In this document: piece by piece, positions 1 through 64,000 of the stretch
Position numbering within the stretch: position 1 is the stretch's first letter
Layout of the letters: every line of letters starts with the position of its first letter
From: Bacteroidota bacterium
GTDB lineage: Bacteria > Bacteroidota > Ignavibacteria > Palsa-1295
Length of the DNA stretch: 64,000 nt
Assembly: GCA_018266755.1 (NCBI GenBank)
Contig: JAFDZW010000007.1
Span: 62,001-126,000 of the forward strand
Reading direction: 5' to 3'
Notes under the pieces: generated by a model
The model's database searches: none
What the model was told of the DNA's origin: nothing
The model's input: only the letters and a program-made list of their open reading frames with translations
Made by a program: the position numbers and the translations under genes

Positions 1-177
1 AGCAAACAGCACAAGATCTCGGCGGCAACAAACGACATTGGCATCATCACGTTGCCGAACGGCAAGCACATCGCCATCGTCGTATTTGTTTCGATGGCTG
101 AAGGCGACTACGACACGCTCGAAACGATCATCGCGCGCGTCGGCAAAGCCGCGTGGGACCATTACTCTCAACAATGA
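1..177 (+). CDS. Class A beta-lactamase, C-terminal fragment (cut by window edge)
   Basis: Only the last 58 codons are present, in frame 1, ending at TGA 175-177. The peptide has the last beta-strands and C-terminal helix of class A serine beta-lactamases: NDIGIITLPNGKHIAIVVFV followed by a helix ending KAAWDHYSQQ. The catalytic SxxK, SDN and KTG motifs would lie upstream of the window and cannot be checked. The family is periplasmic and hydrolyses beta-lactams. The stop codon overlaps the ATG of the next gene (ATGA), so the two are probably co-transcribed. It could also be a non-hydrolytic penicillin-binding relative, since the active site is not visible. Confidence 0.75.
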   Translation, partial: SKQHKISAATNDIGIITLPNGKHIAIVVFVSMAEGDYDTLETIIARVGKAAWDHYSQQ

Positions 178-698
178 CACCGATGAAGCATTCACCGCTG
201 ACGGCAAAAGATGTAATCGAACTCCTGGAGCTCGAGCCCCTCGAGCCCGAGGGCGGGTATTTCCGCGAGACGTATCGCACGCATGAGACCATTGCGAAGA
301 GCGGACTGCCGGTGCGCTACAAGAGCAACCGCGCGTTTTCGACGGCGATCTATTATCTGCTCACGCCGGATACATTCTCCGCGCTGCATACCGTCGCGAG
401 CGACGAGATCTTTCACTTCTATCTCGGCGATACCGTCGAGATGCTGCAGTTATTGCCGAACGGCTTCGGTCGTATCGTGAAGATCGGCACGGACCTTGCC
501 GCCGGCGAGCGGCCGCAAGTGATCGTCCCGCACGGCACGATGCAAGGCTGCCGGTTGGCCAACGGCGGATCGTTCGCATTGATGGGCTGCACCGTCGCAC
601 CGGGCTTCGACTACGAAGACTTCGCACTCGGCAACCGCGACCGACTCATCGAAGCATATCCCGCATTCTCCGCACAGATCGAACGTCTGACCACGTGA
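174..698 (+). CDS. Cupin superfamily protein, DUF985 type
   Basis: A 174-residue protein with the DUF985 cupin layout: an N-terminal helix (LTAKDVIELLELEPL), then EGGYFRETYR, a strand AIYYLL, the HxxxxDEIFHFYLGD metal-site-like segment and a later VPHGTMQGCRL strand. DUF985 proteins are small cytosolic double-stranded beta-helix proteins; their reaction is mostly unknown and some relate to sugar epimerase-like or ureidoglycolate-like cupins. I chose the ATG at 174 because it overlaps the preceding stop in an ATGA arrangement; an in-frame start at 153 would lie inside the beta-lactamase gene. Its own stop overlaps the GTG of the next gene. Family assignment is firm, function is not known. Confidence 0.85.
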   Translation: MTPMKHSPLTAKDVIELLELEPLEPEGGYFRETYRTHETIAKSGLPVRYKSNRAFSTAIYYLLTPDTFSALHTVASDEIFHFYLGDTVEMLQLLPNGFGRIVKIGTDLAAGERPQVIVPHGTMQGCRLANGGSFALMGCTVAPGFDYEDFALGNRDRLIEAYPAFSAQIERLTT

Positions 699-1765
699 CA
701 CGCACCGAGATCATCGAGCGGCGTCTCGCGGCGCATCTGCTCGTGAGCGAGCGAGGGCGCAGTATCGCCGATGTCGTTGCGTGGTTCGGCGCAACGCAAG
801 CGCAGGACCAGCATCAGGCAAAGTGGGCGCTCGGCGCCAGGGTGCCGGATTCGACGATGGCACTCGTCGAAGAAGCGCAGCACGAGCGGCACTACGTCCG
901 GACCTGGACGATGCGCGGCACGTTGCATCACATGGCGCCGAACGATGTGTCGTGGATCAACGGCTACCTCGGCAAGCGTGTCCTCTCGATCCGCGGTTCG
1001 CTCTACCGCGAGTATGGGTTCGATGCGAAAACGCTGGCGAAGATCGAGGCTATCGTACTTGGTGCGCTCGCGAAAGGTCCGCACACCCGCATCGAGCTCA
1101 AAGTACTGCTCGAAGCAAGGAAGCAACGAACCGACGGCTTCCGCTTTGCACACATGATGTATCACCTTGCGCTCAGCGGTTACGTCTGCTGCGGCACCCC
1201 GAGAGGCAAGCAGGACACCTATGTCTTGCTCAAGGATTGGGTCGGGCAGACTGCAGCTCGCACGAGCGACGAATCGCTTGCTGGGCTTGCCTCGCTCTAC
1301 TTCCGTTCGCACGGGCCCGCGACGATGCGCGACTTTGCATGGTGGTCCGGCATTCCGCAACGCGATGCGATCCGTGGCATCGAGCTCATTCGTGATGAAC
1401 TCACGTCTGCGACAAGCGACGCCGCCGAGTACTTCATGATGCGTGCAAGCGAACGCGCGGAGATCCCAAAGGCCCTGCTGCTTTCGGGCTTCGATGAGTA
1501 CTTGCTCGGATATGGTGACCGTTCGGTGGTGCTCGACGAGCCACGCTCGCGCGAGGTCGTGACGGTCAACGGGCTGTTTCGTCCGACGATCGTCATCGGT
1601 GGGCGTGTGGTGGGTATGTGGAGCCGTGAGATCGGTGCTAGGCAAGTAGATGTGACACTCACGCCGTTTCGTGCGTTGAAACCTGCGGAACGTCGGGCCG
1701 CCGAATCCGAAGCGGCCCGTGTTGCCGCATTCATTGGAAAAGAATTGACACTGAGTTATGAGTGA
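695..1765 (+). CDS. AlkZ-like winged-helix DNA glycosylase family protein (HTH_42)
   Basis: A 356-residue protein of the winged-helix family that includes AlkZ/YcaQ-type DNA glycosylases. The N-terminal segment has GATQAQDQ with Gln35-Ala-Gln37, matching the QxQ catalytic motif of Streptomyces AlkZ-type enzymes rather than the QxD of the YcaQ/AlkX branch. Further family features are YVRTWTMRGTLHH, AWWSG and GFDEYLLGYGDR. Known members remove alkylated bases or unhook interstrand crosslinks; activity here is inferred. Start is GTG at 695, overlapping the cupin stop as GTGA. The end overlaps the next gene by 8 bases, so the first four genes look like one transcript. Length is typical of the family. 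Confidence 0.85.
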   Translation: MTRTEIIERRLAAHLLVSERGRSIADVVAWFGATQAQDQHQAKWALGARVPDSTMALVEEAQHERHYVRTWTMRGTLHHMAPNDVSWINGYLGKRVLSIRGSLYREYGFDAKTLAKIEAIVLGALAKGPHTRIELKVLLEARKQRTDGFRFAHMMYHLALSGYVCCGTPRGKQDTYVLLKDWVGQTAARTSDESLAGLASLYFRSHGPATMRDFAWWSGIPQRDAIRGIELIRDELTSATSDAAEYFMMRASERAEIPKALLLSGFDEYLLGYGDRSVVLDEPRSREVVTVNGLFRPTIVIGGRVVGMWSREIGARQVDVTLTPFRALKPAERRAAESEAARVAAFIGKELTLSYE

Positions 1766-2129
1766 AGAACAACGCAGCCGCAAAGAGCTGATCGCGGAGT
1801 ACAAAGAGCAAAAGCAGCCGATGGGCGTCTATCAGATCCGTAATCTCGTCAACGGCAAGATACTCGTTGCGAGCACACCGAACCTGCGCGCGGCCTGGAA
1901 CGCCGAGCAGTTCAAGCTCGAGCTCGGCGCACACCTCAACGAATCGCTCCAGCGCGACTGGCGCGAGTACGGCGAGAAGCAATTCGTCTTCGAAGTGTTG
2001 CACGAACTCAAGCTCGCCGACGAAGTCACTGATTTCCGAGGCGAACTGAAGGCACTGGAAACCCTGGTGATCGAAGATCTTCAGCCCTACGGCGACCGTG
2101 GCTACAACCGCAAGCCGACAGTACGATAA
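1758..2129 (+). CDS. GIY-YIG nuclease family protein
   Basis: A 123-residue protein of the short GIY-YIG group that has MGVYQIRN in place of the GIY and a VASTPNL strand replacing the usual YIG. It continues with WNAEQFKLELGAHLN, LQRDWREYGE and FVFEVL and ends with a Glu-containing helix (ALETLVIEDLQPYGDRGYN). These stand-alone proteins are common in Firmicutes and Bacteroidota but have no settled role. The tyrosine of GVY, an Arg in the first helix and the later Glu are present, so nuclease activity is possible. It overlaps the AlkZ-like gene by 8 bases and its TAA overlaps the next ATG (TAATG). Confidence 0.8.
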   Translation: MSEEQRSRKELIAEYKEQKQPMGVYQIRNLVNGKILVASTPNLRAAWNAEQFKLELGAHLNESLQRDWREYGEKQFVFEVLHELKLADEVTDFRGELKALETLVIEDLQPYGDRGYNRKPTVR

Positions 2130-2221
2130 TGGTCCGCAGAATTGTCCTCTGGCTCGTGCTGATTCTCGCTGTGTTTGTTGTGCAGCTTATTATTCACCGT
2201 CATGAGTTAGGAATATTATAG
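2129..2221 (+). CDS. Predicted 30-residue single-pass membrane peptide
   Basis: An ATG overlapping the GIY-YIG stop (TAATG) opens a 30-codon frame. It has two Arg after the start, a run of about 19 hydrophobic residues (IVLWLVLILAVFVVQLII), and a polar tail with HRH. This is the pattern of a small inner-membrane peptide with an N-in, C-out topology. Its last codons merge into the GGAGGAA ribosome site of the following EamA gene, so it could also act to couple translation. No homologue is recognised. Such a short frame could be chance, but the start-stop overlap, the membrane pattern and the lack of any other use for this 92-base gap favour a real gene. Confidence 0.5.
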   Translation: MVRRIVLWLVLILAVFVVQLIIHRHELGIL

Positions 2222-2227
2222 GAGGAA
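2221..2227 (+). promoter_or_regulatory. Strong Shine-Dalgarno site (GGAGGAA) of the EamA gene
   Basis: GGAGGAA lies about ten bases before the ATG at 2238 and begins on the last base of the preceding small gene's stop codon. Most genes in this window lack a clear site, so this one is unusually strong and settles the EamA start. Confidence 0.7.
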
Positions 2228-2237
2228 CCGCCGAACC

Positions 2238-2651
2238 ATGTGGTGGATATACGCACTGCTCTCCGCCGTCTTTGCGGCACTCACGGCGATCTTCGCGAAG
2301 ATCGGCGTGAAGAACGTCAGCTCGGATGTCGCGACGGCGGTGCGAACGGTGGTCATCGTGCTTGTCGCGTGGCTCATTGTCTTCGCGCGCGGCGAAGCGA
2401 AAGCGGTCGGTGAGCTCTCGCGCGAGAACTGGATCTTCCTCGTGCTCTCAGGACTGGCGACCGGTTTCTCGTGGATCTTCTACTTCAAAGCACTGCAGGT
2501 CGGCGACGTCTCGAAGGTCGCGCCGGTCGACAAGCTCAGCGTTGCCATCGCCATCGTGCTTGCCGTCGTCTTCCTCGGTGAAGCGCTGACGTTCAAGACA
2601 GCGCTCGGCGCGCTGCTGATCATTGCAGGGAGTCTCGTTCTGATCTTCTAA
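2238..2651 (+). CDS. EamA family transporter, single-domain (half-size)
   Basis: A 137-residue protein with about five membrane helices, equal to one EamA repeat, where most DMT-superfamily transporters carry two. Typical features are YALLSAVFAALTAIFAKIG at the N terminus, FYFKALQVGDVSKVAPVDKL in the middle, and LGEALTFKTALGALLIIAG at the end. Half-size members of this kind are common in bacteria and are thought to work as dimers; substrates are unknown. It is preceded by a strong ribosome site and the small membrane-peptide gene. The 3' end overlaps the convergent FMN-reductase gene by four bases. Confidence 0.88.
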   Translation: MWWIYALLSAVFAALTAIFAKIGVKNVSSDVATAVRTVVIVLVAWLIVFARGEAKAVGELSRENWIFLVLSGLATGFSWIFYFKALQVGDVSKVAPVDKLSVAIAIVLAVVFLGEALTFKTALGALLIIAGSLVLIF

Positions 2652-3214
2652 ACCGAGCGCATCGGCTTGAGCGCCACGGTCCACTTCTTCAGCTCTGCGA
2701 ACATCCGTGCTGCGCCACGCGAGGTCATCTCGTTCGGTACGAACACTCCGGCCTCGTTGATGAACTGCGTCATCATCGGGATCGGCAGCCCGCCCGAGAG
2801 CGGCATCATGTTCAGTGCCGAAAGGACCGGTCGCAGCATCGTCGATGCACGTGTCCCTGCAGAGACCCCTCCGTAGCTAACGATCGCTGCCGGCTTGTAG
2901 GCCCATTCCCTATAGAGAAAATCCAGTGCGTTCTTCAGCGGGGCGGGGTATCCGTAGTTATACTCGGCAGTGACGAAGATGAACGCATCTGCTTCGTCGA
3001 TGGTCGCGCTCCATCTCCTGGAGTGCTCATGTTCATAATTACCCATCATCGCCTGTTTGGGCTCGTCGAGCATCGGGAGGTTGAGCTCGCCGAGATCGAT
3101 GACCTGTATCTCCCAGTCAGGGTCCTGCATCGCAACATCGGCGATCCATTTGGCGATGATGGGCCCCTTGCGGCCCGGACGAGTAGTAGAAGAAATGATC
3201 TTGAGCGTATACAT
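2648..3214 (-). CDS. NADPH-dependent FMN reductase family protein
   Basis: A 188-residue flavodoxin-fold protein. The phosphate-binding loop is near the N terminus (ISSTTRPGRKGP), followed by the conserved TAEYNYGYPAPLKNALD stretch (residues about 102-118) and an AAIVSYGGVSAG strand that packs on FMN. Members reduce FMN, quinones, azo dyes or metals with NAD(P)H in the cytosol; the natural substrate cannot be told from sequence. The gene is transcribed alone on the minus strand, ending four bases inside the convergent EamA gene. The region upstream of its start holds a 48-bp repeat copy (3271-3318). Confidence 0.88.
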   Translation of the reverse strand: MYTLKIISSTTRPGRKGPIIAKWIADVAMQDPDWEIQVIDLGELNLPMLDEPKQAMMGNYEHEHSRRWSATIDEADAFIFVTAEYNYGYPAPLKNALDFLYREWAYKPAAIVSYGGVSAGTRASTMLRPVLSALNMMPLSGGLPIPMMTQFINEAGVFVPNEMTSRGAARMFAELKKWTVALKPMRSV

Positions 3215-3270
3215 ACGTGAGCGAGTCTATATCGTGAAGAATCTGAAAACACAGAACATCTTCAAATCGT

Positions 3271-3318
3271 CAATGGTACGCGGATGACACGGATCGGACG
3301 GATGAGCGCGGATCTACA
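3271..3318. repeat. ATCCGCG-type interspersed repeat, copy 1
   Basis: On the complementary strand this reads as a series of ATCCG units ending TCATCCGCGTACCATTG. The same series, in the opposite orientation, occurs at 4738-4784. The two copies bracket the enoyl-CoA hydratase and gmk genes. Confidence 0.6.
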
Positions 3319-3382
3319 CGTTCCTTTTTTGTGAGCCGATTTTCCCGTTATCGCGTTTAGAGTGCTTTACTTCGCAGCCGTC

Positions 3383-4177
3383 ATGCAGACCGACTCATTC
3401 CACTATTCCGTCACCTACCACATCGCCCGCGTGCGTTTTGCACGGCCGCAGACGCTCGGCTCACTGACGTTCAAAGTCTATCGCGATCTCACTGACCTGA
3501 TGTACCGGCTCCGCTTCGATGACAGCGTGAAGGTCGTCGTAATCGAAGGTGAAGGAAAAGGCTTCTGCTCGGGCGGCGACGTGCACGAGATCATCGGCGA
3601 ACTGCTCAAGCGAGACACCAAAGGTCTGCTCGAGTTCACACGCATGACGGGCGAGCTCATCATGAACATGCGCCAGCTCGAGAAGCCCATCATCTCGTCG
3701 ATCAACGGCGTCGCGGCGGGCGCAGGATCGGTCATCGCGCTGGCAAGCGACTTCCGCATCATGGCGAAGGAAGGATATCTCGCGTTCTTGTTTCAGAAGG
3801 TCGGCCTCACCGCAGCCGACATGGGCGCAGTGTATCTACTGCCCAAAGTTGTCGGTATGGCGCGTGCGACGGAGTATCTGATGCTCGGCGACAAGATCTT
3901 GAGCGATGAATGTCTAAGAGTTGGCCTCGCCAATAACGTTGTCGAGTTGAAAGACCTCGAGTCGGAGACGATGGCACTGGCAAAGCGTTTGGCAGAAAGC
4001 GCATCGCTCGCGCTTGGGCTGACGAAGCGCCTGATCAATAACGAGTGGCTCATGGACATCGCTTCTGCTGTTGAACAAGAAGCCACCGCACAAGCACTAA
4101 TGATGATGACAGAAGATCATCGCGAATTCCACGCATCGTTTGCCGAGAAGCGTAAACCTGTTTTCAAGGGGAAATAA
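3383..4177 (+). CDS. Enoyl-CoA hydratase/isomerase family protein
   Basis: A 264-residue crotonase-fold protein. The first oxyanion strand is KGFCSGGDV, the second is NGVAAGAGSVIALASDFRI, and the motif VGLTAADMGAVYLLPKVVG follows. The two classical hydratase glutamates (rat Glu144 and Glu164) appear to be replaced; an Asp in ADMGA is kept, as in a subgroup of hydratases/isomerases acting on branched, aromatic or dienoyl-CoA. The reaction is therefore not fixed. I prefer the ATG at 3383; an in-frame GTG lies at 3362. The stop is three bases from the TTG of gmk, so the two are likely co-transcribed. Cytosolic. Confidence 0.88.
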   Translation: MQTDSFHYSVTYHIARVRFARPQTLGSLTFKVYRDLTDLMYRLRFDDSVKVVVIEGEGKGFCSGGDVHEIIGELLKRDTKGLLEFTRMTGELIMNMRQLEKPIISSINGVAAGAGSVIALASDFRIMAKEGYLAFLFQKVGLTAADMGAVYLLPKVVGMARATEYLMLGDKILSDECLRVGLANNVVELKDLESETMALAKRLAESASLALGLTKRLINNEWLMDIASAVEQEATAQALMMMTEDHREFHASFAEKRKPVFKGK

Positions 4178-4180
4178 ACG

Positions 4181-4735
4181 TTGAAACAACTCATCGTACT
4201 CTCAGCACCGTCAGGTGCCGGCAAAACAACCATCACAAAACGTGTACTTGCCAAGCACGCTGACAAGCTCACGTTCAGCATCAGTGCCACCACACGCGCG
4301 ATGCGAAACGGCGAGCGTGATGGCGTTGACTATTACTTTCTCTCGAAGGAAGATTTCGTTCATAAGATCAAGAACAACGAGCTCATCGAATACGAAGAGA
4401 TCTTCGGCAATTACTACGGTACGCTCGTATCGGAGATCGACCGCGCGAAGTCGCAAGGTAAGAGCCTGATCTTTGATATCGATGTGAAGGGCGGCATCTC
4501 GATTCGTACCCGTTTCCCCGATGACAGTCTGTTGATCTTTATCGCCCCGCCGTCGCTTGAGGTCCTGCGCGAACGCCTGACCAACCGTGGCACCGAATCC
4601 GCCGAAGTCATCGAACGCCGCCTCGCGCGGGCGAAAATGGAGATGGAAATGGCGGAGGTATATGATTTCACGGTAGTTAACGACGATCTCGATACTGCGA
4701 CCGCTGAAGTGGAGGCGTTGATCTTCGGTAAGTAG
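4181..4735 (+). CDS. gmk: Guanylate kinase
   Basis: A 184-residue guanylate kinase that phosphorylates GMP to GDP with ATP. The P-loop is APSGAGKTT (residues 9-17). GMP-binding residues follow in ATTRAMRNGERDGVDYYFL, then EYEEIFGNYYGT, and the lid with ERRLARAK. Length is normal for the family. Start is TTG at 4181 with a purine-rich AAGGGGA about eight bases upstream; there is no better ATG. The gmk-rpoZ order downstream is the common bacterial arrangement. Confidence 0.97.
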   Translation: MKQLIVLSAPSGAGKTTITKRVLAKHADKLTFSISATTRAMRNGERDGVDYYFLSKEDFVHKIKNNELIEYEEIFGNYYGTLVSEIDRAKSQGKSLIFDIDVKGGISIRTRFPDDSLLIFIAPPSLEVLRERLTNRGTESAEVIERRLARAKMEMEMAEVYDFTVVNDDLDTATAEVEALIFGK

Positions 4736-4737
4736 TC

Positions 4738-4784
4738 ACTGATCCGCGAACATCCGCCGGATCCGCGTCATCCGCGTACCATTG
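4738..4784. repeat. ATCCGCG-type interspersed repeat, copy 2
   Basis: Directly after gmk the sequence reads GATCCGCGAACATCCGCCGG then ATCCGCGTCATCCGCGTACC and ATTGCG. It matches the reverse complement of 3271-3318, with the best-conserved part TCATCCGCGTACCATTG. Confidence 0.6.
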
Positions 4785-4854
4785 CGTCAGTCCCCCGAAC
4801 CAACAAACCCCGTTCGGTGTTATCCACAATCCTAAAAAAGAAGGAATACAACGC

Positions 4855-5157
4855 ATGGCAATTCAACCGACAGATCTCGAAGCAATGGGCACTCGTGGCG
4901 AAACGCTCTATCAGGCGATCGTCATCACGGCCAAGCGCGCCCGTCAGATCAACGAGGAGATCAAGACCGAGTATATGGCCCGCATCTCCACGCTCGTCCC
5001 GATGGAAGAAGAGGACGACGAGATCGAGACCACCAACTTCGATCAGATGCGTATTTCGCTCGAGATCGAAAAGCGCGGCAAGCCGACCGCCGAAGCCCTC
5101 AAGGACTTCATGGGCGATAAACTCACCTGGCGCATGCGCGAGCGCGAAGCAGAGTAA
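4855..5157 (+). CDS. rpoZ: RNA polymerase omega subunit
   Basis: A 100-residue protein of the omega/Rpb6 family in its Bacteroidota-like form: LYQAIVITAKRARQINEEIK (the conserved ARQI region), an acidic linker MEEEDDEIE, and a helical C terminus. Omega stabilises the beta-prime subunit. It is placed after gmk as in many bacteria, and its ATG has AAGGAA upstream. A clear terminator follows at 5181-5219, so the enoyl-CoA hydratase-gmk-rpoZ run probably ends here. Confidence 0.9.
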   Translation: MAIQPTDLEAMGTRGETLYQAIVITAKRARQINEEIKTEYMARISTLVPMEEEDDEIETTNFDQMRISLEIEKRGKPTAEALKDFMGDKLTWRMREREAE

Positions 5158-5180
5158 CAATATCCGTAGTTTTGCAGTAG

Positions 5181-5219
5181 AATCCCTTGATGGTAGTCCG
5201 TCAAGGGATTTTGCTTTTA
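5181..5219 (+). terminator. Rho-independent terminator after rpoZ
   Basis: Perfect 10-bp stem: AATCCCTTGA (5181-5190) and TCAAGGGATT (5201-5210) with a ten-base loop, followed by TTGCTTTTA. Confidence 0.85.
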
Positions 5220-5289
5220 TAGGGCTTGGCTCTTGACCCGTCCGCGCTCATTCGGTGCGGTACTACTAACTAGACAGGAGAACACTACT

Positions 5290-6261
5290 GTGTCAGCACT
5301 CAAACATCAGGCCGAGAAAGCCTATCTGAACGAATCATTTCTCACCAGCCCCGAAGCCAGACTCCTACGCATTCTGGCAGAATACATGGAGCCCCGCGCC
5401 CGCCTTGCCAAAGAAGGCGTGAAGGATACCATCGTCTTCTTCGGCAGCGCCCGCATCAAAAGCCTCGAAGAGGCAGCGGCGGAAAAGCTCAAAGTGGAGC
5501 ACTCGAACGAACTGATCGAACGTGCCGGCTCGCATTCCGAAGAGATCCATAAAGAGATCGAAGCCGCTCGCAAACGCACTTCTGTACAGGAATTGCTTGC
5601 GCATTATTACGAAGATGCCGTCGAGCTTGCACGGCTCTTGACCGAATGGTCGATGCACGTCGCCATCACCGATGCCGAACGCCAGCACCGAAAAGCACAC
5701 GGCGAGGCGGAACACATTCCGTTCGTGAGCCTCGAAGACGTGCGCAACCTCACATTCAAGCAACGCTACGTGATCTCTTCCGGCGGCGGACCGGGCATCA
5801 TGGAAGCGGCGAACAAAGGCGCCATGCTCGCCGGCGGCCGAACGATCGGCCTCAACATTGCGCTCCCCTACGAGCAGATGCCGAACTCATATATCTCCGA
5901 TGCGCTGAACTTCGAATTCCACTACTTCTTCATGCGCAAGTTCTGGTTCGCCTACCTGAGCAAAGCGCTCGTCGTCTTCCCGGGTGGGTTCGGGACGATG
6001 GACGAACTCTTCGAGTGCCTCACGCTCGTACAGACCGGAAAGATCAAGAAGAAAATGCCGATTGTCGTCTATGGCTCGGAGTATTGGAAGAAAATCATGA
6101 ACCTCGATTATCTCAAAGAGATGGGCATGATTGACGCACAGGACCTCGAGCTGTTACATTTTAGCGACACCCCACAAGAAGCATTCCTCTACCTCAAGAC
6201 CGAGCTCGAACGTCTCGACGAAGGCGAAGAAAGCTTCATGGAGTCGAACGTGCGGTTGTAG
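5290..6261 (+). CDS. LOG family protein (TIGR00730-like Rossmann fold)
   Basis: A 323-residue member of the LOG (lysine-decarboxylase-like) family. The nucleotide-binding motifs are complete: FFGSAR near residue 55, SGGGPGIMEAANKGA in the middle, and PGGFGTMDELFE. LOG enzymes release free bases from nucleoside 5'-monophosphates; many bacterial members are of unknown substrate. It carries an extra N-terminal helical region of about 50 residues and a charged insert with a KAHGEAEH segment compared with short plant-type LOGs. Start chosen is GTG at 5290 because AGGAG lies nine bases upstream; the in-frame TTG at 5233 has none. A terminator separates it from rpoZ. Confidence 0.85.
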   Translation: MSALKHQAEKAYLNESFLTSPEARLLRILAEYMEPRARLAKEGVKDTIVFFGSARIKSLEEAAAEKLKVEHSNELIERAGSHSEEIHKEIEAARKRTSVQELLAHYYEDAVELARLLTEWSMHVAITDAERQHRKAHGEAEHIPFVSLEDVRNLTFKQRYVISSGGGPGIMEAANKGAMLAGGRTIGLNIALPYEQMPNSYISDALNFEFHYFFMRKFWFAYLSKALVVFPGGFGTMDELFECLTLVQTGKIKKKMPIVVYGSEYWKKIMNLDYLKEMGMIDAQDLELLHFSDTPQEAFLYLKTELERLDEGEESFMESNVRL

Positions 6262-6380
6262 GTTGATTGATGAATTGTGAATAGCAAATTGTGATTCGCA
6301 GAACGATGATTGTGCACTCGCTATTCACTTGGATTCCTCGGACACTTCCATCCTCCCTCCGGCGTTAGCTTCTTGGCACT

Positions 6381-7277
6381 ATGAAGACAGAACCGGAGAT
6401 CACCTCACTGTTGTCGCTTCTCGACGATCCGGATACGATCGTCTCTGCAGCTGTCGAGGCTCGCTTGCGTGAGCGCGGCGTGGGTGCGATGGTCCCCTTG
6501 CTCGTCTTTGCGACAACCTCCGGCGACGAGCTCGCTCGGTCGCGCGCCAACGCCATCGCTGCCGAACTCAACGAAGAGATTCTGGCCGAGGAATTCAAGC
6601 AACTGCGAACGAAGATCGAAGAGCACCGCCGCGGCGCGCTCGAGGACGGCGTGTTCCTCATTGCTCGCTACGGCTATCCGATGCTCGACACCGAGCATTA
6701 CCGCTCCGAACTCGATGCACTCGCCGGCATGCTGCACGACCGCCTCAAAGGTCTGCACTCGACGATGGACGTGCTCACCGAGACGAATCAGTTCTTCTTC
6801 AAGACGCGCGGCTTCGCGGGCAACCACACACAATTTCTCGATCCCGATAACAGCTATATCAACCAAGTGCTCGACCGCAGGCTCGGCATCCCGATCTCGC
6901 TTGCAGTCGTGTATCTTCTGGTAGCAGCACATCGGCTCGGTCTGCCGTTCAGCGGCGTGAGCACGCCTGGACACTTCCTGCTTCGCTACGACGGCCTCGC
7001 ATCGGAGCCGATCTTCGTCGATGCATATAACGGGGGTGTGCTGCTACGCGAAGACGACATCAAACGCTTCTTGCAAAAATCGGGACTTCCGTTCTACGAG
7101 ACATTCCTGCGCCCTGCTTCGACGCGCACGATCTTGATGCGCATGCTTCGCAATCTCGTCGTCCTCTTCGAAGAAGCCGGCAACACCAGAGCCAAAGCCG
7201 CCTTCGAACGCTTCAACGCCGTCCTCCTCGGCAACCCCGTTGCCACCAGCACCGAAGAGTTCGATGAAGAGGAGTAG
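6381..7277 (+). CDS. SirB1/transglutaminase-like family protein
   Basis: A 298-residue protein of the SirB1 family (transglutaminase-like fold, no known activity). The signature is NSYINQVLDRRLGIPISLAV followed by GLPFSGVSTPGHFLLRYDG and FVDAYNGGVLL. The usual nucleophilic Cys of transglutaminases is not seen at the equivalent site, in keeping with the family. The N-terminal 90 residues are helical and may be a HEAT-like repeat. The family often lies near genes for protein modification or ribosome release; here it stands alone between LOG and the sigma-factor operon. Role unknown. Confidence 0.8.
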   Translation: MKTEPEITSLLSLLDDPDTIVSAAVEARLRERGVGAMVPLLVFATTSGDELARSRANAIAAELNEEILAEEFKQLRTKIEEHRRGALEDGVFLIARYGYPMLDTEHYRSELDALAGMLHDRLKGLHSTMDVLTETNQFFFKTRGFAGNHTQFLDPDNSYINQVLDRRLGIPISLAVVYLLVAAHRLGLPFSGVSTPGHFLLRYDGLASEPIFVDAYNGGVLLREDDIKRFLQKSGLPFYETFLRPASTRTILMRMLRNLVVLFEEAGNTRAKAAFERFNAVLLGNPVATSTEEFDEEE

Positions 7278-7505
7278 AACAGAGGGGATACCTCAAACTA
7301 ACACTGAATTAGCTACCGGTCTGAATCCAAGATTAACGGTAACATTATCAATGACTTAAGCCGATACGAATCTGTGTGGAGGAGATGGACCAGTGGCACC
7401 GTCCAAATCTGGATCATCAGGTTAAACCTTTGACCTTGAACGGTCTCTAAACCGGTAGAAACGTTGAAAACGGGTTACGCTGACGACGTGTTTCCCCCGA
7501 AGTAG

Positions 7506-8117
7506 ATGAGCTTACGAGACGAATACGCAGGCCTGAGCGATCAGGAGTTGGTGGACCGATTCCGATCGGGCGAACAGCGCGTGAGCTTCACGATGCTCGT
7601 CGAACGCTACCAAAAGCGTATCTACTTCGCGGCGCGAAAGATGGTCAACGGCAATCATGACGAAGCCGATGAGATCGCGCAGGAGACGTTCGTCAAAGCG
7701 TACGAAGCGCTCGGCAGCTTCCGCGGCGAGTCGCAGTTCTACACCTGGATCTACCGCATCATGATGAATGCGGTGATCTACCGCCAGCGCAAGCGCAAGG
7801 CGCATACGATGGTGGAGATCGACGATGTAGCCTCGGAACTCGTATCGGATGATGCCTCACCGCACGATGGCATCGAACGTCAGGAGATAACGTCGCTCAT
7901 CGAAGCAGCCATCGCAACGCTGCCGCCGAAGCAGCGAGAAGTGTTTTTGATGCGCTTCTATGACGAGATGCCCTACGAGGACATTGCGTCGATCCTCGGC
8001 ACCAGTGTCGGCGGTCTGAAAGCCAACTACTTTCACGCCGCCAAGAAAGTAACGGAGTACGTCCAGCGCGCAGGTGAACTGAGCGTCGCGACGACTGCAA
8101 CGAAAGGACGAGCATGA
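7506..8117 (+). CDS. ECF-type RNA polymerase sigma factor
   Basis: A 203-residue sigma-70 family protein. Region 2 is at about residues 27-95, with DEADEIAQETFVKAYEAL and FYTWIYRIMMNAVIYRQRKR. Region 4 is at about 135-183, with LPPKQREVFLMRFYDEMPYE followed by DIASILGTSVGGLKANYFHA. There is no region 1 or 3, so it is an ECF sigma resembling the RpoE/SigW groups. It overlaps the next gene, a predicted membrane anti-sigma factor, by four bases (ATGA). The 228-base leader upstream would hold its promoter; I do not see a certain site. Confidence 0.95.
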   Translation: MSLRDEYAGLSDQELVDRFRSGEQRVSFTMLVERYQKRIYFAARKMVNGNHDEADEIAQETFVKAYEALGSFRGESQFYTWIYRIMMNAVIYRQRKRKAHTMVEIDDVASELVSDDASPHDGIERQEITSLIEAAIATLPPKQREVFLMRFYDEMPYEDIASILGTSVGGLKANYFHAAKKVTEYVQRAGELSVATTATKGRA

Positions 8118-8734
8118 AACAGTTCGATGAATACAACGAAGATGAGCTCCGGCAGATCGAAGAGCAGCTTCGCTCGTTCCCCGAGCCATTCAGCTCCGAT
8201 GCGCCGGATGACCGCTACTTCGCGAACTTCCGCGTCCGTCTGATGGAGCGTATCGAGGCCGAGCAGCCTGCTGCGAAGCCGTCGGTCTTTGCAGCCCTTC
8301 TCGGATGGTTCACCCCGATGCGCACGCTGGCCACAGGCCTTGCCGTGGTTATTGTTGCGCTCGGTTCGGCATGGTTGTTCTCACCGTCGCCTGCGCCGCA
8401 GATGGCCTCGCAGGTCGCCCCGACAACGCCGGCAACTCAGAGTGTTGAAGCCACTGCCACGAAGCCGACACAACCCGTATCGACGCCAACAGTAACTCCG
8501 GTGCCGCAGGCCCCGAAGCAGGTTGCCGAAGTGAGTAGCCCGAAAGAGCATGGCCGATTGGCCAAGGTCATTACGCCGAAGACGGTATCGGCGAAGGATG
8601 TTGCCGATGCGATCTTTGCTGAGGTTGGTCTTGGTGATGTCTCGAACGACATTGCCGCCGACGACAGCCCGATGGATTATGCGTCGCTCTCAAGCGATGA
8701 ACTACAAGCTGTGCTCGATGGCATCAGCCGATAA
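8114..8734 (+). CDS. Predicted membrane-anchored anti-sigma factor
   Basis: A 206-residue protein with a 70-residue acidic cytosolic N terminus (including DDRYFANFRVRLMERIE), one membrane helix at about residues 72-91, and a Pro/Thr/Gln-rich periplasmic linker with a C-terminal domain. This layout and the ATGA coupling to an ECF sigma gene are what is expected of an anti-sigma factor. There is no HxxxCxxC zinc motif, so it is not a ZAS-type anti-sigma. By context it would hold the sigma factor at the inner membrane; this is inference. Confidence 0.7.
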   Translation: MKQFDEYNEDELRQIEEQLRSFPEPFSSDAPDDRYFANFRVRLMERIEAEQPAAKPSVFAALLGWFTPMRTLATGLAVVIVALGSAWLFSPSPAPQMASQVAPTTPATQSVEATATKPTQPVSTPTVTPVPQAPKQVAEVSSPKEHGRLAKVITPKTVSAKDVADAIFAEVGLGDVSNDIAADDSPMDYASLSSDELQAVLDGISR

Positions 8735-8758
8735 ACGATTTTGAAAGGAAAGCAGACA

Positions 8759-9328
8759 ATGTTCGAACGCCATACCACCCGCACCGTTGTCACCGCTCTC
8801 GTGAGTGGTCTGTTGCTCGTGAGCACCCCTCTCTTTGCGCAGGACCAGAACGCAGCTACACCCGATGCCCCGGCCCAAGGCGGCCGCCTGCAGCAACTGT
8901 TGCAGCGCATCGAAGAAGTGAAGCACCAAAAGCTGCGTGAGACGCTCAGTCTCGACGATGAGACGTCCAAGAAGTTCTTCGAGGTCTATACTCCGGCCGA
9001 GAAGGATATCATCGGCCTCGTCAAGCAGCGCGACGCCGAAGAACGCAAGTTGGTAAAGCTTACGCAGGGTGACTATAAAGATGCTGATGTCGATCCGACC
9101 ATCTCGAGCATCAAGTCGCTCAATTCGCAGATCGAGCAGCGTGCCGATAAGCTCAACGATCAACTCAAACCGATCCTCAATCCTCGCCAGCGCGCGAAGC
9201 TCGTGATCTTCGAGCATGAGTTCTACAAGCGCGTCCGGCAGAAGGTCCGTGAATGGCGCCAGAATCATCCCGGCCGCTCGAATCCGAACAAGCGCCCGCG
9301 TCCGGCAGAGCCGCAAGGCGCACATTAA
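8759..9328 (+). CDS. Spy/CpxP-like periplasmic protein
   Basis: A 189-residue protein with a signal peptide (TALVSGLLLVSTPLFAQ, cleavage near residue 28) and an all-helical, highly charged mature part of about 140 residues, ending in a basic tail. The helices (LLQRIEEVKHQKLRETLSLD, then LNDQLKPILNPRQRAKLVIF) follow the Spy/CpxP pattern of an LTxxQ-type periplasmic chaperone or sensor. Start is the ATG at 8759, preceded by AAAGGAAAG; the in-frame TTG at 8741 would fall inside that ribosome site. It is third in the sigma/anti-sigma operon, 24 bases downstream, suggesting a link to envelope-stress sensing. Confidence 0.7.
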   Translation: MFERHTTRTVVTALVSGLLLVSTPLFAQDQNAATPDAPAQGGRLQQLLQRIEEVKHQKLRETLSLDDETSKKFFEVYTPAEKDIIGLVKQRDAEERKLVKLTQGDYKDADVDPTISSIKSLNSQIEQRADKLNDQLKPILNPRQRAKLVIFEHEFYKRVRQKVREWRQNHPGRSNPNKRPRPAEPQGAH

Positions 9329-9387
9329 CCGACCGCTGCCGCATCCACATCGAATGACACTCGGGCCGACGATGTTACAAGGCCCGG

Positions 9388-10539
9388 ATGATCTACTTCG
9401 ATAATAGCGCAACGACCCGCCTCGATGACCGGGTCCGCTCCGCGATGGAGCCGTATCTCGGACCGAAGTTCGGGAATGCGTCGAGCATTCACGCCTTGGG
9501 CCGCGAAGCCCGCGTGGCGCTTGAGACAGCCCGCTCGGAAGTTGCCCGCTGCGTCGGTGCCGATCCCGCCGAGATCGTCTTCACTTCCGGCGGTACCGAG
9601 TCCGACAATCATGCCGTTTGTGGTTCGGTCTTCGCAGCGCATCTCGGCGGCCGCTCGTTCGCAGATCTGTCGGTGCTGACTTCGCCGCTCGAGCATCAGG
9701 CCATACTGAGCGCGGTTGAGTTCGTCGGTCGCCTCGGTGTCCGAACGCATTTGACTGGTGTGACGCATGATGGTCTTGCGGTCGTTGACAACATTCCGAC
9801 CGATCTGACACTCACCTCCGTGATGCACGTGAACAACGAGGTCGGCTCGGTCAATGATATCAGAAGTATCGTTGCCTCTATCAGAGTCGCATCGCCTACC
9901 GCATTGATACATACCGACGCAGTTCAAGCGCTGGGTAAACTTCGCTTCGATGTCCATGAACTCGGCGTCGATCTGATGACGCTTTCAGCACATAAAATCC
10001 ATGGTCCGAAAGGTATCGGTGCACTCTATATTCGCCGTGGCGTTCAGATCGAGCCCCTTGTTCACGGCGGCTCGCAGGAACGTAACCGTCGCGGCGGCAC
10101 CGAAGCCGTGGCACTTGCTGTGGGCTTTGCAGAGGCCGCGCGGCTTGCGCATGATGAGTTTGATGATCGTACTTCCCATATTCGCGCGCTGCGTTCACAG
10201 CTTCTTGACGGACTCCGAGCAATGCCCGAAGTCGTCTTGAACTCCCCGGATGACGATCGCTGCGTACCAACCATTGTGAATCTGACACTTCGAGACGACC
10301 TCCTGCGTCGTCTCGAGCCGGAGACACTGATCGTTCGGCTCGATCTCGACGGCATCGCTGTCTCGAACGGTGCAGCATGCACGTCAGGCTCGTTGCAACC
10401 GTCCCATGTTCTGCGCGCGATGGGTCGAAGCGAAGAAGTAGCGACCAAGTCGATTCGGTTGTCGCTCTCGAAAGACAACACGCCGTCGGATATCGAAGCG
10501 TTCATTCGTTCACTGAAAGCCATCGTTCATAGCGCATGA
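9388..10539 (+). CDS. Cysteine desulfurase family protein (NifS/IscS-like)
   Basis: A 383-residue PLP-dependent enzyme that moves sulfur from cysteine to its own Cys as a persulfide. Visible sites are FDNSATT at the N terminus, TSGGTESDN, His103 (LEHQA), HTDAVQALGK, the Schiff-base Lys203 in SAHKIHGPKG and the catalytic Cys331 in NGAACTSGSLQPSHVL. The long Cys loop places it in the NifS/IscS group that feeds Fe-S cluster or tRNA thiolation. No iscU, iscA or mnmA partner is in the window. It overlaps the next gene by ATGA. Confidence 0.93.
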   Translation: MIYFDNSATTRLDDRVRSAMEPYLGPKFGNASSIHALGREARVALETARSEVARCVGADPAEIVFTSGGTESDNHAVCGSVFAAHLGGRSFADLSVLTSPLEHQAILSAVEFVGRLGVRTHLTGVTHDGLAVVDNIPTDLTLTSVMHVNNEVGSVNDIRSIVASIRVASPTALIHTDAVQALGKLRFDVHELGVDLMTLSAHKIHGPKGIGALYIRRGVQIEPLVHGGSQERNRRGGTEAVALAVGFAEAARLAHDEFDDRTSHIRALRSQLLDGLRAMPEVVLNSPDDDRCVPTIVNLTLRDDLLRRLEPETLIVRLDLDGIAVSNGAACTSGSLQPSHVLRAMGRSEEVATKSIRLSLSKDNTPSDIEAFIRSLKAIVHSA

Positions 10540-11108
10540 AGAAATTAGTGACGATATTCGGACCGAGCGAATGCCAGCAGGGCGATCCGATCTACGATCG
10601 TGCTTACTCCCTCGGTTCGCTCCTCGGCGATGCAGGCTTCGCAGTTGTTACTGGTGGCTACGACGGCGTTATGGAAGCTGCGTCGAAAGGCGCACACGAT
10701 GCGGGCGGCGGGACGGTCGGCGTCACCGCGAACGTCTACTTAAACCGAGGCCGCATCGCCAACGAGTTCGTGAAGAAAGAGCTTCGTGTGTCGAGCGCCG
10801 TGGACCGGTTGATGGAGCTTATTTCGCTTGCCGATGCATACGTTGCATGCGGGCTCTCGCCCGGGACGCTGGTCGAAGTTGCGACCGTCTGGGACTATTT
10901 CATCAAAGGCTTTATAGAGCATAGACCACTCGTCCTTCTCGGTGCAGAGTGGCGGCTGTTCTATGATTCGCTTGCCTTGCAGCCCGGATACATCGGCAAA
11001 CTCGGCCATGTGACCATCGTCGATACTCCGCAGCAGGCGCTGGATATCATCCATGCTGCGCTCGGCCCACAAGAGAAGCTGCCCGATCTGACGATCATAG
11101 AGAACTGA
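10536..11108 (+). CDS. LOG-like protein with altered nucleotide loop
   Basis: A 190-residue LOG-family Rossmann protein, with GPSECQQGDPIYDRAYSLG, VVTGGYDGVMEAASKGAHDA and ELRVSSAVDRLMELISLADA. The usual PGGxGTxxE loop reads GLSPGTLVE here, so the glycine pair is lost while the Gly-Thr and the catalytic Glu remain. Activity may differ from phosphoribohydrolase. It is translationally coupled to the cysteine desulfurase. It is distinct from the longer LOG protein at 5290-6261. Cytosolic. Confidence 0.82.
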   Translation: MKKLVTIFGPSECQQGDPIYDRAYSLGSLLGDAGFAVVTGGYDGVMEAASKGAHDAGGGTVGVTANVYLNRGRIANEFVKKELRVSSAVDRLMELISLADAYVACGLSPGTLVEVATVWDYFIKGFIEHRPLVLLGAEWRLFYDSLALQPGYIGKLGHVTIVDTPQQALDIIHAALGPQEKLPDLTIIEN

Positions 11109-11136
11109 TCACACGCGACCACCCAACATCTATCGC

Positions 11137-12348
11137 ATGAAGAAATCCGTCGTTGCCTCGTGGAGCATGTTCGATTTTGCGAATTCATCGTTCGCGATCA
11201 TCATGTCCACCTTCGTCTTCCCCCAGTTCTATACCGGCGTGATCGTTAACAATGAGCACAAAGACCTCTACTGGGGTCTGACGCTGTCGTTCTCGATGCT
11301 GCTGGTAGCGCTGCTAGCACCCGGTCTCGGTGCGATCGCAGATTCATCCGGGGCGAAGAAAAAATTTCTATTCGCATTTACCCTTGTGAGCGTACTCGGC
11401 ACTGCCGCAGCGTATTGGCTTGGAGCAGGCATGGTGTTCGTCGGTTCGATTGTGTTCATCCTCGCCAACGCCGGCTTCGAAGGCGGCACGGTGTTCTATG
11501 ATGCCTTTCTACCGCAGATCGCAAAGCCCGAAGAGGTTGGCCGCGTTTCGGGTATCGGCTTCGCTGTCGGGTATGCCGGTTCGCTTGCAGCACTCGCCGC
11601 GACCGTGCCGTTCCTCGTGAAGGAAATGTATAAAGAGACATTCCTTGTCACCGCGGCAATGTTCATGCTCTTCTCGCTGCCGATGTTCCTCTTCGTCCCT
11701 GAAGGCGGCAGCGGTTCAGGTCGGATCAGCCTCCGAGCCATCGGCGACGGATTGCGCGAAGTCCGCAAGACGCTCGGCAATATCCGAAAGCACAAAGCGC
11801 TTGCGAGGTTTCTGCTTGCGTTCTTCATATACAATGATGCCATCCTGACGGTCATCGGATTTGCAGGTATCTATGCAAAGGACACGCTGCACTTCTCGAT
11901 GCAGGACCTGATCATTTTGTATGCAATGGTGCAGACCGTTGCAATATTCGGTTCGCTCGTGTTTGGTTACATCACCGACCGCATCGGACCGCAAAAGACG
12001 ATCATTATTACACTCGTAATCTGGCTTGGAGTTGTACTCGGTGCTTATCTTTCGAGCGATGCGGCAACGTTTTATATCGTCGCGATTTTCGCCGGTATCT
12101 CGCTCGGCTCGAGCCAGTCGGCTTCGCGTTCGATGATGGCGCTACTCACGCCGATCGAGCATACCGCTGAGTTCTTCGGTTTCTACGATGGCTTTGCCGG
12201 CAAGGCCAGTGCCGTGATCGGCCCGCTTATCTTCGGAGCGCTTTCGACCGGTTTCGGTCAGCGCAATGCGATCATCTCACTGGCGTTGTTCTTCGCCGCA
12301 GGGTTGCTGTTAATAAGAACCGTGAAGCCTCAGCCGACTTCGAGATAG
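11137..12348 (+). CDS. MFS transporter, UMF1/Atg22-like family
   Basis: A 403-residue membrane protein with about twelve helices. The N terminus (KKSVVASWSMFDFANSSFAI) is the hallmark of the UMF1/Atg22-like branch of the major facilitator superfamily, whose eukaryotic members export amino acids from the vacuole. Other family points are LAPGLGAIADSSGAKKKFL, FEGGTVFYDAFLPQIA and SLGSSQSASRSMMALLTP. The substrate in bacteria is not known. It lies 28 bases after the LOG-like gene and its last 19 bases overlap convergent recG. Confidence 0.88.
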   Translation: MKKSVVASWSMFDFANSSFAIIMSTFVFPQFYTGVIVNNEHKDLYWGLTLSFSMLLVALLAPGLGAIADSSGAKKKFLFAFTLVSVLGTAAAYWLGAGMVFVGSIVFILANAGFEGGTVFYDAFLPQIAKPEEVGRVSGIGFAVGYAGSLAALAATVPFLVKEMYKETFLVTAAMFMLFSLPMFLFVPEGGSGSGRISLRAIGDGLREVRKTLGNIRKHKALARFLLAFFIYNDAILTVIGFAGIYAKDTLHFSMQDLIILYAMVQTVAIFGSLVFGYITDRIGPQKTIIITLVIWLGVVLGAYLSSDAATFYIVAIFAGISLGSSQSASRSMMALLTPIEHTAEFFGFYDGFAGKASAVIGPLIFGALSTGFGQRNAIISLALFFAAGLLLIRTVKPQPTSR

Positions 12349-14561
12349 CTCTCCTGCTGTCGGTACAGCCGTAGCAGTTCCTGGCGAGTTGCGAGATGTT
12401 CTTTGCTTCGTAGTTGCGGGTCGGCTGCGATCAGCGCCGCCGCGTCCTCGGCGGCTTGCGCCAGAATTGCTTCGTCTCTGACGATATCGGCAAGGCGAAG
12501 TTTGATGGTACCCGATTGCTGTGTCCCGAGGAAGTCGCCGGGCCCGCGCAATGCCAGATCCGCCTTCGCGATCTCAAAGCCGTTCGTCGTGCGTTCCATC
12601 ACACGAAGCCGCTCCATCGCTTCGGTGCGATCGGCAATCTCATCGCTCGCAACGGATTCATCGGCTTTCGGCTCAAGTTTTTCGCTCGGCACCAGGATAC
12701 ACTCCGATGCCTTGCCGCCGCGACCGACACGGCCGCGAAGCTGATGCAGCTGCGCCAACCCGAACCGTTCGGCGTTGCCGATGACCATCAGTGTCGCGTT
12801 CGCAACATCGATGCCGACCTCGATGACACTCGTCGCGACTAGTATATCGAGCTTCCTTTCGCGGAAGTCTGCCATCACGGCCTGTTTCTCGTCGCTCTTG
12901 AGTTTGCCGTGAATCAGACCGACTCCGAGATCCGGGAAGAGCTTATCGCGAAAGACCTCGTGCGCCTTCACGGCCGTTTTGACATCTCGTGTCTCACTTT
13001 TCTCAAGCTGGGGATACACGATGTACACCTGCTCACCGCGTGCTACCACTTCGCGAATATGCTTGAAGAGGCTTCGTTGCTCTGACGGCATCACGATGCG
13101 AGTCATGATCTGCTTACGGCCGGCCGGCAGTTCGTCGATAGTACTGACGTCAAGGTCTTGATACAATGTCATCGCCAACGTTCTCGGGATCGGCGTCGCG
13201 GTCATGATCAGCACATCCGGCGGAGCATCCTTATACTTCTCCATCAGCGCCTTACGCTGCGCGACGCCGAACTTGTGCTGTTCGTCGGCGACGATGAGTC
13301 CGAGGTTGTCGAACGTTACAGTATCCTCGAGCAGTGCATGCGTACCGATCACGATGTTCGTCGAACCTTCGGCGAGTTCTCTAAGTACTTCCGACCGTTG
13401 CTTCTTCGACTGCCCGCCGACAAGTAGCGAGACATTGATCTTCGAACCGGCAAACAATGTGCTAATCGACTGAAAATGCTGTTTGGCCAGGACTTCCGTC
13501 GGCGCCATGAGAGCACTTTGATAACCGTTCTCGATGGCAACGAGCATAGCCAAGAGCGCGACGATCGTCTTACCGCTGCCGACATCACCCTGCACCAGCC
13601 GGTGCATTGCCACGCGGCGCTCCGCCTTCTGCATATCCGTTGCGATCTCACCAAGTACGCGACGTTGTGCTCCGGTGAGCTTGAATGGCAGCTTCTCGAC
13701 CACCCGCTCAATGAGCGAATCGTGGGACTTCGTGTTCTTTGAATCATTAAGTACGCGCTGCAGCGGAGTCGTATCGAACACGATACCCCGTGCGGCGATG
13801 GCTGCAGCCTTGCTTCGCTCGACCGCAAAGCGAAGTTGCAAGAAGAACAGCTCTTCATAGATCAGCCGCATCCGTGCTGCGTCGAGCAGCTCCGGAGAAT
13901 CGGGTGCATGCATCTCACGCATCGCGTGTGTTCGCTCCGGCAGGTGATACTTTGCGAGTAGTTCGGCCGGCAGTACCTCGGTGGTCAAGCGCTTGAAGTC
14001 CGGTGTGGCAAGGACCTCCGCGAACATCTTTCGTAGATGCTGCTGGAAGATCTTCCCCTTCTTGAAGGCTTGCAGATTCGGATACACAGGCAGCATCCGG
14101 CCTGCCGCAAGTTCTTCCGATTCGCTTACTTTCTCGATGAACTCGGGATGCACGATCTGCGGCTCGCCTCGGTACACGCCGATGTAGCCGATCGCAACGA
14201 CTTCGTCACCAGGCTTGTACTGTTTCGCGATCCAATCGGCGAAGGTGAAGTAGACAAAATGCAGAACACCCGTATCGTCGGTGATGGTGATCTGCGTTCG
14301 GTTCGGCTTGCGGTAGTTGAAGCTCTGCACCCGCATCACCGTGCCACGGACCGTTACCGATTGCCACAAATAGCCCGGCGCATCGGCAAGTCGGATCACC
14401 GTTCGCGCATCGATGTAACGGCGCGGGAAGAACTCAATGAGCTCTTCAAGCGACTCGATCCCTGCTTCGGCCAGCGCTTCGGCTCGCTTCGGGCCGACGC
14501 CTTTGATCCACTGCAGCGGATACTCCTTTTCGGTAGCGGTATGTTTTTCGGTGCTATCCAA
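12330..14561 (-). CDS. recG: ATP-dependent DNA helicase RecG
   Basis: A 743-residue helicase that remodels stalled forks and branched DNA. The N-terminal wedge/OB domain includes YDFxxR-like RTQITITDDTGVLHFVYF. The motor has Walker A GDVGSGKT (325-332), DEQH (426-429), TATPIPRTLAMTLYQDLD, and motif VI with QLRGRVGRG. A helix-hairpin-helix-like IKGVGPKRAEALAEAGI opens the protein, as in other RecG. Length is slightly above the E. coli protein. It runs divergently from the 14599 gene with only 37 bases between them, and it overlaps the convergent MFS gene by 19 bases. Confidence 0.97.
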   Translation of the reverse strand: MDSTEKHTATEKEYPLQWIKGVGPKRAEALAEAGIESLEELIEFFPRRYIDARTVIRLADAPGYLWQSVTVRGTVMRVQSFNYRKPNRTQITITDDTGVLHFVYFTFADWIAKQYKPGDEVVAIGYIGVYRGEPQIVHPEFIEKVSESEELAAGRMLPVYPNLQAFKKGKIFQQHLRKMFAEVLATPDFKRLTTEVLPAELLAKYHLPERTHAMREMHAPDSPELLDAARMRLIYEELFFLQLRFAVERSKAAAIAARGIVFDTTPLQRVLNDSKNTKSHDSLIERVVEKLPFKLTGAQRRVLGEIATDMQKAERRVAMHRLVQGDVGSGKTIVALLAMLVAIENGYQSALMAPTEVLAKQHFQSISTLFAGSKINVSLLVGGQSKKQRSEVLRELAEGSTNIVIGTHALLEDTVTFDNLGLIVADEQHKFGVAQRKALMEKYKDAPPDVLIMTATPIPRTLAMTLYQDLDVSTIDELPAGRKQIMTRIVMPSEQRSLFKHIREVVARGEQVYIVYPQLEKSETRDVKTAVKAHEVFRDKLFPDLGVGLIHGKLKSDEKQAVMADFRERKLDILVATSVIEVGIDVANATLMVIGNAERFGLAQLHQLRGRVGRGGKASECILVPSEKLEPKADESVASDEIADRTEAMERLRVMERTTNGFEIAKADLALRGPGDFLGTQQSGTIKLRLADIVRDEAILAQAAEDAAALIAADPQLRSKEHLATRQELLRLYRQQESYLEVG

Positions 14562-14598
14562 GCAACAAACGATGTTCTTAAACGTAGTATAGGTGCCT

Positions 14599-15003
14599 AT
14601 GATACGCCCTCAAATCTACGAAGTTCATACCCAGCACGACGTCGTGCTTCCGGCAGCGCTCGAAGAAGCCTTTACGTCGTTCGTCTCGGCGAGCGGTATG
14701 CCGTTCGCGCCTCAGGTCACAGTAAAAGACGAACGGGCGCAGATCCATTTCCTTTTTCTCAACAAGAAGATCGAAGATCTTGTCGATGAGTTCTTGGCAA
14801 CATTCGAACCGGATGGCTTCCACGCCATCGAGGTCGCCGTGCCGAACGACCGCATCAAGCACGTGATGCGAGTCGGCGAGGAGAGCGACTGGATCCCCTT
14901 CATCCGCCATGAAGGCACCGAGCGCAGCCGCATCTGCTTTGTTCGGACCCGCCGCTCGATCACGGCTGCCGATCTCGAAGAGCGCATCGAACTCGTTAGT
15001 TAA
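14599..15003 (+). CDS. Hypothetical protein, 134 residues
   Basis: I do not recognise this family. The product is soluble, mixed alpha/beta, with no signal peptide or membrane helix. It has acidic helices (KKIEDLVDEFLATFEPDGFH), a strand AIEVAVPNDRIKHVMRVGEE, and a basic segment with CFVRTRRS. I place the start at ATG 14599; an in-frame GTG is two codons upstream (14593). It is divergent from recG with a very short shared promoter region and followed by rnr after 75 bases, so it may be expressed with RNase R. Coding is supported by codon use like its neighbours and a full-length open frame. Confidence 0.6.
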   Translation: MIRPQIYEVHTQHDVVLPAALEEAFTSFVSASGMPFAPQVTVKDERAQIHFLFLNKKIEDLVDEFLATFEPDGFHAIEVAVPNDRIKHVMRVGEESDWIPFIRHEGTERSRICFVRTRRSITAADLEERIELVS

Positions 15004-15078
15004 GAAACTGTTGGATTTACCAACAGCCAGCGTTGCCGTCGTATTTTCGAATTAACCGTTTGCTGTTTTACCCCACGG

Positions 15079-17226
15079 ATGGCACGTACGAAACACCGGA
15101 AGTATACCGACACCGACCGATCCGGCTCCCTTGAAGACAGGCTGATGGCCTTGTTCAAGAGCCATGCCGGCGAGCTCTTTAAGACCAACGAGATCTCCAA
15201 GATGATCGGCGTTCGTTCGGACGACGATTCATACCAGGAGCTTCGCGAGACCCTTCGCATCCTCGAACAGAAGGGTATAATTTCTCGCGGCAGCAGACGC
15301 CGCTTTGGGATTCCATTGTCATTGCCAGCCAAAGCCAGCGGCGTGCTGAAGATCGAGCGAAACGGTCATGGCATCGTCAAACCCGATCCGAACTCCGGCG
15401 TCGGTTCTAAGATCTTCATCAATAAGAACGAGCTTCGCGGTGCCCGCACCGGCGACCGTGTCATGGTTAAGATCCATACCGATCGTGGCACCGAACGTCC
15501 GACCGGCGCGATTATCGATATTGTCGAGACTCGCCAAATCCCCGCACCGAAGCACCGGGCCGAGATCACACGCGGGATCGATCAAGTCGAACGTCAGACT
15601 CGCAGAGCCATCAAAGAAGCTCCGCCGAAGCCCGTTCCCGGCGCAGAACGTATCACCCGATTCACGCGCGAACGCAAGGAGCCAACCTTCCAGGAAATGA
15701 TGGAGCGGCTCGCGGCCGAGTCCGGACTGCCGGGCGAATTTCCGAAGGACGTCATGCAGGAGGTGGCGAAGCATGCCGAGACTGTCAGCAAGGATGATCT
15801 CGTCGGCCGTCTCGACCTCCGAAAGAAAACGATCTTCACCATCGACCCCGAAGACGCCAAAGATTTCGACGACGCCGTTTCCCTCGAGGAGAACGACGAC
15901 TGGACCCTGACCCTTGGCGTGCACATCGCCGACGTCAGCCACTTCGTCCGCGAAGGCACTGCACTCGATAGCGAAGCCTTGGAGCGCGGCACGTCCGTCT
16001 ACCTTGCAGGCGGCGTCATCCCGATGCTTCCCGAGGCGCTTTCCAATGAACTGTGCTCCCTCAAGCCGGGCGTCGATCGACTGACCTTCTCCGTCCTGAT
16101 GACCGTCGACCCCCTGACCGGCAAAGTCAAGCATGCCGAATTTCAGAAGTCCGTCATCCGAAGCGTCATGCGCTTCAGCTATGAAGAGGCCGAGCAACGC
16201 ATCACCACCCGCAAGGGCAAGTACGCGAAGCTCCTGAAGCAGATGCGCGAACTCTCCGAGCTGATGTACGCTCAGCGCCGCAAGGACGGCTCCATCGACT
16301 TCGAGACCGAAGAGGTCCGCTTCAAGTTCGACGACGAACGCAATCCGATCGAGGCCTACAAGAAGGAGCGCCTCGGTTCGATGCGCATGATCGAAGAATT
16401 CATGCTGGCCGCGAACCGTGCCGTGGCGCAGTACATCGCCCTCAAGGCCCGCGAGGGCCACGAGAAGCCATTCCTCTACCGCATTCACGCCGACCCCGAT
16501 ACCGAGAAGATCCGCGAGATCGCCCGACTTGCAAAGTCGATGGGTTACTCGTTCGATCCGTCGGACATCACGCCCAAGACCATCCAGAAATTCCTCGACA
16601 GCATCAAAGGCAAACCCGAGGAGCATCTGCTCAACAACATGATGCTGCGGGCCATGGCGAAGGCCGTTTATGCCGAGCATAACGTCGGCCACTTCGGACT
16701 GGCGTTCATGCACTACACGCACTTCACGTCGCCGATCCGACGTTATCCCGATCTGATCATTCATCGGATGCTTCACGAATACATCCTTCGCATGGATGCG
16801 AAGCGCGAGCATCACTACTATCAGATCCTGCCCGACATCGCCGATCATACCAGCGCCATGGAGCGCCGCGCTACCGAAGCCGAACGCGACTCCGCAAAGA
16901 TCGCCGGACTCTTCGTCATGCGCTCCGAAGTCGGCAACGACTTCGACGGCACGATCACGGGCGTTCAGCACTACGGCTTCTTCGTCGGACTCGCCAACGG
17001 TGCCGAAGGCCTCGTGCATATCCGCGAGCTCAAGGGCTTCTATATCTTCGACGAGTCGCAAGTCGCCCTCGTCCCGCAAAAGGGGCTCAACAAAATGCTC
17101 CCCCACCAGCGCCGCGCGAAAGTCCGCTCGACAAAATCTTTCCACATCGGCGACGCCGTCCGAGTCAAACTCATCCGCGTCAATTTCGAAAAGCGCGGAC
17201 TGGATTTCATCCTCGCAGAAGAATGA
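15079..17226 (+). CDS. rnr: Ribonuclease R
   Basis: A 715-residue 3'-5' exoribonuclease of the RNB family, degrading structured RNA. Domain order: N-terminal winged helix (residues about 18-80), cold-shock-like domains with GHGIVKPDPNSGVGSKIFIN, the RNB catalytic domain from about 245 with the acidic cluster DPEDAKDFDD (256-265), HIADVSHFVREGTALDSEAL and HYTHFTSPIRRYPDLIIHRM, and a C-terminal S1 domain (DFDGTITGVQHYGFFVGLAN onwards). A basic linker near residue 190 is longer than in E. coli. The ATG at 15079 has no clear ribosome site. Confidence 0.96.
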   Translation: MARTKHRKYTDTDRSGSLEDRLMALFKSHAGELFKTNEISKMIGVRSDDDSYQELRETLRILEQKGIISRGSRRRFGIPLSLPAKASGVLKIERNGHGIVKPDPNSGVGSKIFINKNELRGARTGDRVMVKIHTDRGTERPTGAIIDIVETRQIPAPKHRAEITRGIDQVERQTRRAIKEAPPKPVPGAERITRFTRERKEPTFQEMMERLAAESGLPGEFPKDVMQEVAKHAETVSKDDLVGRLDLRKKTIFTIDPEDAKDFDDAVSLEENDDWTLTLGVHIADVSHFVREGTALDSEALERGTSVYLAGGVIPMLPEALSNELCSLKPGVDRLTFSVLMTVDPLTGKVKHAEFQKSVIRSVMRFSYEEAEQRITTRKGKYAKLLKQMRELSELMYAQRRKDGSIDFETEEVRFKFDDERNPIEAYKKERLGSMRMIEEFMLAANRAVAQYIALKAREGHEKPFLYRIHADPDTEKIREIARLAKSMGYSFDPSDITPKTIQKFLDSIKGKPEEHLLNNMMLRAMAKAVYAEHNVGHFGLAFMHYTHFTSPIRRYPDLIIHRMLHEYILRMDAKREHHYYQILPDIADHTSAMERRATEAERDSAKIAGLFVMRSEVGNDFDGTITGVQHYGFFVGLANGAEGLVHIRELKGFYIFDESQVALVPQKGLNKMLPHQRRAKVRSTKSFHIGDAVRVKLIRVNFEKRGLDFILAEE

Positions 17227-17408
17227 TCCAATCCAGTAGGACGGACTCTTAGTCCGTCCCGCAGCGATGCGAAGCGAGCGAGGCCGCTTTCCGAAACCGC
17301 AGACCATCCCCGACCGCCGCCCATGAATGAATTCATGGGCTCATCCATGCTGCGGTCCCTCCGGGACGCTATGGCACTCTTCGGCGGAGCCGCACCGCCC
17401 TCCAATAA

Positions 17409-17578
17409 TGTCATTGCGAGGACTGCGCCGCAATACCCCTTCAACCTTCCAAACTTCTCGCGCGCAGTCCGTGGCAATCTAAGAGCTTTCGGACTATAGG
17501 CACCTCTTAGATTGCTTCGCCCGCCGCGTACATCGTCAGAAGCCCGAAAACACCCCTCGGGGCAGGCTCGCAATGACA
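17409..17578. repeat. Fold-back (MITE-like) element with nested inverted repeats
   Basis: Outer arms TGTCATTGCGAG (17409-17420) and CTCGCAATGACA (17567-17578) are a perfect 12-bp inverted repeat. Inner arms GCAATCTAAGAG (17474-17485) and CTCTTAGATTGC (17504-17515) are another. No coding frame inside is convincing. Elements with TCATTGCGAG ends are widespread intergenic repeats in bacteria; a shorter degenerate relative is at 48696-48771. Confidence 0.75.
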
Positions 17579-17670
17579 TCTTTGTAGCGCATCGATTTTG
17601 AAATTATGGGGTCCTAACCCCTTAAAATCAAACAACATAATTGTGCACTCTCCCTCAACCACCCCAAACG

Positions 17671-17696
17671 AAAACGTCCGCCGAAGCGGACGTTTT
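17671..17696. terminator. Bidirectional terminator-like hairpin
   Basis: Perfect stem AAAACGTCCGC (17671-17681) / GCGGACGTTTT (17686-17696) with loop CGAA. The A and T runs are inside the stem, so it can work on either strand. It is 445 bases after the rnr stop. Confidence 0.75.
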
Positions 17697-17720
17697 AACA
17701 CTCTGGGCCGATGGCCTGCC

Positions 17721-17767
17721 GGGACATATTTCATCTCACGAATATACGAAAATATGTCCCTTTTGTC
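17721..17767 (+). terminator. Second hairpin with downstream T run
   Basis: Perfect 11-bp stem GGGACATATTT (17721-17731) / AAATATGTCCC (17750-17760), 18-base loop, followed by TTTTGTC. It lies 24 bases after the previous hairpin. Confidence 0.65.
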
Positions 17768-17908
17768 AATAGGCTAAGTGCTTATTTTTGAGATTTAATA
17801 TTGCGGGCACCCCGCTGCGTACTCGTCCAGAGTTGACTATTGATATTGCCTGTAACCTTTCGATGGGTTGAAGTTTTTCTTACATGTAGGTTGAAAATCA
17901 TCTTACAA

Positions 17909-19525
17909 ATGCGCTTGCCAATGAAAATGGTCCTTCTGCTTTGCTCGCTTTCAATTGTCAGCGAGAGTATTCGGGCGCAGCCTTCTGGTCTGGGCTACGT
18001 CCCTCCACCAGGTTGGGAGTATGTTAAGGACCTAAGTATGATTTCCAGTACGCCCCTATCCGTTTCCGCCTTTCATGACTCAATCGTCGTTCAACTGCAC
18101 CGAGCTGATTCAAACATCTTTCTATTTCAACTCTCGGTCAATGGCGGAAAGGATTGGCGAGATATTGTTCCACCCTCGCATCACAAGTTGAACCCGATCG
18201 GTGCATATCCTCTATCAAATACCGGAATTTTGCTGGCTGTCGGATTTGATGACTCGATTCAGACCTTGGTTGTTTCCACTGACAGGGGATTGACGTGGGC
18301 GGATCGGGCTCGGCTTAACGATTTCATTCCCGATCTGCCGCAACTCGTCAACCATACATTCGCAGACCGGACTCAGCCGTACATACTGACAGATCCACAC
18401 TATCCCTACACTGATTGGTTCGTCAAGTACTCTATGGACAATGATGTCGCAGGTGCAACGTACTCGAATGAACGAATCTACGTGACACAAGACGGCGGCA
18501 ATTCTTGGAGTAGGCTCAATATTCCGTTACCCTCCAATTATGCAAGAGCAGCAGACCTACACTATGACATTTTCTTCGATTACCGTGATTCAAATAGCTG
18601 GTACTTTCGGTCTGTGGGCATAGTCAAACCACATTTTGATCCACCGGACACGACGACGGAGTACTATGTATCGAGGGATCACGGGGCGTCCTTTAAGAGA
18701 GTTGACTATGTCGGTGATATGACTGGTGTATTCCAGAAGGGGGAGCAATTTCAGTGGGGCGGATTTCTCAATTCGCGCAGCATCGCATTCAATGTCGCCA
18801 CGGAATATGTTACCACCGACACTAATGGTAACCAACACACAGACCGGCTGCTCGAGAGGATTATGCCGGGTAAATACCCCCTAGACACGCCCGTGACCTA
18901 TCCCAACGGCTATGTGATCGGTGCGAAGGCTGAGCACATCCTACCTTCCGACCCGCTGCAGTGTTTCTTCACAGCTCTGGAAGTCTTCTATGATATGCGC
19001 AATGACTCGATTTATTTCGACAGTTCCTCCGCCTATTATACGAATGACTGGCAACACTTCCAATTGCTTTGGCAGCGACCGGCGAGGGGGAGAATTGGGT
19101 TCACCTACCTCGATCCTATCATGGGAGAAGTCTATCTCGTTTCAATCGATACACCGGTTCAAACCCTCTATAAGAATGGGTGGGAGCGTCAAAGTCTGTG
19201 GAAAAGGAAGGTGTTTGCTACAACACCAGACGCGCAAGCGGCAGGGGGTAGTGTGCAAGAACACGGTGCCAAGATGTATTTCTTTTGTAGCATGCCACCC
19301 GCCTCGCCAGACCTGTGCGTGTTGACCGAGGTTTCGGGTCCAACGAGTATTGCCGTCTATGATATGCTCGGTAGAAAAGTCAGGGACATCTATTCTGGCT
19401 TCCTAGCGTCAGGGTTGCACAAATTCAGGATTGCAGAGAATGCCTCTTTTGTGACCGGCACTTACATCGTAAGATGCGATAATTCTGGTTCTGTGGCTTT
19501 CGAAAAGTGTTTCCTTGTCCGATAG
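17909..19525 (+). CDS. Secreted Asp-box protein with probable T9SS type A sorting domain
   Basis: A 538-residue protein with a signal peptide (MVLLLCSLSIVSESIRAQ). The body carries repeated Asp-box-like units of a sialidase/BNR-type beta-propeller: SVNGGKDW, STDRGLTW, TQDGGNSW and SRDHGASF. The last 80 residues (SIAVYDMLGRKV, then SGLHKFRIAE, TGTYIVRC) match the type A T9SS C-terminal sorting domain, though without the usual NP start. It would be exported across the outer membrane and anchored or released. I use the ATG at 17909; an upstream TTG at 17840 would spoil the signal peptide. Its base composition is visibly more A+T-rich than its neighbours. Confidence 0.8.
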   Translation: MRLPMKMVLLLCSLSIVSESIRAQPSGLGYVPPPGWEYVKDLSMISSTPLSVSAFHDSIVVQLHRADSNIFLFQLSVNGGKDWRDIVPPSHHKLNPIGAYPLSNTGILLAVGFDDSIQTLVVSTDRGLTWADRARLNDFIPDLPQLVNHTFADRTQPYILTDPHYPYTDWFVKYSMDNDVAGATYSNERIYVTQDGGNSWSRLNIPLPSNYARAADLHYDIFFDYRDSNSWYFRSVGIVKPHFDPPDTTTEYYVSRDHGASFKRVDYVGDMTGVFQKGEQFQWGGFLNSRSIAFNVATEYVTTDTNGNQHTDRLLERIMPGKYPLDTPVTYPNGYVIGAKAEHILPSDPLQCFFTALEVFYDMRNDSIYFDSSSAYYTNDWQHFQLLWQRPARGRIGFTYLDPIMGEVYLVSIDTPVQTLYKNGWERQSLWKRKVFATTPDAQAAGGSVQEHGAKMYFFCSMPPASPDLCVLTEVSGPTSIAVYDMLGRKVRDIYSGFLASGLHKFRIAENASFVTGTYIVRCDNSGSVAFEKCFLVR

Positions 19526-19658
19526 GCATAGTGTTGCCCTTCGTGGGCCAAACTGCGGTATTCGGTAGTCGAGGGGTTAATGGAGCGGTCGACTGAGGCA
19601 GCAGTATCGTCGGCTCGATTAGTTGACTTACCCTTCAGCTCCCCGCCCTCGTTTCTGT

Positions 19659-19787
19659 GACGCGCCATGGCGCGTCTCTACACCGTCTTCGAGAGCACCT
19701 GATACACCGCTAACGCCGAGGCGACGCTGGCGTTGAGGGATTCGGTCTTGCCGCGCAGGGGGATCTTCACGACGTCGTCGCAGCGCT
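19659..19787 (-). repeat. 129-bp repeat copy A (palindrome plus rlmB 3' end)
   Basis: This block aligns without gaps to 20327-20455. By my count the copies differ at 10 of 129 positions: four in the centre of the palindrome and six in the coding part. The palindrome GACGCGCCATGGCGCGTC (19659-19676) is perfect. Confidence 0.92.
19678..19787 (-). pseudogene. Truncated rlmB 3' fragment
   Basis: On the minus strand this encodes the last 36 residues of an RlmB methyltransferase (RCDDVVKIPLRGKTESLNAS, then VASALAVYQVLSKTV) with its stop codon. Relative to the intact rlmB at 20346-21137 only one residue differs (Thr for Ser, second from last), while five of the six coding base changes are synonymous. 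There is no methyltransferase coding sequence upstream of it, so it is a fragment, not a gene. It marks one border of the hicBA insertion. Confidence 0.88.
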
Positions 19788-19830
19788 GATTCTCAATATG
19801 CGATGCACGGACGGAGATCAATCAATCCCC

Positions 19831-20082
19831 TCACACCGGAAACAACCGTTGCAGCAGTTCTTCCTTTGAGATCTGAAAATGATCGGCTACTTCCCGAAGG
19901 ATCGAATTGAGGGTGCCGACTGGTATTGAGTCATGGATCGGGATAGTCACGAAATGCTCTCCGCTTTGCTCCGTTCGCAACCGTGCATGGCTGCCACGCT
20001 GTCGTACCGGTTGGTAACCGAGGAGGGCAAGGCCTTTGATCAGTGCTTTGCCGGAGACGCCTCGCGGAGTCTTAGGACTCAT
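19831..20082 (-). CDS. hicA: HicA family mRNA interferase toxin
   Basis: An 83-residue double-stranded-RNA-binding-fold toxin. The core is VSGKALIKGLALLGYQPVRQ then RGSHARLR with the catalytic His at residue 32, HFVTIPIHDSIPVGTLNSIL and a C-terminal ISKEELLQRL helix. HicA cleaves mRNA and is neutralised by HicB. The ATG at 20082 is preferred over upstream in-frame starts because it gives the normal HicA length and overlaps the antitoxin gene by 11 bases. The pair lies between two rlmB 3' ends. Confidence 0.93.
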   Translation of the reverse strand: MSPKTPRGVSGKALIKGLALLGYQPVRQRGSHARLRTEQSGEHFVTIPIHDSIPVGTLNSILREVADHFQISKEELLQRLFPV

Positions 20083-20281
20083 AGACCTCTTCGTGAACGT
20101 AATGAAGCCTGATGATCTTCGGAGCCGTCCCTTCGTCAAAGTGGACATCCACTGCTTCGCGAATATTCTTCAGAAGTTCGACTTTGTCCTTGCCAAAGGT
20201 AAAGATCGCCTCACCGAGTGCGCGGGCATTCAGACCGCCGTCGACTTCATCTTCCTCAACCAGAAAAATGATCTCGTTCAT
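20072..20281 (-). CDS. hicB: HicB-like antitoxin
   Basis: A 69-residue protein with the partial RNase H-like HicB fold: MNEIIFLVEEDEVDGGLNAR, ALGEAIFTFGKDKVELLKNI, REAVDVHF. It has no DNA-binding tail, so it belongs to the short HicB class that often goes unannotated or is mislabelled. It binds and blocks HicA. The gene precedes and overlaps hicA by 11 bases, the antitoxin-first order. The ATG at 20281 gives the canonical N terminus; an in-frame upstream start at 20335 would run through the palindrome. Confidence 0.88.
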   Translation of the reverse strand: MNEIIFLVEEDEVDGGLNARALGEAIFTFGKDKVELLKNIREAVDVHFDEGTAPKIIRLHYVHEEVYES

Positions 20282-20326
20282 GTTATCTACAATCACTTGG
20301 CTGGGAGGTGCGTTCCCGGGGCCTAA

Positions 20327-20455
20327 GACGCGCATATGCGCGTCTCTACACCGATTTTGAGAGCACCTGATACACCGCGAGCGCCGAGGCGACGCTGGCG
20401 TTGAGGGATTCGGTTTTGCCGCGCAGGGGGATCTTCACGACGTCGTCGCAGCGCT
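20327..20455 (-). repeat. 129-bp repeat copy B (palindrome plus intact rlmB 3' end)
   Basis: Perfect palindrome GACGCGCATATGCGCGTC (20327-20344) and the last 110 bases of the intact rlmB gene. It pairs with 19659-19787. Both palindromes keep full base pairing although their centres differ. Confidence 0.92.
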
Positions 20456-21137
20456 CTTTGACGAGGCGGTGCATGCCTTTTTCTTCGTTGCCGATCACGA
20501 GCAGGACGTTGCCGCTCGTGTCGAGCTGGCCGATCTCTTTCTCGCCGTCGCCCGCGAGGCCGAGGCAGAGGAAGTGATGATCTTCTTTGAGGAGTGTGAT
20601 GGTCTCGGCAAGATTATTGACTTTGACTATGGGCAAATGCAATGCGGCACCAGCGCTCGTCTTGTACACGGCCGGCGAAAGCGCTGCGCCGCGTTTCGGG
20701 ATGAGCACGCCGTTCGCGCCGAGGGCTTCGGCCGAGCGGATGATGGCACCGATGTTATGCGGGTCCTCAATACCATCGAGCGCGACGAGCACGACTCTGC
20801 CCTTCTCTTGTTCGACCGTCACGAGATCATCAAGCTCCCAATAGATCACACCGCCGAGCAGGACGAGCACGCCTTGCGAATCGACACCGTTGGCGACGTT
20901 GCGCTCCAACTCGCCGAACTTGCGGCGATCGAGTTCGGAGAACGGGACTTTGTTCACTCGGAGGAAGTGTAGTATCTCGCCGATCTGCGGACCTTGCACA
21001 CCGTGCGCGATGTACACTTTCTCGATCTTCGTGCGGCGCTCGTCGTCTTTGAGCATTTCGAGCGCAGCGCGGCGGCCTGCCACATATTGTGGCATGAACT
21101 CGTCGCTTGGTCGCTTTACCTTTTTCTTTAGCTCCAC
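20346..21137 (-). CDS. rlmB: 23S rRNA (guanosine-2'-O)-methyltransferase RlmB, SpoU family
   Basis: A 263-residue SPOUT methyltransferase that would modify G2251 of 23S rRNA. The N-terminal substrate-binding domain has YVAGRRAALEML. The SPOUT core has motif 1 DGIEDPHNIGAIIRSAEALG, motif 2 VIGNEEKGMHRLVKERCDDV and motif 3 IPLRGKTESLNASVASALAV, which form the knot and bind SAM. Start is GTG at 21137, ten bases after nusB. The 3' end is the site of the duplication and hicBA insertion. It could act on tRNA, but the N-terminal domain favours RlmB. Confidence 0.92.
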   Translation of the reverse strand: MELKKKVKRPSDEFMPQYVAGRRAALEMLKDDERRTKIEKVYIAHGVQGPQIGEILHFLRVNKVPFSELDRRKFGELERNVANGVDSQGVLVLLGGVIYWELDDLVTVEQEKGRVVLVALDGIEDPHNIGAIIRSAEALGANGVLIPKRGAALSPAVYKTSAGAALHLPIVKVNNLAETITLLKEDHHFLCLGLAGDGEKEIGQLDTSGNVLLVIGNEEKGMHRLVKERCDDVVKIPLRGKTESLNASVASALAVYQVLSKSV

Positions 21138-21147
21138 GGTGGTCGTA

Positions 21148-21702
21148 TCACAAACTCTGTTCGAGCAGGCCGCGACCTTCCTTCTTCATGTCGCCGCTCT
21201 TGGTGAGGTCTTCTTTGATCGCGTGCAAGATACCGTTAATGAACTTGCCGCTTTCTTCGGTAGAAAAATCCTTTGCGATCTCGATGAGTTCGTTGATCGT
21301 CGCCTTCGGCGGGACTTCGGGAAAATACTTGAACTCGAGGATGCCGATCTGGATAAGGATTCGGTCAACAAGTGCGACACGCGAGACATCCCAGTGCGCC
21401 AGATGTCGCGAGATGATCTCGTTGAGCTCGTTCTTATGCTGGTTGTACGCACGCATGAGTTGACGTGCAAACTCGATCCCTTGTTCGGCAAGCAACGGAT
21501 CGCTCGAGACCATTTCGAAGAATATCTCGTCGGTATCGCGTTCGTTGATGACGTGCGCATAGATCGCCTGCATCACACGTTCGCGTGCGATGCGTCGGCG
21601 CGCGAGGTGCTTATCACGCTCCGGGTCGTTCTCGAATACCTCGTCGGTTTCGATCCGCGGAATTGGTGCTTCGTCGCCTTGCGACGATGTATACGTAGAC
21701 AT
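21148..21702 (-). CDS. nusB: Transcription antitermination factor NusB
   Basis: A 184-residue all-helical NusB, with ARRIARERVMQAIYAHVINE, a middle region with HWDVSRVALVDRILIQIGIL, and TINELIEIAKDFSTEESGKF followed by INGILHAIKEDL. NusB with S10 binds boxA and supports rRNA transcription. It has an acidic N-terminal extension of about 35 residues compared with the E. coli protein. I start at ATG 21702; longer frames run into the upstream gene. It is 8 bases after the SurA-like gene and 10 before rlmB, forming a compact operon. Confidence 0.93.
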   Translation of the reverse strand: MSTYTSSQGDEAPIPRIETDEVFENDPERDKHLARRRIARERVMQAIYAHVINERDTDEIFFEMVSSDPLLAEQGIEFARQLMRAYNQHKNELNEIISRHLAHWDVSRVALVDRILIQIGILEFKYFPEVPPKATINELIEIAKDFSTEESGKFINGILHAIKEDLTKSGDMKKEGRGLLEQSL

Positions 21703-21710
21703 GGGTACGG

Positions 21711-22334
21711 TTAATAAAATCCGAATGCGGGTCGTCGGTCGTCGATCTCGGCCCGTGTTGCGCGCTTGGCGATCCAAGCGTCGATCGCTTGCTTGCGTTC
21801 GACATCGGTCGTTGCCTTTGGTGCAAGTGTACGCACCAAACCGTCGTACTGGAACTGCAGCCGGTAATAATGCACGACCTGATCACGCAATGAATCGGCA
21901 GCCTTCGAGTTTAGAAATTTACTGAGCTCCTGCGGAAAATACTTACCGGTCGAATCGGTGAAGCTCTGTTTGAGCAGCTCAGGGGGATGGGCAATCATAC
22001 GTTTGATCGTCTCGCCATCCGAAAGTTCGAGTTTCAGCTTCTTGATCTCCTGTTCGATGAGAATGTCGCCAATCATTTTCTCCCACGTCAGGTTCACAAA
22101 CTTCGTATAGAGCGAGTCCGATACTTTGCCGTTCGGGATCTCGGACATATGGTCTTTCATGGTCCGTTTGAGCTCGCCACGAAAATCGCGGAGCGTAATG
22201 AGCGTGCCGTTCACGACGCCGACGGTATCGGTCGGCAGGTGTTTTTTGGATGCGGCAGGAGGAATCGTCTGCGTCTGTGCGCTGACAGACGCGGCAAACA
22301 CGATCGCGGCGAAAAGAACGAGGGTCTTGAACAA
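21711..22334 (-). CDS. Exported SurA N-terminal-domain-like protein
   Basis: A 207-residue protein with a signal peptide (TLVLFAAIVFAASVSAQ). The mature part resembles the chaperone (non-isomerase) domain of SurA/PrsA: VGVVNGTLITLRDFRGELKR, LTWEKMIGDILIEQEIKKLK, and a helix typical of this fold. There is no parvulin PPIase domain. It would act in the periplasm. Start is TTG at 22334 with a strong AGGAG at 22343-22347. It sits between the carboxylate-amine ligase gene and nusB. Confidence 0.72.
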   Translation of the reverse strand: MFKTLVLFAAIVFAASVSAQTQTIPPAASKKHLPTDTVGVVNGTLITLRDFRGELKRTMKDHMSEIPNGKVSDSLYTKFVNLTWEKMIGDILIEQEIKKLKLELSDGETIKRMIAHPPELLKQSFTDSTGKYFPQELSKFLNSKAADSLRDQVVHYYRLQFQYDGLVRTLAPKATTDVERKQAIDAWIAKRATRAEIDDRRPAFGFY

Positions 22335-22345
22335 ATGCTATGCTC

Positions 22346-23458
22346 CTAATCGAGCCCTATAACAGTCTCGTCGCAAATAAAGTCAACGACTTTTCGGATG
22401 TCTCGCGTCTTTTCCCAGACGTCGAGCTGCCGGTCGGCGCCGCTGCCGTTGGCCAGTATCCAGGCCACGCCTGTCTCGATCTGTGTGCGCGAGCCCAAAT
22501 CGTCGACAACATCGTCAACAAATTCAAGCAGTTCTTGAATGAGATCGACCTCGTCTCGCTCGGCTTCCTTCCCAAAATCCACGAGTTTTCCATGGATGCC
22601 ATACCGAGATGCACGCCACTTATTCTCCATGACCAATGCCCGGCGATATTGGCGAAAGCCGAGATTCTTCGAACGAAGTTTATAAAGTTTTGCCGCGATG
22701 GCCTGCATGACTGCCGCAAGCGTCACCGACTCCTCGGCACGTAACGGAATGTCGCAGACACGTACTTCGAGCGTCGGATAGATCGGATGCGGACGGATAT
22801 CCCACCATATCTTTTTGGCCGTATCGATACAACCTGTCTTTATCAGTAGTTTGACAAAGTTATCGAATTCGCTCCAGTCGGTATACGAATCGGGGATGTT
22901 CGTGCGCGGGTATCGATCGAATACTTTTGTGCGGAAGCTTTTGAGCCCGGTGTTCGCGCCTAGCCAGAACGGCGAGTTGGTACTGAGCGCAAGCAAATGC
23001 GGCAGAAAGTACCGATACTCGTTCATGATCTGTATCTGCAGATCTCGGTCCTCGATCCCGATATGTACATGCAACCCGAAGATGAGATTCGCACGTGCGA
23101 TCAGCTGCATCTCCTCGATGAGGCGGTCGTAGTGCGCATTCGGAAAGATCTGTTGGTCGCGCCAATCGGCAAACGGATGCGTGCCTGCAGCGGCAATACG
23201 AAGGCCCTGCTTTTGCGCGAGCTCGTCGAGGAATCGGCGAAGCGCCTTTACCTCACGGCCGGCTTCTTCCACTGTCTTACAAACACCGGTACCGACTTCG
23301 GCGACGGACTGGTGGATCTCGGGCTTGACACGTTCGGCAAGCACCGTCTTATTCCCTTCGAGGATCTGAAGGATATGCGATTTGAGGTCCCGGGTCACCG
23401 GATCGATGAGTTGAAATTCCTCTTCGATCCCGATCGTCAGAGCTGGGGCTTTGGGCAT
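22346..23458 (-). CDS. Carboxylate-amine ligase, YbdK/GCS2 family
   Basis: A 370-residue member of the glutamate-cysteine ligase type 2 family. ATP-grasp-like glutamine-synthetase-fold features include LTIGIEEEFQLIDP at the N terminus, the middle LIFGLHVHIGIEDRDLQ, LSTNSPFWLGANTGLKSFRT and VRVCDIPLRAEESVTLAAV. E. coli YbdK has weak gamma-glutamylcysteine ligase activity; the true substrate is unknown. ATG 23458 is chosen since it opens directly on the family's N terminus. It heads the minus-strand run to rlmB. An ATP-grasp ligase (26942-27892) is nearby but separated by the efflux operon. Confidence 0.9.
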   Translation of the reverse strand: MPKAPALTIGIEEEFQLIDPVTRDLKSHILQILEGNKTVLAERVKPEIHQSVAEVGTGVCKTVEEAGREVKALRRFLDELAQKQGLRIAAAGTHPFADWRDQQIFPNAHYDRLIEEMQLIARANLIFGLHVHIGIEDRDLQIQIMNEYRYFLPHLLALSTNSPFWLGANTGLKSFRTKVFDRYPRTNIPDSYTDWSEFDNFVKLLIKTGCIDTAKKIWWDIRPHPIYPTLEVRVCDIPLRAEESVTLAAVMQAIAAKLYKLRSKNLGFRQYRRALVMENKWRASRYGIHGKLVDFGKEAERDEVDLIQELLEFVDDVVDDLGSRTQIETGVAWILANGSGADRQLDVWEKTRDIRKVVDFICDETVIGLD

Positions 23459-23526
23459 AGCGCGTGCTGATTGAAGCCCTAAATTACGACGGAACGGCCC
23501 CGAAGATTCGGAATCGGCCGGCAGAA

Positions 23527-25074
23527 TTAATGGGCATCGGCCAGCACGACATCCCCGCGTTTGAATCGCTGCAACAACAACAGCGGCAGTGCAACGAGGC
23601 AGAACACACCCGCGATCCAAAACGCATCGCTATAGGTCAGTAGATATGTTTGCTTGATCACACTCCCGTTGATCGATTGCAACGCGATCTGTTTCGCTGC
23701 GCTGAGCGTATATCCTTTCGATATGAGCCCATGGGTGATCATGTTTAACCGGTCGGTGGTCTGAGGCGAAGATATCGAAATATGATCGAGCAGATTCGAC
23801 CGGTGGAATGCATACCGCGATGCGACAAGTGTGGTCATCACTGCAATACCGAATGACCCGCCAAGCTGTCGCATCATATTATTGAGTCCCGTTGCCTGGC
23901 CGAGCATCGGCTTCGGTACATCTTGAAGCGCGAGCGTCGTGATCGGGACGAAGAGGATGCTCATGCCGATGCCGCGAATGACCAGAGGCCAGAAGAAATC
24001 ACCCATCCCCGCCGCGAGCGTCAGATGCGAGAGCATCTGCGTGAAGATGAAAAACATAATCATGCCGAGCGATGACAGCACTTGCGCTGGGAATCGCTTT
24101 CGCAGTAAGGTCCCGGTCACCGGCATCATCAGGATCGTCGCTAATCCTCCGGGAATGAGCATCATACCCGTCTGTTGTGCCGTGAAGCCAAGCAGATTTT
24201 GACAGAACACGGGTTGCACGAAGGCGGACGAATAGAGCGCAAAGCCGAGCACCAGCGTAGTAAGCATCCCGAGCCGAAAACTTCGGTACTTCAGAATACT
24301 AAAATTCACAACGGGGTGATCGGTCGAGAGCTCACGCCAAATGAAGAGCACACCGAAGATCAGACACAGGAACGTGAGCACCGCAATGTACGGGGTCTCG
24401 AACCAACTTTCGCTCTGTCCCTTTTCGAGAACGAACTGCAAACAGCCGATCGATGCAGCAAGCAGGCCGATGCCGGCCCAATCGACGGGCGTTTCCTCGC
24501 GCGCCACATCATCCTTTCGAATGAATGTCAGCGTGGACATTGCTGCGACCAATCCGACAGGAATGTTCACATAGAAGATCCACGGCCAGTTGAAATGATC
24601 GGTGATGTATCCACCGACCGTCGGACCGAGTGTTGGCCCCACAACCGCACCGATCCCGAAGAGCGCCTGTGCCATGCCCATCTGCTCGCGGGGCCAGGTC
24701 TCGAGCAGAATTGCCTGACTCGTCGAGAGCAATCCGCCGCCTGCCAACCCTTGGATAATGCGGAAGACCACCAGTTCCGAAAGCGAATGTGCATTACCAC
24801 ACATGAACGAGGCAAGCGTGAAGATGATGATCGACGCAAGAAAGTAGTTCTTGCGGCCGAACCGGCGGCCAAGCCAGCCGGACATCGGCAGAACGATCAC
24901 ATTGGCGACCGCATAGCCCGTCACCACCCAGCCGATGTCTTCGAATGTCGCCCCCAGATTTCCCATAATCTGCGGCAGCGACACGTTGACGATCGTCGTG
25001 TCGATCAGCTCCAAGAGCGAGGCCGTGATGACCGTCGCTGTAATAATATATTTTCGTGCGCCGTGTTCGGCCAT
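23527..25074 (-). CDS. emrB: DHA2-family multidrug efflux MFS transporter (EmrB/QacA type)
   Basis: A 515-residue protein with 14 predicted membrane helices. Visible DHA2 signatures are LLELIDTTIVNVSLPQIMG (motif D1), GWLGRRFGRKNYFLASIIIF (motif A), and the antiporter motif C region LFGIGAVVGPTLGPTVGGYI. EmrB works with the membrane-fusion protein EmrA to export hydrophobic toxicants. It is third in the TetR-emrA-emrB operon, 21 bases after emrA. No TolC-type outer-membrane partner gene is in the window. Confidence 0.93.
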   Translation of the reverse strand: MAEHGARKYIITATVITASLLELIDTTIVNVSLPQIMGNLGATFEDIGWVVTGYAVANVIVLPMSGWLGRRFGRKNYFLASIIIFTLASFMCGNAHSLSELVVFRIIQGLAGGGLLSTSQAILLETWPREQMGMAQALFGIGAVVGPTLGPTVGGYITDHFNWPWIFYVNIPVGLVAAMSTLTFIRKDDVAREETPVDWAGIGLLAASIGCLQFVLEKGQSESWFETPYIAVLTFLCLIFGVLFIWRELSTDHPVVNFSILKYRSFRLGMLTTLVLGFALYSSAFVQPVFCQNLLGFTAQQTGMMLIPGGLATILMMPVTGTLLRKRFPAQVLSSLGMIMFFIFTQMLSHLTLAAGMGDFFWPLVIRGIGMSILFVPITTLALQDVPKPMLGQATGLNNMMRQLGGSFGIAVMTTLVASRYAFHRSNLLDHISISSPQTTDRLNMITHGLISKGYTLSAAKQIALQSINGSVIKQTYLLTYSDAFWIAGVFCLVALPLLLLQRFKRGDVVLADAH

Positions 25075-25095
25075 GATCAGGACTCCTCTCGATCG

Positions 25096-26148
25096 TTAAT
25101 CGAGGTGAACTACCGCTTTGACGTTCATTCCCGGTTTGAGCATGTGCCCTCCTTCGGAGTGAGTGATCGCGATCTTTACCGGCACACGCTGCACGACCTT
25201 GACGAAGTTACCCGACGCATTATCCGCGGGAAGGAGTGAAAATGCGGATCCCGTGCCGGGCGAAAAGCTTGCGATCGTACCGTGAAACACATGGTCAGGA
25301 TACGCATCGACATCGATATCGACCGGCAGGCCGACCTTCATGCGCTCAAGCTGTGTCTCTTTAAAATTTGCCGTGACGTAGACGGTCGAATCGCTGATGA
25401 CGGATACGACCGTTTGTCCGGCTTGGATAAGCTGGCCGGGTTGAACCGTGCGCTTATTGACGACCCCACTCGCCGGCGCAATCAGCGCGGTGTAGGATGT
25501 CTGCAAGCGCGCAAACTCGACATCCGCCTTCTTGACCGCAAGTGCGGTCGTTGTGGCGACGACTTGATCTTTCGCAGTTTCGAGTTGCCGTTGCAAGACG
25601 ACAAGTTGCGCCTGTGCCCCCTGAAGTTGCGCACTCGCAGAGCCACGTTCGGCCATCAGGTCGTCGATTTGCTGTTGCGTAGACGCACCGGAGGTACGCA
25701 GCGCTTGGATGCGCTTGAGGTCGTTCTCGGCTTTCATCACCCGGGCTTTCGCCGCGGCGATCGCTGCACGAGCCACATCCAACGATGCCTCTGCCGATGC
25801 CACACCGGCCTGGCTTGTGGTAACAGCGGCCTCCGCCGATGCAAGAGCACCCATTGCCTGATCGTTGCGAACTGCCAGTTCGCGACCGTCAATCGTTACA
25901 AGTGTATCGCCCGCCGTGACATGCTGGTTATCGGAGAATCGCACCGACGTGACATATCCCGCAACGCGAGCGATCACGGGCGAGATATCCGCATCCACGT
26001 GCGCGTCGTCGGTATCTGCATTGTGCGAATAGTACAGATACTCTTTAATCCCGAATGCCGCCCCTCCGGCGATCACGAGTCCGAGAATGATGGGTAAAAT
26101 CAGTTTCTTCTTCGTATTCGCCGGTGCCGGCGTGGTGGTTTGTTCCAT
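25096..26148 (-). CDS. emrA: HlyD/EmrA-type membrane fusion protein
   Basis: A 350-residue periplasmic adaptor with one N-terminal membrane helix (IILGLVIAGGAAFGIKEYL). The order is lipoyl half (DAHVDADISPVIARVAGYVT), a long Ala/Gln-rich coiled-coil hairpin (residues about 95-205), the second lipoyl half (LIAPASGVVNKRTVQPGQLI) and beta-barrel domain (VYVTANFKETQLERMKVGLP). It connects EmrB to an outer-membrane channel. It follows the TetR gene by 14 bases. Confidence 0.93.
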   Translation of the reverse strand: MEQTTTPAPANTKKKLILPIILGLVIAGGAAFGIKEYLYYSHNADTDDAHVDADISPVIARVAGYVTSVRFSDNQHVTAGDTLVTIDGRELAVRNDQAMGALASAEAAVTTSQAGVASAEASLDVARAAIAAAKARVMKAENDLKRIQALRTSGASTQQQIDDLMAERGSASAQLQGAQAQLVVLQRQLETAKDQVVATTTALAVKKADVEFARLQTSYTALIAPASGVVNKRTVQPGQLIQAGQTVVSVISDSTVYVTANFKETQLERMKVGLPVDIDVDAYPDHVFHGTIASFSPGTGSAFSLLPADNASGNFVKVVQRVPVKIAITHSEGGHMLKPGMNVKAVVHLD

Positions 26149-26162
26149 ACGTATCGGTTCTG

Positions 26163-26825
26163 CTACTTCGTGTATCGTATAGTCTGTTCTGGTACGCTCG
26201 TTGTTGGTGTCGCCGAAGCAGTCGGCATAAGCAGCATGGAGCGAAGCATGCGTTTGATATGGTTCGCGATGCGCTCCTGCGTTTTCTTGCGTGTGCGCGA
26301 GGTCGGGTCGCCATTGAACAGCTTGTTGGCGAACTGGTCCTTATTCATCACAAGGTTTACCAGGCCGATCAGCGTTGCGATCGTGAGATCGACGTCGACA
26401 TCGGCAAACACCCCTTGGCGCTGTCCATCGAGCAGGATCCGCTGTAATTCTGAACGAAGCTTCCAGAGCGCCTTCGTCAGAAACTCCTGCATGGTCGAAC
26501 GTTGATCGAGCGAAAGCTCGCGATGCACGATCCGATAAAAATTGCGATTCGTGATCCGTTGTTCGAGATAATGATCGACGTAGAGTTCGAGTCTTGTCAT
26601 CGGGTCGATCGATTCGTTTCGGTTGAGCGATTCGAGAAATGCGCGCGCTTGTGCGCTGCGCAATTCGATAATGGTCTTAAAGAGCTCTTCCTTTGACCCG
26701 AAGTAGTACGAGACCATCGCCACGTTGATCCCGGCCCGTGCCGAAAGCTCGCGCAACGACGTTCCGTCGTAGCCCTTTTCGGCAAAGAGCTGCTCCGCTG
26801 CGTCGATGATCGCTTCGCGTTTCAC
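26163..26825 (-). CDS. TetR family transcriptional regulator
   Basis: A 220-residue regulator. The N-terminal helix-turn-helix (residues about 3-50) is IIDAAEQLFAEKGYDGTSLR, ELSARAGINVAMVSYYFGSK. The C-terminal part is of the CecR/YbiH-like C-terminal type, with YRIVHRELSLDQRS. It begins with GTG at 26825, directly beside a 37-bp operator-like palindrome, and is followed by emrA and emrB. Autoregulation and repression of the pump is the natural reading; the ligand is unknown. Confidence 0.93.
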   Translation of the reverse strand: MKREAIIDAAEQLFAEKGYDGTSLRELSARAGINVAMVSYYFGSKEELFKTIIELRSAQARAFLESLNRNESIDPMTRLELYVDHYLEQRITNRNFYRIVHRELSLDQRSTMQEFLTKALWKLRSELQRILLDGQRQGVFADVDVDLTIATLIGLVNLVMNKDQFANKLFNGDPTSRTRKKTQERIANHIKRMLRSMLLMPTASATPTTSVPEQTIRYTK

Positions 26826-26828
26826 AAA

Positions 26829-26865
26829 TTAAACAATCGTTTGGAAAACTTAAACGGTTGTTTAA
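26829..26865. promoter_or_regulatory. Probable TetR operator of the emrAB operon
   Basis: Two 14-bp arms, TTAAACAATCGTTT (26829-26842) and AAACGGTTGTTTAA (26852-26865), form an inverted repeat with 13 of 14 bases paired and a nine-base spacer. The site lies four bases before the TetR start, where a bound repressor would block transcription. Confidence 0.8.
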
Positions 26866-26888
26866 TAAAAAGGTTTCTCCCAAAACGG

Positions 26889-26916
26889 ACAAAAGCGGCG
26901 CTGTGGCCGCTTTTGT
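26889..26916 (-). terminator. Terminator after the ATP-grasp gene
   Basis: Perfect 11-bp stem ACAAAAGCGGC (26889-26899) / GCCGCTTTTGT (26906-26916), six-base loop, with T-rich sequence following on the minus strand. It separates the ATP-grasp gene from the efflux operon. Confidence 0.8.
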
Positions 26917-26941
26917 ATATCAGTCGTGCGATTCGATCGGC

Positions 26942-27892
26942 TTATGACAAGATCATTTCGCGCCAGGTTTGCCCTTTTTTCGGAGTAGCCTTTTTGCGCG
27001 ACTTTGTCAGTCGCACCGCTTCCTCGATCAACCATTTGGCCGAATGCTCAAGGATCCATTGGAAATTTTCTTCCCCTACCGACGTCCGCTCGGCATCGGG
27101 CGCTGGATTCGTGAAGTCGATCGCGTACGGGATTCCGTCCTTGACCGCAAATTCGACGGTGTTGAAATCATACCCAAGCGTTTCGCATATCGTGATGCAC
27201 GCAGCCTCCATTTCGGCCGTTAGCTGTTTCGAGGGCGCAAACGCTGCCGCATAGCGCAAATGGTGAGGGTTGCGGGGCTCGTAGGGCATAATATGGATAT
27301 ACTTCTTTCCGAGGCAGTAGCACCGATAATACTCGTCGAACTCGATGGATTCCTGGAGCGTCATTACGAGTTGATCGGTCTCGTCATACGCCTGGAAGAA
27401 TTCTTCAGGGTTGGTTACCTTGTACACACTTTTCCAGCCGCCCCCTGCATGCGGTTTGAAATACGCCGGAAAACCGACGTGCTGAAACATCTCTTCCCAT
27501 GAGAGCGGGAAGCGCAGATTGCGAAACGATTTTGCCGTCGTGTCGGGCGGGATATTCTTACTCGGCACGAGCACCGTCTTCGGTACATGCACACCCGCTT
27601 TCGCACAGATCGCGTACGAAAAGAATTTTTCGTCGGCGTTCATCCAGAACGGGTTGTTGACGACCTTCGTACCGCTGAGCATCATATTCTTGAGTACAGC
27701 ACGATAGAATGGCACGTCCTGCGAGATGCGGTCGAGCACCACATCGTAATGCTTGGGTTCGTCGGCGTTCCAGATGTCGATCGAGCAGAACTCGGCTGTG
27801 ATACCGTCCTTCGCCCCGAGTTCGTTAATCTTCTCGCATAACGCCGGAGGGAAGGTCTCCTCCATACCGAAAAGCAATCCGATAGTGGCCAT
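26942..27892 (-). CDS. ATP-grasp family ligase
   Basis: A 316-residue protein with the ATP-grasp fold, in the RimK/D-Ala-D-Ala-ligase neighbourhood. An N-terminal pre-grasp domain (MATIGLLFGMEETFPPALCE) is followed by FPAYFKPHAGGGWKSVYKV (glycine-rich nucleotide loop) and the metal-binding end YDFNTVEFAVKDG with IDFTNPAPDAE. Family members join a carboxylate to an amine with ATP; the substrate here is unknown. The C-terminal 25 residues are Lys-rich. It ends in its own terminator and lies three genes upstream of a YbdK-type carboxylate-amine ligase. Confidence 0.85.
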   Translation of the reverse strand: MATIGLLFGMEETFPPALCEKINELGAKDGITAEFCSIDIWNADEPKHYDVVLDRISQDVPFYRAVLKNMMLSGTKVVNNPFWMNADEKFFSYAICAKAGVHVPKTVLVPSKNIPPDTTAKSFRNLRFPLSWEEMFQHVGFPAYFKPHAGGGWKSVYKVTNPEEFFQAYDETDQLVMTLQESIEFDEYYRCYCLGKKYIHIMPYEPRNPHHLRYAAAFAPSKQLTAEMEAACITICETLGYDFNTVEFAVKDGIPYAIDFTNPAPDAERTSVGEENFQWILEHSAKWLIEEAVRLTKSRKKATPKKGQTWREMILS

Positions 27893-28249
27893 ATTATAAT
27901 ACGAATAGCAGTGAAAAAATTGAGGGTGCGTTGTCTGGAGAATACAGCGCTACAGGGATACAAAAATAGAACATTGATATAAACAGATTATTTTTGGGCG
28001 GGGTTCGTAGCGGCTTTCTCATTAGTTGATATAGAATTAGAGACACAGAATCATCGAAATTTCCTCAGAAAGAGCACTTTGTCTGTTGTAACGCGCTATG
28101 GTGGCACATTCTTTGCATGTTCAGCCACAGAATTCTCACCATCGCTATTCCCCGAAGAATTCCCTACCGTGTCCCACCACGAGTAGACTTCCCCAAGACG
28201 AACACGTCCACCCCACGGACAAATACACCCTTTTTGCAAAAGGCCACGT
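27893..28249. other. 357-bp divergent intergenic region
   Basis: Separates the leftward ATP-grasp gene from the rightward deiodinase-like gene. It is A+T-rich in its first 190 bases. It contains a sigma-54-type promoter sequence at 28102-28117 on the plus strand. No small gene or RNA is recognised. Confidence 0.7.
28102..28117 (+). promoter_or_regulatory. Sigma-54-type -24/-12 promoter
   Basis: TGGCACATTCTTTGCA matches the RpoN consensus TGGCAC-N5-TTGCA at every fixed position, with GG and GC ten bases apart. It points at the deiodinase-like gene, whose ATG is 133 bases downstream. I found no second perfect match in the intergenic regions I checked, so a chance match remains possible. Confidence 0.6.
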
Positions 28250-29596
28250 ATGCGTTTACGTCCGTATATTATTGCAGTAATTGTTATCTGTGCCGGTTGG
28301 GTTTCGGCTACAGCACAGCCCTTTCTGCGACCGACGATCGGGATTTTGAGTGCGCCGCATGACGACGACGCGATCTGCACGCCGGGTCCGTATAGCACAG
28401 ATTTCAATTCGACTGGTCTTCATGCCGGCGATCAGGCGTTCGACTTCACTCTTTATGACGAGAATGGAGACTCGACCACTCTCGGCACGATCCTCGCGCT
28501 TGGCAAACCCGTATTACTCGTCGCCGGCAGCTATACCTGCCCAGTATTCCGGTATAATGTTGCAACGATCAACGACATCGTCAAACGGTACGGCGACCAT
28601 GTGAGCACGTATATAATCTATACCGTCGAAGCACATCCGGTTGTCGATAAGAGTCCGTATGGCGACGGAGATGCATACTCCGACGAGCTCAATGTAATGG
28701 AAGGCATTCAGTTCACTCAACCAAAGACCTACGGTCAACGCAAGGCGATGCTGCGGACCATGCAAGAGAAGCTTACGATCAACGCACCGATCTTGCTGGA
28801 TGCGCCATGCAATCAGTACCTTGAAGCGTTCGGCCCTGCTCCGAACAATGCGTATCTGATCGACCAGAACGGAATGGTGCGTTACAAAGAACCATGGTTC
28901 AACCTGAATGGAAGCAACGTCTATTCCGACCTCGATGAGCTACTGAACATCGATACGACACAGGCGCAAGCCGATACCGGTCGCATCCACGTCGAATTGG
29001 TGACTAACGATACGATCTATGCGACGCCGGGCTCTACGGTGTCTGCAGAGGCACGCTTGATCAACGAAACCGATGTACCTGCCCTGATCCGGATCGATCG
29101 CCATAACGGCTCGAAGATGCCTGGTGATTGGAAATCTGCGCTATGCACCAATGTGTGTTTGAGCCCCAATGTGGATACGACGGTCCTGCGTGTGGAAGCA
29201 CATTCCGAAGAGCATTTGCGAATCTATGTGTACATGGGTGACTCCGTCGGTACCGGCAGAGTATTCGTTCACCTCCATAACGAATATGTGCCTGAGGATA
29301 CATTCAAGATCCGGCTCGTCTATATAGCAACCGACCAAGCCGGCGTCCGTCCGACCACCGAGACGTCACTCTCGGCACCAGTTCTCATGCCGAACCCGGC
29401 AACATCGGCGTGGAGCATCAATACTACTGCCCCGTATGCTTCAATCCGTCTCTACGATGTACTTGGTCGTGTCGTCGCGCAGTACCCGGCATCGGACAGG
29501 TATTCCTGCGCATCGCTGCCATACGGGACCTACCGCGTAGAACTCCTCGATACCGAAGGCAAACATATCGGCACGTCGACTCTTGTTCGAGAGTAG
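28250..29596 (+). CDS. Secreted deiodinase-like thioredoxin-fold protein with T9SS type A sorting domain
   Basis: A 448-residue protein. Signal peptide to about residue 23 (IIAVIVICAGWVSATAQ). Residues about 58-215 form a thioredoxin fold of the iodothyronine-deiodinase-like group: AGSYTCPVFRYNV with Cys97 at the deiodinase active-site position, then YIIYTVEAHPVVDKSPYG and a long insert before NNAYLIDQNGMVRYKEPWFN. Residues about 225-360 are a beta-rich domain. The C terminus (VLMPNPATSAW, IRLYDVLGRVVAQY, YGTYRVELLD) is a clear type A T9SS sorting signal. Cys97 is encoded by TGC, not a selenocysteine TGA. Reaction unknown; probably an extracellular redox enzyme. Confidence 0.82.
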   Translation: MRLRPYIIAVIVICAGWVSATAQPFLRPTIGILSAPHDDDAICTPGPYSTDFNSTGLHAGDQAFDFTLYDENGDSTTLGTILALGKPVLLVAGSYTCPVFRYNVATINDIVKRYGDHVSTYIIYTVEAHPVVDKSPYGDGDAYSDELNVMEGIQFTQPKTYGQRKAMLRTMQEKLTINAPILLDAPCNQYLEAFGPAPNNAYLIDQNGMVRYKEPWFNLNGSNVYSDLDELLNIDTTQAQADTGRIHVELVTNDTIYATPGSTVSAEARLINETDVPALIRIDRHNGSKMPGDWKSALCTNVCLSPNVDTTVLRVEAHSEEHLRIYVYMGDSVGTGRVFVHLHNEYVPEDTFKIRLVYIATDQAGVRPTTETSLSAPVLMPNPATSAWSINTTAPYASIRLYDVLGRVVAQYPASDRYSCASLPYGTYRVELLDTEGKHIGTSTLVRE

Positions 29597-29639
29597 GCGA
29601 GCTGTAATGAATCAGTGTGAACCGGCGTCAGAGATTGTA

Positions 29640-29668
29640 ATTCTGAGCACATTCGCTTCGCTCAGAAT
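29640..29668. repeat. ATTCTGAGC inverted repeat
   Basis: Perfect 9-bp arms ATTCTGAGC (29640-29648) and GCTCAGAAT (29660-29668) with TTCGCTTC in the loop. It resembles the common intergenic TCATTCTGAGCGAAGCG repeats of many bacteria. It lies 44 bases after the deiodinase-like gene and may also act as a hairpin terminator, though no T run follows. Confidence 0.55.
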
Positions 29669-29755
29669 GATGATCTAACGAAGAACATCTATCCAAGCCT
29701 GAACTGAGCCGCTACCGGGCAAACACCTCCTCAACCGCGAAAGACACTTGTGGTG

Positions 29756-29763
29756 TATATTTG
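29756..29763 (+). promoter_or_regulatory. Possible Bacteroidota -7 box
   Basis: TATATTTG fits the TAnnTTTG -7 element of Bacteroidota primary sigma factor promoters and lies 33 bases before the lipoprotein protease start. No good TTTG -33 element is seen, so this is weak. Confidence 0.3.
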
Positions 29764-29795
29764 CCTTTGGCATTTACTGCACATACATCATCGTC

Positions 29796-31007
29796 ATGAA
29801 CATCATTCGGCTTCGCTTCTTCCATAGCGTGGCAGCCATTGTATTGTCATTCGTTCTTTCATTCGCACTTACATCCTGTAAGAAACATACCGGTGCAACT
29901 GCCGAGGCACATTCGCTCCGAGATTCGATCAGATTGCTGAAAGATAGTTTGATGCATTTGCACAGTGTTGCGGCACAACAAGACGCGCGCGACGTCTTGC
30001 CGCTGAAGGAAATGTATAAGTCGCTCAAGCCATCGGTATTCTTGATCTATACCTATGACGAACAGGATACGGCGCAAGGCTCCGGTTTCTTTGTCGACAG
30101 TACCGGCATTGCTATCAGCAACTATCATGTGTTCAAGGAAGCAGCCGATGCCGTTGCAGTGCTCGACGACAGCACAAAACTGCCAATCGCACAGATCCTC
30201 GATTACGATGAGGATAAAGACTACGTCGTCTTTCGTGTTGCAAGCGGCGGCAGGAAATTTCCATACGTTCACCGCACCCATATCGCTCCTGAGATTGGCG
30301 AAGACTGTTTCGCCGTCGGCAACCCCGAAGGGTTTACGCAAACACTCTCCACCGGTATTGTCTCTGGCATCCGTCTTGGCGGCCGAATCATCCAGACCAC
30401 GACAGCAATTACATTCGGCAGCAGCGGCGGTGCGCTCTTCAACCGCACCGGGGAAGTCATCGGTGTCACGAGCGGCGGCATGGGTGAAGGCAATTTGAAC
30501 TTTGCCGTCAATATCAATCAAATTCCCTACGAGCGTTTCACGGAAGTCCCCGTCGGCGCGCAAGAGCCTGTACCGATGATCGGACCGGCACAGGTCCGTC
30601 ACCGGCTGGATCTGTACTTCAAGGCGTACTTCACGCAACACTATGCCGATATGGTCCAATATCTGGATCCGACGCTGGACCGATTCTATACAAAGTTCAA
30701 CATACGACGTGAGGAGGCCGTCGACGCGCTCGAACGCGATTGGAAAAAGTCGAAGATCATCTCGGGCTCGATCACGCCCGATTGGTCGTCGCTGCACATC
30801 GCGCGCACCGCCCGAGGTACCTACGAGATCAAGTTCGACTGTACGTACAACCTGATCCGTGAAGAGAAAGACAAACCGACAGACTTCGCGCTTGCGCTAA
30901 GTATCGAAATGGATCAAGACCTCAGCATCCGCAGCATCTACGAGGATGTCTTGAATAAATGGAATGCGAATGAAACGATGCCAGCGCCCACACCGAATGA
31001 CGAGTGA
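29796..31007 (+). CDS. Lipoprotein trypsin-like serine protease
   Basis: A 403-residue protein with a lipoprotein signal (LSFALTSC, lipidated Cys28). A helical stretch (residues about 36-75) precedes a trypsin-like domain with a complete triad: His111 (SNYHVF), Asp in DYDEDKDYVV (about 142) and Ser210 in TFGSSGGALFN. There is no PDZ domain, unlike DegP. The last 130 residues form a separate alpha/beta domain, possibly NTF2-like (LDLYFKAYFTQHYADMVQYL). It would act in the periplasm. I use ATG 29796; the frame extends upstream to 29748 but only this ATG gives a lipobox. Confidence 0.87.
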   Translation: MNIIRLRFFHSVAAIVLSFVLSFALTSCKKHTGATAEAHSLRDSIRLLKDSLMHLHSVAAQQDARDVLPLKEMYKSLKPSVFLIYTYDEQDTAQGSGFFVDSTGIAISNYHVFKEAADAVAVLDDSTKLPIAQILDYDEDKDYVVFRVASGGRKFPYVHRTHIAPEIGEDCFAVGNPEGFTQTLSTGIVSGIRLGGRIIQTTTAITFGSSGGALFNRTGEVIGVTSGGMGEGNLNFAVNINQIPYERFTEVPVGAQEPVPMIGPAQVRHRLDLYFKAYFTQHYADMVQYLDPTLDRFYTKFNIRREEAVDALERDWKKSKIISGSITPDWSSLHIARTARGTYEIKFDCTYNLIREEKDKPTDFALALSIEMDQDLSIRSIYEDVLNKWNANETMPAPTPNDE

Positions 31008-31025
31008 GCTCAACGCGCATCGGCG

Positions 31026-31835
31026 TTACTGCACATTCACCTTCAACGGTGCGCTCTTGGCAGCTTCGGCATTGTTGTAGCGCGTCGTGAGTGTGAGCGT
31101 CGCTTCGCCTGTTGTGAGGTCGGGCGGACAAATGAAATCAAGCGTCACCCCGTCTTTTGCAATGCCGCACGATTCGACAAAGATATCCCAGTGCTTATCG
31201 CCCTGATCGACGGCGAGGAAGTCGCCGGTCGGGATCTGTGCCCAATCGATCGCCATGCGTTTGTTGAGCTCCTTGTATTGATCGGCCGGCGCTAACTTGC
31301 TGTACCCAATATTCATATCGAGCGCTTTGATCGGCACCTTCGTATCGAGCTGTTGCGAGGGGAGAATACCTTCGCCGACTACCGTGAACTTCTGCAACGG
31401 CTTCAGCGCCGCATCGGTAATCCGGCTCAGTTTGCAGGTCATTTTCGGAGCAATTGTAAACTTATACGGGATGCTCACGTCGTGATCGTTGAGAATATAC
31501 AACGTCGCATCGCCTGCTTCAAGAGCGACGGGTGCCATGAACGTGGCAATGCATGAGTCGCCCATCGACTGATATGAGCCGAGCGACGTATAGATCTGCT
31601 TTCCCTTTTGTTCGATTCGAAGGATCGGCACATCCTGTTTGACCCAGCTATTGAGCTTTTCGGCATCGCATTTGGTGCGTGCGATAACTTGGTCGAAGTT
31701 CGGGTTCTCGAAGATGATCACCCCGAGTTGTCCGGCAGCGATCTCCTTCGGAAAGGAATATGCTTTGAGCCGCTTCGCTTCGGAAGCGGTAACAACCATC
31801 ACGATACAAACCAACGAGTACAGAATAGTACGCAT
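31026..31835 (-). CDS. Exported hypothetical protein, 269 residues
   Basis: Signal peptide (ILYSLVCIVMVVTASEA) followed by a beta-rich protein of about 245 residues, with three or four Ig/TIG-like strand sets such as VIIFENPNFDQVIARTKCDA and GEATLTLTTRYNNAEAAKSA. Four Cys are in the mature part, two or more could be paired. No catalytic motif and no T9SS domain are seen. It is convergent with the protease gene, and 150 bases downstream of the secG terminator. I do not recognise the family. Confidence 0.7.
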   Translation of the reverse strand: MRTILYSLVCIVMVVTASEAKRLKAYSFPKEIAAGQLGVIIFENPNFDQVIARTKCDAEKLNSWVKQDVPILRIEQKGKQIYTSLGSYQSMGDSCIATFMAPVALEAGDATLYILNDHDVSIPYKFTIAPKMTCKLSRITDAALKPLQKFTVVGEGILPSQQLDTKVPIKALDMNIGYSKLAPADQYKELNKRMAIDWAQIPTGDFLAVDQGDKHWDIFVESCGIAKDGVTLDFICPPDLTTGEATLTLTTRYNNAEAAKSAPLKVNVQ

Positions 31836-31914
31836 AGAATTTCTCCGGGCAGCGCGGTGAGAATGTGCGCTTGCTTCCGATATTCTAACAGCACAACTCG
31901 ACAGACCGTTTTCA

Positions 31915-31953
31915 TAAATGAAAAACGGCAGACCCGAGATGGGTCTGCCGTTT
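31915..31953 (-). terminator. Terminator after secG
   Basis: Perfect 13-bp stem AAACGGCAGACCC (31923-31935) / GGGTCTGCCGTTT (31941-31953), five-base loop, with TTTTTCATTTAT following on the minus strand. Confidence 0.9.
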
Positions 31954-31988
31954 GACTAACGATCCGTTCTGACGGATTCGTGAGAAAT

Positions 31989-32345
31989 CTACTTCGCCGG
32001 CGTCTGCGGAGCCGGTGCCTGGGTTGGGGCTTGCTGAGTCGGCATCGACTGGATCGGGGCCGCCGGAGCCTGTCCTTCGCGCAACGGGTTCGATGCCGCA
32101 CCTTCGATGCCAGTCGGCAGGAAGAGGCGGTTGGCCGCGATGCAGAACACGATGAAAATCGCTGCAAGAGCGATCGTCGCCTTCACGAGGAAATCGGCAG
32201 CTCGGCGAACGCCGAACATTGTGCCGACGCCCCCCGGAGCGCCAAGTGCACCGGAAAGGCCGTCACCCTTCGGCGACTGCGCCAGAATAAGGGCCGACAT
32301 CAAAAGGCCGATCACCAGGATCAAAAGTACGAATACTGTAAACAT
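31989..32345 (-). CDS. secG: Protein translocase subunit SecG
   Basis: A 118-residue two-helix protein: VFVLLILVIGLLMSALILAQ, then the conserved cytosolic loop SPKGDGLSGALGAPGGVGTM and the second helix ATIALAAIFIVFCIAANRLF. The Pro/Gln/Ala-rich tail (about 45 residues) is longer than in E. coli. SecG assists preprotein export through SecYEG. AAGGAAAA lies before the start and a terminator follows. Confidence 0.93.
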   Translation of the reverse strand: MFTVFVLLILVIGLLMSALILAQSPKGDGLSGALGAPGGVGTMFGVRRAADFLVKATIALAAIFIVFCIAANRLFLPTGIEGAASNPLREGQAPAAPIQSMPTQQAPTQAPAPQTPAK

Positions 32346-32408
32346 CGTTTTTCCTTAAAATTAGGGCAGTTGAAAACACGAATTGTGGAAAAGAATTCCG
32401 CCTGCGCC

Positions 32409-34124
32409 TTAGGCCGCCACGGCCACCGCCGATGGTTCGAGCACCTTCGATGCGTGGTCCATTAGGTCCTTCATCAACGATTCATCGAACGGCGAACGCA
32501 TTCCGACCGACTTGAAAATATCGAGCACGCTCATCGTCCCGCCAATACGGCAGAGCTTGAGGTACGCTTCGATCGTCGAATCGTGGTCCTTCGCGTCCAT
32601 GAGGGCAAGCTGCATGGCTCCGGTTTCAGCCACCGCATAGTCGATGTAATAAAAGGGCGAACCGAAGATGTGGCCCTGTGCATACCAACGCGCTGCTTTA
32701 TATTGCTCGGCGCCGGTCCAATCCACGCCCGGCTTATAGATATCCCAGATCCGATTCCATGCCGTATCGCGCTCGTCTGCCGAGGCATTCGGGTTTTCAT
32801 AGACCCAATGCTGGAATTCGTCGACGATCGCAATGTAACAGATGATCTCGACGCCGTCGCGCCAACGGTTACGACGGAATTTCTCGGTGAGTTGCTCGTC
32901 GAAGAACTCGTTCATGTGGCGCATCGAGAGGTACTCCATCCCCATCGAATGGACCTCGCATGCATCCGAGGTCGGCCACTGCAGATCGACCGATTCGATC
33001 GACTGCGATTCCCAGCCCTGGAATGCGTGACCCATTTCGTGGGTCAATGTTCCGACGTCCTGGCTATCGCCGACGGAATTGCAGAGGATCGCAACACGAC
33101 CCTCGTCCGGGAACGACGTACAATACGCACCTGCGCGTTTGCCCTTACGATTCTCCAGATCAATGAGGCCTTCCTGCCGCATGCGGCGGAAGTGATTGCC
33201 AAGAATCGGCGAAAGTTTATCGAAAATGTTCTGGGCCTTTTCGATCTGCGACTCGACCGGCGCAATTCCGGTCGGAAGCGTGAACGCGGGGTCGTAACCG
33301 ACATCCCAGGGCTTGAGCGCCGCAACACCAAGTCGCTTTGCACGTTCGGCGTATAACTTCGTCTGCAGCGGCACCACATACTTGCGAATGTTCTCGCGGA
33401 ATTTCCGGGCTTCTTCGACGCCGTAATCCACGCGCCCCATACACTCGTAGCCAAGCGGAATAAAATTCTTGTGGCCGAGATTGCGGCCCATCTCGTCGCG
33501 CAAATGCACCATCTGATCGTAGATGGCAGCGATCTCGCTGCGATGATCGAGGAACCATGAACGAACGGCGACGAATGCCGCTTTGCGAGTCTCGCCATCT
33601 TCCGACGACTGTAGCGCACCCGCCTTCGGCAGTGTCAGCGTTTGGCCATTGACGACTACTTCGCCGCCGGCAACGATCTTATCGTATTTCGACTCGAGGT
33701 CGCCGACCTTCACACGCAAATCGATATTCACGTTCGCGATCGGCTCGCGCATGACTTCGAGCACACGGAGCAGATGCTCGCCGTAGCGTTCGGCAATCGC
33801 CTGTTTATACTTCGAGGCGAGCAGCGCGTACACGAGTTTCTCGTTCGCGGCATCGGCGACAGGTTGGACATGCTCGCGCTGGTATGTCTCGCGGGCTTCG
33901 AGTTCTGCATCACTCTTGTCCTTATTTGCGGCATGGGAGATACGGCTTGTCTCGCTATTGACGAGTGAATGCAGTGCATTCCACTCTGCGTAGAGTTCGA
34001 GCCATCCGTCCGATGTGGCAGCGGCTTCGGCAGCCGCTATCTTCTCGACGATCTTTTGGTATTCCTGTTTGACAAATTCTTCCGTCAGCGTCCCAGGGCG
34101 GGTGGGATAGTGCTTATAAGTCAT
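32409..34124 (-). CDS. M3 family oligoendopeptidase
   Basis: A 571-residue cytosolic zinc metallopeptidase of the PepF/oligoendopeptidase M3 family. The zinc site is HEMGH at residues 362-366 in GTLTHEMGHAFQGWES, with a third ligand Glu in the helix after DACEVHSMGMEYLSM. C-terminal MMMs typical of the family include IFGSPFYYIDYAVAETGAMQ. I start at ATG 34124 (MTYKHYPTRPGTL); the frame is open to 34292 but without family similarity. It degrades short peptides. It lies 63 bases upstream of secG on the same strand. Confidence 0.92.
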   Translation of the reverse strand: MTYKHYPTRPGTLTEEFVKQEYQKIVEKIAAAEAAATSDGWLELYAEWNALHSLVNSETSRISHAANKDKSDAELEARETYQREHVQPVADAANEKLVYALLASKYKQAIAERYGEHLLRVLEVMREPIANVNIDLRVKVGDLESKYDKIVAGGEVVVNGQTLTLPKAGALQSSEDGETRKAAFVAVRSWFLDHRSEIAAIYDQMVHLRDEMGRNLGHKNFIPLGYECMGRVDYGVEEARKFRENIRKYVVPLQTKLYAERAKRLGVAALKPWDVGYDPAFTLPTGIAPVESQIEKAQNIFDKLSPILGNHFRRMRQEGLIDLENRKGKRAGAYCTSFPDEGRVAILCNSVGDSQDVGTLTHEMGHAFQGWESQSIESVDLQWPTSDACEVHSMGMEYLSMRHMNEFFDEQLTEKFRRNRWRDGVEIICYIAIVDEFQHWVYENPNASADERDTAWNRIWDIYKPGVDWTGAEQYKAARWYAQGHIFGSPFYYIDYAVAETGAMQLALMDAKDHDSTIEAYLKLCRIGGTMSVLDIFKSVGMRSPFDESLMKDLMDHASKVLEPSAVAVAA

Positions 34125-34339
34125 AGCTCCGATATACGTGAATTTGAGTCCGTAAAATAGTTGTAAGGTAACGATGGAATAATATGGCTGGTTCGTAGCA
34201 GGGGGCGCGTTCTGGCAGCCAATGTGGCGAGAGCCTTCGACCGACCGACCACATCTTATTACAAGCAAAAACGTTAGCCTCTCAGGGCACACCCCATTCG
34301 CATTTTTGCTCGTTTCTTACCCCGCACGGACCGGGGCCA

Positions 34340-35194
34340 TTACATTCGATCGATGAGTTGTTGTAGCTGCACGTTGATCTCCTCGGGTCCCATGATTACT
34401 CGTTCGCCGTGACCGGGGAGAACAGCACGAATATCGTATCTGAGGAGCTTCTGCATCGATCGCCGTTGTTCGCTCCAGGAATACCAGCAGACACTCCGGC
34501 CGGCATTGAGCGAGCCGCGGCGACGGCTCCACCACAGGTGATCGCCACTAAAGAGAATGCCATTGTATAGAAGTACACAATGCCCGCGCGTATGCCCCGG
34601 CGTCGGGATCACAAGGAAGTCATTGCCGAACGCAACCGGCTCCTCGCCGTCGAGCACGAGTTCAGCCTCTGGCTGTGCACGAAGCTCAGCACGATGGATG
34701 ATGCGTTTCGCACCAAAGTGCGATGCGTAGCGATCGGCATCGGCGACATCGTCCTGATGCGAAAGAAACACATAGGCGATACCTCCCCACTCGTCGAATC
34801 GCTTCACTAAATGCTGCTGATACTTCGGCGAGTCCACAAGCCAGTTGCCGTCGGGATGGCGAATGAAGTAACTCGAAGCGCCGAACGAATCGGGTGATGC
34901 GAATCCGTTATAATACACATTCGGCTCGATCTCCAATGGAAGCGTCGCAAAGGCAGACGCAAGGTCAATCTTCTCTGTCGTGCCGATTGACCCTACCGGA
35001 CAAGCGACGAGCGCACGCGATGCGGCAAGAATATCGTCGGAAGTAACGGGCTGATGCAATACTGCTGACGAACCCGGTGCATCCCCGAAGACCATTGGTG
35101 CAAGCTCGCGGCAGGTGTCGCAATCAATACACGTATCGTCGACGAAGAAGAGTCCGTCGATACTCTGGGCTACTTTGCGGCGGAGGTTTGCCAT
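34340..35194 (-). CDS. Ferredoxin domain fused to metallo-beta-lactamase fold hydrolase
   Basis: A 284-residue protein. Residues 15-70 are a 4Fe-4S ferredoxin unit with Cys22, Cys25, Cys28 (CIDCDTC) and Cys65 (ACPVGSI). Residues about 100-284 are an MBL fold; the first metal motif reads LSHQDDVADADRYA rather than HxHxDH, then PTPGHTRGHCVLL, FSGDHLWW and LPGHGERV. The second and later metal ligands are kept. Proteins with this domain pair occur in plants and bacteria; the reaction is not established. It is 66 bases from apt, both on the minus strand. Confidence 0.85.
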   Translation of the reverse strand: MANLRRKVAQSIDGLFFVDDTCIDCDTCRELAPMVFGDAPGSSAVLHQPVTSDDILAASRALVACPVGSIGTTEKIDLASAFATLPLEIEPNVYYNGFASPDSFGASSYFIRHPDGNWLVDSPKYQQHLVKRFDEWGGIAYVFLSHQDDVADADRYASHFGAKRIIHRAELRAQPEAELVLDGEEPVAFGNDFLVIPTPGHTRGHCVLLYNGILFSGDHLWWSRRRGSLNAGRSVCWYSWSEQRRSMQKLLRYDIRAVLPGHGERVIMGPEEINVQLQQLIDRM

Positions 35195-35260
35195 CGCGCA
35201 TGAATTGTGATCGTCTGTCGCGGTTGGTCACGCCAACCACCGATCACGAAACACCAAACA

Positions 35261-35812
35261 TTAGTATTCTATCAATCGCAGGACTTCTCGCCCGTCCAAT
35301 GTGTTGCGGCCTTCGAGAAAAGCAAGCTCGATGAGGAATGCGAGCGAGCTGACCTTTCCCCCGAGCTGTTCGACGAGTTGGCACACAGCGCCTGCCGTGC
35401 CGCCCGTCGCAAGGACGTCATCAATCACGAGAATGCTATCGCCTTCTTTGATCGAGTCGTGATGCATCTCGATCGTGTTTGCGCCGTATTCGAGTTCATA
35501 GGTAACGGAGATCGTCTTGCCAGGGAGTTTGCCACGCTTACGGGCCATCACGAAGCCTGCACCGAGGCGGTCGGCAAGGGGCGCACCGAATAGGAATCCG
35601 CGGGATTCGATCCCGACGATCTTATCGAACGAGCGGTCGCCGAGGAGCGCAACGAACGAGTCGATCGCCAATCGGAATGCCAGCGGATCTTCGACAAGCG
35701 GGGTAATATCCTTGAACAGAATGCCCGGGCTCGGAAAGTCCGGCACGTCGCGAATGTAGGATTCGAGTAGTGATCTCACAAGCGCAAAGTTACGAAAATC
35801 CCGAGCAGCCAT
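35261..35812 (-). CDS. apt: Adenine phosphoribosyltransferase
   Basis: A 183-residue type I PRTase forming AMP from adenine and PRPP. Visible sites are PDFPSPGILFKDITPLVEDP (adenine-binding N terminus), KIVGIESRGFLFGAPLA, MARKRGKLPG hood, YELEYGANTIEMH, and the PRPP motif ILVIDDVLATGGTA. Start ATG 35812; the longer frame runs into a repeat element. Cytosolic purine salvage. Confidence 0.96.
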   Translation of the reverse strand: MAARDFRNFALVRSLLESYIRDVPDFPSPGILFKDITPLVEDPLAFRLAIDSFVALLGDRSFDKIVGIESRGFLFGAPLADRLGAGFVMARKRGKLPGKTISVTYELEYGANTIEMHHDSIKEGDSILVIDDVLATGGTAGAVCQLVEQLGGKVSSLAFLIELAFLEGRNTLDGREVLRLIEY

Positions 35813-35824
35813 AACAGCCCGTCC

Positions 35825-35944
35825 ACCCGTAGGGGCGAGGCATGCCTCGCCCGCTGTTTCGCCCGCCACCAAACAAAACGGTGCAGCTATTCCGAAGCCG
35901 CACCGCTTGCGATAGAGGGCACACTGCCGTGTGCCCCTACGGGT
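35825..35944. repeat. 120-bp fold-back repeat with two inner palindromes
   Basis: Outer arms ACCCGTAGGGGC (35825-35836) and GCCCCTACGGGT (35933-35944) are a perfect 12-bp inverted repeat. Inside are the 20-bp palindrome GGGCGAGGCATGCCTCGCCC (35833-35852) and a hairpin GGGCACAC / GTGTGCCC (35917-35936). Its right end touches the stop codon of the next T9SS gene. It fills the gap between apt and that gene. Confidence 0.75.
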
Positions 35945-36960
35945 TACTCTTGGTGTACGAGCTTCACTGTCTTGACCTCACCGAAACCGGTCGAGATGCG
36001 GGCGTAGAGTGTCCCGCTCGGTAAGCTGGCTCCATCAATATCGATCGTATGTGTCCCCGCATCAAGCGAGCGGCCCTTGCCGTCTCCCCAGACCATCCGG
36101 CCCAGTTCGTCGTAGATCGCGACGGTCACGTAGGTCATGCGGTTGAGCACGTACGTCAGCTCGGTCTCTTTGGTGAATGGGTTCGGGCTGCCGGTGAACG
36201 AAGAAAGGAAACCTGACGAGGAAGTAGCAGAAGGTGTTTTCACGCCTTTTGTTAGCAGGAACCCGAGACCGAGAGAGTCCAACGGTATCAGGTGGCTCGG
36301 ATCTTGGCCGTGCTGCCATGCGTATAGACTATCCTTAGAGAATTCCGCGTCATCGCCTTGTGTATTACCACATCTCCCGCATTTGCGAATATAGTCCAAG
36401 ACAGAAAGGTAGCACATGGTTGGGAAGTATCCTCTGTAGTGCAGGTAACTCCCTGCGATGGAAGAAAGGCATGCACAAAAGTAGCGATCTTGGTTCGGGC
36501 TCAAGTTGATAACTGATATCAACCAAGCACGATAGCTATTGAAGACATTGGTGTCAGTAGAAAGATGTGCTATGTCTACATCCATTGTGCCAAATGCCAT
36601 GAATGCAGTTGAGTCACCAGCCGCGCAATGTTCGATGTACTTTCTGAGTGAGTCGTATTGCATCTGTGCTTCCTGGCGACTCGCTGGGTTGCCCACCTTC
36701 CATCTTGACAACAATTGGCATTCATCAGAGCCGTTTGGGTTCAACCATTGGTGCACGCTACGACGAACAATGTTCGTAGCTGTGGACCCATCGCTGCGTG
36801 AATCGGACCCTTTCCACTCGGGAAGACTATCACAGCGCGAAGCACTATCCATCACCACAGGGACGTGCATTGGCATCGCGGCCAACGAGATCGACAGAAG
36901 GGAGCACGACAAACTGATTGTGTTCAGAAGTTGCACCGTCAGCGTCCGGAGGGTAGCCAT
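35944..36960 (-). CDS. Exported protein with T9SS type A sorting domain
   Basis: A 338-residue protein with an N-terminal hydrophobic export signal (LNTISLSCSLLSISLAAMPM). The middle 230 residues have many Cys (about ten) and no recognised domain. The C terminus, from SPNPFTKETELTYVLNRMTY through VAIYDELGRMVWGDGKG to GTLYARISTG, is a type A T9SS sorting domain. Cargo function unknown. It is more A+T-rich than the flanking genes, like the Asp-box T9SS gene. A fold-back repeat lies immediately after it. Confidence 0.78.
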   Translation of the reverse strand: MATLRTLTVQLLNTISLSCSLLSISLAAMPMHVPVVMDSASRCDSLPEWKGSDSRSDGSTATNIVRRSVHQWLNPNGSDECQLLSRWKVGNPASRQEAQMQYDSLRKYIEHCAAGDSTAFMAFGTMDVDIAHLSTDTNVFNSYRAWLISVINLSPNQDRYFCACLSSIAGSYLHYRGYFPTMCYLSVLDYIRKCGRCGNTQGDDAEFSKDSLYAWQHGQDPSHLIPLDSLGLGFLLTKGVKTPSATSSSGFLSSFTGSPNPFTKETELTYVLNRMTYVTVAIYDELGRMVWGDGKGRSLDAGTHTIDIDGASLPSGTLYARISTGFGEVKTVKLVHQE

Positions 36961-37107
36961 CTAATGTAACAATACGATGAATGTTTCAAACAGATGAACC
37001 CCTACCGATTGGAATAGTTGCGAGCTCAGACCAAACACCATCTCGCAGATACGTTGGCGGCCCCTGCCGAAGCCGCCCCGCTCGTTACTCGAACCTAAAA
37101 CCCGTAA

Positions 37108-37596
37108 CTACTGCAGATAGGCCCGCAGCATCCAGGCCATTTTTTCGTGTTGTTCCATGAGACCGGTCATGAAGTCGGCGGTGCCGGCATCGTGATATTT
37201 GTGCTGAGCGGTCTCAAGGTCGGCGCGCAGACAACGCGCAAGCGTCTCGTGGTCGGCGAGCAGATTCGCTATCATCGCCGTCGCCTCGGGGTTCTTTCCC
37301 GGCGCTTCTTTGAGGCGAGTGTTGACGACGAACTCTTTCAGCGTCCCGGTGGCTACCGTGCCCAGTGCACGCGAACGCTCCGCGACTTCATCCATGATGT
37401 CATCAAGCGCTTCATATTGCGACTCGAAAAACTTATGGAGTTCGCTGAAGTGCGTACCGGTCACATTCCAATGGAATTTGCGGGTCTTCGTGTACAGCAC
37501 GAACTCGTCGGCAAGCAAGGTGTCGAGCAAGGCGCAAACCCCTGCGCGCTCTTTGGCGTTGAGGCCGATCTCGATGGTCTTTGCAAGGTCTTTCAT
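37108..37596 (-). CDS. dps: Dps family DNA-protection/ferritin-like protein
   Basis: A 162-residue four-helix ferritin-like protein. The inter-subunit ferroxidase site is visible: TRKFHWNVTGTHFSELHKFF (His) and the second helix ESQYEALDDIMDEVAERSRA (Asp/Glu). Dps forms 12-mers that oxidise iron with peroxide and protect DNA. No long basic tail for DNA binding is present. The gene stands alone on the minus strand with a weak GC hairpin (37056-37077) after it. Confidence 0.94.
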   Translation of the reverse strand: MKDLAKTIEIGLNAKERAGVCALLDTLLADEFVLYTKTRKFHWNVTGTHFSELHKFFESQYEALDDIMDEVAERSRALGTVATGTLKEFVVNTRLKEAPGKNPEATAMIANLLADHETLARCLRADLETAQHKYHDAGTADFMTGLMEQHEKMAWMLRAYLQ

Positions 37597-37683
37597 AGCA
37601 TGCGTATTGTTTGTGAATCAATACGAAAGTACGAGTATTTCACGCAGGTTGTTTCCGCAGAATAGGCCCATTGGGGGTGCGGC

Positions 37684-38682
37684 TCAGAGGTCGAAGCGAA
37701 AACCGAACACCATCGTCTGATCAAGCTGACGACGTACGGAAACATTGCGATCATAGAGCACATGCAAGGTATAGTCGATGCTGAGGAATTTATACTGCAG
37801 TCCGGCCAGCGTCATCGAACCGATGCGCGAGTTCTTGACATCTTTCGTAAAGTCGTCTTTCGTGAGCATGACGGTGCGGTTACTCGCGCGAAACGTAAGA
37901 TTCTCGCCGATACGGTTCGAGAACGAGAGTTCGAGAATTGCGCTGTAGCCTTTCTCGACGGTAAACTGGTCCTGCACGTGCCGCAGCGGATTGTTCTCGT
38001 CAATGACAAACTGACGGTTCTGTTCGAGCACGAACTTGTTCGTCACGGTTTGCTGATACGCATAACCCGCACCAAGCACAAATTCGAACTCGGTATTTCC
38101 GTCGGTAGAAACCGTATGGGTCTTATGACCAAGGAACAGCGTCTCATAGAGAAAGAGCGGGTCGGCAAAGCTTGTCTTGACGCTATCGATCATCCCAGGC
38201 CCCATCTGCGTTTCTCCCGTGACTTCAAAGAACAGCCGCAGACCGAGATTACTCGAAAGCGTCATCGACGGCACGACGGAGAGTTGCAGGTTATCCTGCA
38301 CTTTCTGCGGCGGCGTATCGCGCGTTACAACCGCACCGTATTGTGCGAAGAGGCTGCTATTGAATTGATACGGCTCTCCTTCATACGACAGCTTTGCTTG
38401 CAGTTGTGCAAGCCATTGCAAGTTCTCACTTTCGTCGGCATCTTTGCTCGAGCTTTGGAAGGTAAAGCCGATGCTTGGTGTCGCATGAAATGTCACCGGA
38501 TGATCGGGCTCGTGTGCCGCTTCTTCCACCGGTGTCGCAACGGCAATCGTCGAATCCACAGCGTGAGTCGTCGCAGAGTCCGGTACGGCTCGTGCAGTAA
38601 CGCTATCCTGCTGCGCGGACGCGCTTCCCGCGCATGCGAGTAGTAGCAGGATTAATTGTGCTGTGTGTTTCAGTCGTGGCAC
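37684..38682 (-). CDS. Predicted outer-membrane protein, 332 residues
   Basis: A signal peptide (QLILLLLACAGSASAQ) is followed by a low-complexity Ala/Thr/Asp stretch and about 250 residues of alternating strands (FHATPSIGFTFQSSS, QAKLSYEGEPYQFNSSLFAQ, LGLRLFFEVTGE) ending in the aromatic C terminus TMVFGFRFDL. This is the pattern of an outer-membrane beta-barrel; I do not assign a family, though it has DUF3078-like features. I choose the GTG at 38682, which opens directly on the signal peptide; the frame extends upstream without a suitable start. It follows the DinB gene by 14 bases. Confidence 0.62.
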   Translation of the reverse strand: MPRLKHTAQLILLLLACAGSASAQQDSVTARAVPDSATTHAVDSTIAVATPVEEAAHEPDHPVTFHATPSIGFTFQSSSKDADESENLQWLAQLQAKLSYEGEPYQFNSSLFAQYGAVVTRDTPPQKVQDNLQLSVVPSMTLSSNLGLRLFFEVTGETQMGPGMIDSVKTSFADPLFLYETLFLGHKTHTVSTDGNTEFEFVLGAGYAYQQTVTNKFVLEQNRQFVIDENNPLRHVQDQFTVEKGYSAILELSFSNRIGENLTFRASNRTVMLTKDDFTKDVKNSRIGSMTLAGLQYKFLSIDYTLHVLYDRNVSVRRQLDQTMVFGFRFDL

Positions 38683-38696
38683 AATGATAAAGACGC

Positions 38697-39239
38697 TCAG
38701 AGTTTCGGCGCTGTGACAACGAACTCGTTGCTCTTGCCCCGGGCGATCGAAAGTGTGTTCCAATCTGCCTTTCTAATCTGCTTTGCAATATACACGATTT
38801 GTCCGACATGATACCCATAGTGCGAAACCTGCCGCTGCATCGCCTTGATGACCGTATGAGGTTCACGGCGGATGGTGACGATCTTCATCAGATCGTCCTC
38901 GCTCAGCGAATCGAGCGTCGCAAAGAACACGCCATATCCGCGCTCGAGATATTGCCGCAGCGACGCGCCGGTGTCGGCTTCGATCACAAACTCGGAGTCG
39001 CGATTGCGGTTCGGTTTCTCGCCGTCGGTCGATAGAAAATCAGTCCAGCGCGAGATCATGTTGCCCGCAAGGTGCTTCATTATGATCGCGATGGAGTTGC
39101 TTTCTTCATCCGGTTGCCAAAACAGCTCCGCGTCAGATACCTGCGCGAGCGTCTTGTCGAGCATCGTCTTCTGCGAATGAAAGATGCCGCGAAGTTCGGC
39201 CAGCAGTTCGGTTGCGATCGTGCGTTCAGTGCCAGTCAT
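38697..39239 (-). CDS. DinB/DUF1572 family protein
   Basis: A 180-residue four-helix DinB-fold protein. Putative metal ligands are His in IIMKHLAGN and two in SHYGYHVGQIVYIAKQ, giving the family His triad. Members are often thiol-dependent (bacillithiol/mycothiol-like) S-transferases or of unknown role. It overlaps the ABM gene by 14 bases at its start and is the last of a tightly overlapping four-gene set. Confidence 0.85.
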   Translation of the reverse strand: MTGTERTIATELLAELRGIFHSQKTMLDKTLAQVSDAELFWQPDEESNSIAIIMKHLAGNMISRWTDFLSTDGEKPNRNRDSEFVIEADTGASLRQYLERGYGVFFATLDSLSEDDLMKIVTIRREPHTVIKAMQRQVSHYGYHVGQIVYIAKQIRKADWNTLSIARGKSNEFVVTAPKL

Positions 39240-39549
39240 ACGTTTCCTTTATTTCTACAATGCGAATACCATATTCAGCGTACCATTCGAGTCTGCCACG
39301 TTCTTGTGCTTCACGGTGCAGCGCTTCGTCCTTCCAACGCTTGATGTCGTCGATGCTCTTCCAGTAACAGACCGTGATGCCATTGCCATTTGGTTCGCGA
39401 ACCGATTCGAGCCCGAGAAATCCCGGCTGCTCGTTAACCATCGCTTCGATCTCGTCCGACATCGACTCATATCCCCCGTCGCCCGCTTTGCGTACCGAGG
39501 GGAAGATGGTTGCGAAGCACGGCAGTGTCAGTCCTTTGAGTACGAACAT
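39226..39549 (-). CDS. Antibiotic biosynthesis monooxygenase (ABM) domain protein
   Basis: A 107-residue ferredoxin-like-fold protein, with PGFLGLESVREPNGNGITVC, YWKSIDDIKRWKDEALHREA and a C-terminal YGIRIVEIKETYDW. This is the ABM-type heme- or cofactor-free monooxygenase-like domain, usually dimeric; its substrate is unknown. I start at ATG 39549 rather than at 39651, since the longer N terminus overlaps the upstream gene heavily. The start overlaps the fusion gene's end by 22 bases and its end overlaps DinB. Confidence 0.87.
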   Translation of the reverse strand: MFVLKGLTLPCFATIFPSVRKAGDGGYESMSDEIEAMVNEQPGFLGLESVREPNGNGITVCYWKSIDDIKRWKDEALHREAQERGRLEWYAEYGIRIVEIKETYDWH

Positions 39550-40694
39550 CGGATCCTCCTTGTGTTCAGGTCTTCTTCCCAAAACTCTTCGCTCGAACGG
39601 AGCGTGCACTGCGTTTCGAACCGCTTCATCTCCTCGTCGGTGATCGGCCACGGTGGGCCGTTCTCGAGGCCCTCGCCTCGCCAGCCGCGAGCAACAACCA
39701 GCAGCTCACCCTTCGGCGCAAGGAATCGGCACACCGCATCGATCGCCTCATCACGCACGTCGCGCGGCAGCGCTTGCACGGTGTAGCATTCGAAAATGAA
39801 GTCGAACTTCCCGGCTTGTTCGTTCGAGAACGAGAACAGGTCTGCAACTTGGTAGTTAACGCTCGTCTTCGGGAAGCGCTCTTTCGCCCATGCGATCGCA
39901 GACGGAGCGATGTCAAATGCGGTCACCGCAAAGCCCCGTGCAGCAAGCGCTTCGGCGTCGTCGCCCAGTCCGCAGCCGATCACAAGTGCTGTGCGGCCAG
40001 TGCCGACAATCTTGTGTTCGTCGAGCCACGAAACGAGATACGGATTGGGTTTGCTGTCGGCCCACGGAATGGATGCGGCCGTGCGGCCGGCCGTCTTATA
40101 CACTTCTTCGAACCACCCAGTACGGTCTCCGGTGGCGAGGTGTTGCTGCGCTATCGGGTGCGTACGTTCGCGCGCTTTGTTTTTTCTTTCGAGTTCGTTT
40201 TCCACGGCGACGATGAAATTAGTTTTCGCATCGGTGTACGCAACACGGTCGTTGCGGTAACGCTCGGCGAGTTCTTTTTTCAGATCGGCATATTGCGCGG
40301 CGAGCTCGCGGTCGCTGCGCAGCCTGTCACGAAAATACACATGCCGTTCCCAAAATGGAGAGCCTGCCTCGACCAAATGTATGTGGTGCGTATGGATGCC
40401 ATCCGCCCTGAGCTTCTTGAAATATCGCCGCTCGGGCATCTCGGCTTCGTACTCGGGGATATATTGATAGCCGAGCGAAACGATCGGGGCAATCATGGTG
40501 GCAGCATCATCGAGCGAGTGTACGCCGATCATGATATCAACGATCGGCTTCGCCGCGAGACCTTCGACGGCCGTGCTGCCGATATGGATGATCGTCGGCG
40601 CGTCACCAAGTACGGTGCGAAGCGCGGCGGCTTCCGCTTCGAAGCGAAGCGGCCACGCGGGATCGTAGGCTTCAACGACGACGGGCGGCTTCAT
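39528..40694 (-). CDS. GrpB family domain fused to SAM-dependent methyltransferase
   Basis: A 388-residue two-domain protein. Residues 1-170 are a GrpB/UPF0157 nucleotidyltransferase-fold domain: VVEAYDPAWPLRFEAEAAAL, HIGSTAVEGLAAKPIVDIMI, and HHIHLVEAGSPFWERHVYFR. Residues about 190-388 are a class I methyltransferase resembling the TPMT-like group: WFEEVYKTAGRTAASIPWAD, SAM-loop ALVIGCGLGDDAEALAARGF, FDIAPSAIAWAKERFP, and FIFECYTVQALPRDVRDEAI. GrpB alone is usually a stand-alone protein of unknown role. The fusion is in one continuous frame. Start ATG 40694, overlapping the GNAT gene by 23 bases. Confidence 0.87.
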   Translation of the reverse strand: MKPPVVVEAYDPAWPLRFEAEAAALRTVLGDAPTIIHIGSTAVEGLAAKPIVDIMIGVHSLDDAATMIAPIVSLGYQYIPEYEAEMPERRYFKKLRADGIHTHHIHLVEAGSPFWERHVYFRDRLRSDRELAAQYADLKKELAERYRNDRVAYTDAKTNFIVAVENELERKNKARERTHPIAQQHLATGDRTGWFEEVYKTAGRTAASIPWADSKPNPYLVSWLDEHKIVGTGRTALVIGCGLGDDAEALAARGFAVTAFDIAPSAIAWAKERFPKTSVNYQVADLFSFSNEQAGKFDFIFECYTVQALPRDVRDEAIDAVCRFLAPKGELLVVARGWRGEGLENGPPWPITDEEMKRFETQCTLRSSEEFWEEDLNTRRIRCSYSKD

Positions 40695-41247
40695 GGTCGG
40701 AGCGGATGATTGAGTACATGGACATATCTCGCGGAGCACCTTTGAGAAGTTTGAACTGCCGCAGCGTGCCTTCGTAGGTCATTCCCGCTTTCTGCATCAC
40801 ACGCCCGCTCGGCACGTGCTCCGCGACGTGCATCGCCGCGATGCGGTTGATGTCGGACTGCCCGAACACTGCAGCGATCACCCCTTCGAGCGCTTCCGCC
40901 GTATAGCCCTTCCCCCAATGATCGGGATGAATGATATAACCTGCCTCGACCGAGCCGACGTCGAGTTCGACGTTATGAATCCCTATCGTCCCGATCATCC
41001 GGTGACCCTCGAGCAGTTCGATCGCCCACACTAATCCGAAGCCCGTCCCGGCCTGCGAGGTCGCCACTCGGATGAATTCGGCCGAATCTTCGACGCTGCG
41101 ATGCGTGTGAAAGAGCACATACTTCGTCGCCTCCTCGAGCGACGCATACGCGAACATCGCCTCGGCATCCGCCTCGCGCAGCGGGCGAAGCAAGAGGCGG
41201 GATGTAACAATTTCGGGTTGTTCGTCGAAGAATTGTATTCCGGACAT
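40672..41247 (-). CDS. GNAT family N-acetyltransferase (RimJ/RimL type)
   Basis: A 191-residue acetyltransferase, with SRLLLRPLREADAEAMFAYA, GTIGIHNVELDVGSVEAGYI, and the acetyl-CoA loop HPDHWGKGYTAEALEGVIAA followed by HVPSGRVMQKAGMTYEGTLR. This is the RimJ/RimL group, acting on protein N termini or small amines; the substrate is unknown. It is the first of four overlapping genes on the minus strand and is divergent from the OmpA-type gene. Confidence 0.92.
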   Translation of the reverse strand: MSGIQFFDEQPEIVTSRLLLRPLREADAEAMFAYASLEEATKYVLFHTHRSVEDSAEFIRVATSQAGTGFGLVWAIELLEGHRMIGTIGIHNVELDVGSVEAGYIIHPDHWGKGYTAEALEGVIAAVFGQSDINRIAAMHVAEHVPSGRVMQKAGMTYEGTLRQFKLLKGAPRDMSMYSIIRSDHEAARRR

Positions 41248-41326
41248 AGTCTTGAACGTACCGAGGGCTCACATACGGGCCCAGATGGCGGACGATTATG
41301 CCCGCTCCACTGTTACTGAATGCTCT

Positions 41327-43177
41327 ATGATCTCACGACGCCGAATCGCTGCCGCCGTGCTGGCTATCTTGTGCTCGATCGCCTGTTTGGGCCAGTCGGC
41401 GCACGCCCAACACAGCAAGAAGCGGCTGAAGAAACAACCAACGGCCGAGGCCAAGGATTCAAGCCGCGCGGCGATCACGTCATTGATGACGAAGGACTCG
41501 CTCGTCGTCACCGAGGTCAAACTTCCGCTCGCCGATTCTGCCGACGACCGGCCGATGTTCAGCCTTGACGGCAGCATTATGGTCTTCGGCTCGCGCCGGC
41601 CGCCAATGCCAGGGGAGACCTGGCGACAACGCCAGCAAGCCCCATACTTTTGGGATGGCGATATCTACTACCGCGTCTATACCGATACCGGCTGGTCGAT
41701 CCCGATCAATGCCGGCCCGCAGATCAACAACTCCGGCGACCAGAATAACCCGACCATCAGCCCGGGTGGCGATGAGATCGTGTACGTCAACAACGGAACG
41801 ATCATGCGGTCGAAGTTTATCGGTGGCTCCCTGCAACAGCCGGAGGTAATTCCGGGAGACATCCAGAATATCTACGGTCAGCTACAGATTGCCCATTTCA
41901 ATTATGCAAACTCGCTTCGCGCGAAAGTACTGGCCGAACTGAATGCCGATTCGGAACATGCCGACCTATTTCGTCGTGCGCCCGATACAAAAGAGGTGTA
42001 TTTCAAAGAGAAGCTCATTAATGCACTTAAAGACGATGGTGGGGTGAAGTTCTTTCAGGGCACCACCCGCTTCGAGAGTGCATTCTCGCCGGACGGGCAC
42101 TATGTGATCTTCAGCGAGAACTTCGGCAAAAAGGGTGAGTATGGCTTCGATGGCGAAGGCGATGACGATCTATGGGCGCTTACGATCAGCCCCAACGGCC
42201 GTTGGGATACTGTCCGAAGCATCAATGGCAAGATAAATTCTCGGCTCTCCGAAAGCTACCCGTTCATGGCTGCAGATGGGCTCACGCTGTACTTCACCAG
42301 TAACAGGCCGTGTGCAACATGCCCGCAGAACACTCAAGGGTATGACGACATCTATATGTCGAAGCTTACCGATACCGGTTTCACGAAGCCGGTTGCGCTT
42401 CCCTATCCGATCAACGACCCGAGTGCGGGTGATTATGGGCTGACGATCACGGCCGACGGCTCGACGGCGTACTTCGTCTCGAACCGCAGCGGCAAATCGA
42501 AGTTCTATCAAGTCCGGCTTCGTTCGCAGGATTCGACATTCATGCCGACGCCGGTGGTGCTCGTCAGTGGCACGCTGCGCGATCAGCAAACGCATGCGCC
42601 GCTGAAGGGACAAGTCTTCGTCGACGAGCTCACAGAGGGCAAAGCATCGTTTAGTGTGTATACGAACGATAGCGGCGTATATATTCTCGCGGTTCGTCGC
42701 GGTCACCGGTTCGGTCTGCAAGCTGTCGCAGACAAGCATCTGCCGAAATCGGAGCGCTTCACCTATCCGAAAAGCGGCGCCTTCAACCGTAGCAAGCTCG
42801 ATTTCGATCTCGCACCGATCGAGGTCGGGGCCAGCACCGAATTCAAGAACGTGTACTTCGAGACTGCCAAATCGGACCTACTGCCCGAAAGCAAACCGGA
42901 GCTCGATCGCGTGGCGGAATTTCTACACCGAAGCCGTACAGCGTCAATCGAGATCGACGGACATACCGATGACGTCGGCAACGAAGCCTATAACGAGAAG
43001 CTCAGTCTCGACCGTGCAACGAGTGTTATGAATTATCTCATCTCGAAAGGTATCGCGAAAGAACGCCTCGAAGCAAAAGGCTTCGGCAAGAGAAAACCGC
43101 TCAAGCACGGAACGGACGAAGCGTCGCGCGCAATGAACCGACGCGTCGAGATGGTTGTCACGTCGTATTCAAAATAA
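41327..43177 (+). CDS. PorE-like PD40/carboxypeptidase-regulatory/OmpA protein
   Basis: A 616-residue envelope protein. Signal peptide to about 28 (LCSIACLGQSAHAQ). Residues about 67-400 are PD40/TolB-type propeller blades (SLDGSIMVFGSRR, SPDGHYVIFSENF, AADGLTLYFTSNR, TADGSTAYFVSNR). Residues 412-480 form a carboxypeptidase-regulatory-like beta domain. Residues 505-616 are a peptidoglycan-binding OmpA_C domain (VYFETAKSDLLPESKPELDR, IEIDGHTDDVGNEAYNEKLS, NRRVEM). The order PD40-CRD-OmpA is that of the T9SS component PorE, but the N-terminal TPR part and the lipobox are missing. ATG 41327 is chosen for the signal peptide. Confidence 0.85.
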   Translation: MISRRRIAAAVLAILCSIACLGQSAHAQHSKKRLKKQPTAEAKDSSRAAITSLMTKDSLVVTEVKLPLADSADDRPMFSLDGSIMVFGSRRPPMPGETWRQRQQAPYFWDGDIYYRVYTDTGWSIPINAGPQINNSGDQNNPTISPGGDEIVYVNNGTIMRSKFIGGSLQQPEVIPGDIQNIYGQLQIAHFNYANSLRAKVLAELNADSEHADLFRRAPDTKEVYFKEKLINALKDDGGVKFFQGTTRFESAFSPDGHYVIFSENFGKKGEYGFDGEGDDDLWALTISPNGRWDTVRSINGKINSRLSESYPFMAADGLTLYFTSNRPCATCPQNTQGYDDIYMSKLTDTGFTKPVALPYPINDPSAGDYGLTITADGSTAYFVSNRSGKSKFYQVRLRSQDSTFMPTPVVLVSGTLRDQQTHAPLKGQVFVDELTEGKASFSVYTNDSGVYILAVRRGHRFGLQAVADKHLPKSERFTYPKSGAFNRSKLDFDLAPIEVGASTEFKNVYFETAKSDLLPESKPELDRVAEFLHRSRTASIEIDGHTDDVGNEAYNEKLSLDRATSVMNYLISKGIAKERLEAKGFGKRKPLKHGTDEASRAMNRRVEMVVTSYSK

Positions 43178-43178
43178 G

Positions 43179-43973
43179 ATGGAGCGCATCGACGTTCGAG
43201 GGATACACATCGCTGCAGATATTGCTCGTGCAAGCGGCGAGCTCATCGTATTCATCCATGGTGTTGGTGCGGACCGCACGTCGTGGAAGTACCAACTGCC
43301 GTATTTCCATCAGTTGGGGTATAGCGTCGCCGCAATCGACCTTCGCGGCTCCGGCGATTCGGACGCTCGCGACGCTTACGGTACACTCCTGAAGATCGAC
43401 CGTACCGAATACGCACTGGACGTCGACGCATTCATTCACACACTCGGATACGAACGGGCCCACTGGGTGGGTAACTCGCTCGGAGGCGTAGTGATCCAGG
43501 AGGCAGAACGTCTCGGTCTTACGTCGCTCGATCGCATTGTGCTTTGCGACACCTTTGCGTATTATCCCGATCACGCAACGACTCTGCCGCGCGCGGCGGC
43601 AGCACTGGCCATTAAGCCGATGCAGCAATTTGCCACCGAGCGAATTCCGCTTGTGCTGCGCTCAGACATCGATCGCGAGACGCTCGACGAGGCAATCTAT
43701 GCGATGGCGCGTAAAGATCCGGAAGCTTACCTTGCTTCGTGGCAAACGACGTGGAGCCCCGATTTTCGCTCGATCATCTCCGGTATTCGTCATCGGACGT
43801 TAGTTGTTTGTGGGACGGACGATGCTATCACGCCGATGGCGCTCTCCGAGGAATTGGCCGGCGTTATCATCGGCGCACGGCTGGAGAAGATCGCAGGAGC
43901 GGGTCATATCTCGAATCTTGACCGGCCGAACGAATTCAATGCGATCCTTGAAAAATTTCTGAAGGAAAAATAA
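43179..43973 (+). CDS. Alpha/beta hydrolase
   Basis: A 264-residue alpha/beta-hydrolase fold enzyme. The oxyanion strand is LIVFIHGVGADRTSW, the nucleophile elbow is VGNSLGGVVIQ, the acid is in VVCGTDDAITP and the base His in IAGAGHISNLDRPNEF. The pattern is close to the 3-oxoadipate enol-lactonase/ bioH group; substrate unknown. The ATG at 43179 begins one base after the OmpA gene's TAA, so the two are likely one transcript. Cytosolic. Confidence 0.92.
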   Translation: MERIDVRGIHIAADIARASGELIVFIHGVGADRTSWKYQLPYFHQLGYSVAAIDLRGSGDSDARDAYGTLLKIDRTEYALDVDAFIHTLGYERAHWVGNSLGGVVIQEAERLGLTSLDRIVLCDTFAYYPDHATTLPRAAAALAIKPMQQFATERIPLVLRSDIDRETLDEAIYAMARKDPEAYLASWQTTWSPDFRSIISGIRHRTLVVCGTDDAITPMALSEELAGVIIGARLEKIAGAGHISNLDRPNEFNAILEKFLKEK

Positions 43974-44069
43974 TCGAAATCGCCGATCGTGAAACTATTC
44001 GGTTTGTCAGCGCGTAGTTCTTATTAGAATTTGAACGAAACGTTCGAAGCACAACGAAGCCAGCTTAAT

Positions 44070-44106
44070 GCCCGCAATAGAGTACCGTACCGGCTCCATT
44101 GCGGGC
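44070..44106. terminator. Hairpin between convergent hydrolase and priA
   Basis: Perfect 9-bp arms GCCCGCAAT (44070-44078) and ATTGCGGGC (44098-44106) with a 19-base loop. No T run follows on either strand, so it is at most a weak terminator for the convergent genes. Confidence 0.4.
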
Positions 44107-44114
44107 GTTATGCG

Positions 44115-46655
44115 TCATAGCACTCCCTGAACGTCCACATCGACCGTGACGCTGACCGATCGTGTCGCGAATCGCTCTTGATAGAGCTCCAATGCCCCGG
44201 CCAGCATCCGACGAATCTTCTCGCCGCCCGGATCGAACGCGCGGATATCCTTGATGAGCAGATGCTGTCTGAATTCGCCACGCAGCCGTGCGATCGGCGG
44301 TGGGACGGGGCCGAGCAACTGGTAGTAATTCGATTGCGCAGGAACGAGCGAGGTGAACGCCCGCGCTTTCTCGGCAACGGTCTGCGCATTCTCGCCGCGA
44401 AACTCAACCAAGATCAAGCGCACATACGGCGGGTAGAGCGGTTCGTGCCGCTGAATGTGCTCATGCGCATAGAAGCCTTCGTAGTCGTGTTTGGCCGCAA
44501 AGAGGACCGCCGGATGTTCCGGTTGAAACGTCTGGACGATCACCTCGCCCGCGAGTTCTTCGCTGCGGCCCGCGCGGCCGGATACCTGTGTCAGGAGTTG
44601 GAACGTCCGTTCGGCCGATCGAAAGTCGGGCAGCGACAGACTGGTGTCGGCATTGATCACGCCCACGAGCGTGACGCGCGGGAAGTCGAGGCCTTTGGCG
44701 ACCATCTGCGTACCGAGCAGCACATCGGCATCGCCATTACCGAACGATCGTAGTAACTGCTCGTATGCACCGCGTCGAGAGGTCGTATCAAGATCCATTC
44801 GGGCGATGCGTATCTCGGGGAAATGCGTTCGAAGTTCGTCCTCGACCCGCTCGGTACCGACGCCGCCAAGATACATCTTTTCCGAACCGCACGTCGGGCA
44901 CACTTGCGAGCGCTTCTGCAAGAAACCGCAATAATGGCATTGCATCCGGTTGCCGCTTTGATGCCAGGTCATCGTGACGGCACAGTTCGGGCACATCACC
45001 ACCTCGCCGCAGCTCGAGCAACCAAGGAAGGTAGAGAATCCGCGACGGTTTTGCAAGAGCACGACACCCTGCTTTCGTGCAAGTCGAAGCGCGATCGCTT
45101 CTTTGAGCTCTGGCGAAATGCTCGATGCCTTCGCCTGCTCTGCCGCGCGGCGAAGCGGTTGCCGCATATCGACGATCCGCACCGGCGGAAGCTTCGCATC
45201 CTGTGCGCGCTTGGTCAGTTGCAGCAGGGTGTATTTCTTCTGTTCAGCGTTATAGAAACTCTCGAGCGACGGCGTCGCGCTGCCGAGCACTGCTACGCCG
45301 CCGAGCAGATGCGCACGCATGACTGCGGCGTCGCGGGCGTGATAGCGCGGCGATGAATCGTATTGCTTGTAGGTAACCTCGTGCTCTTCATCGACGATGA
45401 TAAGCTTCAGATTCCTGATCGGTGCAAAAACGGCGCTACGCGCACCGATGGCGATCTTTGTATCCCCTCGCGCCAAGGCCTGCCATGAGGCAAGGCGTTC
45501 CGTGTTCGACATGCGCGAATGCAGAACGGAAATATTGGCGTGCAGACGACGCTTGAAGCGGTCGATGAGCTGTGGTGTGAGCGAGATCTCCGGCACCAGC
45601 ACCAGCACGCCGCCGCCCGAAGCGATCACCTTGCGTGCAAGTGTGATATACACCTCCGTCTTGCCGGAGCCGGTGATGCCATGGATCAGAAACGTCTTGC
45701 TCTCGGCGGCATCAAGTGAAGTATTCACTGCATCGACGGCGATCTGTTGGTCGCTTGTGAGCGCAAGGTTCTCGATCGCATCTTCATGATTCGGCAACGG
45801 ACCGCTTGGTCCGGTGGACCGCACTTCGCGCTGTTCGATGCGAACATAGTTCTTCTTGACGAGCGCTTGAATGACAGCAGGCGTTGCTTCGGCTTCGGCG
45901 CTCAAGAGCTTCACCGCCAGAGGTTCATCAGGCGAGAGCTGCCGCTGCTGCATGAGCTTCATCAGGACTCGCGCCTGCTTCGGGGCGTTCTCGAGCTCGA
46001 GCAATGCTCTTGTGAGCTTCGCCCCATCCTCTAATTCTTCGGTGAGCACAGCGACGCGTTCGGTCTTGGGCTTCGCTGCGGGTCGTTCGGCATCAACGAT
46101 GCGGATGAAGCCGTCGCGCTCAAGCGCGGCAAGATGCGCGTAGAGTCCGCCGATCTTCGATCGCTTTGCCAGGTGCGAAGCGAACACACCGTTCGGATAA
46201 GTCGCGATGAGCCGCAGTACTTCTGCTCGACGCATCGATCGCTTTTCTAACTCCGCGGCTTCTCGGGCGATGTCGGTCGAGACGGGAATGACCTTGCTTT
46301 TGGTCTCGCTTCGGAGTCCCTGCGGCAGTGCAGCTTCGAGTACTTCGCCCCACGACGAGAGGTAGTAGCCGGCGATCCACTTCGTCCAGGCGAGGAAGTG
46401 TTCGTCGAAGACCGGTTGGGTATCGAGGATGTCTTCGATCGCACGGATGGAGCGAATATTCTTCGGCGCTTCGTCCGAACGTGCGACGATGACACCCGTC
46501 GTCAGCCGCTTGCCGAGCGGGACGACGACGCGCGTGCCGACCTGTGCCGACTCTGCGAGCTCCTCGGGGATGGAATAGGTCAGACCGTCGAATCCGCCGC
46601 TATGATACTTGAATGTCAGTGGCAGTGCCACTGTGGCATAGCGGGGCGTGGGCAT
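44115..46655 (-). CDS. priA: Primosomal replication factor PriA (N')
   Basis: An 846-residue 3'-5' helicase that restarts replication. The N-terminal 3'-DNA-binding domain (ATVALPLTFKYHSGGFDGLT, VVVPLGKRLTTGVIV) is followed by a helicase core with Walker A GITGSGKTE (326-334), DEEH (422-425) and RGAYEQLLRSFGNGDADVLL with QVSGRAGR. Two zinc clusters are made by Cys546, 549, 555, 558, 573, 576, 586 and 589. It is longer than E. coli PriA because of a helical insert near 200-280. It starts 7 bases after the small gene at 46663-46866. Confidence 0.97.
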   Translation of the reverse strand: MPTPRYATVALPLTFKYHSGGFDGLTYSIPEELAESAQVGTRVVVPLGKRLTTGVIVARSDEAPKNIRSIRAIEDILDTQPVFDEHFLAWTKWIAGYYLSSWGEVLEAALPQGLRSETKSKVIPVSTDIAREAAELEKRSMRRAEVLRLIATYPNGVFASHLAKRSKIGGLYAHLAALERDGFIRIVDAERPAAKPKTERVAVLTEELEDGAKLTRALLELENAPKQARVLMKLMQQRQLSPDEPLAVKLLSAEAEATPAVIQALVKKNYVRIEQREVRSTGPSGPLPNHEDAIENLALTSDQQIAVDAVNTSLDAAESKTFLIHGITGSGKTEVYITLARKVIASGGGVLVLVPEISLTPQLIDRFKRRLHANISVLHSRMSNTERLASWQALARGDTKIAIGARSAVFAPIRNLKLIIVDEEHEVTYKQYDSSPRYHARDAAVMRAHLLGGVAVLGSATPSLESFYNAEQKKYTLLQLTKRAQDAKLPPVRIVDMRQPLRRAAEQAKASSISPELKEAIALRLARKQGVVLLQNRRGFSTFLGCSSCGEVVMCPNCAVTMTWHQSGNRMQCHYCGFLQKRSQVCPTCGSEKMYLGGVGTERVEDELRTHFPEIRIARMDLDTTSRRGAYEQLLRSFGNGDADVLLGTQMVAKGLDFPRVTLVGVINADTSLSLPDFRSAERTFQLLTQVSGRAGRSEELAGEVIVQTFQPEHPAVLFAAKHDYEGFYAHEHIQRHEPLYPPYVRLILVEFRGENAQTVAEKARAFTSLVPAQSNYYQLLGPVPPPIARLRGEFRQHLLIKDIRAFDPGGEKIRRMLAGALELYQERFATRSVSVTVDVDVQGVL

Positions 46656-46662
46656 GGGGCCT

Positions 46663-46866
46663 CTACTGCTTCGGTGCGTTCTCGGCGTTCATCGCTTGCT
46701 CTTGTTGCTTGGCAACGTGCTCCATGATGAGCTGCTTCATCTTCTCTTCGACCTGCTGATGGGCCGTGCCGTTGACGATCAGTTCGAGCTGTGGGCAGAA
46801 GGCAGCATACACGTTCTCGCCGCGACGGCGAACCAGGATTTCATACTCTTTTCCGTTGATCTCCAT
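46663..46866 (-). CDS. Small HicB-fold-like protein upstream of priA
   Basis: A 67-residue protein: MEINGKEYEILVRRRGENVY, AAFCPQLELIVNGTAHQQVE, EKMKQLIMEHVAKQQEQ. The strand-strand-helix order resembles the core of HicB-like (UPF0150) domains, but there is no HicA gene beside it and no HTH. It is only seven bases before priA. Either it is an orphan antitoxin-type fold used for another purpose, or a chance resemblance. Expression with priA is likely from spacing. Confidence 0.65.
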   Translation of the reverse strand: MEINGKEYEILVRRRGENVYAAFCPQLELIVNGTAHQQVEEKMKQLIMEHVAKQQEQAMNAENAPKQ

Positions 46867-46942
46867 ACTATCCTTTCCGAATAGCTATCAAACAGAGAAA
46901 CGGGTGCGAGTGTTCGACGAAGCGAACACCAGTGAGTCCAAG

Positions 46943-48181
46943 CTATTCCTTCACCAATCGCACGACTGAGTCACCGATAGACACAGTGTAGATACCGGGT
47001 GCACACCGCGTGAGATCAAGCTCCGACGAGTTCACACCGGCGGGAAGACTCGCTCGTTCGACACAACGCCCAAGCGCATCAATGACCCTCAGCGAGCTCG
47101 CCGTTCGCGCCGGTATGTTCGATACCGTAACATGATCGGTCGCTGGGTTCGGATAGATGGTCATCGCGGTCTGGACCGATTCCTCGCGTGTGCCATCGGT
47201 AGCCTGCGGGTCATACACTTCAACGTCGTTCGTCGGGCCATGCGGCCGGTAGCCACCGAGGGCGTAGAGTTTGTTGTTTAGAGCCCCGGTCGAAAGCATA
47301 GTTCTGGCAGAGAATAGTCCTGGGTAGTACGGCCGGCTCCAGGTGTTCGTAGAGGGATCGAAGATCTCGACTTCGGCAGATGTATCTTTTTCACCGCCCC
47401 AATAGAGCGGAAACGCAGCGCTTCCGCCGCCAACAATATAGATCTTCGAGTTCAGGATTTCCGCTCCGTGAAACGCGCGAGCCGTGAATGCACCGTTCGT
47501 TGAAAGTATACTCCACGTATTCCTAGCGGGATCGAACTTACGCAGTTTGTCGCTGGGTGAGTGATCAGGATTCAGACCGCCTATCAAAAAGATCTTTCCG
47601 TTCATGACTGTTGCCGACATGCCGACGCCAGGATCGAACGGACCGCTTGGATGCACGATCGTGAAGGTGTTGGTCTGGGGATCGAACACTTCCATGGTGT
47701 CAATGATGTGATCGGTTTCTCCACCGATCAAATAGATCTTGTTGCCGACAACACTCGCGGTAAGCCCTACGCGCGCGGAAAATACTCCGGAAGTGACGGG
47801 ACGATAGACCATCTGCACGGCCGGATCAATGACCCGAAGGGTGTCATAGATGCCGCGCGCCTGATTCCATCCTCCGAATACATAGATGTTACTACCGAGA
47901 ACACATGCGGCAGCTTCCGTCGTGAACATCCCCTCCCCGGTCAACACGGGTGTATTCCAGGTATGAGTCTCCGGATCAAAATACTGCACCGGGATCTGTG
48001 GGTCCTCGCTGCCGCCGATCAGATAGATCCGGTTATCGATCACGGCTGACGCCGCAGAGTATCGTGGGACGAAGGCAGTGGACGTATCGGTCGTCCAAAC
48101 ACCCTGAGCATATCCTGCACAGGCACAACAGAACATCAGCACTAGCGCTGTCATGAGAGACCGTAGAGTGATCATGGCCAT
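46943..48181 (-). CDS. Secreted Kelch-repeat protein with T9SS type A sorting domain
   Basis: A 412-residue protein. Signal peptide MTALVLMFCCACAGYAQ (cleavage near 25). Six Kelch repeats (residues about 35-320) each with a GG pair and an aromatic, such as NRIYLIGGSED, NIYVFGGWNQ, KIYLIGGETD, KIFLIGGLNP, KIYIVGGGSA, KLYALGGYRP, forming a beta-propeller. The C terminus (TIYPNPATDHVTVSN, LRVIDALGRCVERASL, PGIYTVSIGDSV) is a T9SS type A sorting domain. A second ATG two codons downstream (48175) is possible. Surface or released protein; ligand unknown. Confidence 0.88.
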   Translation of the reverse strand: MAMITLRSLMTALVLMFCCACAGYAQGVWTTDTSTAFVPRYSAASAVIDNRIYLIGGSEDPQIPVQYFDPETHTWNTPVLTGEGMFTTEAAACVLGSNIYVFGGWNQARGIYDTLRVIDPAVQMVYRPVTSGVFSARVGLTASVVGNKIYLIGGETDHIIDTMEVFDPQTNTFTIVHPSGPFDPGVGMSATVMNGKIFLIGGLNPDHSPSDKLRKFDPARNTWSILSTNGAFTARAFHGAEILNSKIYIVGGGSAAFPLYWGGEKDTSAEVEIFDPSTNTWSRPYYPGLFSARTMLSTGALNNKLYALGGYRPHGPTNDVEVYDPQATDGTREESVQTAMTIYPNPATDHVTVSNIPARTASSLRVIDALGRCVERASLPAGVNSSELDLTRCAPGIYTVSIGDSVVRLVKE

Positions 48182-48280
48182 AGTTGGATCATTGGTACAC
48201 CATATTCAGTCCACGAATATATGCACAGATCGGGATAAGTGAATCTGGCAATTCGATGAATTCGATTTCACGCTCTCAGG

Positions 48281-48682
48281 CTACTTGCCAACGGCATCGA
48301 GATATGACTTCGGAGGCCGGACCGGTCTGCCTGTCTGTTTGTCGGTGAAGACGAGCGTTGTGGAGCCTTCGGCGATCAGCGCATCATCCGAGGCACGCCG
48401 AATGGTGTAGGTGATAGGAAGACGTGGCGAGTTCTGGGGCTCGAGGCTGGCAGTAACGAGCAGATCGTCGTCGTAGGTCGCACCTTTGAAGTATTTCACA
48501 CTTGCATCGGCGACGGGGAGCATATACCCCGATTCCTCCAGCGAGCGGTACGGCAACCCCATCATGCGCAAGAACTCGGTGCGTGCGACCTCGAAATACT
48601 CAAGGTACTTCGCGTAATACACGATACCCATCTGATCGGTATCGGCGTAACGAACGCGAATGGTGGTCGTATGTGAGAGCAT
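48281..48682 (-). CDS. Acyl-CoA thioesterase, YbgC/4HBT family
   Basis: A 133-residue hotdog-fold protein, with TTTIRVRYADTDQMGIVYYA (catalytic Asp) then KYLEYFEVARTEFLRMMGL. Members hydrolyse acyl-CoA or 4-hydroxybenzoyl-CoA. It lies between a T9SS gene and accA on the same strand. A degenerate repeat (48696-48771) lies just upstream of its start. Confidence 0.92.
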   Translation of the reverse strand: MLSHTTTIRVRYADTDQMGIVYYAKYLEYFEVARTEFLRMMGLPYRSLEESGYMLPVADASVKYFKGATYDDDLLVTASLEPQNSPRLPITYTIRRASDDALIAEGSTTLVFTDKQTGRPVRPPKSYLDAVGK

Positions 48683-48695
48683 AGGAATATCTTCG

Positions 48696-48771
48696 TGTCA
48701 TTGTGGGGATGTCGCGCAGCGACAACGACGCAATCTAAGAACTCAAATGTCTGGCTACGCTCGCAATGATA
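48696..48771. repeat. Degenerate TCATTGCGAG-type repeat
   Basis: Ends TCATTGTG (48698-48705) and CGCAATGA (48762-48769) pair imperfectly. The inner GCAATCTAAGA (48730-48740) and GCTCGCAATGA match the 170-bp element at 17409-17578. The arms have decayed and most of the interior is missing, so this is a shorter or older relative. Confidence 0.55.
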
Positions 48772-48793
48772 TGCCGGTTGAACATATCGTAAA

Positions 48794-49753
48794 CTACCCT
48801 TCTTGCCAGAACCCCATCTTCGAGAACTTCTTGACTCGTCTGGCGAGTGACGCACCGCCGCCGAAGGATTCGTTCTTGCGAAGGTTTGTGATCTCTTCGA
48901 CCAACACCGAACGCATCGTCGCATACATCGTATCCGGATCGCGATGAGCGCCGCCAAGCGGTTCGGGCACCACTCGGTCGATGACCCCGACCGAAAGCAG
49001 ATCGGGTGCGGTAAGCTTCAGAGCTTCGGCAGCTTGTTCTTTATAACCCCAACTGCGCCAGAGGATCGACGAGCACGACTCGGGCGAAATTACTGAGTAC
49101 CATGCATTCTCGAGCATCAGCACGCGGTCGCCAACGCCAATACCGAGTGCGCCGCCGGAGGCGCCTTCGCCGATGACGACGATCACGATCGGCACTTCGA
49201 GCTTCGACATCTCAAGGAGGTTTCGTGCGATAGCCTCCGCTTGGCCACGTTCTTCCGCTTCTAACCCCGGAAATGCACCCGGTGTATCGAGGAGGCACAC
49301 GATCGGTTTCGAGAACTTCTCGGCAAGTTTGAATAAGCGCAATGCCTTGCGATATCCTTCCGGGTTCGGCATCCCGAAGTTACGATAGACGTTCTGCTTC
49401 GTATCGCGTCCTTTCTGATGACCCACGAAGAGTACCGAGCCAACGCCGTCGAGCGTTCCGAATCCGCCGACGATCGCCGGATCATCACGAACGCCCCGGT
49501 CGCCGTGCAGTTCGATGAAATCGGATGTCAGCGCATTGATATAGTCGAGTGTGTACGGCCGCTCCGGATGACGAGCGAGCTGTACACGTTGCCATCGTGA
49601 AAGATGTTCGAAGATCTCCTTCCGGAGTTCTTCTACCTTCAGCTCCATCGATACGATCTCTTCGGAGAGATCGACGTCGAGCGAGCGCATTTCGCTGATC
49701 TTCGATTCGAGCTCGACGATCGGCTTTTCAAAATCCAGTGTAACTGATGCCAT
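48794..49753 (-). CDS. accA: Acetyl-CoA carboxylase carboxyltransferase subunit alpha
   Basis: A 319-residue protein of the AccA family. N-terminal helices ([18 protein letters not shown]) are followed by [60 protein letters not shown], and the oxyanion region [20 protein letters not shown] with [16 protein letters not shown]. It transfers carboxyl from biotin to acetyl-CoA with AccD, which is not in the window. Length is normal. Confidence 0.97.
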
Positions 49754-49774
49754 AGATGCGGCCTTTGCAGGTGC

Positions 49775-50473
49775 TTACTGAACTGAAAACGTTACTTTGA
49801 GGGTAGCAGACTTTCTGACTTTCTGAGGATTCAGCCCCGAGACGATTACGCCCCGATGCTCCTCTTCCTCTTCGCGGCCCATGCCGCCGCCCGAAGCAGC
49901 ACCCTCGGCAGCAGCGTCGCCGATCGAGAGGATCGCTCCCAGCTTGCCACCCATTTGCTCGGCCAAACGCTCGGCCTTCTCGCGGGCTTCGGCTAATGCC
50001 TTCTTGCCCGCTGATTCCTCCAACTCATCTTTATTCGAACTTCCGTAGCTTGCGATCGACACGTTGCTCGCACCGGCAAGCGTACCTGCATCGATGATCT
50101 TCGGCACATTTGCAAGGGTACGAACGCGGATCTGATAGGTCACCATCAGATGATATCCGGCCAAATGCGGCGTTGCCCCACCGCCGCCAGAGTAATCGTA
50201 GCTCGGGCTCAATGCCGTTCCCTGCTGTTCGATATCGGAAGATGCTACGCCTGCGTCGGCAATCGCTTTACGCAAGCGCATGCCAGCATCGTCGCAACGG
50301 GAGAATACTCCCTGCGCGGTTTGGTCCTGTGCAGAGACCATCATCGTTACAAGCGCATAATCCGGTTTCGCTTCGACGCTGCCGTCACCGATGACCGTGA
50401 TCGTCCGTTGTGCAACGGCCGAAAGCGGCAGGAGTGCCGCTGCAAGAACCAGTAGTATCGTTCGTACTTTCAT
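49775..50473 (-). CDS. SIMPL domain (DUF541) exported protein
   Basis: A 232-residue protein with a signal peptide (ILLVLAAALLPLSAVAQ) and the SIMPL/DUF541 domain: ITVIGDGSVEAKPDYALVTM, IEQQGTALSPSYDYSGG, KALAEAREKAERLAEQMGGK, and the C-terminal strand. Members are periplasmic or outer-membrane and of unknown role; some relate to oxidative stress or IRAK-like names only. ATG 50473 gives the signal peptide. It is 38 bases after the polysaccharide operon's last gene. Confidence 0.88.
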   Translation of the reverse strand: MKVRTILLVLAAALLPLSAVAQRTITVIGDGSVEAKPDYALVTMMVSAQDQTAQGVFSRCDDAGMRLRKAIADAGVASSDIEQQGTALSPSYDYSGGGGATPHLAGYHLMVTYQIRVRTLANVPKIIDAGTLAGASNVSIASYGSSNKDELEESAGKKALAEAREKAERLAEQMGGKLGAILSIGDAAAEGAASGGGMGREEEEEHRGVIVSGLNPQKVRKSATLKVTFSVQ

Positions 50474-50511
50474 AGTGATATACGAGTATTTCGTGAAGTA
50501 CAAAACACGTG

Positions 50512-52536
50512 TCAGACCGATTTGTTCGAGAACAATTTCCGCAGCAGAATCTCCAAATCCATCCCCACCGAGTGGTGCCGCGCATAATAGAGATTCATCT
50601 GCTCGATATCCTCGGTCCGCAGCAACCCCGAAACGGGTCCGCCGGCTACGTCACAGAGACTCACCACACCTGTCTTGGCAAGTGGCAGTTGCCCTGAGCC
50701 AACCGCTTTAATGCCAACAAGCGATCGTTTCCCACGCAAGACCTCGCCAAGTTCCGACGCCAGGTGTTTTGCGCCCTCGGTGCGCGCTACCGCGGCACTT
50801 GCGAGAACGAACGGATACGCAACCGTTGCTCCGATAATATCCATAAGACGCTTTGCGAAGCGGTGGCTCATCTTTTGAATATTATACTCGAGCGGCATCA
50901 GTGTTAATGCTTCCGGACTTTCCGGCGGACGGATGAGCTCGATCTTCGAACGCGATAACAGGACGTCACTTGCCTGTGGTACAACATTAAAACTTACCTC
51001 GAACGTAAGGTCTTCACCTGAGATTGAGTGCATCGCCGCGAGCATCTCGGAATAGGAGATGCCTTCTGCCGGGAAGATTACCTGCGAGATGCGTTCGTCA
51101 CGCACGATGCGAGCGAGCATACCGAGATCGCCTTTGATCGGGATGCCCGTCATCACTTCGGTACCGATGCGCGAGAGATCGCGGTCAATGAACCCAAGCA
51201 GACGGTAACGTCGTGCAAAGCCCGACGAAAGCAGCAAGCCTGCGATCCGCTCGGATTCGACTCCCGTCCCGACGATCACGGTATTGCGCAAGGCCGGACG
51301 TGCCGAGCCTTCGCCGCCGAAACGGATGCGGTCGGCCCATCGCATCAGCGATCGGAACACGATCATGAGCACGCCGCCTGCGGCAGTCGTCAGTAACACG
51401 AGCGAACGGCTCGATGGGATCTCTTTGAAGAAGTACGTCAGTGACGACAGGACGATCAGCACCGCCGGCATTGCCAGCAGCACAGGCCTTGATCGGCGGC
51501 GCTCGCCCGTTGCATACGCTCCCACCATCGAGAGCACGATTGCAGTGACTACCGCCGGTACAATCACCGCCCACGGATAGTCGATGCGTGGCAAGCCGAA
51601 AATCGAACCGAGCAAGTATCGGGTGACAAGCAGCACCGAGATCATCGTCAGGGCAATATCCCCGCCGAGCATAAACAGCGCACCGCGATACTTCTTTGCG
51701 AACGCGATCAACGTGCGCGCACTGATACCCAAGCGCAGCAGTATCGTGAAGAGCACGTTCGAGCCGTAGTGCTTCCTGACGAAGATGTGCATTGCTTCGT
51801 AGAAGACCTTCACTTCGTTAATCACACTTCGGCGTGTCGATTCACCCTGGAAGTGAACGGTGGACGTCGAATGGACATAGTACACTTTGTGCCCGGTCTC
51901 TTTGACCCGATAGCAGAGATCGAGATCCTCGCCGTACATGAAGAATGCCTCGTCGAATCCCTGCGTAGCCTCGTATGCGTTGCGCGAAAGCACCATGAAC
52001 GCGCCGCTGATGGCATCGACCTCGTAGGTATCGTCGATGCTTTTATAGGTGAGATTATATTGTGCGAACCACGGTGACTTCGGAAAAAACGTCGAGAACC
52101 CGAACAACTTTGTGAAGCTGGCCCATGGTGTCGGGAATCCGCGGCGGCAGGAGATCTGAAACGAACCGTCGGCATTGAGCAGCTTGCAGCCGGCAAGGCC
52201 GGCATCGGGATGGCTGCGCATGAAATCCACCATCGTGCGTAGCGTGTCTTCGCCGAGAATCGTATCGGGATTGAGGAGCAACAGGTAGTCACCGGTCGCC
52301 CCCTTCATGGCCAGATTGTTGGCCTTACCGAATCCGAGATTTTGATCGGACGCGAAGAGAGTAACGTCAGGATATGCCGAGCGGACCATTTCCGCGCTGC
52401 CGTCGCGCGATGCGTTATCGACGACAAAGATCTCACCGCTCAGTCCGCCTGCCACAAGCGAGCGCTTGACGCTATCGAGCGCCCCGCGCAAGAACTCGCG
52501 CACATTATAGCTGACGATGACGATCGAAATATCCAT
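50512..52536 (-). CDS. GT2 glycosyltransferase fused to a shortened polyprenyl glycosylphosphotransferase
   Basis: A 674-residue protein with three parts. Residues 1-240 are a GT2 domain of the rhamnosyltransferase type: IVIVSYNVREFLRGALDSVK, NLGFGKANNLAMKGATGDYL, LLLNPDT, FDEAFFMYGEDLDLCYRVKE. Residues 270-400 hold four membrane helices. Residues about 418-520 are a Rossmann domain (NTVIVGTGVESERIAGLLLS). Residues 558-674 resemble a sugar-phosphotransferase end (HRFAKRLMDIIGATVAY, SLVGIKAVGSG, KTGVVSLCDVAGG, MDLEILLRKLF), but the segment with the catalytic KFRSM motif is missing. ATG 52536 matches the GT2 N terminus. Last gene of the operon. Confidence 0.83.
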   Translation of the reverse strand: MDISIVIVSYNVREFLRGALDSVKRSLVAGGLSGEIFVVDNASRDGSAEMVRSAYPDVTLFASDQNLGFGKANNLAMKGATGDYLLLLNPDTILGEDTLRTMVDFMRSHPDAGLAGCKLLNADGSFQISCRRGFPTPWASFTKLFGFSTFFPKSPWFAQYNLTYKSIDDTYEVDAISGAFMVLSRNAYEATQGFDEAFFMYGEDLDLCYRVKETGHKVYYVHSTSTVHFQGESTRRSVINEVKVFYEAMHIFVRKHYGSNVLFTILLRLGISARTLIAFAKKYRGALFMLGGDIALTMISVLLVTRYLLGSIFGLPRIDYPWAVIVPAVVTAIVLSMVGAYATGERRRSRPVLLAMPAVLIVLSSLTYFFKEIPSSRSLVLLTTAAGGVLMIVFRSLMRWADRIRFGGEGSARPALRNTVIVGTGVESERIAGLLLSSGFARRYRLLGFIDRDLSRIGTEVMTGIPIKGDLGMLARIVRDERISQVIFPAEGISYSEMLAAMHSISGEDLTFEVSFNVVPQASDVLLSRSKIELIRPPESPEALTLMPLEYNIQKMSHRFAKRLMDIIGATVAYPFVLASAAVARTEGAKHLASELGEVLRGKRSLVGIKAVGSGQLPLAKTGVVSLCDVAGGPVSGLLRTEDIEQMNLYYARHHSVGMDLEILLRKLFSNKSV

Positions 52537-52552
52537 CGAGACGCATAAATAC

Positions 52553-53296
52553 TCAGAGTTCGCCGGAAAGCGATTTGAGTTTGAGCTTCCAGACAAGCGT
52601 CATCGCTTCGCGGACGATCGACTTATTCATTTTGCTCGTACCGGCACGGCGATCGACGAAAACAATGGGGATTTCTTTGATGCGAAACTTCTTGCGCCAC
52701 GCGCGAAAATTCATTTCGATCTGGAAGGCATAGCCGTTCGAGTGAATGCTGTCGAGATCGATAGCTTCGAGTACGGCGCGTCGAAAACACTTGAATCCGC
52801 CGGTCGTATCGTATACCCTGATGCCGGTCACAATACGGGCATACTTGTTCGCATAATACGATAGCAGCAGTCGGCGCAGCGGCCAGTTCGCAACGTTCGC
52901 ACCGCTGATGTAGCGCGAGCCGAGCACGAGATCGTAGTCGTTGATTTCGCGCAAAAAATTCGGGACTTCGTCGGGGTCATGCGAAAAGTCGGCGTCCATC
53001 TCGAAGAGATAATCGAACCCCTGCTTCAGACCGTACTTGAAGCCGTCGACATACGCTGTACCAAGTCCCATCTTTCCCGGTCGCGGCAGCAGATGTAGCC
53101 GTTCGGGACCGATCTCGGGAAGCGCCTGCAAGCGTCGTACGATATCCGCCGTGCCGTCGGGCGAATTGTCGTCAACGATCAGCACCGACAGACTGACATC
53201 CGGCGTCTTGGGTTCTTGCGCCAGCACCGCGCGGATAATGTTCTCGACATTATCGGCCTCGTTATACGTGGGAATAATGACCAGTGCTCGTTTCAT
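52553..53296 (-). CDS. Polyprenol-phosphate mannose synthase-like GT2
   Basis: A 247-residue GT2 enzyme: RALVIIPTYNEADNVENIIR, VLIVDDNSPDGTADIVRRLQ, GLGTAYVDGFKYGLKQGFDY, EMDADFSHDPDEV (DxD-like) and YDTTGGFKCFRRAVLEA. This is the catalytic domain of Dpm1/Ppm1, which makes polyprenyl-phosphate mannose (or another sugar) from GDP-mannose, used as donor by the GT-C enzymes at the other end of the operon. No membrane tail is fused. It overlaps the DegT gene by ATGA. Confidence 0.92.
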   Translation of the reverse strand: MKRALVIIPTYNEADNVENIIRAVLAQEPKTPDVSLSVLIVDDNSPDGTADIVRRLQALPEIGPERLHLLPRPGKMGLGTAYVDGFKYGLKQGFDYLFEMDADFSHDPDEVPNFLREINDYDLVLGSRYISGANVANWPLRRLLLSYYANKYARIVTGIRVYDTTGGFKCFRRAVLEAIDLDSIHSNGYAFQIEMNFRAWRKKFRIKEIPIVFVDRRAGTSKMNKSIVREAMTLVWKLKLKSLSGEL

Positions 53297-54441
53297 TGTG
53301 CTACAGACTGGGTAACCTCGACGAGTGTTGAAGCAATAAACTCGGCATCATTATCCGTCAGCTCCGAGTGCATCGGAAGCGAGAGGATATGCGCCGATGC
53401 GCGTTCCGCGTTCGGGAAATCGCCGACCTTGCCGCCGAACGACGCATACGCCGGTTGAAGATGTAACGGAATCGGATAATAAATGTTCGACGGCACTCCG
53501 GCGGTTTTCAAGCCGGCCATGACGGCTTGACGATCGACGGAGAGCATGACCGAATACTGATGCCAGATCGGCTCGGCATGCGGATCGACCGTTGGCGTCG
53601 TAATGAGCGACGAATGCGGCGCGAGTATCTTCGTATAGATCACAGCAACTTCGCGGCGACGAGCATTCCACTCGTCGAGATACTTCAACTTCACGCCGAG
53701 AATTGCAGCCTGCATCGAATCCAGTCGCGAGTTCACGCCGAGGCGATCGTGATGATACGTTACCGACGCTCCGTGATTGCAGATCGATCGGATGATCGTG
53801 GCGAGCTCGTCGTCGTTCGACGTGATCATGCCCGCGTCGCCGAATGCACCAAGATTCTTCGAGGGGTAGTACGAAATCGTAGCGATATCGCCGAACGTGC
53901 AGGCCATCTTGCCGTCCCATTTTGCGCCGACAACCTGTGCGCCATCTTCGATGACACGGAGGCGATGCTTCTTCGCGATCTCAAGAATGCGAGTAATGTT
54001 CGCCGGCTGACCAAAGAGATGCACCGGCAGAATTGCTTTCGTGCGAGGAGTGATCGCCGCTTCGATCTTCCCGACGTCGATGTTGAACGTATCGGGATCG
54101 ATATCGACGTAGACCGGTCGGGCACCGAGCAGTGCGATCGTTTCGGTCGTAGCGACGAAGGTGAATGGTGTTGTGATGATTTCATCGCCTAGACCGATGC
54201 CGAGCGCCATCATCGCAATCTGCAGCGCATCGGTACCCGATGCGCAGGCAATCGCATGCTTCGAACCCAAATAGGCTTCCATCTCACGCTCGAACTGCTT
54301 CACGGCCGGACCATTAATATAGGCTCCGCTGCGCAGCACTGCGAGCACCGCTTCATCGAATTCCGACTGATACCGACGGTATTGGCCGACCACATCGACC
54401 ATCTGAATCGCTCTTGAACGCACTTCCGATACTGTATTCAT
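53293..54441 (-). CDS. DegT/DnrJ/EryC1/StrS family aminotransferase
   Basis: A 382-residue PLP-dependent aminotransferase acting on nucleotide keto-sugars. Visible sites are SGAYINGPAVKQFEREMEAY, CASGTDALQIAMMALG, DEIITTPFTFVATTETIALL, VIEDGAQVVGAKWDGK, the Schiff-base Lys in YYPSKNLGAFGDAGM, and NSRLDSMQAAIL. It would supply an amino-deoxy sugar for the polysaccharide. ATG 54441 lies directly after the preceding TAA (TAATATG); a GTG at 54456 is too close to a possible ribosome site. Confidence 0.93.
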   Translation of the reverse strand: MNTVSEVRSRAIQMVDVVGQYRRYQSEFDEAVLAVLRSGAYINGPAVKQFEREMEAYLGSKHAIACASGTDALQIAMMALGIGLGDEIITTPFTFVATTETIALLGARPVYVDIDPDTFNIDVGKIEAAITPRTKAILPVHLFGQPANITRILEIAKKHRLRVIEDGAQVVGAKWDGKMACTFGDIATISYYPSKNLGAFGDAGMITSNDDELATIIRSICNHGASVTYHHDRLGVNSRLDSMQAAILGVKLKYLDEWNARRREVAVIYTKILAPHSSLITTPTVDPHAEPIWHQYSVMLSVDRQAVMAGLKTAGVPSNIYYPIPLHLQPAYASFGGKVGDFPNAERASAHILSLPMHSELTDNDAEFIASTLVEVTQSVAQ

Positions 54442-54442
54442 A

Positions 54443-55867
54443 TTATGCTTGTCCACTTCCTCGTAACATCACGTATGCCGTTCTCAGGAGGATCTTCAGA
54501 TCGAGACGGAACGACATCGACTCGATATACATCAGATCGTATTTCAACTTGTTGCGCACATCGTCCATTGTTTCGTCGTACTTATCCATCGTCGCCTGAT
54601 AGAGACTGGTGATCCCGGGCCGTACACGCAATCGGCGTCGATAATACGGGATCTCCTTCTGTAGCGTCTCGACGAAATAACTGCGCTCCGGTCTGGGGCC
54701 GACGAGCGACATATTCCCGATCAGTACATTCCAGAACTGCGGCACTTCGTCAAGATGTGTTTTGCGCAGAAATCGGCCGAACGGGGTCACGCGCGGGTCG
54801 TTTTTCTGCGCCCACTGCGGGCCGCCTTTTTCGGCATCGGTGGACATCGAACGAAATTTGAAGATCTGGAACGGCACACCGTTCTTTCCGACCCGCTCCT
54901 GATGATAGATGACCGGACCCGGAGAGGAAAGTTTCACGCCAAGTGCGATCAATATCCAGACCGGGAGCCCGATAACGATAATAATCGCACTGATCGTAAT
55001 ATCCATCACTCGCTTGGTCACTTCTTCCCACGGGCGCATGATCTCCGGATTGACATCGATCAACGGAAAGCCGTAGATCTCCCGTGTACGTGCCTGGCCG
55101 GAAATGATATCATATAAATCGGGCAATATTTTGAGCCCCACATTCATCCCGGAGAGGCGTCCGAGCAGATCGAGCAGACGGTCGTGTTCACCGGAGTTGA
55201 GTGTGATCAGCACCTCGCGAACCTTGTGCGTTTCGATCACGCGTTCGATCTCGTCATAATGCCCGAGCAACCGGAGCTGGCCGTTCGTATGTGTATCGTC
55301 GGCCGTCACAGCTTGCACATAGCCAAGCACATCGTACCCCAGCCGCTTCGCACGTGTCAAATTATGCGCCAGTTGAAGTGACCGGCGATACTCGCCAACG
55401 ACGATCGCAGGGCGCAGACCGATTCCGGACTCGAGCAGACGGCGTTGCGCATACCGAACGATCAGCCGAACGGTCACGGTCATCGTCGACACACAAACGA
55501 AATACAGCAGCCCCAGCACTCGGGGATCGTTCCGGATCGGCAGTGTATCCTTCGGGGTCAGCGGATCCCACAATACGACGAGCATGAAGGCAAGTGTGCC
55601 GGCAGCGGTGGTCTTGAGCACCGTGACAATCTCGTCGAACATCGGCCGGACATACCACGAGCGATATAACCCAAAGAATAAGAAGGCGAGCAGCCAGAAT
55701 GCATAGAGCACGAATGCGCTCTGCAGCACCAATGGCAAATGGATACTCCCCTGACGGACGATGAACCACCCGGAATAGAAGCGCAGCCAATAGAACAGAA
55801 CATACGAGCCCATGATGGCGATCAGATCGCCAACCAATAAGCTGATCAGTTCTTTCCTTCTTGACAT
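54443..55867 (-). CDS. Undecaprenyl-phosphate sugar phosphotransferase (WbaP/WcaJ type)
   Basis: A 474-residue complete polyprenyl glycosylphosphotransferase. Five N-terminal membrane helices, a CoA-binding-like Rossmann domain (RPAIVVGEYRRSLQLAHNLT) and the catalytic bacterial-transferase domain: VIYHQERVGKNGVPFQIFKF, FRSMSTDAEKGG, THLDEVPQFWNVLIGNMSLV, GPRPERSYFVETLQKEIPYY, RVRPGITSLYQATMD. It starts repeat-unit synthesis by moving a sugar-1-phosphate to undecaprenyl phosphate in the inner membrane. Confidence 0.95.
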   Translation of the reverse strand: MSRRKELISLLVGDLIAIMGSYVLFYWLRFYSGWFIVRQGSIHLPLVLQSAFVLYAFWLLAFLFFGLYRSWYVRPMFDEIVTVLKTTAAGTLAFMLVVLWDPLTPKDTLPIRNDPRVLGLLYFVCVSTMTVTVRLIVRYAQRRLLESGIGLRPAIVVGEYRRSLQLAHNLTRAKRLGYDVLGYVQAVTADDTHTNGQLRLLGHYDEIERVIETHKVREVLITLNSGEHDRLLDLLGRLSGMNVGLKILPDLYDIISGQARTREIYGFPLIDVNPEIMRPWEEVTKRVMDITISAIIIVIGLPVWILIALGVKLSSPGPVIYHQERVGKNGVPFQIFKFRSMSTDAEKGGPQWAQKNDPRVTPFGRFLRKTHLDEVPQFWNVLIGNMSLVGPRPERSYFVETLQKEIPYYRRRLRVRPGITSLYQATMDKYDETMDDVRNKLKYDLMYIESMSFRLDLKILLRTAYVMLRGSGQA

Positions 55868-55868
55868 A

Positions 55869-57068
55869 TCAGTGTCCGCTTACTCCGTTGATAGTCGCTG
55901 CATCCGCACGGGTCGCCGGTTTCCAGATCACCTGATCGCTATGGGTAATGAAGAGTATCGTCCCCCACAAATACGCGACGTTCATCGCGAAGAACCATGA
56001 TAGTTGATCCAGTATCGGAACACGCACATTCAACGAATTCAGTATCAGCCCAAGGGCACAAATCGCCGAGAGCCCGGCCCCTGCGGCAACGACCGCGAGA
56101 CACCACATACTCCCGCTCAGTGCGACTCCGATCGACGCGAAAACGATCGATGCCACCGCAAGTGTCGGCGTCAGCCAGCGTAGCAGCTTATGCGACCACA
56201 ACAGTAGCGCGGCGCGACCTCCACGAGGCAGTAACAATTCCGGAAAGTAGGACAACGTGTGAAAGCCTCGCGATGCCGAGCGGACCTTGCGACGAAACTC
56301 ATCGCGCAACGTTCGAGCGAACAGATCGCTCGAGACAGAACGTGCTTCGGAGACGATCCTATACCCTTGACGAAGGACCGAAAGCACGACAAAAAAATCG
56401 TCGTGGATTAACCCATCCGGCAGCGGAACCCACAACCGTCTGCGAAGCGAGTAGTTCGCACCCGATAGACCGACCGTGGAGTAGTACATACTCTCGGCCG
56501 TGCGGATCATCTGTTCTTTGTCGGTGTACCCTTTCTCCGAATCGTACACCGACGAGCTCTCCGGGCTGTAAATATCGTTCATTCCCGCAACCGCACCGAT
56601 ATGCTCATCGGAGTAATGCCGCGTCTGAAGCCGAAGCACATCGGTGGCAAGACGAATATCGGCATCGGTAAAAAATAATATAGGGGTGGTTGCATGTCGG
56701 ACAAGATCGTTGAGCACTGCGATCTTTCCGCGCTGCTCGGGAAAGTAGAATGCCTTGACCGACGAATGTGACTGTGAGTAGCGCTGAAGGATCTCGTTGG
56801 TTGCATCGCGCGAGCCGTCCGAACCGACGAGAATTTGAAACCGATCCTTCGGATAGTCTAGCGCCAACAACGAATCGAGACACGAGACAATCACGCGCTC
56901 TTCATTATGGACCGAGAGGATCACCGATACTGCCGGCTCGTCGGTCCGATCAGTAGCGATCGGACGAACACCACGCGCCGCGATGCGCCGGATCATCGGA
57001 GGGTAGAGCACATAGCAATACACCACCGCGCCGATGCAGAGAACAATCCCTATCGTGACAACTATCAT
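55869..57068 (-). CDS. Membrane-bound GT2 family glycosyltransferase
   Basis: A 399-residue GT2 enzyme with an N-terminal helix (IGIVLCIGAVVYCYVLYPP) and three C-terminal helices. Catalytic parts: VSVILSVHNEERVIVSCLDS, VGSDGSRDATNEILQRYS, RGKIAVLNDLVRHATTPILF, FTDADIR, and ANYSLRRRLWVPLPDGLIHD, DFFVVLSVLRQGYRI. It resembles bacterial beta-glycan synthase-like enzymes. ATGA-type overlap with the next gene. Confidence 0.9.
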   Translation of the reverse strand: MIVVTIGIVLCIGAVVYCYVLYPPMIRRIAARGVRPIATDRTDEPAVSVILSVHNEERVIVSCLDSLLALDYPKDRFQILVGSDGSRDATNEILQRYSQSHSSVKAFYFPEQRGKIAVLNDLVRHATTPILFFTDADIRLATDVLRLQTRHYSDEHIGAVAGMNDIYSPESSSVYDSEKGYTDKEQMIRTAESMYYSTVGLSGANYSLRRRLWVPLPDGLIHDDFFVVLSVLRQGYRIVSEARSVSSDLFARTLRDEFRRKVRSASRGFHTLSYFPELLLPRGGRAALLLWSHKLLRWLTPTLAVASIVFASIGVALSGSMWCLAVVAAGAGLSAICALGLILNSLNVRVPILDQLSWFFAMNVAYLWGTILFITHSDQVIWKPATRADAATINGVSGH

Positions 57069-58273
57069 GCGTGTGTATGAACGACATCCCGATAGGCTTG
57101 CTCGAACTCATGGGCGATGTGGTCCCACGAGTATTCTTCGACGGCGAGTCGTCGTGCGTTCGTCGCGATCGTCGCTCGCAGCGTCGGGTCGGCAAGGAGT
57201 CCTTGGACTGCGGTAGCGAACGAGTCGGCGTCATCGCGCAAGAGAATATGCATTCCGTCGACCCCTTTGTTGCCTTCGGCACCGATACGGGTCGAGACCA
57301 CCGCCTTCGCTGCTGCAAAAAAGTCCAGGAGCTTCAGCCGCATTCCCCCACCGACACGGAGCGGACACACGAGCACCTGCGCTTTCGCCAAATACGGGCG
57401 AACATCGGGCACCCGGCCATGCAGACGAACCCTCCCGTTCGAACCGGAAGCCAGATCGGTCAGCCGGTCAGTACCGTTTCCGACGATGTCAAAGCCTATT
57501 TTCGGGTAGTGTTCAACAATTTGCGGGAAGATTTCCTTCGCGAAAAACGTCACTGCATCGAGATTCGGCTCCCAGTCCATCCCCCCGATCCATAGTATGC
57601 TATCCTCTTCCAGATCAATGGGTTGTGGAGCAAAATACGCCGTATCCACGCCGGCAGGTATCAACCTATACTTCGCCTGCGGGACGTAGTGGCGCATTTG
57701 GGCCTCGTCTTCTGGCGTGATCGCTACAGTCAGGTCGTGCCCTGCAATCATCGCGGTCTCTTCGATGAGCATCCGGTGTGCGTGGACTTTGGCGAGCAAC
57801 TTCGCTATCGGATTTTTAGTATTTGCAGCAAACCGGCGGTAAATCTGTGTCTCGAAATTATGCTCCCGCAAAATAATGGGCAAGCCATAGTTCTCTTTGA
57901 TCCACTGGCCATACTTACCCATGTGGCAGGCGTCGATATGGATGACATCGAACGTATGCTCCGAGAGCATCCGGCGCAAGAGGTCATACATCTCCGGCAT
58001 CATCCGTCGCTCGATGGGGTACGCGCCGTTGAACAACGTCCGAATCAGCGTTGAATTTCTCGATGGAAGCGGACGAGAGACCAACTCGACGTGCGCGAAT
58101 TGTTGCATTAGCTTCCGTGCTTCGGCCGTCACCGTCGGGTCGGGGTCGGGAAACGTGACAAAGGTTATCTCGTGCCCGAGTCTGGCAATCGCTTCGGTCG
58201 GTTTATAGATACCGATCGCACCACCGTCAGTCAGCGGATACGGAAGTCTCGGGGCCAGTTGCAGAATTCGCAC
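57065..58273 (-). CDS. GT4 family glycosyltransferase
   Basis: A 402-residue GT-B glycosyltransferase. It opens with the typical RILQLAPRLPYPLTDGGAIG (GTG start at 58273 read as Met), has REHNFETQIYRRF in the N-terminal domain, and the C-terminal donor site with AGVDTAYFAPQPIDLEEDSI, LWIGGMDWEPNLDAV, LCPLRVGGGMRLKLLDFFA. The frame is open upstream to 58435, but that part overlaps another gene and shows no family similarity. It follows the upstream GT2 stop by four bases. Confidence 0.92.
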   Translation of the reverse strand: MRILQLAPRLPYPLTDGGAIGIYKPTEAIARLGHEITFVTFPDPDPTVTAEARKLMQQFAHVELVSRPLPSRNSTLIRTLFNGAYPIERRMMPEMYDLLRRMLSEHTFDVIHIDACHMGKYGQWIKENYGLPIILREHNFETQIYRRFAANTKNPIAKLLAKVHAHRMLIEETAMIAGHDLTVAITPEDEAQMRHYVPQAKYRLIPAGVDTAYFAPQPIDLEEDSILWIGGMDWEPNLDAVTFFAKEIFPQIVEHYPKIGFDIVGNGTDRLTDLASGSNGRVRLHGRVPDVRPYLAKAQVLVCPLRVGGGMRLKLLDFFAAAKAVVSTRIGAEGNKGVDGMHILLRDDADSFATAVQGLLADPTLRATIATNARRLAVEEYSWDHIAHEFEQAYRDVVHTHA

Positions 58274-58277
58274 GTCG

Positions 58278-59255
58278 TTACCAGCGGAATAGAAATACAT
58301 ACCAACGACCGAGACGAAGAACTTGTCGCATCGAGAGCTTCTTCGTCTTACTTCGCTGCCAGATCCACCCAACAAGGCCGGAGAACATCCCGCCAATGTA
58401 TCCTCGTGCAAGCTTCGGATGCAAGACCATGGCAATACAGCGGCGAATCATATACAGAATTGTCAGAATGATCGCTGCATACCACGGGAAGTGCTTTGCA
58501 ATCGTCCAGATATAATTACGAGTGAAGTAGCGTGCGTTACGTACGTCATCACGATGCACATCCGATCGCATATGCAGCGTCGCGAGCATTGGGTAGTACA
58601 CCGTCTGCAACCTAAGTCGATACATTTGGAGCGTCAAGTCCGCTCCTTCAGCCCCCCACTGAAAATCCGGATCGTATCCGGCAATCCGATCGATCGCATC
58701 CTTGCGAATGCACATCCCTCCTTCGACGAAATAGAGTCCTCGGTATCCGTTGATCGCATCGCCATCGAAATAGAACTGTTCGAGTCCGCCGGTCTCTGCG
58801 AAATTCGAGCGCGGCTGATAACAAAAAAAGCTGACCGCCGCAATTTCGGGGCGCGATTCGAGATACGCGACAGCACGCGCGATCGTCGATGGCGTCGCCG
58901 GGAATGAATCGTCATCATACGAGAACACATACTTGCCCCGAGCTGCACGATAGAACTCGTTTCGTGCGGCAACACTGATATTCTCGGGCATGCGGATCGC
59001 GGTCACATTCGGAAATTCAGCCGCGAGCATCGAATCCGTCCCGTCGGTCGATGCATTGTCGACAACAATAATCTCAAGTGCAGGATAATCGACGGCATGC
59101 GTAAGCACGTCCAACGTTCGCCGCAGATCGTCACGTCGATTATAGCACAAAACACCGATGCTCGCCAGCGGCGCAGAGTCGCCGTCAACGGCGGGCGACA
59201 ACCACGTAGAGCGGTCCCAAGGACTATTGGCCAGGGTTGGACTCGATAGGTTCAC
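58278..59255 (-). CDS. GT2 family glycosyltransferase
   Basis: A 325-residue inverting GT2: SIGVLCYNRRDDLRRTLDVL, IIVVDNASTDGTDSMLAAEF, SVAARNEFYRAARGKYVFSY, DDDSFP, FVEGGMCIRKDAIDRIAGYD, WGAEGADLTLQMYRL. A C-terminal amphipathic/hydrophobic region (HFPWYAAIILTILYMIRRCI) associates it with the membrane. It belongs to the rhamnosyl/galactosyl group; donor unknown. It overlaps the flippase gene by four bases. Confidence 0.92.
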   Translation of the reverse strand: MNLSSPTLANSPWDRSTWLSPAVDGDSAPLASIGVLCYNRRDDLRRTLDVLTHAVDYPALEIIVVDNASTDGTDSMLAAEFPNVTAIRMPENISVAARNEFYRAARGKYVFSYDDDSFPATPSTIARAVAYLESRPEIAAVSFFCYQPRSNFAETGGLEQFYFDGDAINGYRGLYFVEGGMCIRKDAIDRIAGYDPDFQWGAEGADLTLQMYRLRLQTVYYPMLATLHMRSDVHRDDVRNARYFTRNYIWTIAKHFPWYAAIILTILYMIRRCIAMVLHPKLARGYIGGMFSGLVGWIWQRSKTKKLSMRQVLRLGRWYVFLFRW

Positions 59256-60760
59256 CGTGATCGAAGAGGTTGGAGCAATCGGCGCAGTTCGTCCGTCGGA
59301 ATAACCTGTAGAACGACGATGCCCAAAAGAAATACAGTCAGGCTAACCGCGGCCGTCACGATCTCAGAACTGAAAGCATAGGTATGCATCAGCCACATCC
59401 CCACGACAGCAGCGACAACTGCGACTGCGCAACGACCGAGCAGCGACCACAGATCCGATGCCCGCACAACGCCGAGCAACCTCGAACGATATACCAACGC
59501 AACCGTACCTACCGATACTGCAACTGCCTTTGCAATTGCCGTACCCAATGCACCGTAGGTAGGGATGAGCACAATGTCGAGTCCGACGGAGATTACCATG
59601 ATCGTTGCCATGTACATCGTCGAGATCCACAGCGCACCTTCGGCAATTGCAATCTCGGTCAGGAATGTGGCAATTGCAATCGGCACGATCGCCCATCCGA
59701 AGATGACAATAATTGACGCTGCATCGGCATACTTCGCACCGCCGAATAGCACGCGCACGATTGTCAGCGGCGCCGCCTGCAGCACCATTGCGATCGAAAG
59801 CGAGGTTACTAGTAGCAACGCAATCGCTTGTGCCACCATGCCGCGAACATGCTCGTGATCTTTTCGGACGACTGCCTGCGTCACCCGCGGACCGATGACG
59901 GCGGAAAAAACACTCGGCAGAAAAATGACCGCTGTCAGCACGCGCAATCCTGCGCCGAAGGCCGAGACTTCCTGCGGTGTGCTCAGACGGTCGAGCAGCA
60001 ATGCATCGGCAAAGTTGTGGATCGTCAGGAATGTTGTCGACAGAATCAACGGCAATCCTTCACGCACCATCGAAAAGACCTGATCGAAGCGCGCACTCAG
60101 GCGAAATCGAAATTCTCGCGCATGCCGGGCGATCGTTACCACCAACAGAATAAAACCGGGGAGGTGACACAGCGAGTAGATCCACACCGCAGACTCCAGC
60201 GACAATGTCGGCTTGTAGAATGCGAACAGTGCAATCGCAAAGACGGCCGCATCGACCAGTGCAAAGATCGCAACCTGGTAGTAGCGATTATGACCGCGCA
60301 GATACGCTTCGCCGACCGAACGCACCACCATGAGCCGAGACGAAATAAACAGCGTCAGGAGCATGATGCGCATCAGATGCACGGTCGTGCCGGGATATCC
60401 GAGAAGCGGCGCGGCGAACCAGACGAATGCGCTTACACCAAGAGAAAGTATAATTCGAAGGGTTAAGATCGAGCCGAGTAACTCACCACGGCGATCGTTC
60501 GCACCCTGCCGAGCGGCTTCGTCGGCCTCTGCGAACTTTCGAACAAAGAGAAGCGTCAGCCCGAGATCGGCGAATAGCGCCAAAAGCGAAATGAAACTGA
60601 CCGTGACTGTAAAGACTGCATAATCTTCTCGGCTGAGTCCGCGAGCAATGATCAAATGCCCCAGATAGAGGAATACATTCGCGACCAGATTGACGACGAT
60701 CCCGCCGACAAGGTGTCTGCGGACCGATGGCTGCTGACGATCCGGATTTGCGTGACTCAT
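59252..60760 (-). CDS. wzx: Wzx-type oligosaccharide flippase
   Basis: A 502-residue membrane protein with about 13-14 helices of the MATE-related polysaccharide flippase family (PST). N terminus GIVVNLVANVFLYLGHLIIA, RGLSREDYAVFTVTVSFISL, LFVRKFAEADEAAR; later LILSTTFLTIHNFADALLLD, RLSTPQEVSAFGAGLRVLTA. It would move lipid-linked repeat units across the inner membrane. It lies between the Wzy-like gene and a GT2, with ATGA overlaps at both ends. The wzx symbol is by family and context. Confidence 0.9.
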   Translation of the reverse strand: MSHANPDRQQPSVRRHLVGGIVVNLVANVFLYLGHLIIARGLSREDYAVFTVTVSFISLLALFADLGLTLLFVRKFAEADEAARQGANDRRGELLGSILTLRIILSLGVSAFVWFAAPLLGYPGTTVHLMRIMLLTLFISSRLMVVRSVGEAYLRGHNRYYQVAIFALVDAAVFAIALFAFYKPTLSLESAVWIYSLCHLPGFILLVVTIARHAREFRFRLSARFDQVFSMVREGLPLILSTTFLTIHNFADALLLDRLSTPQEVSAFGAGLRVLTAVIFLPSVFSAVIGPRVTQAVVRKDHEHVRGMVAQAIALLLVTSLSIAMVLQAAPLTIVRVLFGGAKYADAASIIVIFGWAIVPIAIATFLTEIAIAEGALWISTMYMATIMVISVGLDIVLIPTYGALGTAIAKAVAVSVGTVALVYRSRLLGVVRASDLWSLLGRCAVAVVAAVVGMWLMHTYAFSSEIVTAAVSLTVFLLGIVVLQVIPTDELRRLLQPLRSR

Positions 60761-62211
60761 GATTTGGTGGCGATACGGTCGGCCGCGACACGTCGACGCT
60801 GTTCGATGCGATCGTTAATGACTAAGAGGTATCCCCACATAATCCCGACATAGAGAAGAATTTCTCGATGCAGGAGCAAACCGACGGTCATCCCGACAAT
60901 GGAAATGAATACGAGGCCTGCAAGGCAGACGAGTATGAGAACCTGTTCCTGTTCGTTGAGGTATGGCGAGCGTCGAGCGGTCCAGCCGATACGGAAGATC
61001 CCAATAAATGCAGTAAAAAAACAGATCGCACCGACTACTCCACCTTTGACAATAACAATTAGTATTCCATTATGTGTGTACCCGACAGTCTCTGAAAACC
61101 CAAGGAGCCAATTATAGATCTTGAACAGCCCACCGAACCCCAACCCCATGATCGGATTCGAAGCGATTTGTTGAAAGACGTAACGCCACTCGACATAACG
61201 ATTGACAAGGGAAAGATCCGTCCCCACCTTCGATGTACTTGCGATACGAAGGAACAAGTACTTTATCAAGAGCTGTGCCATCGGGATCATGAAGTACGCA
61301 GCGACGGCGCTGGTGAGAATGATCATTACGATACGGGTCAACACCCGGCTTCCCTCGCGTCGCGACGCACGTGTCGGTAACATCCACAGCATGAGCGGAA
61401 TGCATATGACGACCGCAACCCATGCCGTTCGATTGAACGTCAAGACAAGTCCGCCGATCGAACCGAGTATCATCAGCACATACAGCGTTCGGTAACGCGG
61501 TATCCGGTTAAGCGCACTGACGCCTACAAACAGGAGGATCATCAATCCGGCATTCACAATGTCATAGCGAGAGAAGCCGGTTTCAAACAGGAAGGTCGCT
61601 GCTGCGATGGTACTCCGGAGCCGAACGACGCCGGCCACCTGAACGAGTACCCAGATAAACAACAATAACGCTCCTACCAAGCGCTCAAATCGTTGGGTCG
61701 ATCGTGCGATAGGAACGAACAGAATCGGAAATACCAGGAGCGGTGAGAACAGCAGAAACTCACGAAATGCAAAGTTCGGCGTCGTATTGTCCATTGCAAT
61801 CGACATGACGCCTCCCACAAGCGCCCAGGCGACATACCCAAACAGAAAGTACATCGACCAATGGTGTGCCAGCGGACGCCGGTTGACAAGTCCTTGTAAT
61901 ACGATATACCCAAGCGCTGCGGCAATGACGCCTCCGGTCAGGAGATCGAGAATACTTACGCCGGGCTGAGGCCCTTCTCGCTCCTGAAGTTTCACGACGA
62001 TGATCAACACTGAAAATGCCGTCACCAAGTACATCGACCGTCGCTGTATAAGCAGTGCGGCAACGATCGCAAGACCGACCCCAATGGCGATCCCGACGGG
62101 CATCAGTACTTGCCCGACGACAACATAGACACCGATCCCCAGCGCAAGGAGTATTTGAGCGCGCAAGGAAAGACGCGTACGACCGATCGATATGGAGTCG
62201 GATGTGATCAT
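60757..62211 (-). CDS. O-antigen polymerase/ligase-like protein (Wzy/WaaL)
   Basis: A 484-residue membrane protein with about 11-12 helices. A large periplasmic loop in the second half (RIASTSKVGTDLSLVNRYVE, WRYVFQQIASNPIMGLGFGG, GYTHNGILIVIVKGGVVGAI) carries the R...W...GxGFG...H pattern of the O-antigen ligase/Wzy superfamily. It either polymerises repeat units or attaches glycan; the Wzx neighbour favours a Wzy role. Confidence 0.87.
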   Translation of the reverse strand: MITSDSISIGRTRLSLRAQILLALGIGVYVVVGQVLMPVGIAIGVGLAIVAALLIQRRSMYLVTAFSVLIIVVKLQEREGPQPGVSILDLLTGGVIAAALGYIVLQGLVNRRPLAHHWSMYFLFGYVAWALVGGVMSIAMDNTTPNFAFREFLLFSPLLVFPILFVPIARSTQRFERLVGALLLFIWVLVQVAGVVRLRSTIAAATFLFETGFSRYDIVNAGLMILLFVGVSALNRIPRYRTLYVLMILGSIGGLVLTFNRTAWVAVVICIPLMLWMLPTRASRREGSRVLTRIVMIILTSAVAAYFMIPMAQLLIKYLFLRIASTSKVGTDLSLVNRYVEWRYVFQQIASNPIMGLGFGGLFKIYNWLLGFSETVGYTHNGILIVIVKGGVVGAICFFTAFIGIFRIGWTARRSPYLNEQEQVLILVCLAGLVFISIVGMTVGLLLHREILLYVGIMWGYLLVINDRIEQRRRVAADRIATKS

Positions 62212-63812
62212 CGGTCCGTTCGTCGGCGGTATACGCGGTAATGCGTCGTGCTATCGAGCGGCTCGTAATACGTTTCGAGCACCGACCGTAGCGAGGGTAT
62301 CTTCAACAGCGCGGCGTAGCTATCGTCACTGGTTCGAGTGATCAACGGCCGTGCATCGTTTTGTTCGCAAATAAACAGCATTGGCTTCTGTCGCTGCCAT
62401 TGTGCGGCAAGCGTGTCGGTCCATTCGCTCGGAGTATGGCTCGTCATGAACATCGCGTTCACCAGCTCGAGCATTGGCGGTGTCTGGCCGAACTCAAGAT
62501 ATAATTGTGCGGCATTTCCCCAGACAAACAACTGACCGTCTTGTGCGAGCATCGGTTTATACGTTGCCGACAGCCTACGCATTTCACCGACGTCATAGTT
62601 ATATGTCCGTTCACGCTCAATCACCGCTTGTGTATCACCGCGCAATGCCGGAATCCCCCAACCGAATGTTTGGTCGATCACTCGGGGAAATGATGAATAA
62701 ACGAAGGCGAGCAGCATTACGAACCCAAGACCCAGGCGGCCCATGAACCCTGTTCGGGCGGCTCTCGATCGCACGTCGTCCCAACGATGGACGATTGAAG
62801 CAGCCACGACTGGAATAAACGCCCAGAACAGCCGAGTGAACTGATAATTGAATGCTTTCCGCTCGAACGCGACACTCGACAGCCCAACAACGATCCCGAT
62901 CATGCAGAACAACAGAAGTCGGTCAATTGGGCGGGCCGCCGTACGATGCGTTCGCTCACGTATCCACTCGGTCACGAAGAGAATTGCCAGAAGGACAAAG
63001 GTGGGCGAAAGACTCGTGAGTACTTCGGACGGAAATGTATGATAATAGAATTCGACGAACGTCTTAATACCGAACAGAGGATAATATGAAGCGTAACTAC
63101 CGAGCCACCGAATACTCATCACCAGGTTATCGAGTGCACCCAGGCGTGCCAGTACAAATGCCGTCACTGCAAGAAGCGCACCGAAGATCGCAACCGTCCA
63201 GGCAACAAACACACTCTTTTGGCGTGGGTTCGATGCCCGGGTGATGAAGAGATAGACCAGGACTGCCCCAAACACGATAACAAGTGTTATCTTCAGCATT
63301 ATCAGGGCCCACAATGAGATTGCCGCTATTGCCGCTGGCATCCAGATGCGTTGTTCGTTAGTACGATCGAGCGAAAGAACCGCACTCATCAAGAGCAGTT
63401 GCGGAAGCAGCGCATACGATTCCGGTTCCATCGTCATCCAGAATCCGCTGCCGACGTAACTGACTGCATAGAGCAGAACGGAAACAGTTGCCAGTCGTTC
63501 ATCGCCACCCTCTCGACGAAGGATGCGGTAGAACACAATCAGCGAAATACCATGATATATGATGTCAAGTAACCGAGGCGACCATTCATGTCTGCCAAAG
63601 AGGATTGTCGAAAGACCATACACATAAAAAATTAGCGGCTGCTTCAACTCGAGAAAATCCCGAAACGGTATGGCCCCATGTAATCCCACTGCGGCACCGC
63701 CCGCCTCGAAGATCGCCTGATCGAAGCCAAGCGGAAAGCTCAGCATCGACACAAGCAGAAGGGCGACGAACGTCCATACGCCGACCCACATCGTACGTGT
63801 GACCGTTGTCAC
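62208..63812 (-). CDS. GT-C/GT39-type membrane glycosyltransferase
   Basis: A 534-residue protein with about 10-11 helices. After the first helix the periplasmic catalytic loop has FDQAIFEAGGAAVGLHGAIP, FRDFLELKQPLIFYVYGLST, the pattern of GT39/ArnT-type enzymes that use polyprenyl-phosphate sugars. A C-terminal periplasmic domain of about 130 residues follows (residues from about 400). GTG 63812 is chosen as it overlaps the upstream stop (GTGA); the frame is open farther, to 63881, but without similarity. A donor synthase of the Dpm1 type is in the same operon. Confidence 0.8.
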   Translation of the reverse strand: MTTVTRTMWVGVWTFVALLLVSMLSFPLGFDQAIFEAGGAAVGLHGAIPFRDFLELKQPLIFYVYGLSTILFGRHEWSPRLLDIIYHGISLIVFYRILRREGGDERLATVSVLLYAVSYVGSGFWMTMEPESYALLPQLLLMSAVLSLDRTNEQRIWMPAAIAAISLWALIMLKITLVIVFGAVLVYLFITRASNPRQKSVFVAWTVAIFGALLAVTAFVLARLGALDNLVMSIRWLGSYASYYPLFGIKTFVEFYYHTFPSEVLTSLSPTFVLLAILFVTEWIRERTHRTAARPIDRLLLFCMIGIVVGLSSVAFERKAFNYQFTRLFWAFIPVVAASIVHRWDDVRSRAARTGFMGRLGLGFVMLLAFVYSSFPRVIDQTFGWGIPALRGDTQAVIERERTYNYDVGEMRRLSATYKPMLAQDGQLFVWGNAAQLYLEFGQTPPMLELVNAMFMTSHTPSEWTDTLAAQWQRQKPMLFICEQNDARPLITRTSDDSYAALLKIPSLRSVLETYYEPLDSTTHYRVYRRRTDR

Positions 63813-64000
63813 GACACGCCTCCTGCCACACGCTCCGCAGACCGAAACCACTTCATCCGTTCTATCGCAACGGAGGCACAAGGCAGCAGGAGGAGCACAA
63901 GAAAGATCTGATACCGTGGCAACGTGTAAGTCATCACGGTCAATGCTGCATAATAAAGCCCGATGATCGTCGGAATCAATGCTTCACTTCGCCGACTCCG
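63809..64000 (-). CDS. C-terminal fragment of a membrane glycosyltransferase (cut by window edge)
   Basis: The minus-strand frame entering from the right edge ends at TGA (63811-63809). The visible 63 residues hold two membrane helices (ALIPTIIGLYYAALTVMT and QIFLVLLLLPCASVAIER) with YTLPRYQ between them. The RY pair before a final helix is common at the C terminus of GT39/ArnT-type transferases, but the family is not certain. The stop overlaps the next gene's GTG, so it belongs to the same operon. Confidence 0.55.
   Translation of the reverse strand, partial: RSRRSEALIPTIIGLYYAALTVMTYTLPRYQIFLVLLLLPCASVAIERMKWFRSAERVAGGVS

Follow-up and report, generated by a model that had tools for sequence, protein, structure and literature searches.

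A hicBA toxin-antitoxin (TA) pair in the window, the whole 64,000-nucleotide stretch of DNA that was analysed, is enclosed by a duplicated 3' end of rlmB, and the same layout recurs at many other gene ends and is enriched around HicA loci. At two of these genes, acnA and mutS of one genome (G007), the distal end looks native and the proximal end differs from it. The recurrence suggests that TA pairs spread by entering at gene ends, leaving the gene intact and with a spare end. The best reading is that a mode of insertion known for restriction-modification (RM) genes extends to TA pairs, where gene ends show signs of having been swapped.

The hicBA cassette and its rlmB flanks

The initial annotation had placed a TA pair between two 129-bp copies of the rlmB 3' end with its palindrome, and the repeat, its period and the content of the cassette are all borne out (Table 1). 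The two copies of direct repeat D1 are 92% identical with a period of 668, and they enclose hicB and hicA alone. The gene order on the minus strand is nusB, rlmB, hicB, hicA and last the second, detached rlmB 3' end. The right, proximal copy is the true end of rlmB. The left, distal one is a remnant whose reading frame remains open (..KIPLRGKTESLNASVASALAVYQVLSKTV*) and which has a Thr-Val C-terminus, as compared with Ser-Val in the intact gene. No recombinase, transposase or integrase is present in the ORF list of the 539-bp cassette.

Table 1. Features of the rlmB-hicBA locus, in coordinates of the window.
Feature	Coordinates	Strand	Evidence
nusB	21148-21777	-	
rlmB, intact, terminating in the proximal repeat copy	20346-21137	-	TIGR00186, 2.8e-57; PF00588/PF08032
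Proximal copy, comprising the rlmB 3' end, its stop codon and the ATAT-core palindrome	20327-20455	-	direct repeat D1; junctions
GTAG-headed palindrome (REP-like), supplying the rlmB stop codon	20327-20349	-	pattern matches at ~20 genome loci
Cassette between the copies, 539 bp: hicB-hicA and short flanks only	19788-20326	-	ORF list; junction listing
hicB-type antitoxin (alternative ORF start 20335), stop overlapping the hicA start	20072-20281	-	44-56% identity to the proteins that immediately precede HicA at other loci
hicA toxin (alternative ORF start 20148)	19831-20082	-	PF07927, 5.9e-13, above cut-off; profile matches to HicA structures 9svk, 4c26 and 6g26
Distal copy, comprising a detached rlmB 3' end that carries Ser>Thr, its stop codon and the CATG-core palindrome	19659-19787	-	direct repeat D1, 92%
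Second palindrome copy, inside the distal repeat copy	19659-19681		

Judged from its sequence, the pair is a HicBA toxin-antitoxin system, with a clear HicA and an adjacent, overlapping HicB-type antitoxin; toxicity and neutralization are predicted. The antitoxin stays below the cut-offs of the Pfam and NCBIfam models, Pfam HicB included, and reaches no curated family. Its protein family is found directly upstream of HicA in eight loci.

Comparable local enclosing repeats occur in about 1% of segments (4 of 461, counted in the window and in a limited set of stretches of its own genome), none of them being a gene end of the rlmB kind, and the rlmB repeat is well beyond chance expectation. None of the 26-27 rlmB loci checked in other genomes carries such a repeat. 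These loci are single-ended and without hicBA, so the same double end is not a property of all relatives, and the transfer proposed in the initial annotation is not refuted on this point.

The same layout at other gene ends

HicA loci were examined in the same bacterial family and then through a cross-phylum scan and a phylum search. In the sole congener, hicBA lies between copies of the last 18 nt of the 5S rRNA with its terminator (63 bp, 94%), and the genome of the rlmB locus itself holds a second hicBA between two 3' ends of ftsK, in the orientation opposite to ftsK (77 bp, 78%). HicA modules are also enclosed by duplicates of the acnA 3' end (55 bp, 87%) and of the purF 5' end (50 bp, 78%). 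The cross-phylum scan revealed, among others, the end of an HhH-GPD DNA glycosylase gene in Reyranella (97 bp, 97%), the end of a DUF1592 gene in Opitutaceae (85 bp, 86%) and a gene start in Chloroflexia (86 bp, 95%), each around a HicA module, to which the phylum search adds the end of a secreted-protein gene (L324) and a further gene end (L340). Two cases enclose other pairs: two copies of the asnS 3' end flank a DUF6883-DUF4926 pair (105 bp, 96%), with hicBA directly after the second copy, and two of the mutS 3' end flank an Unstab_antitox/RelE pair (81 bp, 85%). That hicBA and other TA pairs recur in this way at the ends of housekeeping genes agrees with the initial view of the locus as a small exchangeable cassette. 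The accompanying idea that rlmB is a special entry point does not stand, rlmB being one target among about a dozen that include 5S rRNA and two gene starts. A gene-end rule for TA pairs is not universal either, as ccdAB between folA and apaH in E. coli, examined as a population-scale case, shows no duplication.

The duplicated stretches comprise 3' ends and two 5' ends, in both orientations, and no core sequence is common to those of different genes. Gene ends are typical attachment sites of integrative islands, which restore them upon integration. A site-specific recombinase supplied in trans and using gene 3' ends as attachment sites, with the cassette as a non-autonomous element, would accordingly fit the choice of targets and the direct repeats that flank the cassette. 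However, neither an integrase gene in the 539 bp nor an attachment core shared by the repeats at different genes is found, and two of the targets are gene starts. The absence of a common core and of a recombinase, together with the use of both orientations and of both 3' and 5' ends, argues against a site-specific integrase as well as against a general role of the REP palindrome, and we regard a recombinase in trans as improbable. A 3' remnant would likewise be left if rlmB had been duplicated in tandem, with hicBA trapped between the copies, and most of the second copy then lost. Among the gene-end cases that were examined, however, just ~50-130 bp are left, and different genes show the arrangement; we regard such an origin as most improbable.

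Two of these loci show additional features. At asnS (L100, 3418-4810, genome G011), two TA-like cassettes are stacked at one gene end. Downstream of mutS, one of two sister species has the antitoxin and RelE (G008, L291) and the other the antitoxin only (G007, L292), with a mutS remnant in both.

Enrichment of enclosing repeats around HicA

Using a uniformly applied rule (a repeat of 40-300 bp on both sides, period <=1300), enclosing repeats were detected at 25 of 121 HicA loci, a set that is not fully independent and in which repeat-rich cyanobacteria inflate the figure, as compared with 10 of 336 control segments (Fisher, 8e-9). The controls break down into 0/29 for thioredoxin, 0/27 for rlmB and 10/280 for background segments, and the value for ParE/RelE loci is 2/28. 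Dispersed intergenic repeats form a large share of the HicA-enclosing repeats in cyanobacteria and other repeat-rich genomes. Loci L140, L141, L148, L150, L157, L158 and L207 are of this type; they are not gene ends and enter the any-repeat count only.

An automated gene-end criterion retained 10 of 121 HicA loci and 2 of 336 controls (5e-5), the former figure being approximate in both directions: doubtful members are included (L166, with simple repeats, and L195), and true cases, the 5S rRNA (L112) and a gene start (L183), were missed. For a further member (L182), the ORF that the criterion assigned to the side of the remnant is spurious, and the gene end is real. Both control matches come from a single locus (L194) in a Chthoniobacter MAG, where a gene 3' end (744-795 and 1847-1897) is duplicated 1.1 kb downstream around other cargo.

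More complex repeat arrangements were also observed. In genome G010, a 68-bp repeat present three times (L118, 471-538, 1172-1239 and 1734-1796) encloses two cassettes, one of them hicBA, with a RelE pair adjoining. In genome G019, a dispersed repeat of ~130 bp occurs at four places around a degenerate hicBA (L099, 960-1104, 1693-1770, 2343-2474 and 6345-6482), and may be an unrelated intergenic repeat family.

Differences between the two rlmB copies

The two rlmB ends differ at six coding positions in five codons, four of which are synonymous (AAA/AAG, CTC/TTA, TCA/TCG and AAA/AAG) and one of which exchanges Ser for Thr (TCG/ACG); this codon comparison agrees with the five synonymous differences and the one replacement listed initially. 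From this pattern, the initial annotation had concluded that both copies were under selection as rlmB. In simulations in which one copy is kept under purifying selection and the other evolves freely, the first six differences included no more than one nonsynonymous codon in 4-5% of runs (P 0.04-0.05), versus 0.34-0.85 when both copies are selected. Free decay of one copy is thus unlikely, with a marginal P value, and the inference drawn initially has moderate support but is not proven.

Comparison with other RlmB sequences does not assign the copies to a lineage. The sole congener has a single rlmB end and 63% RlmB identity, a search of genome contigs with RlmB found no relative, and distant relatives match either copy at the six differing sites.

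Native-looking and putatively incoming ends

The polarity of the two copies can be followed at other genes. For acnA of G007, the C-terminus of the relatives (PPEPVxA) is preserved in the distal copy, and the in-gene copy ends in PPVAA, as in G012. The distal copy aligns to G008 and G011 beyond the limit of the repeat, on into downstream DNA, and in these two genomes a single acnA end is contiguous with the DNA that follows the distal copy, as judged from a short alignment only. In mutS, G007 is 90-95% identical to G008 just upstream, and 75-82% in the last 120 bp. Of the two G007 ends, the distal remnant is the nearer to both G008 copies (70/79, versus 63/77 for the proximal end). Among 15 differing sites, G008 equals the distal copy at 10 or 11 and the proximal copy at 3, and G003 equals the proximal copy at 10 and the distal copy at 3. 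These alignments favor a gene end replaced by an incoming one at both genes, over 55 and ~80 bp, neither case being statistically strong alone, and the other relatives are divided on this polarity.

A different picture is given by ftsK, where the proximal copy matches most relatives better and the distal one is degraded, and by asnS, where the distal copy has a stop and nonsynonymous changes. The decay of these distal copies fits duplication at insertion followed by drift. Such an insertion with long target duplication, in which the host's own end is copied when the TA pair inserts, the copies being identical at first and the distal one decaying afterwards, is a tenable possibility for the whole set. 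It would fit the host duplications observed on both sides, which amount to 129 bp at rlmB and 50-105 bp elsewhere, affect unrelated sequences in both orientations and share no terminal sequence. It would also fit the duplications of the order of 100 bp with which RM genes are reported to insert (PMC3874152). On the other hand, an origin of both copies from the host's own sequence, compatible with ftsK and asnS, is contradicted at acnA and mutS of G007, where it is the distal copy that resembles the relatives rather than the one in the gene, and most of the rlmB differences are synonymous. The initial proposal that the incoming end replaces that of the gene therefore fits acnA and mutS of G007, and does not extend to ftsK and asnS, whose distal copies merely decayed. 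The codon positions of the differences, pooled over cases (18, 9 and 35), fit a mixture of decay and selection.

A possible route of insertion

For rlmB, the most likely reading, in which we place about even confidence, is that hicBA arrived as a bare 539-bp cassette at the gene 3' end, with duplication of this end, by recombination of incoming DNA that carried an end of its own. The incoming DNA would derive from a close relative, would already consist of an rlmB end, the palindrome and hicBA, and would recombine at the resident rlmB end. The substrate could be a circle, which needs one crossover in the stretch common to both ends, or a linear piece joined by homology at one side and illegitimately at the other. 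In this way, the gene would acquire the incoming end and the resident end would be left distal. Its function would be preserved, one complete end remaining fused to the gene and the other being pushed downstream as a remnant. We infer that rlmB followed the polarity seen at acnA and mutS, that the intermediate was circular or one-sided, and that TA addiction helped retention. Flanked by two copies, the pair could be passed on, and also deleted, by ordinary recombination between strains. A precedent for the first route is provided by single crossovers of circles with truncated homology in E. coli, which generated duplications of the homologous end of 109-950 bp (PMC3240628). The decayed distal copies of ftsK and asnS speak against recombination with an incoming end, as they are expected from a duplication of the host's own end, and end replacement and duplication at insertion may both operate. 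It is a more doubtful proposition that small TA pairs are, as a class, end-swapping mobile cassettes that carry a housekeeping gene end as homology arm, use ordinary recombination to enter whichever genome has this gene, and leave a fresh end, needing no recombinase of their own and leaving the target unbroken.

Relation to known systems

RM genes are reported to insert with long target duplications (Nobusato 2000; Furuta 2010). As citing papers describe these insertions, the resemblance is close: a selfish gene pair lies between host duplications of ~100 bp, no mobility gene is present and the target is preserved. The cases studied here differ in their TA cargo, in their targets, which are mostly gene ends including 5S rRNA, and in the foreign appearance of two in-gene ends. 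In homology-facilitated illegitimate recombination and truncated-circle crossover (PMC3240628), one homologous stretch likewise anchors foreign DNA, but these are laboratory constructs and not natural TA cassettes. The displacement proposed for type VI secretion (T6SS) effector-immunity modules in Vibrio (PMC5361080) is similar in that the incoming module is anchored by the upstream gene and the old downstream part remains, whereas the anchor is a T6SS gene functionally related to the cargo, and no housekeeping gene ends are involved. A TA example is a ParE/ParD pair of Microcystis fenced by 152-bp direct repeats (PMC7935541). These repeats, unlike those at rlmB, are intergenic, lie 14 bp past the MaOC1 stop codon, contain an internal inverted repeat and are not described as a gene-end copy. 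Beyond this case, the literature, of which our coverage is incomplete, yielded no description of a recurrent placement of TA pairs between duplicated gene ends, or of swapped ends at such sites.

The movement between genomes of chromosomal TA pairs that lack a mobility gene is largely unexplained. The footprint of a TA pair between two gene ends, ~8-fold enriched around HicA, makes this question testable by simple scans and strain comparisons. It links TA pairs to the mobility proposed for RM genes, and explains how insertion at essential genes such as 5S rRNA and asnS is harmless.

The palindrome at the repeat boundary

The repeat boundary at rlmB coincides exactly with a palindrome (GTAGAGACGCGC-N4-GCGCGTC) that is found at ~20 places of the genome, many of them as inverted pairs. 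The rlmB stop codon is read from its leading GTAG (GTG TAG AGACGCGC), which supplies the stop at the same base in both copies. The palindrome consequently predates the parting of the two ends, and any donor would be a very close relative. Its core differs at all four bases between the copies, which accounts for the four non-coding differences of the repeat. This change is beyond point mutation at the rate of the rest, and needs a separate process.

A REP-associated transposase that moved the unit, with the GTAG palindrome of both copies as substrate, would explain why the repeat terminates exactly at the palindrome, and the element is of the right kind, with GTAG on its 5' side and ~20 loci, one of them beside a RAYT-like gene. 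The other gene-end cases, however, lack such a palindrome, so that it does not bound the moved unit in general, and the RAYT-like protein matches Pfam Y1_Tnp only weakly, below the cut-off; we consider this explanation very unlikely. Within the genome, the palindrome family clusters around the RAYT-like gene (G000:C5:769-772 kb, L103), with inverted pairs 76-330 bp apart, and the core tetranucleotide varies among the copies while the stem is kept.
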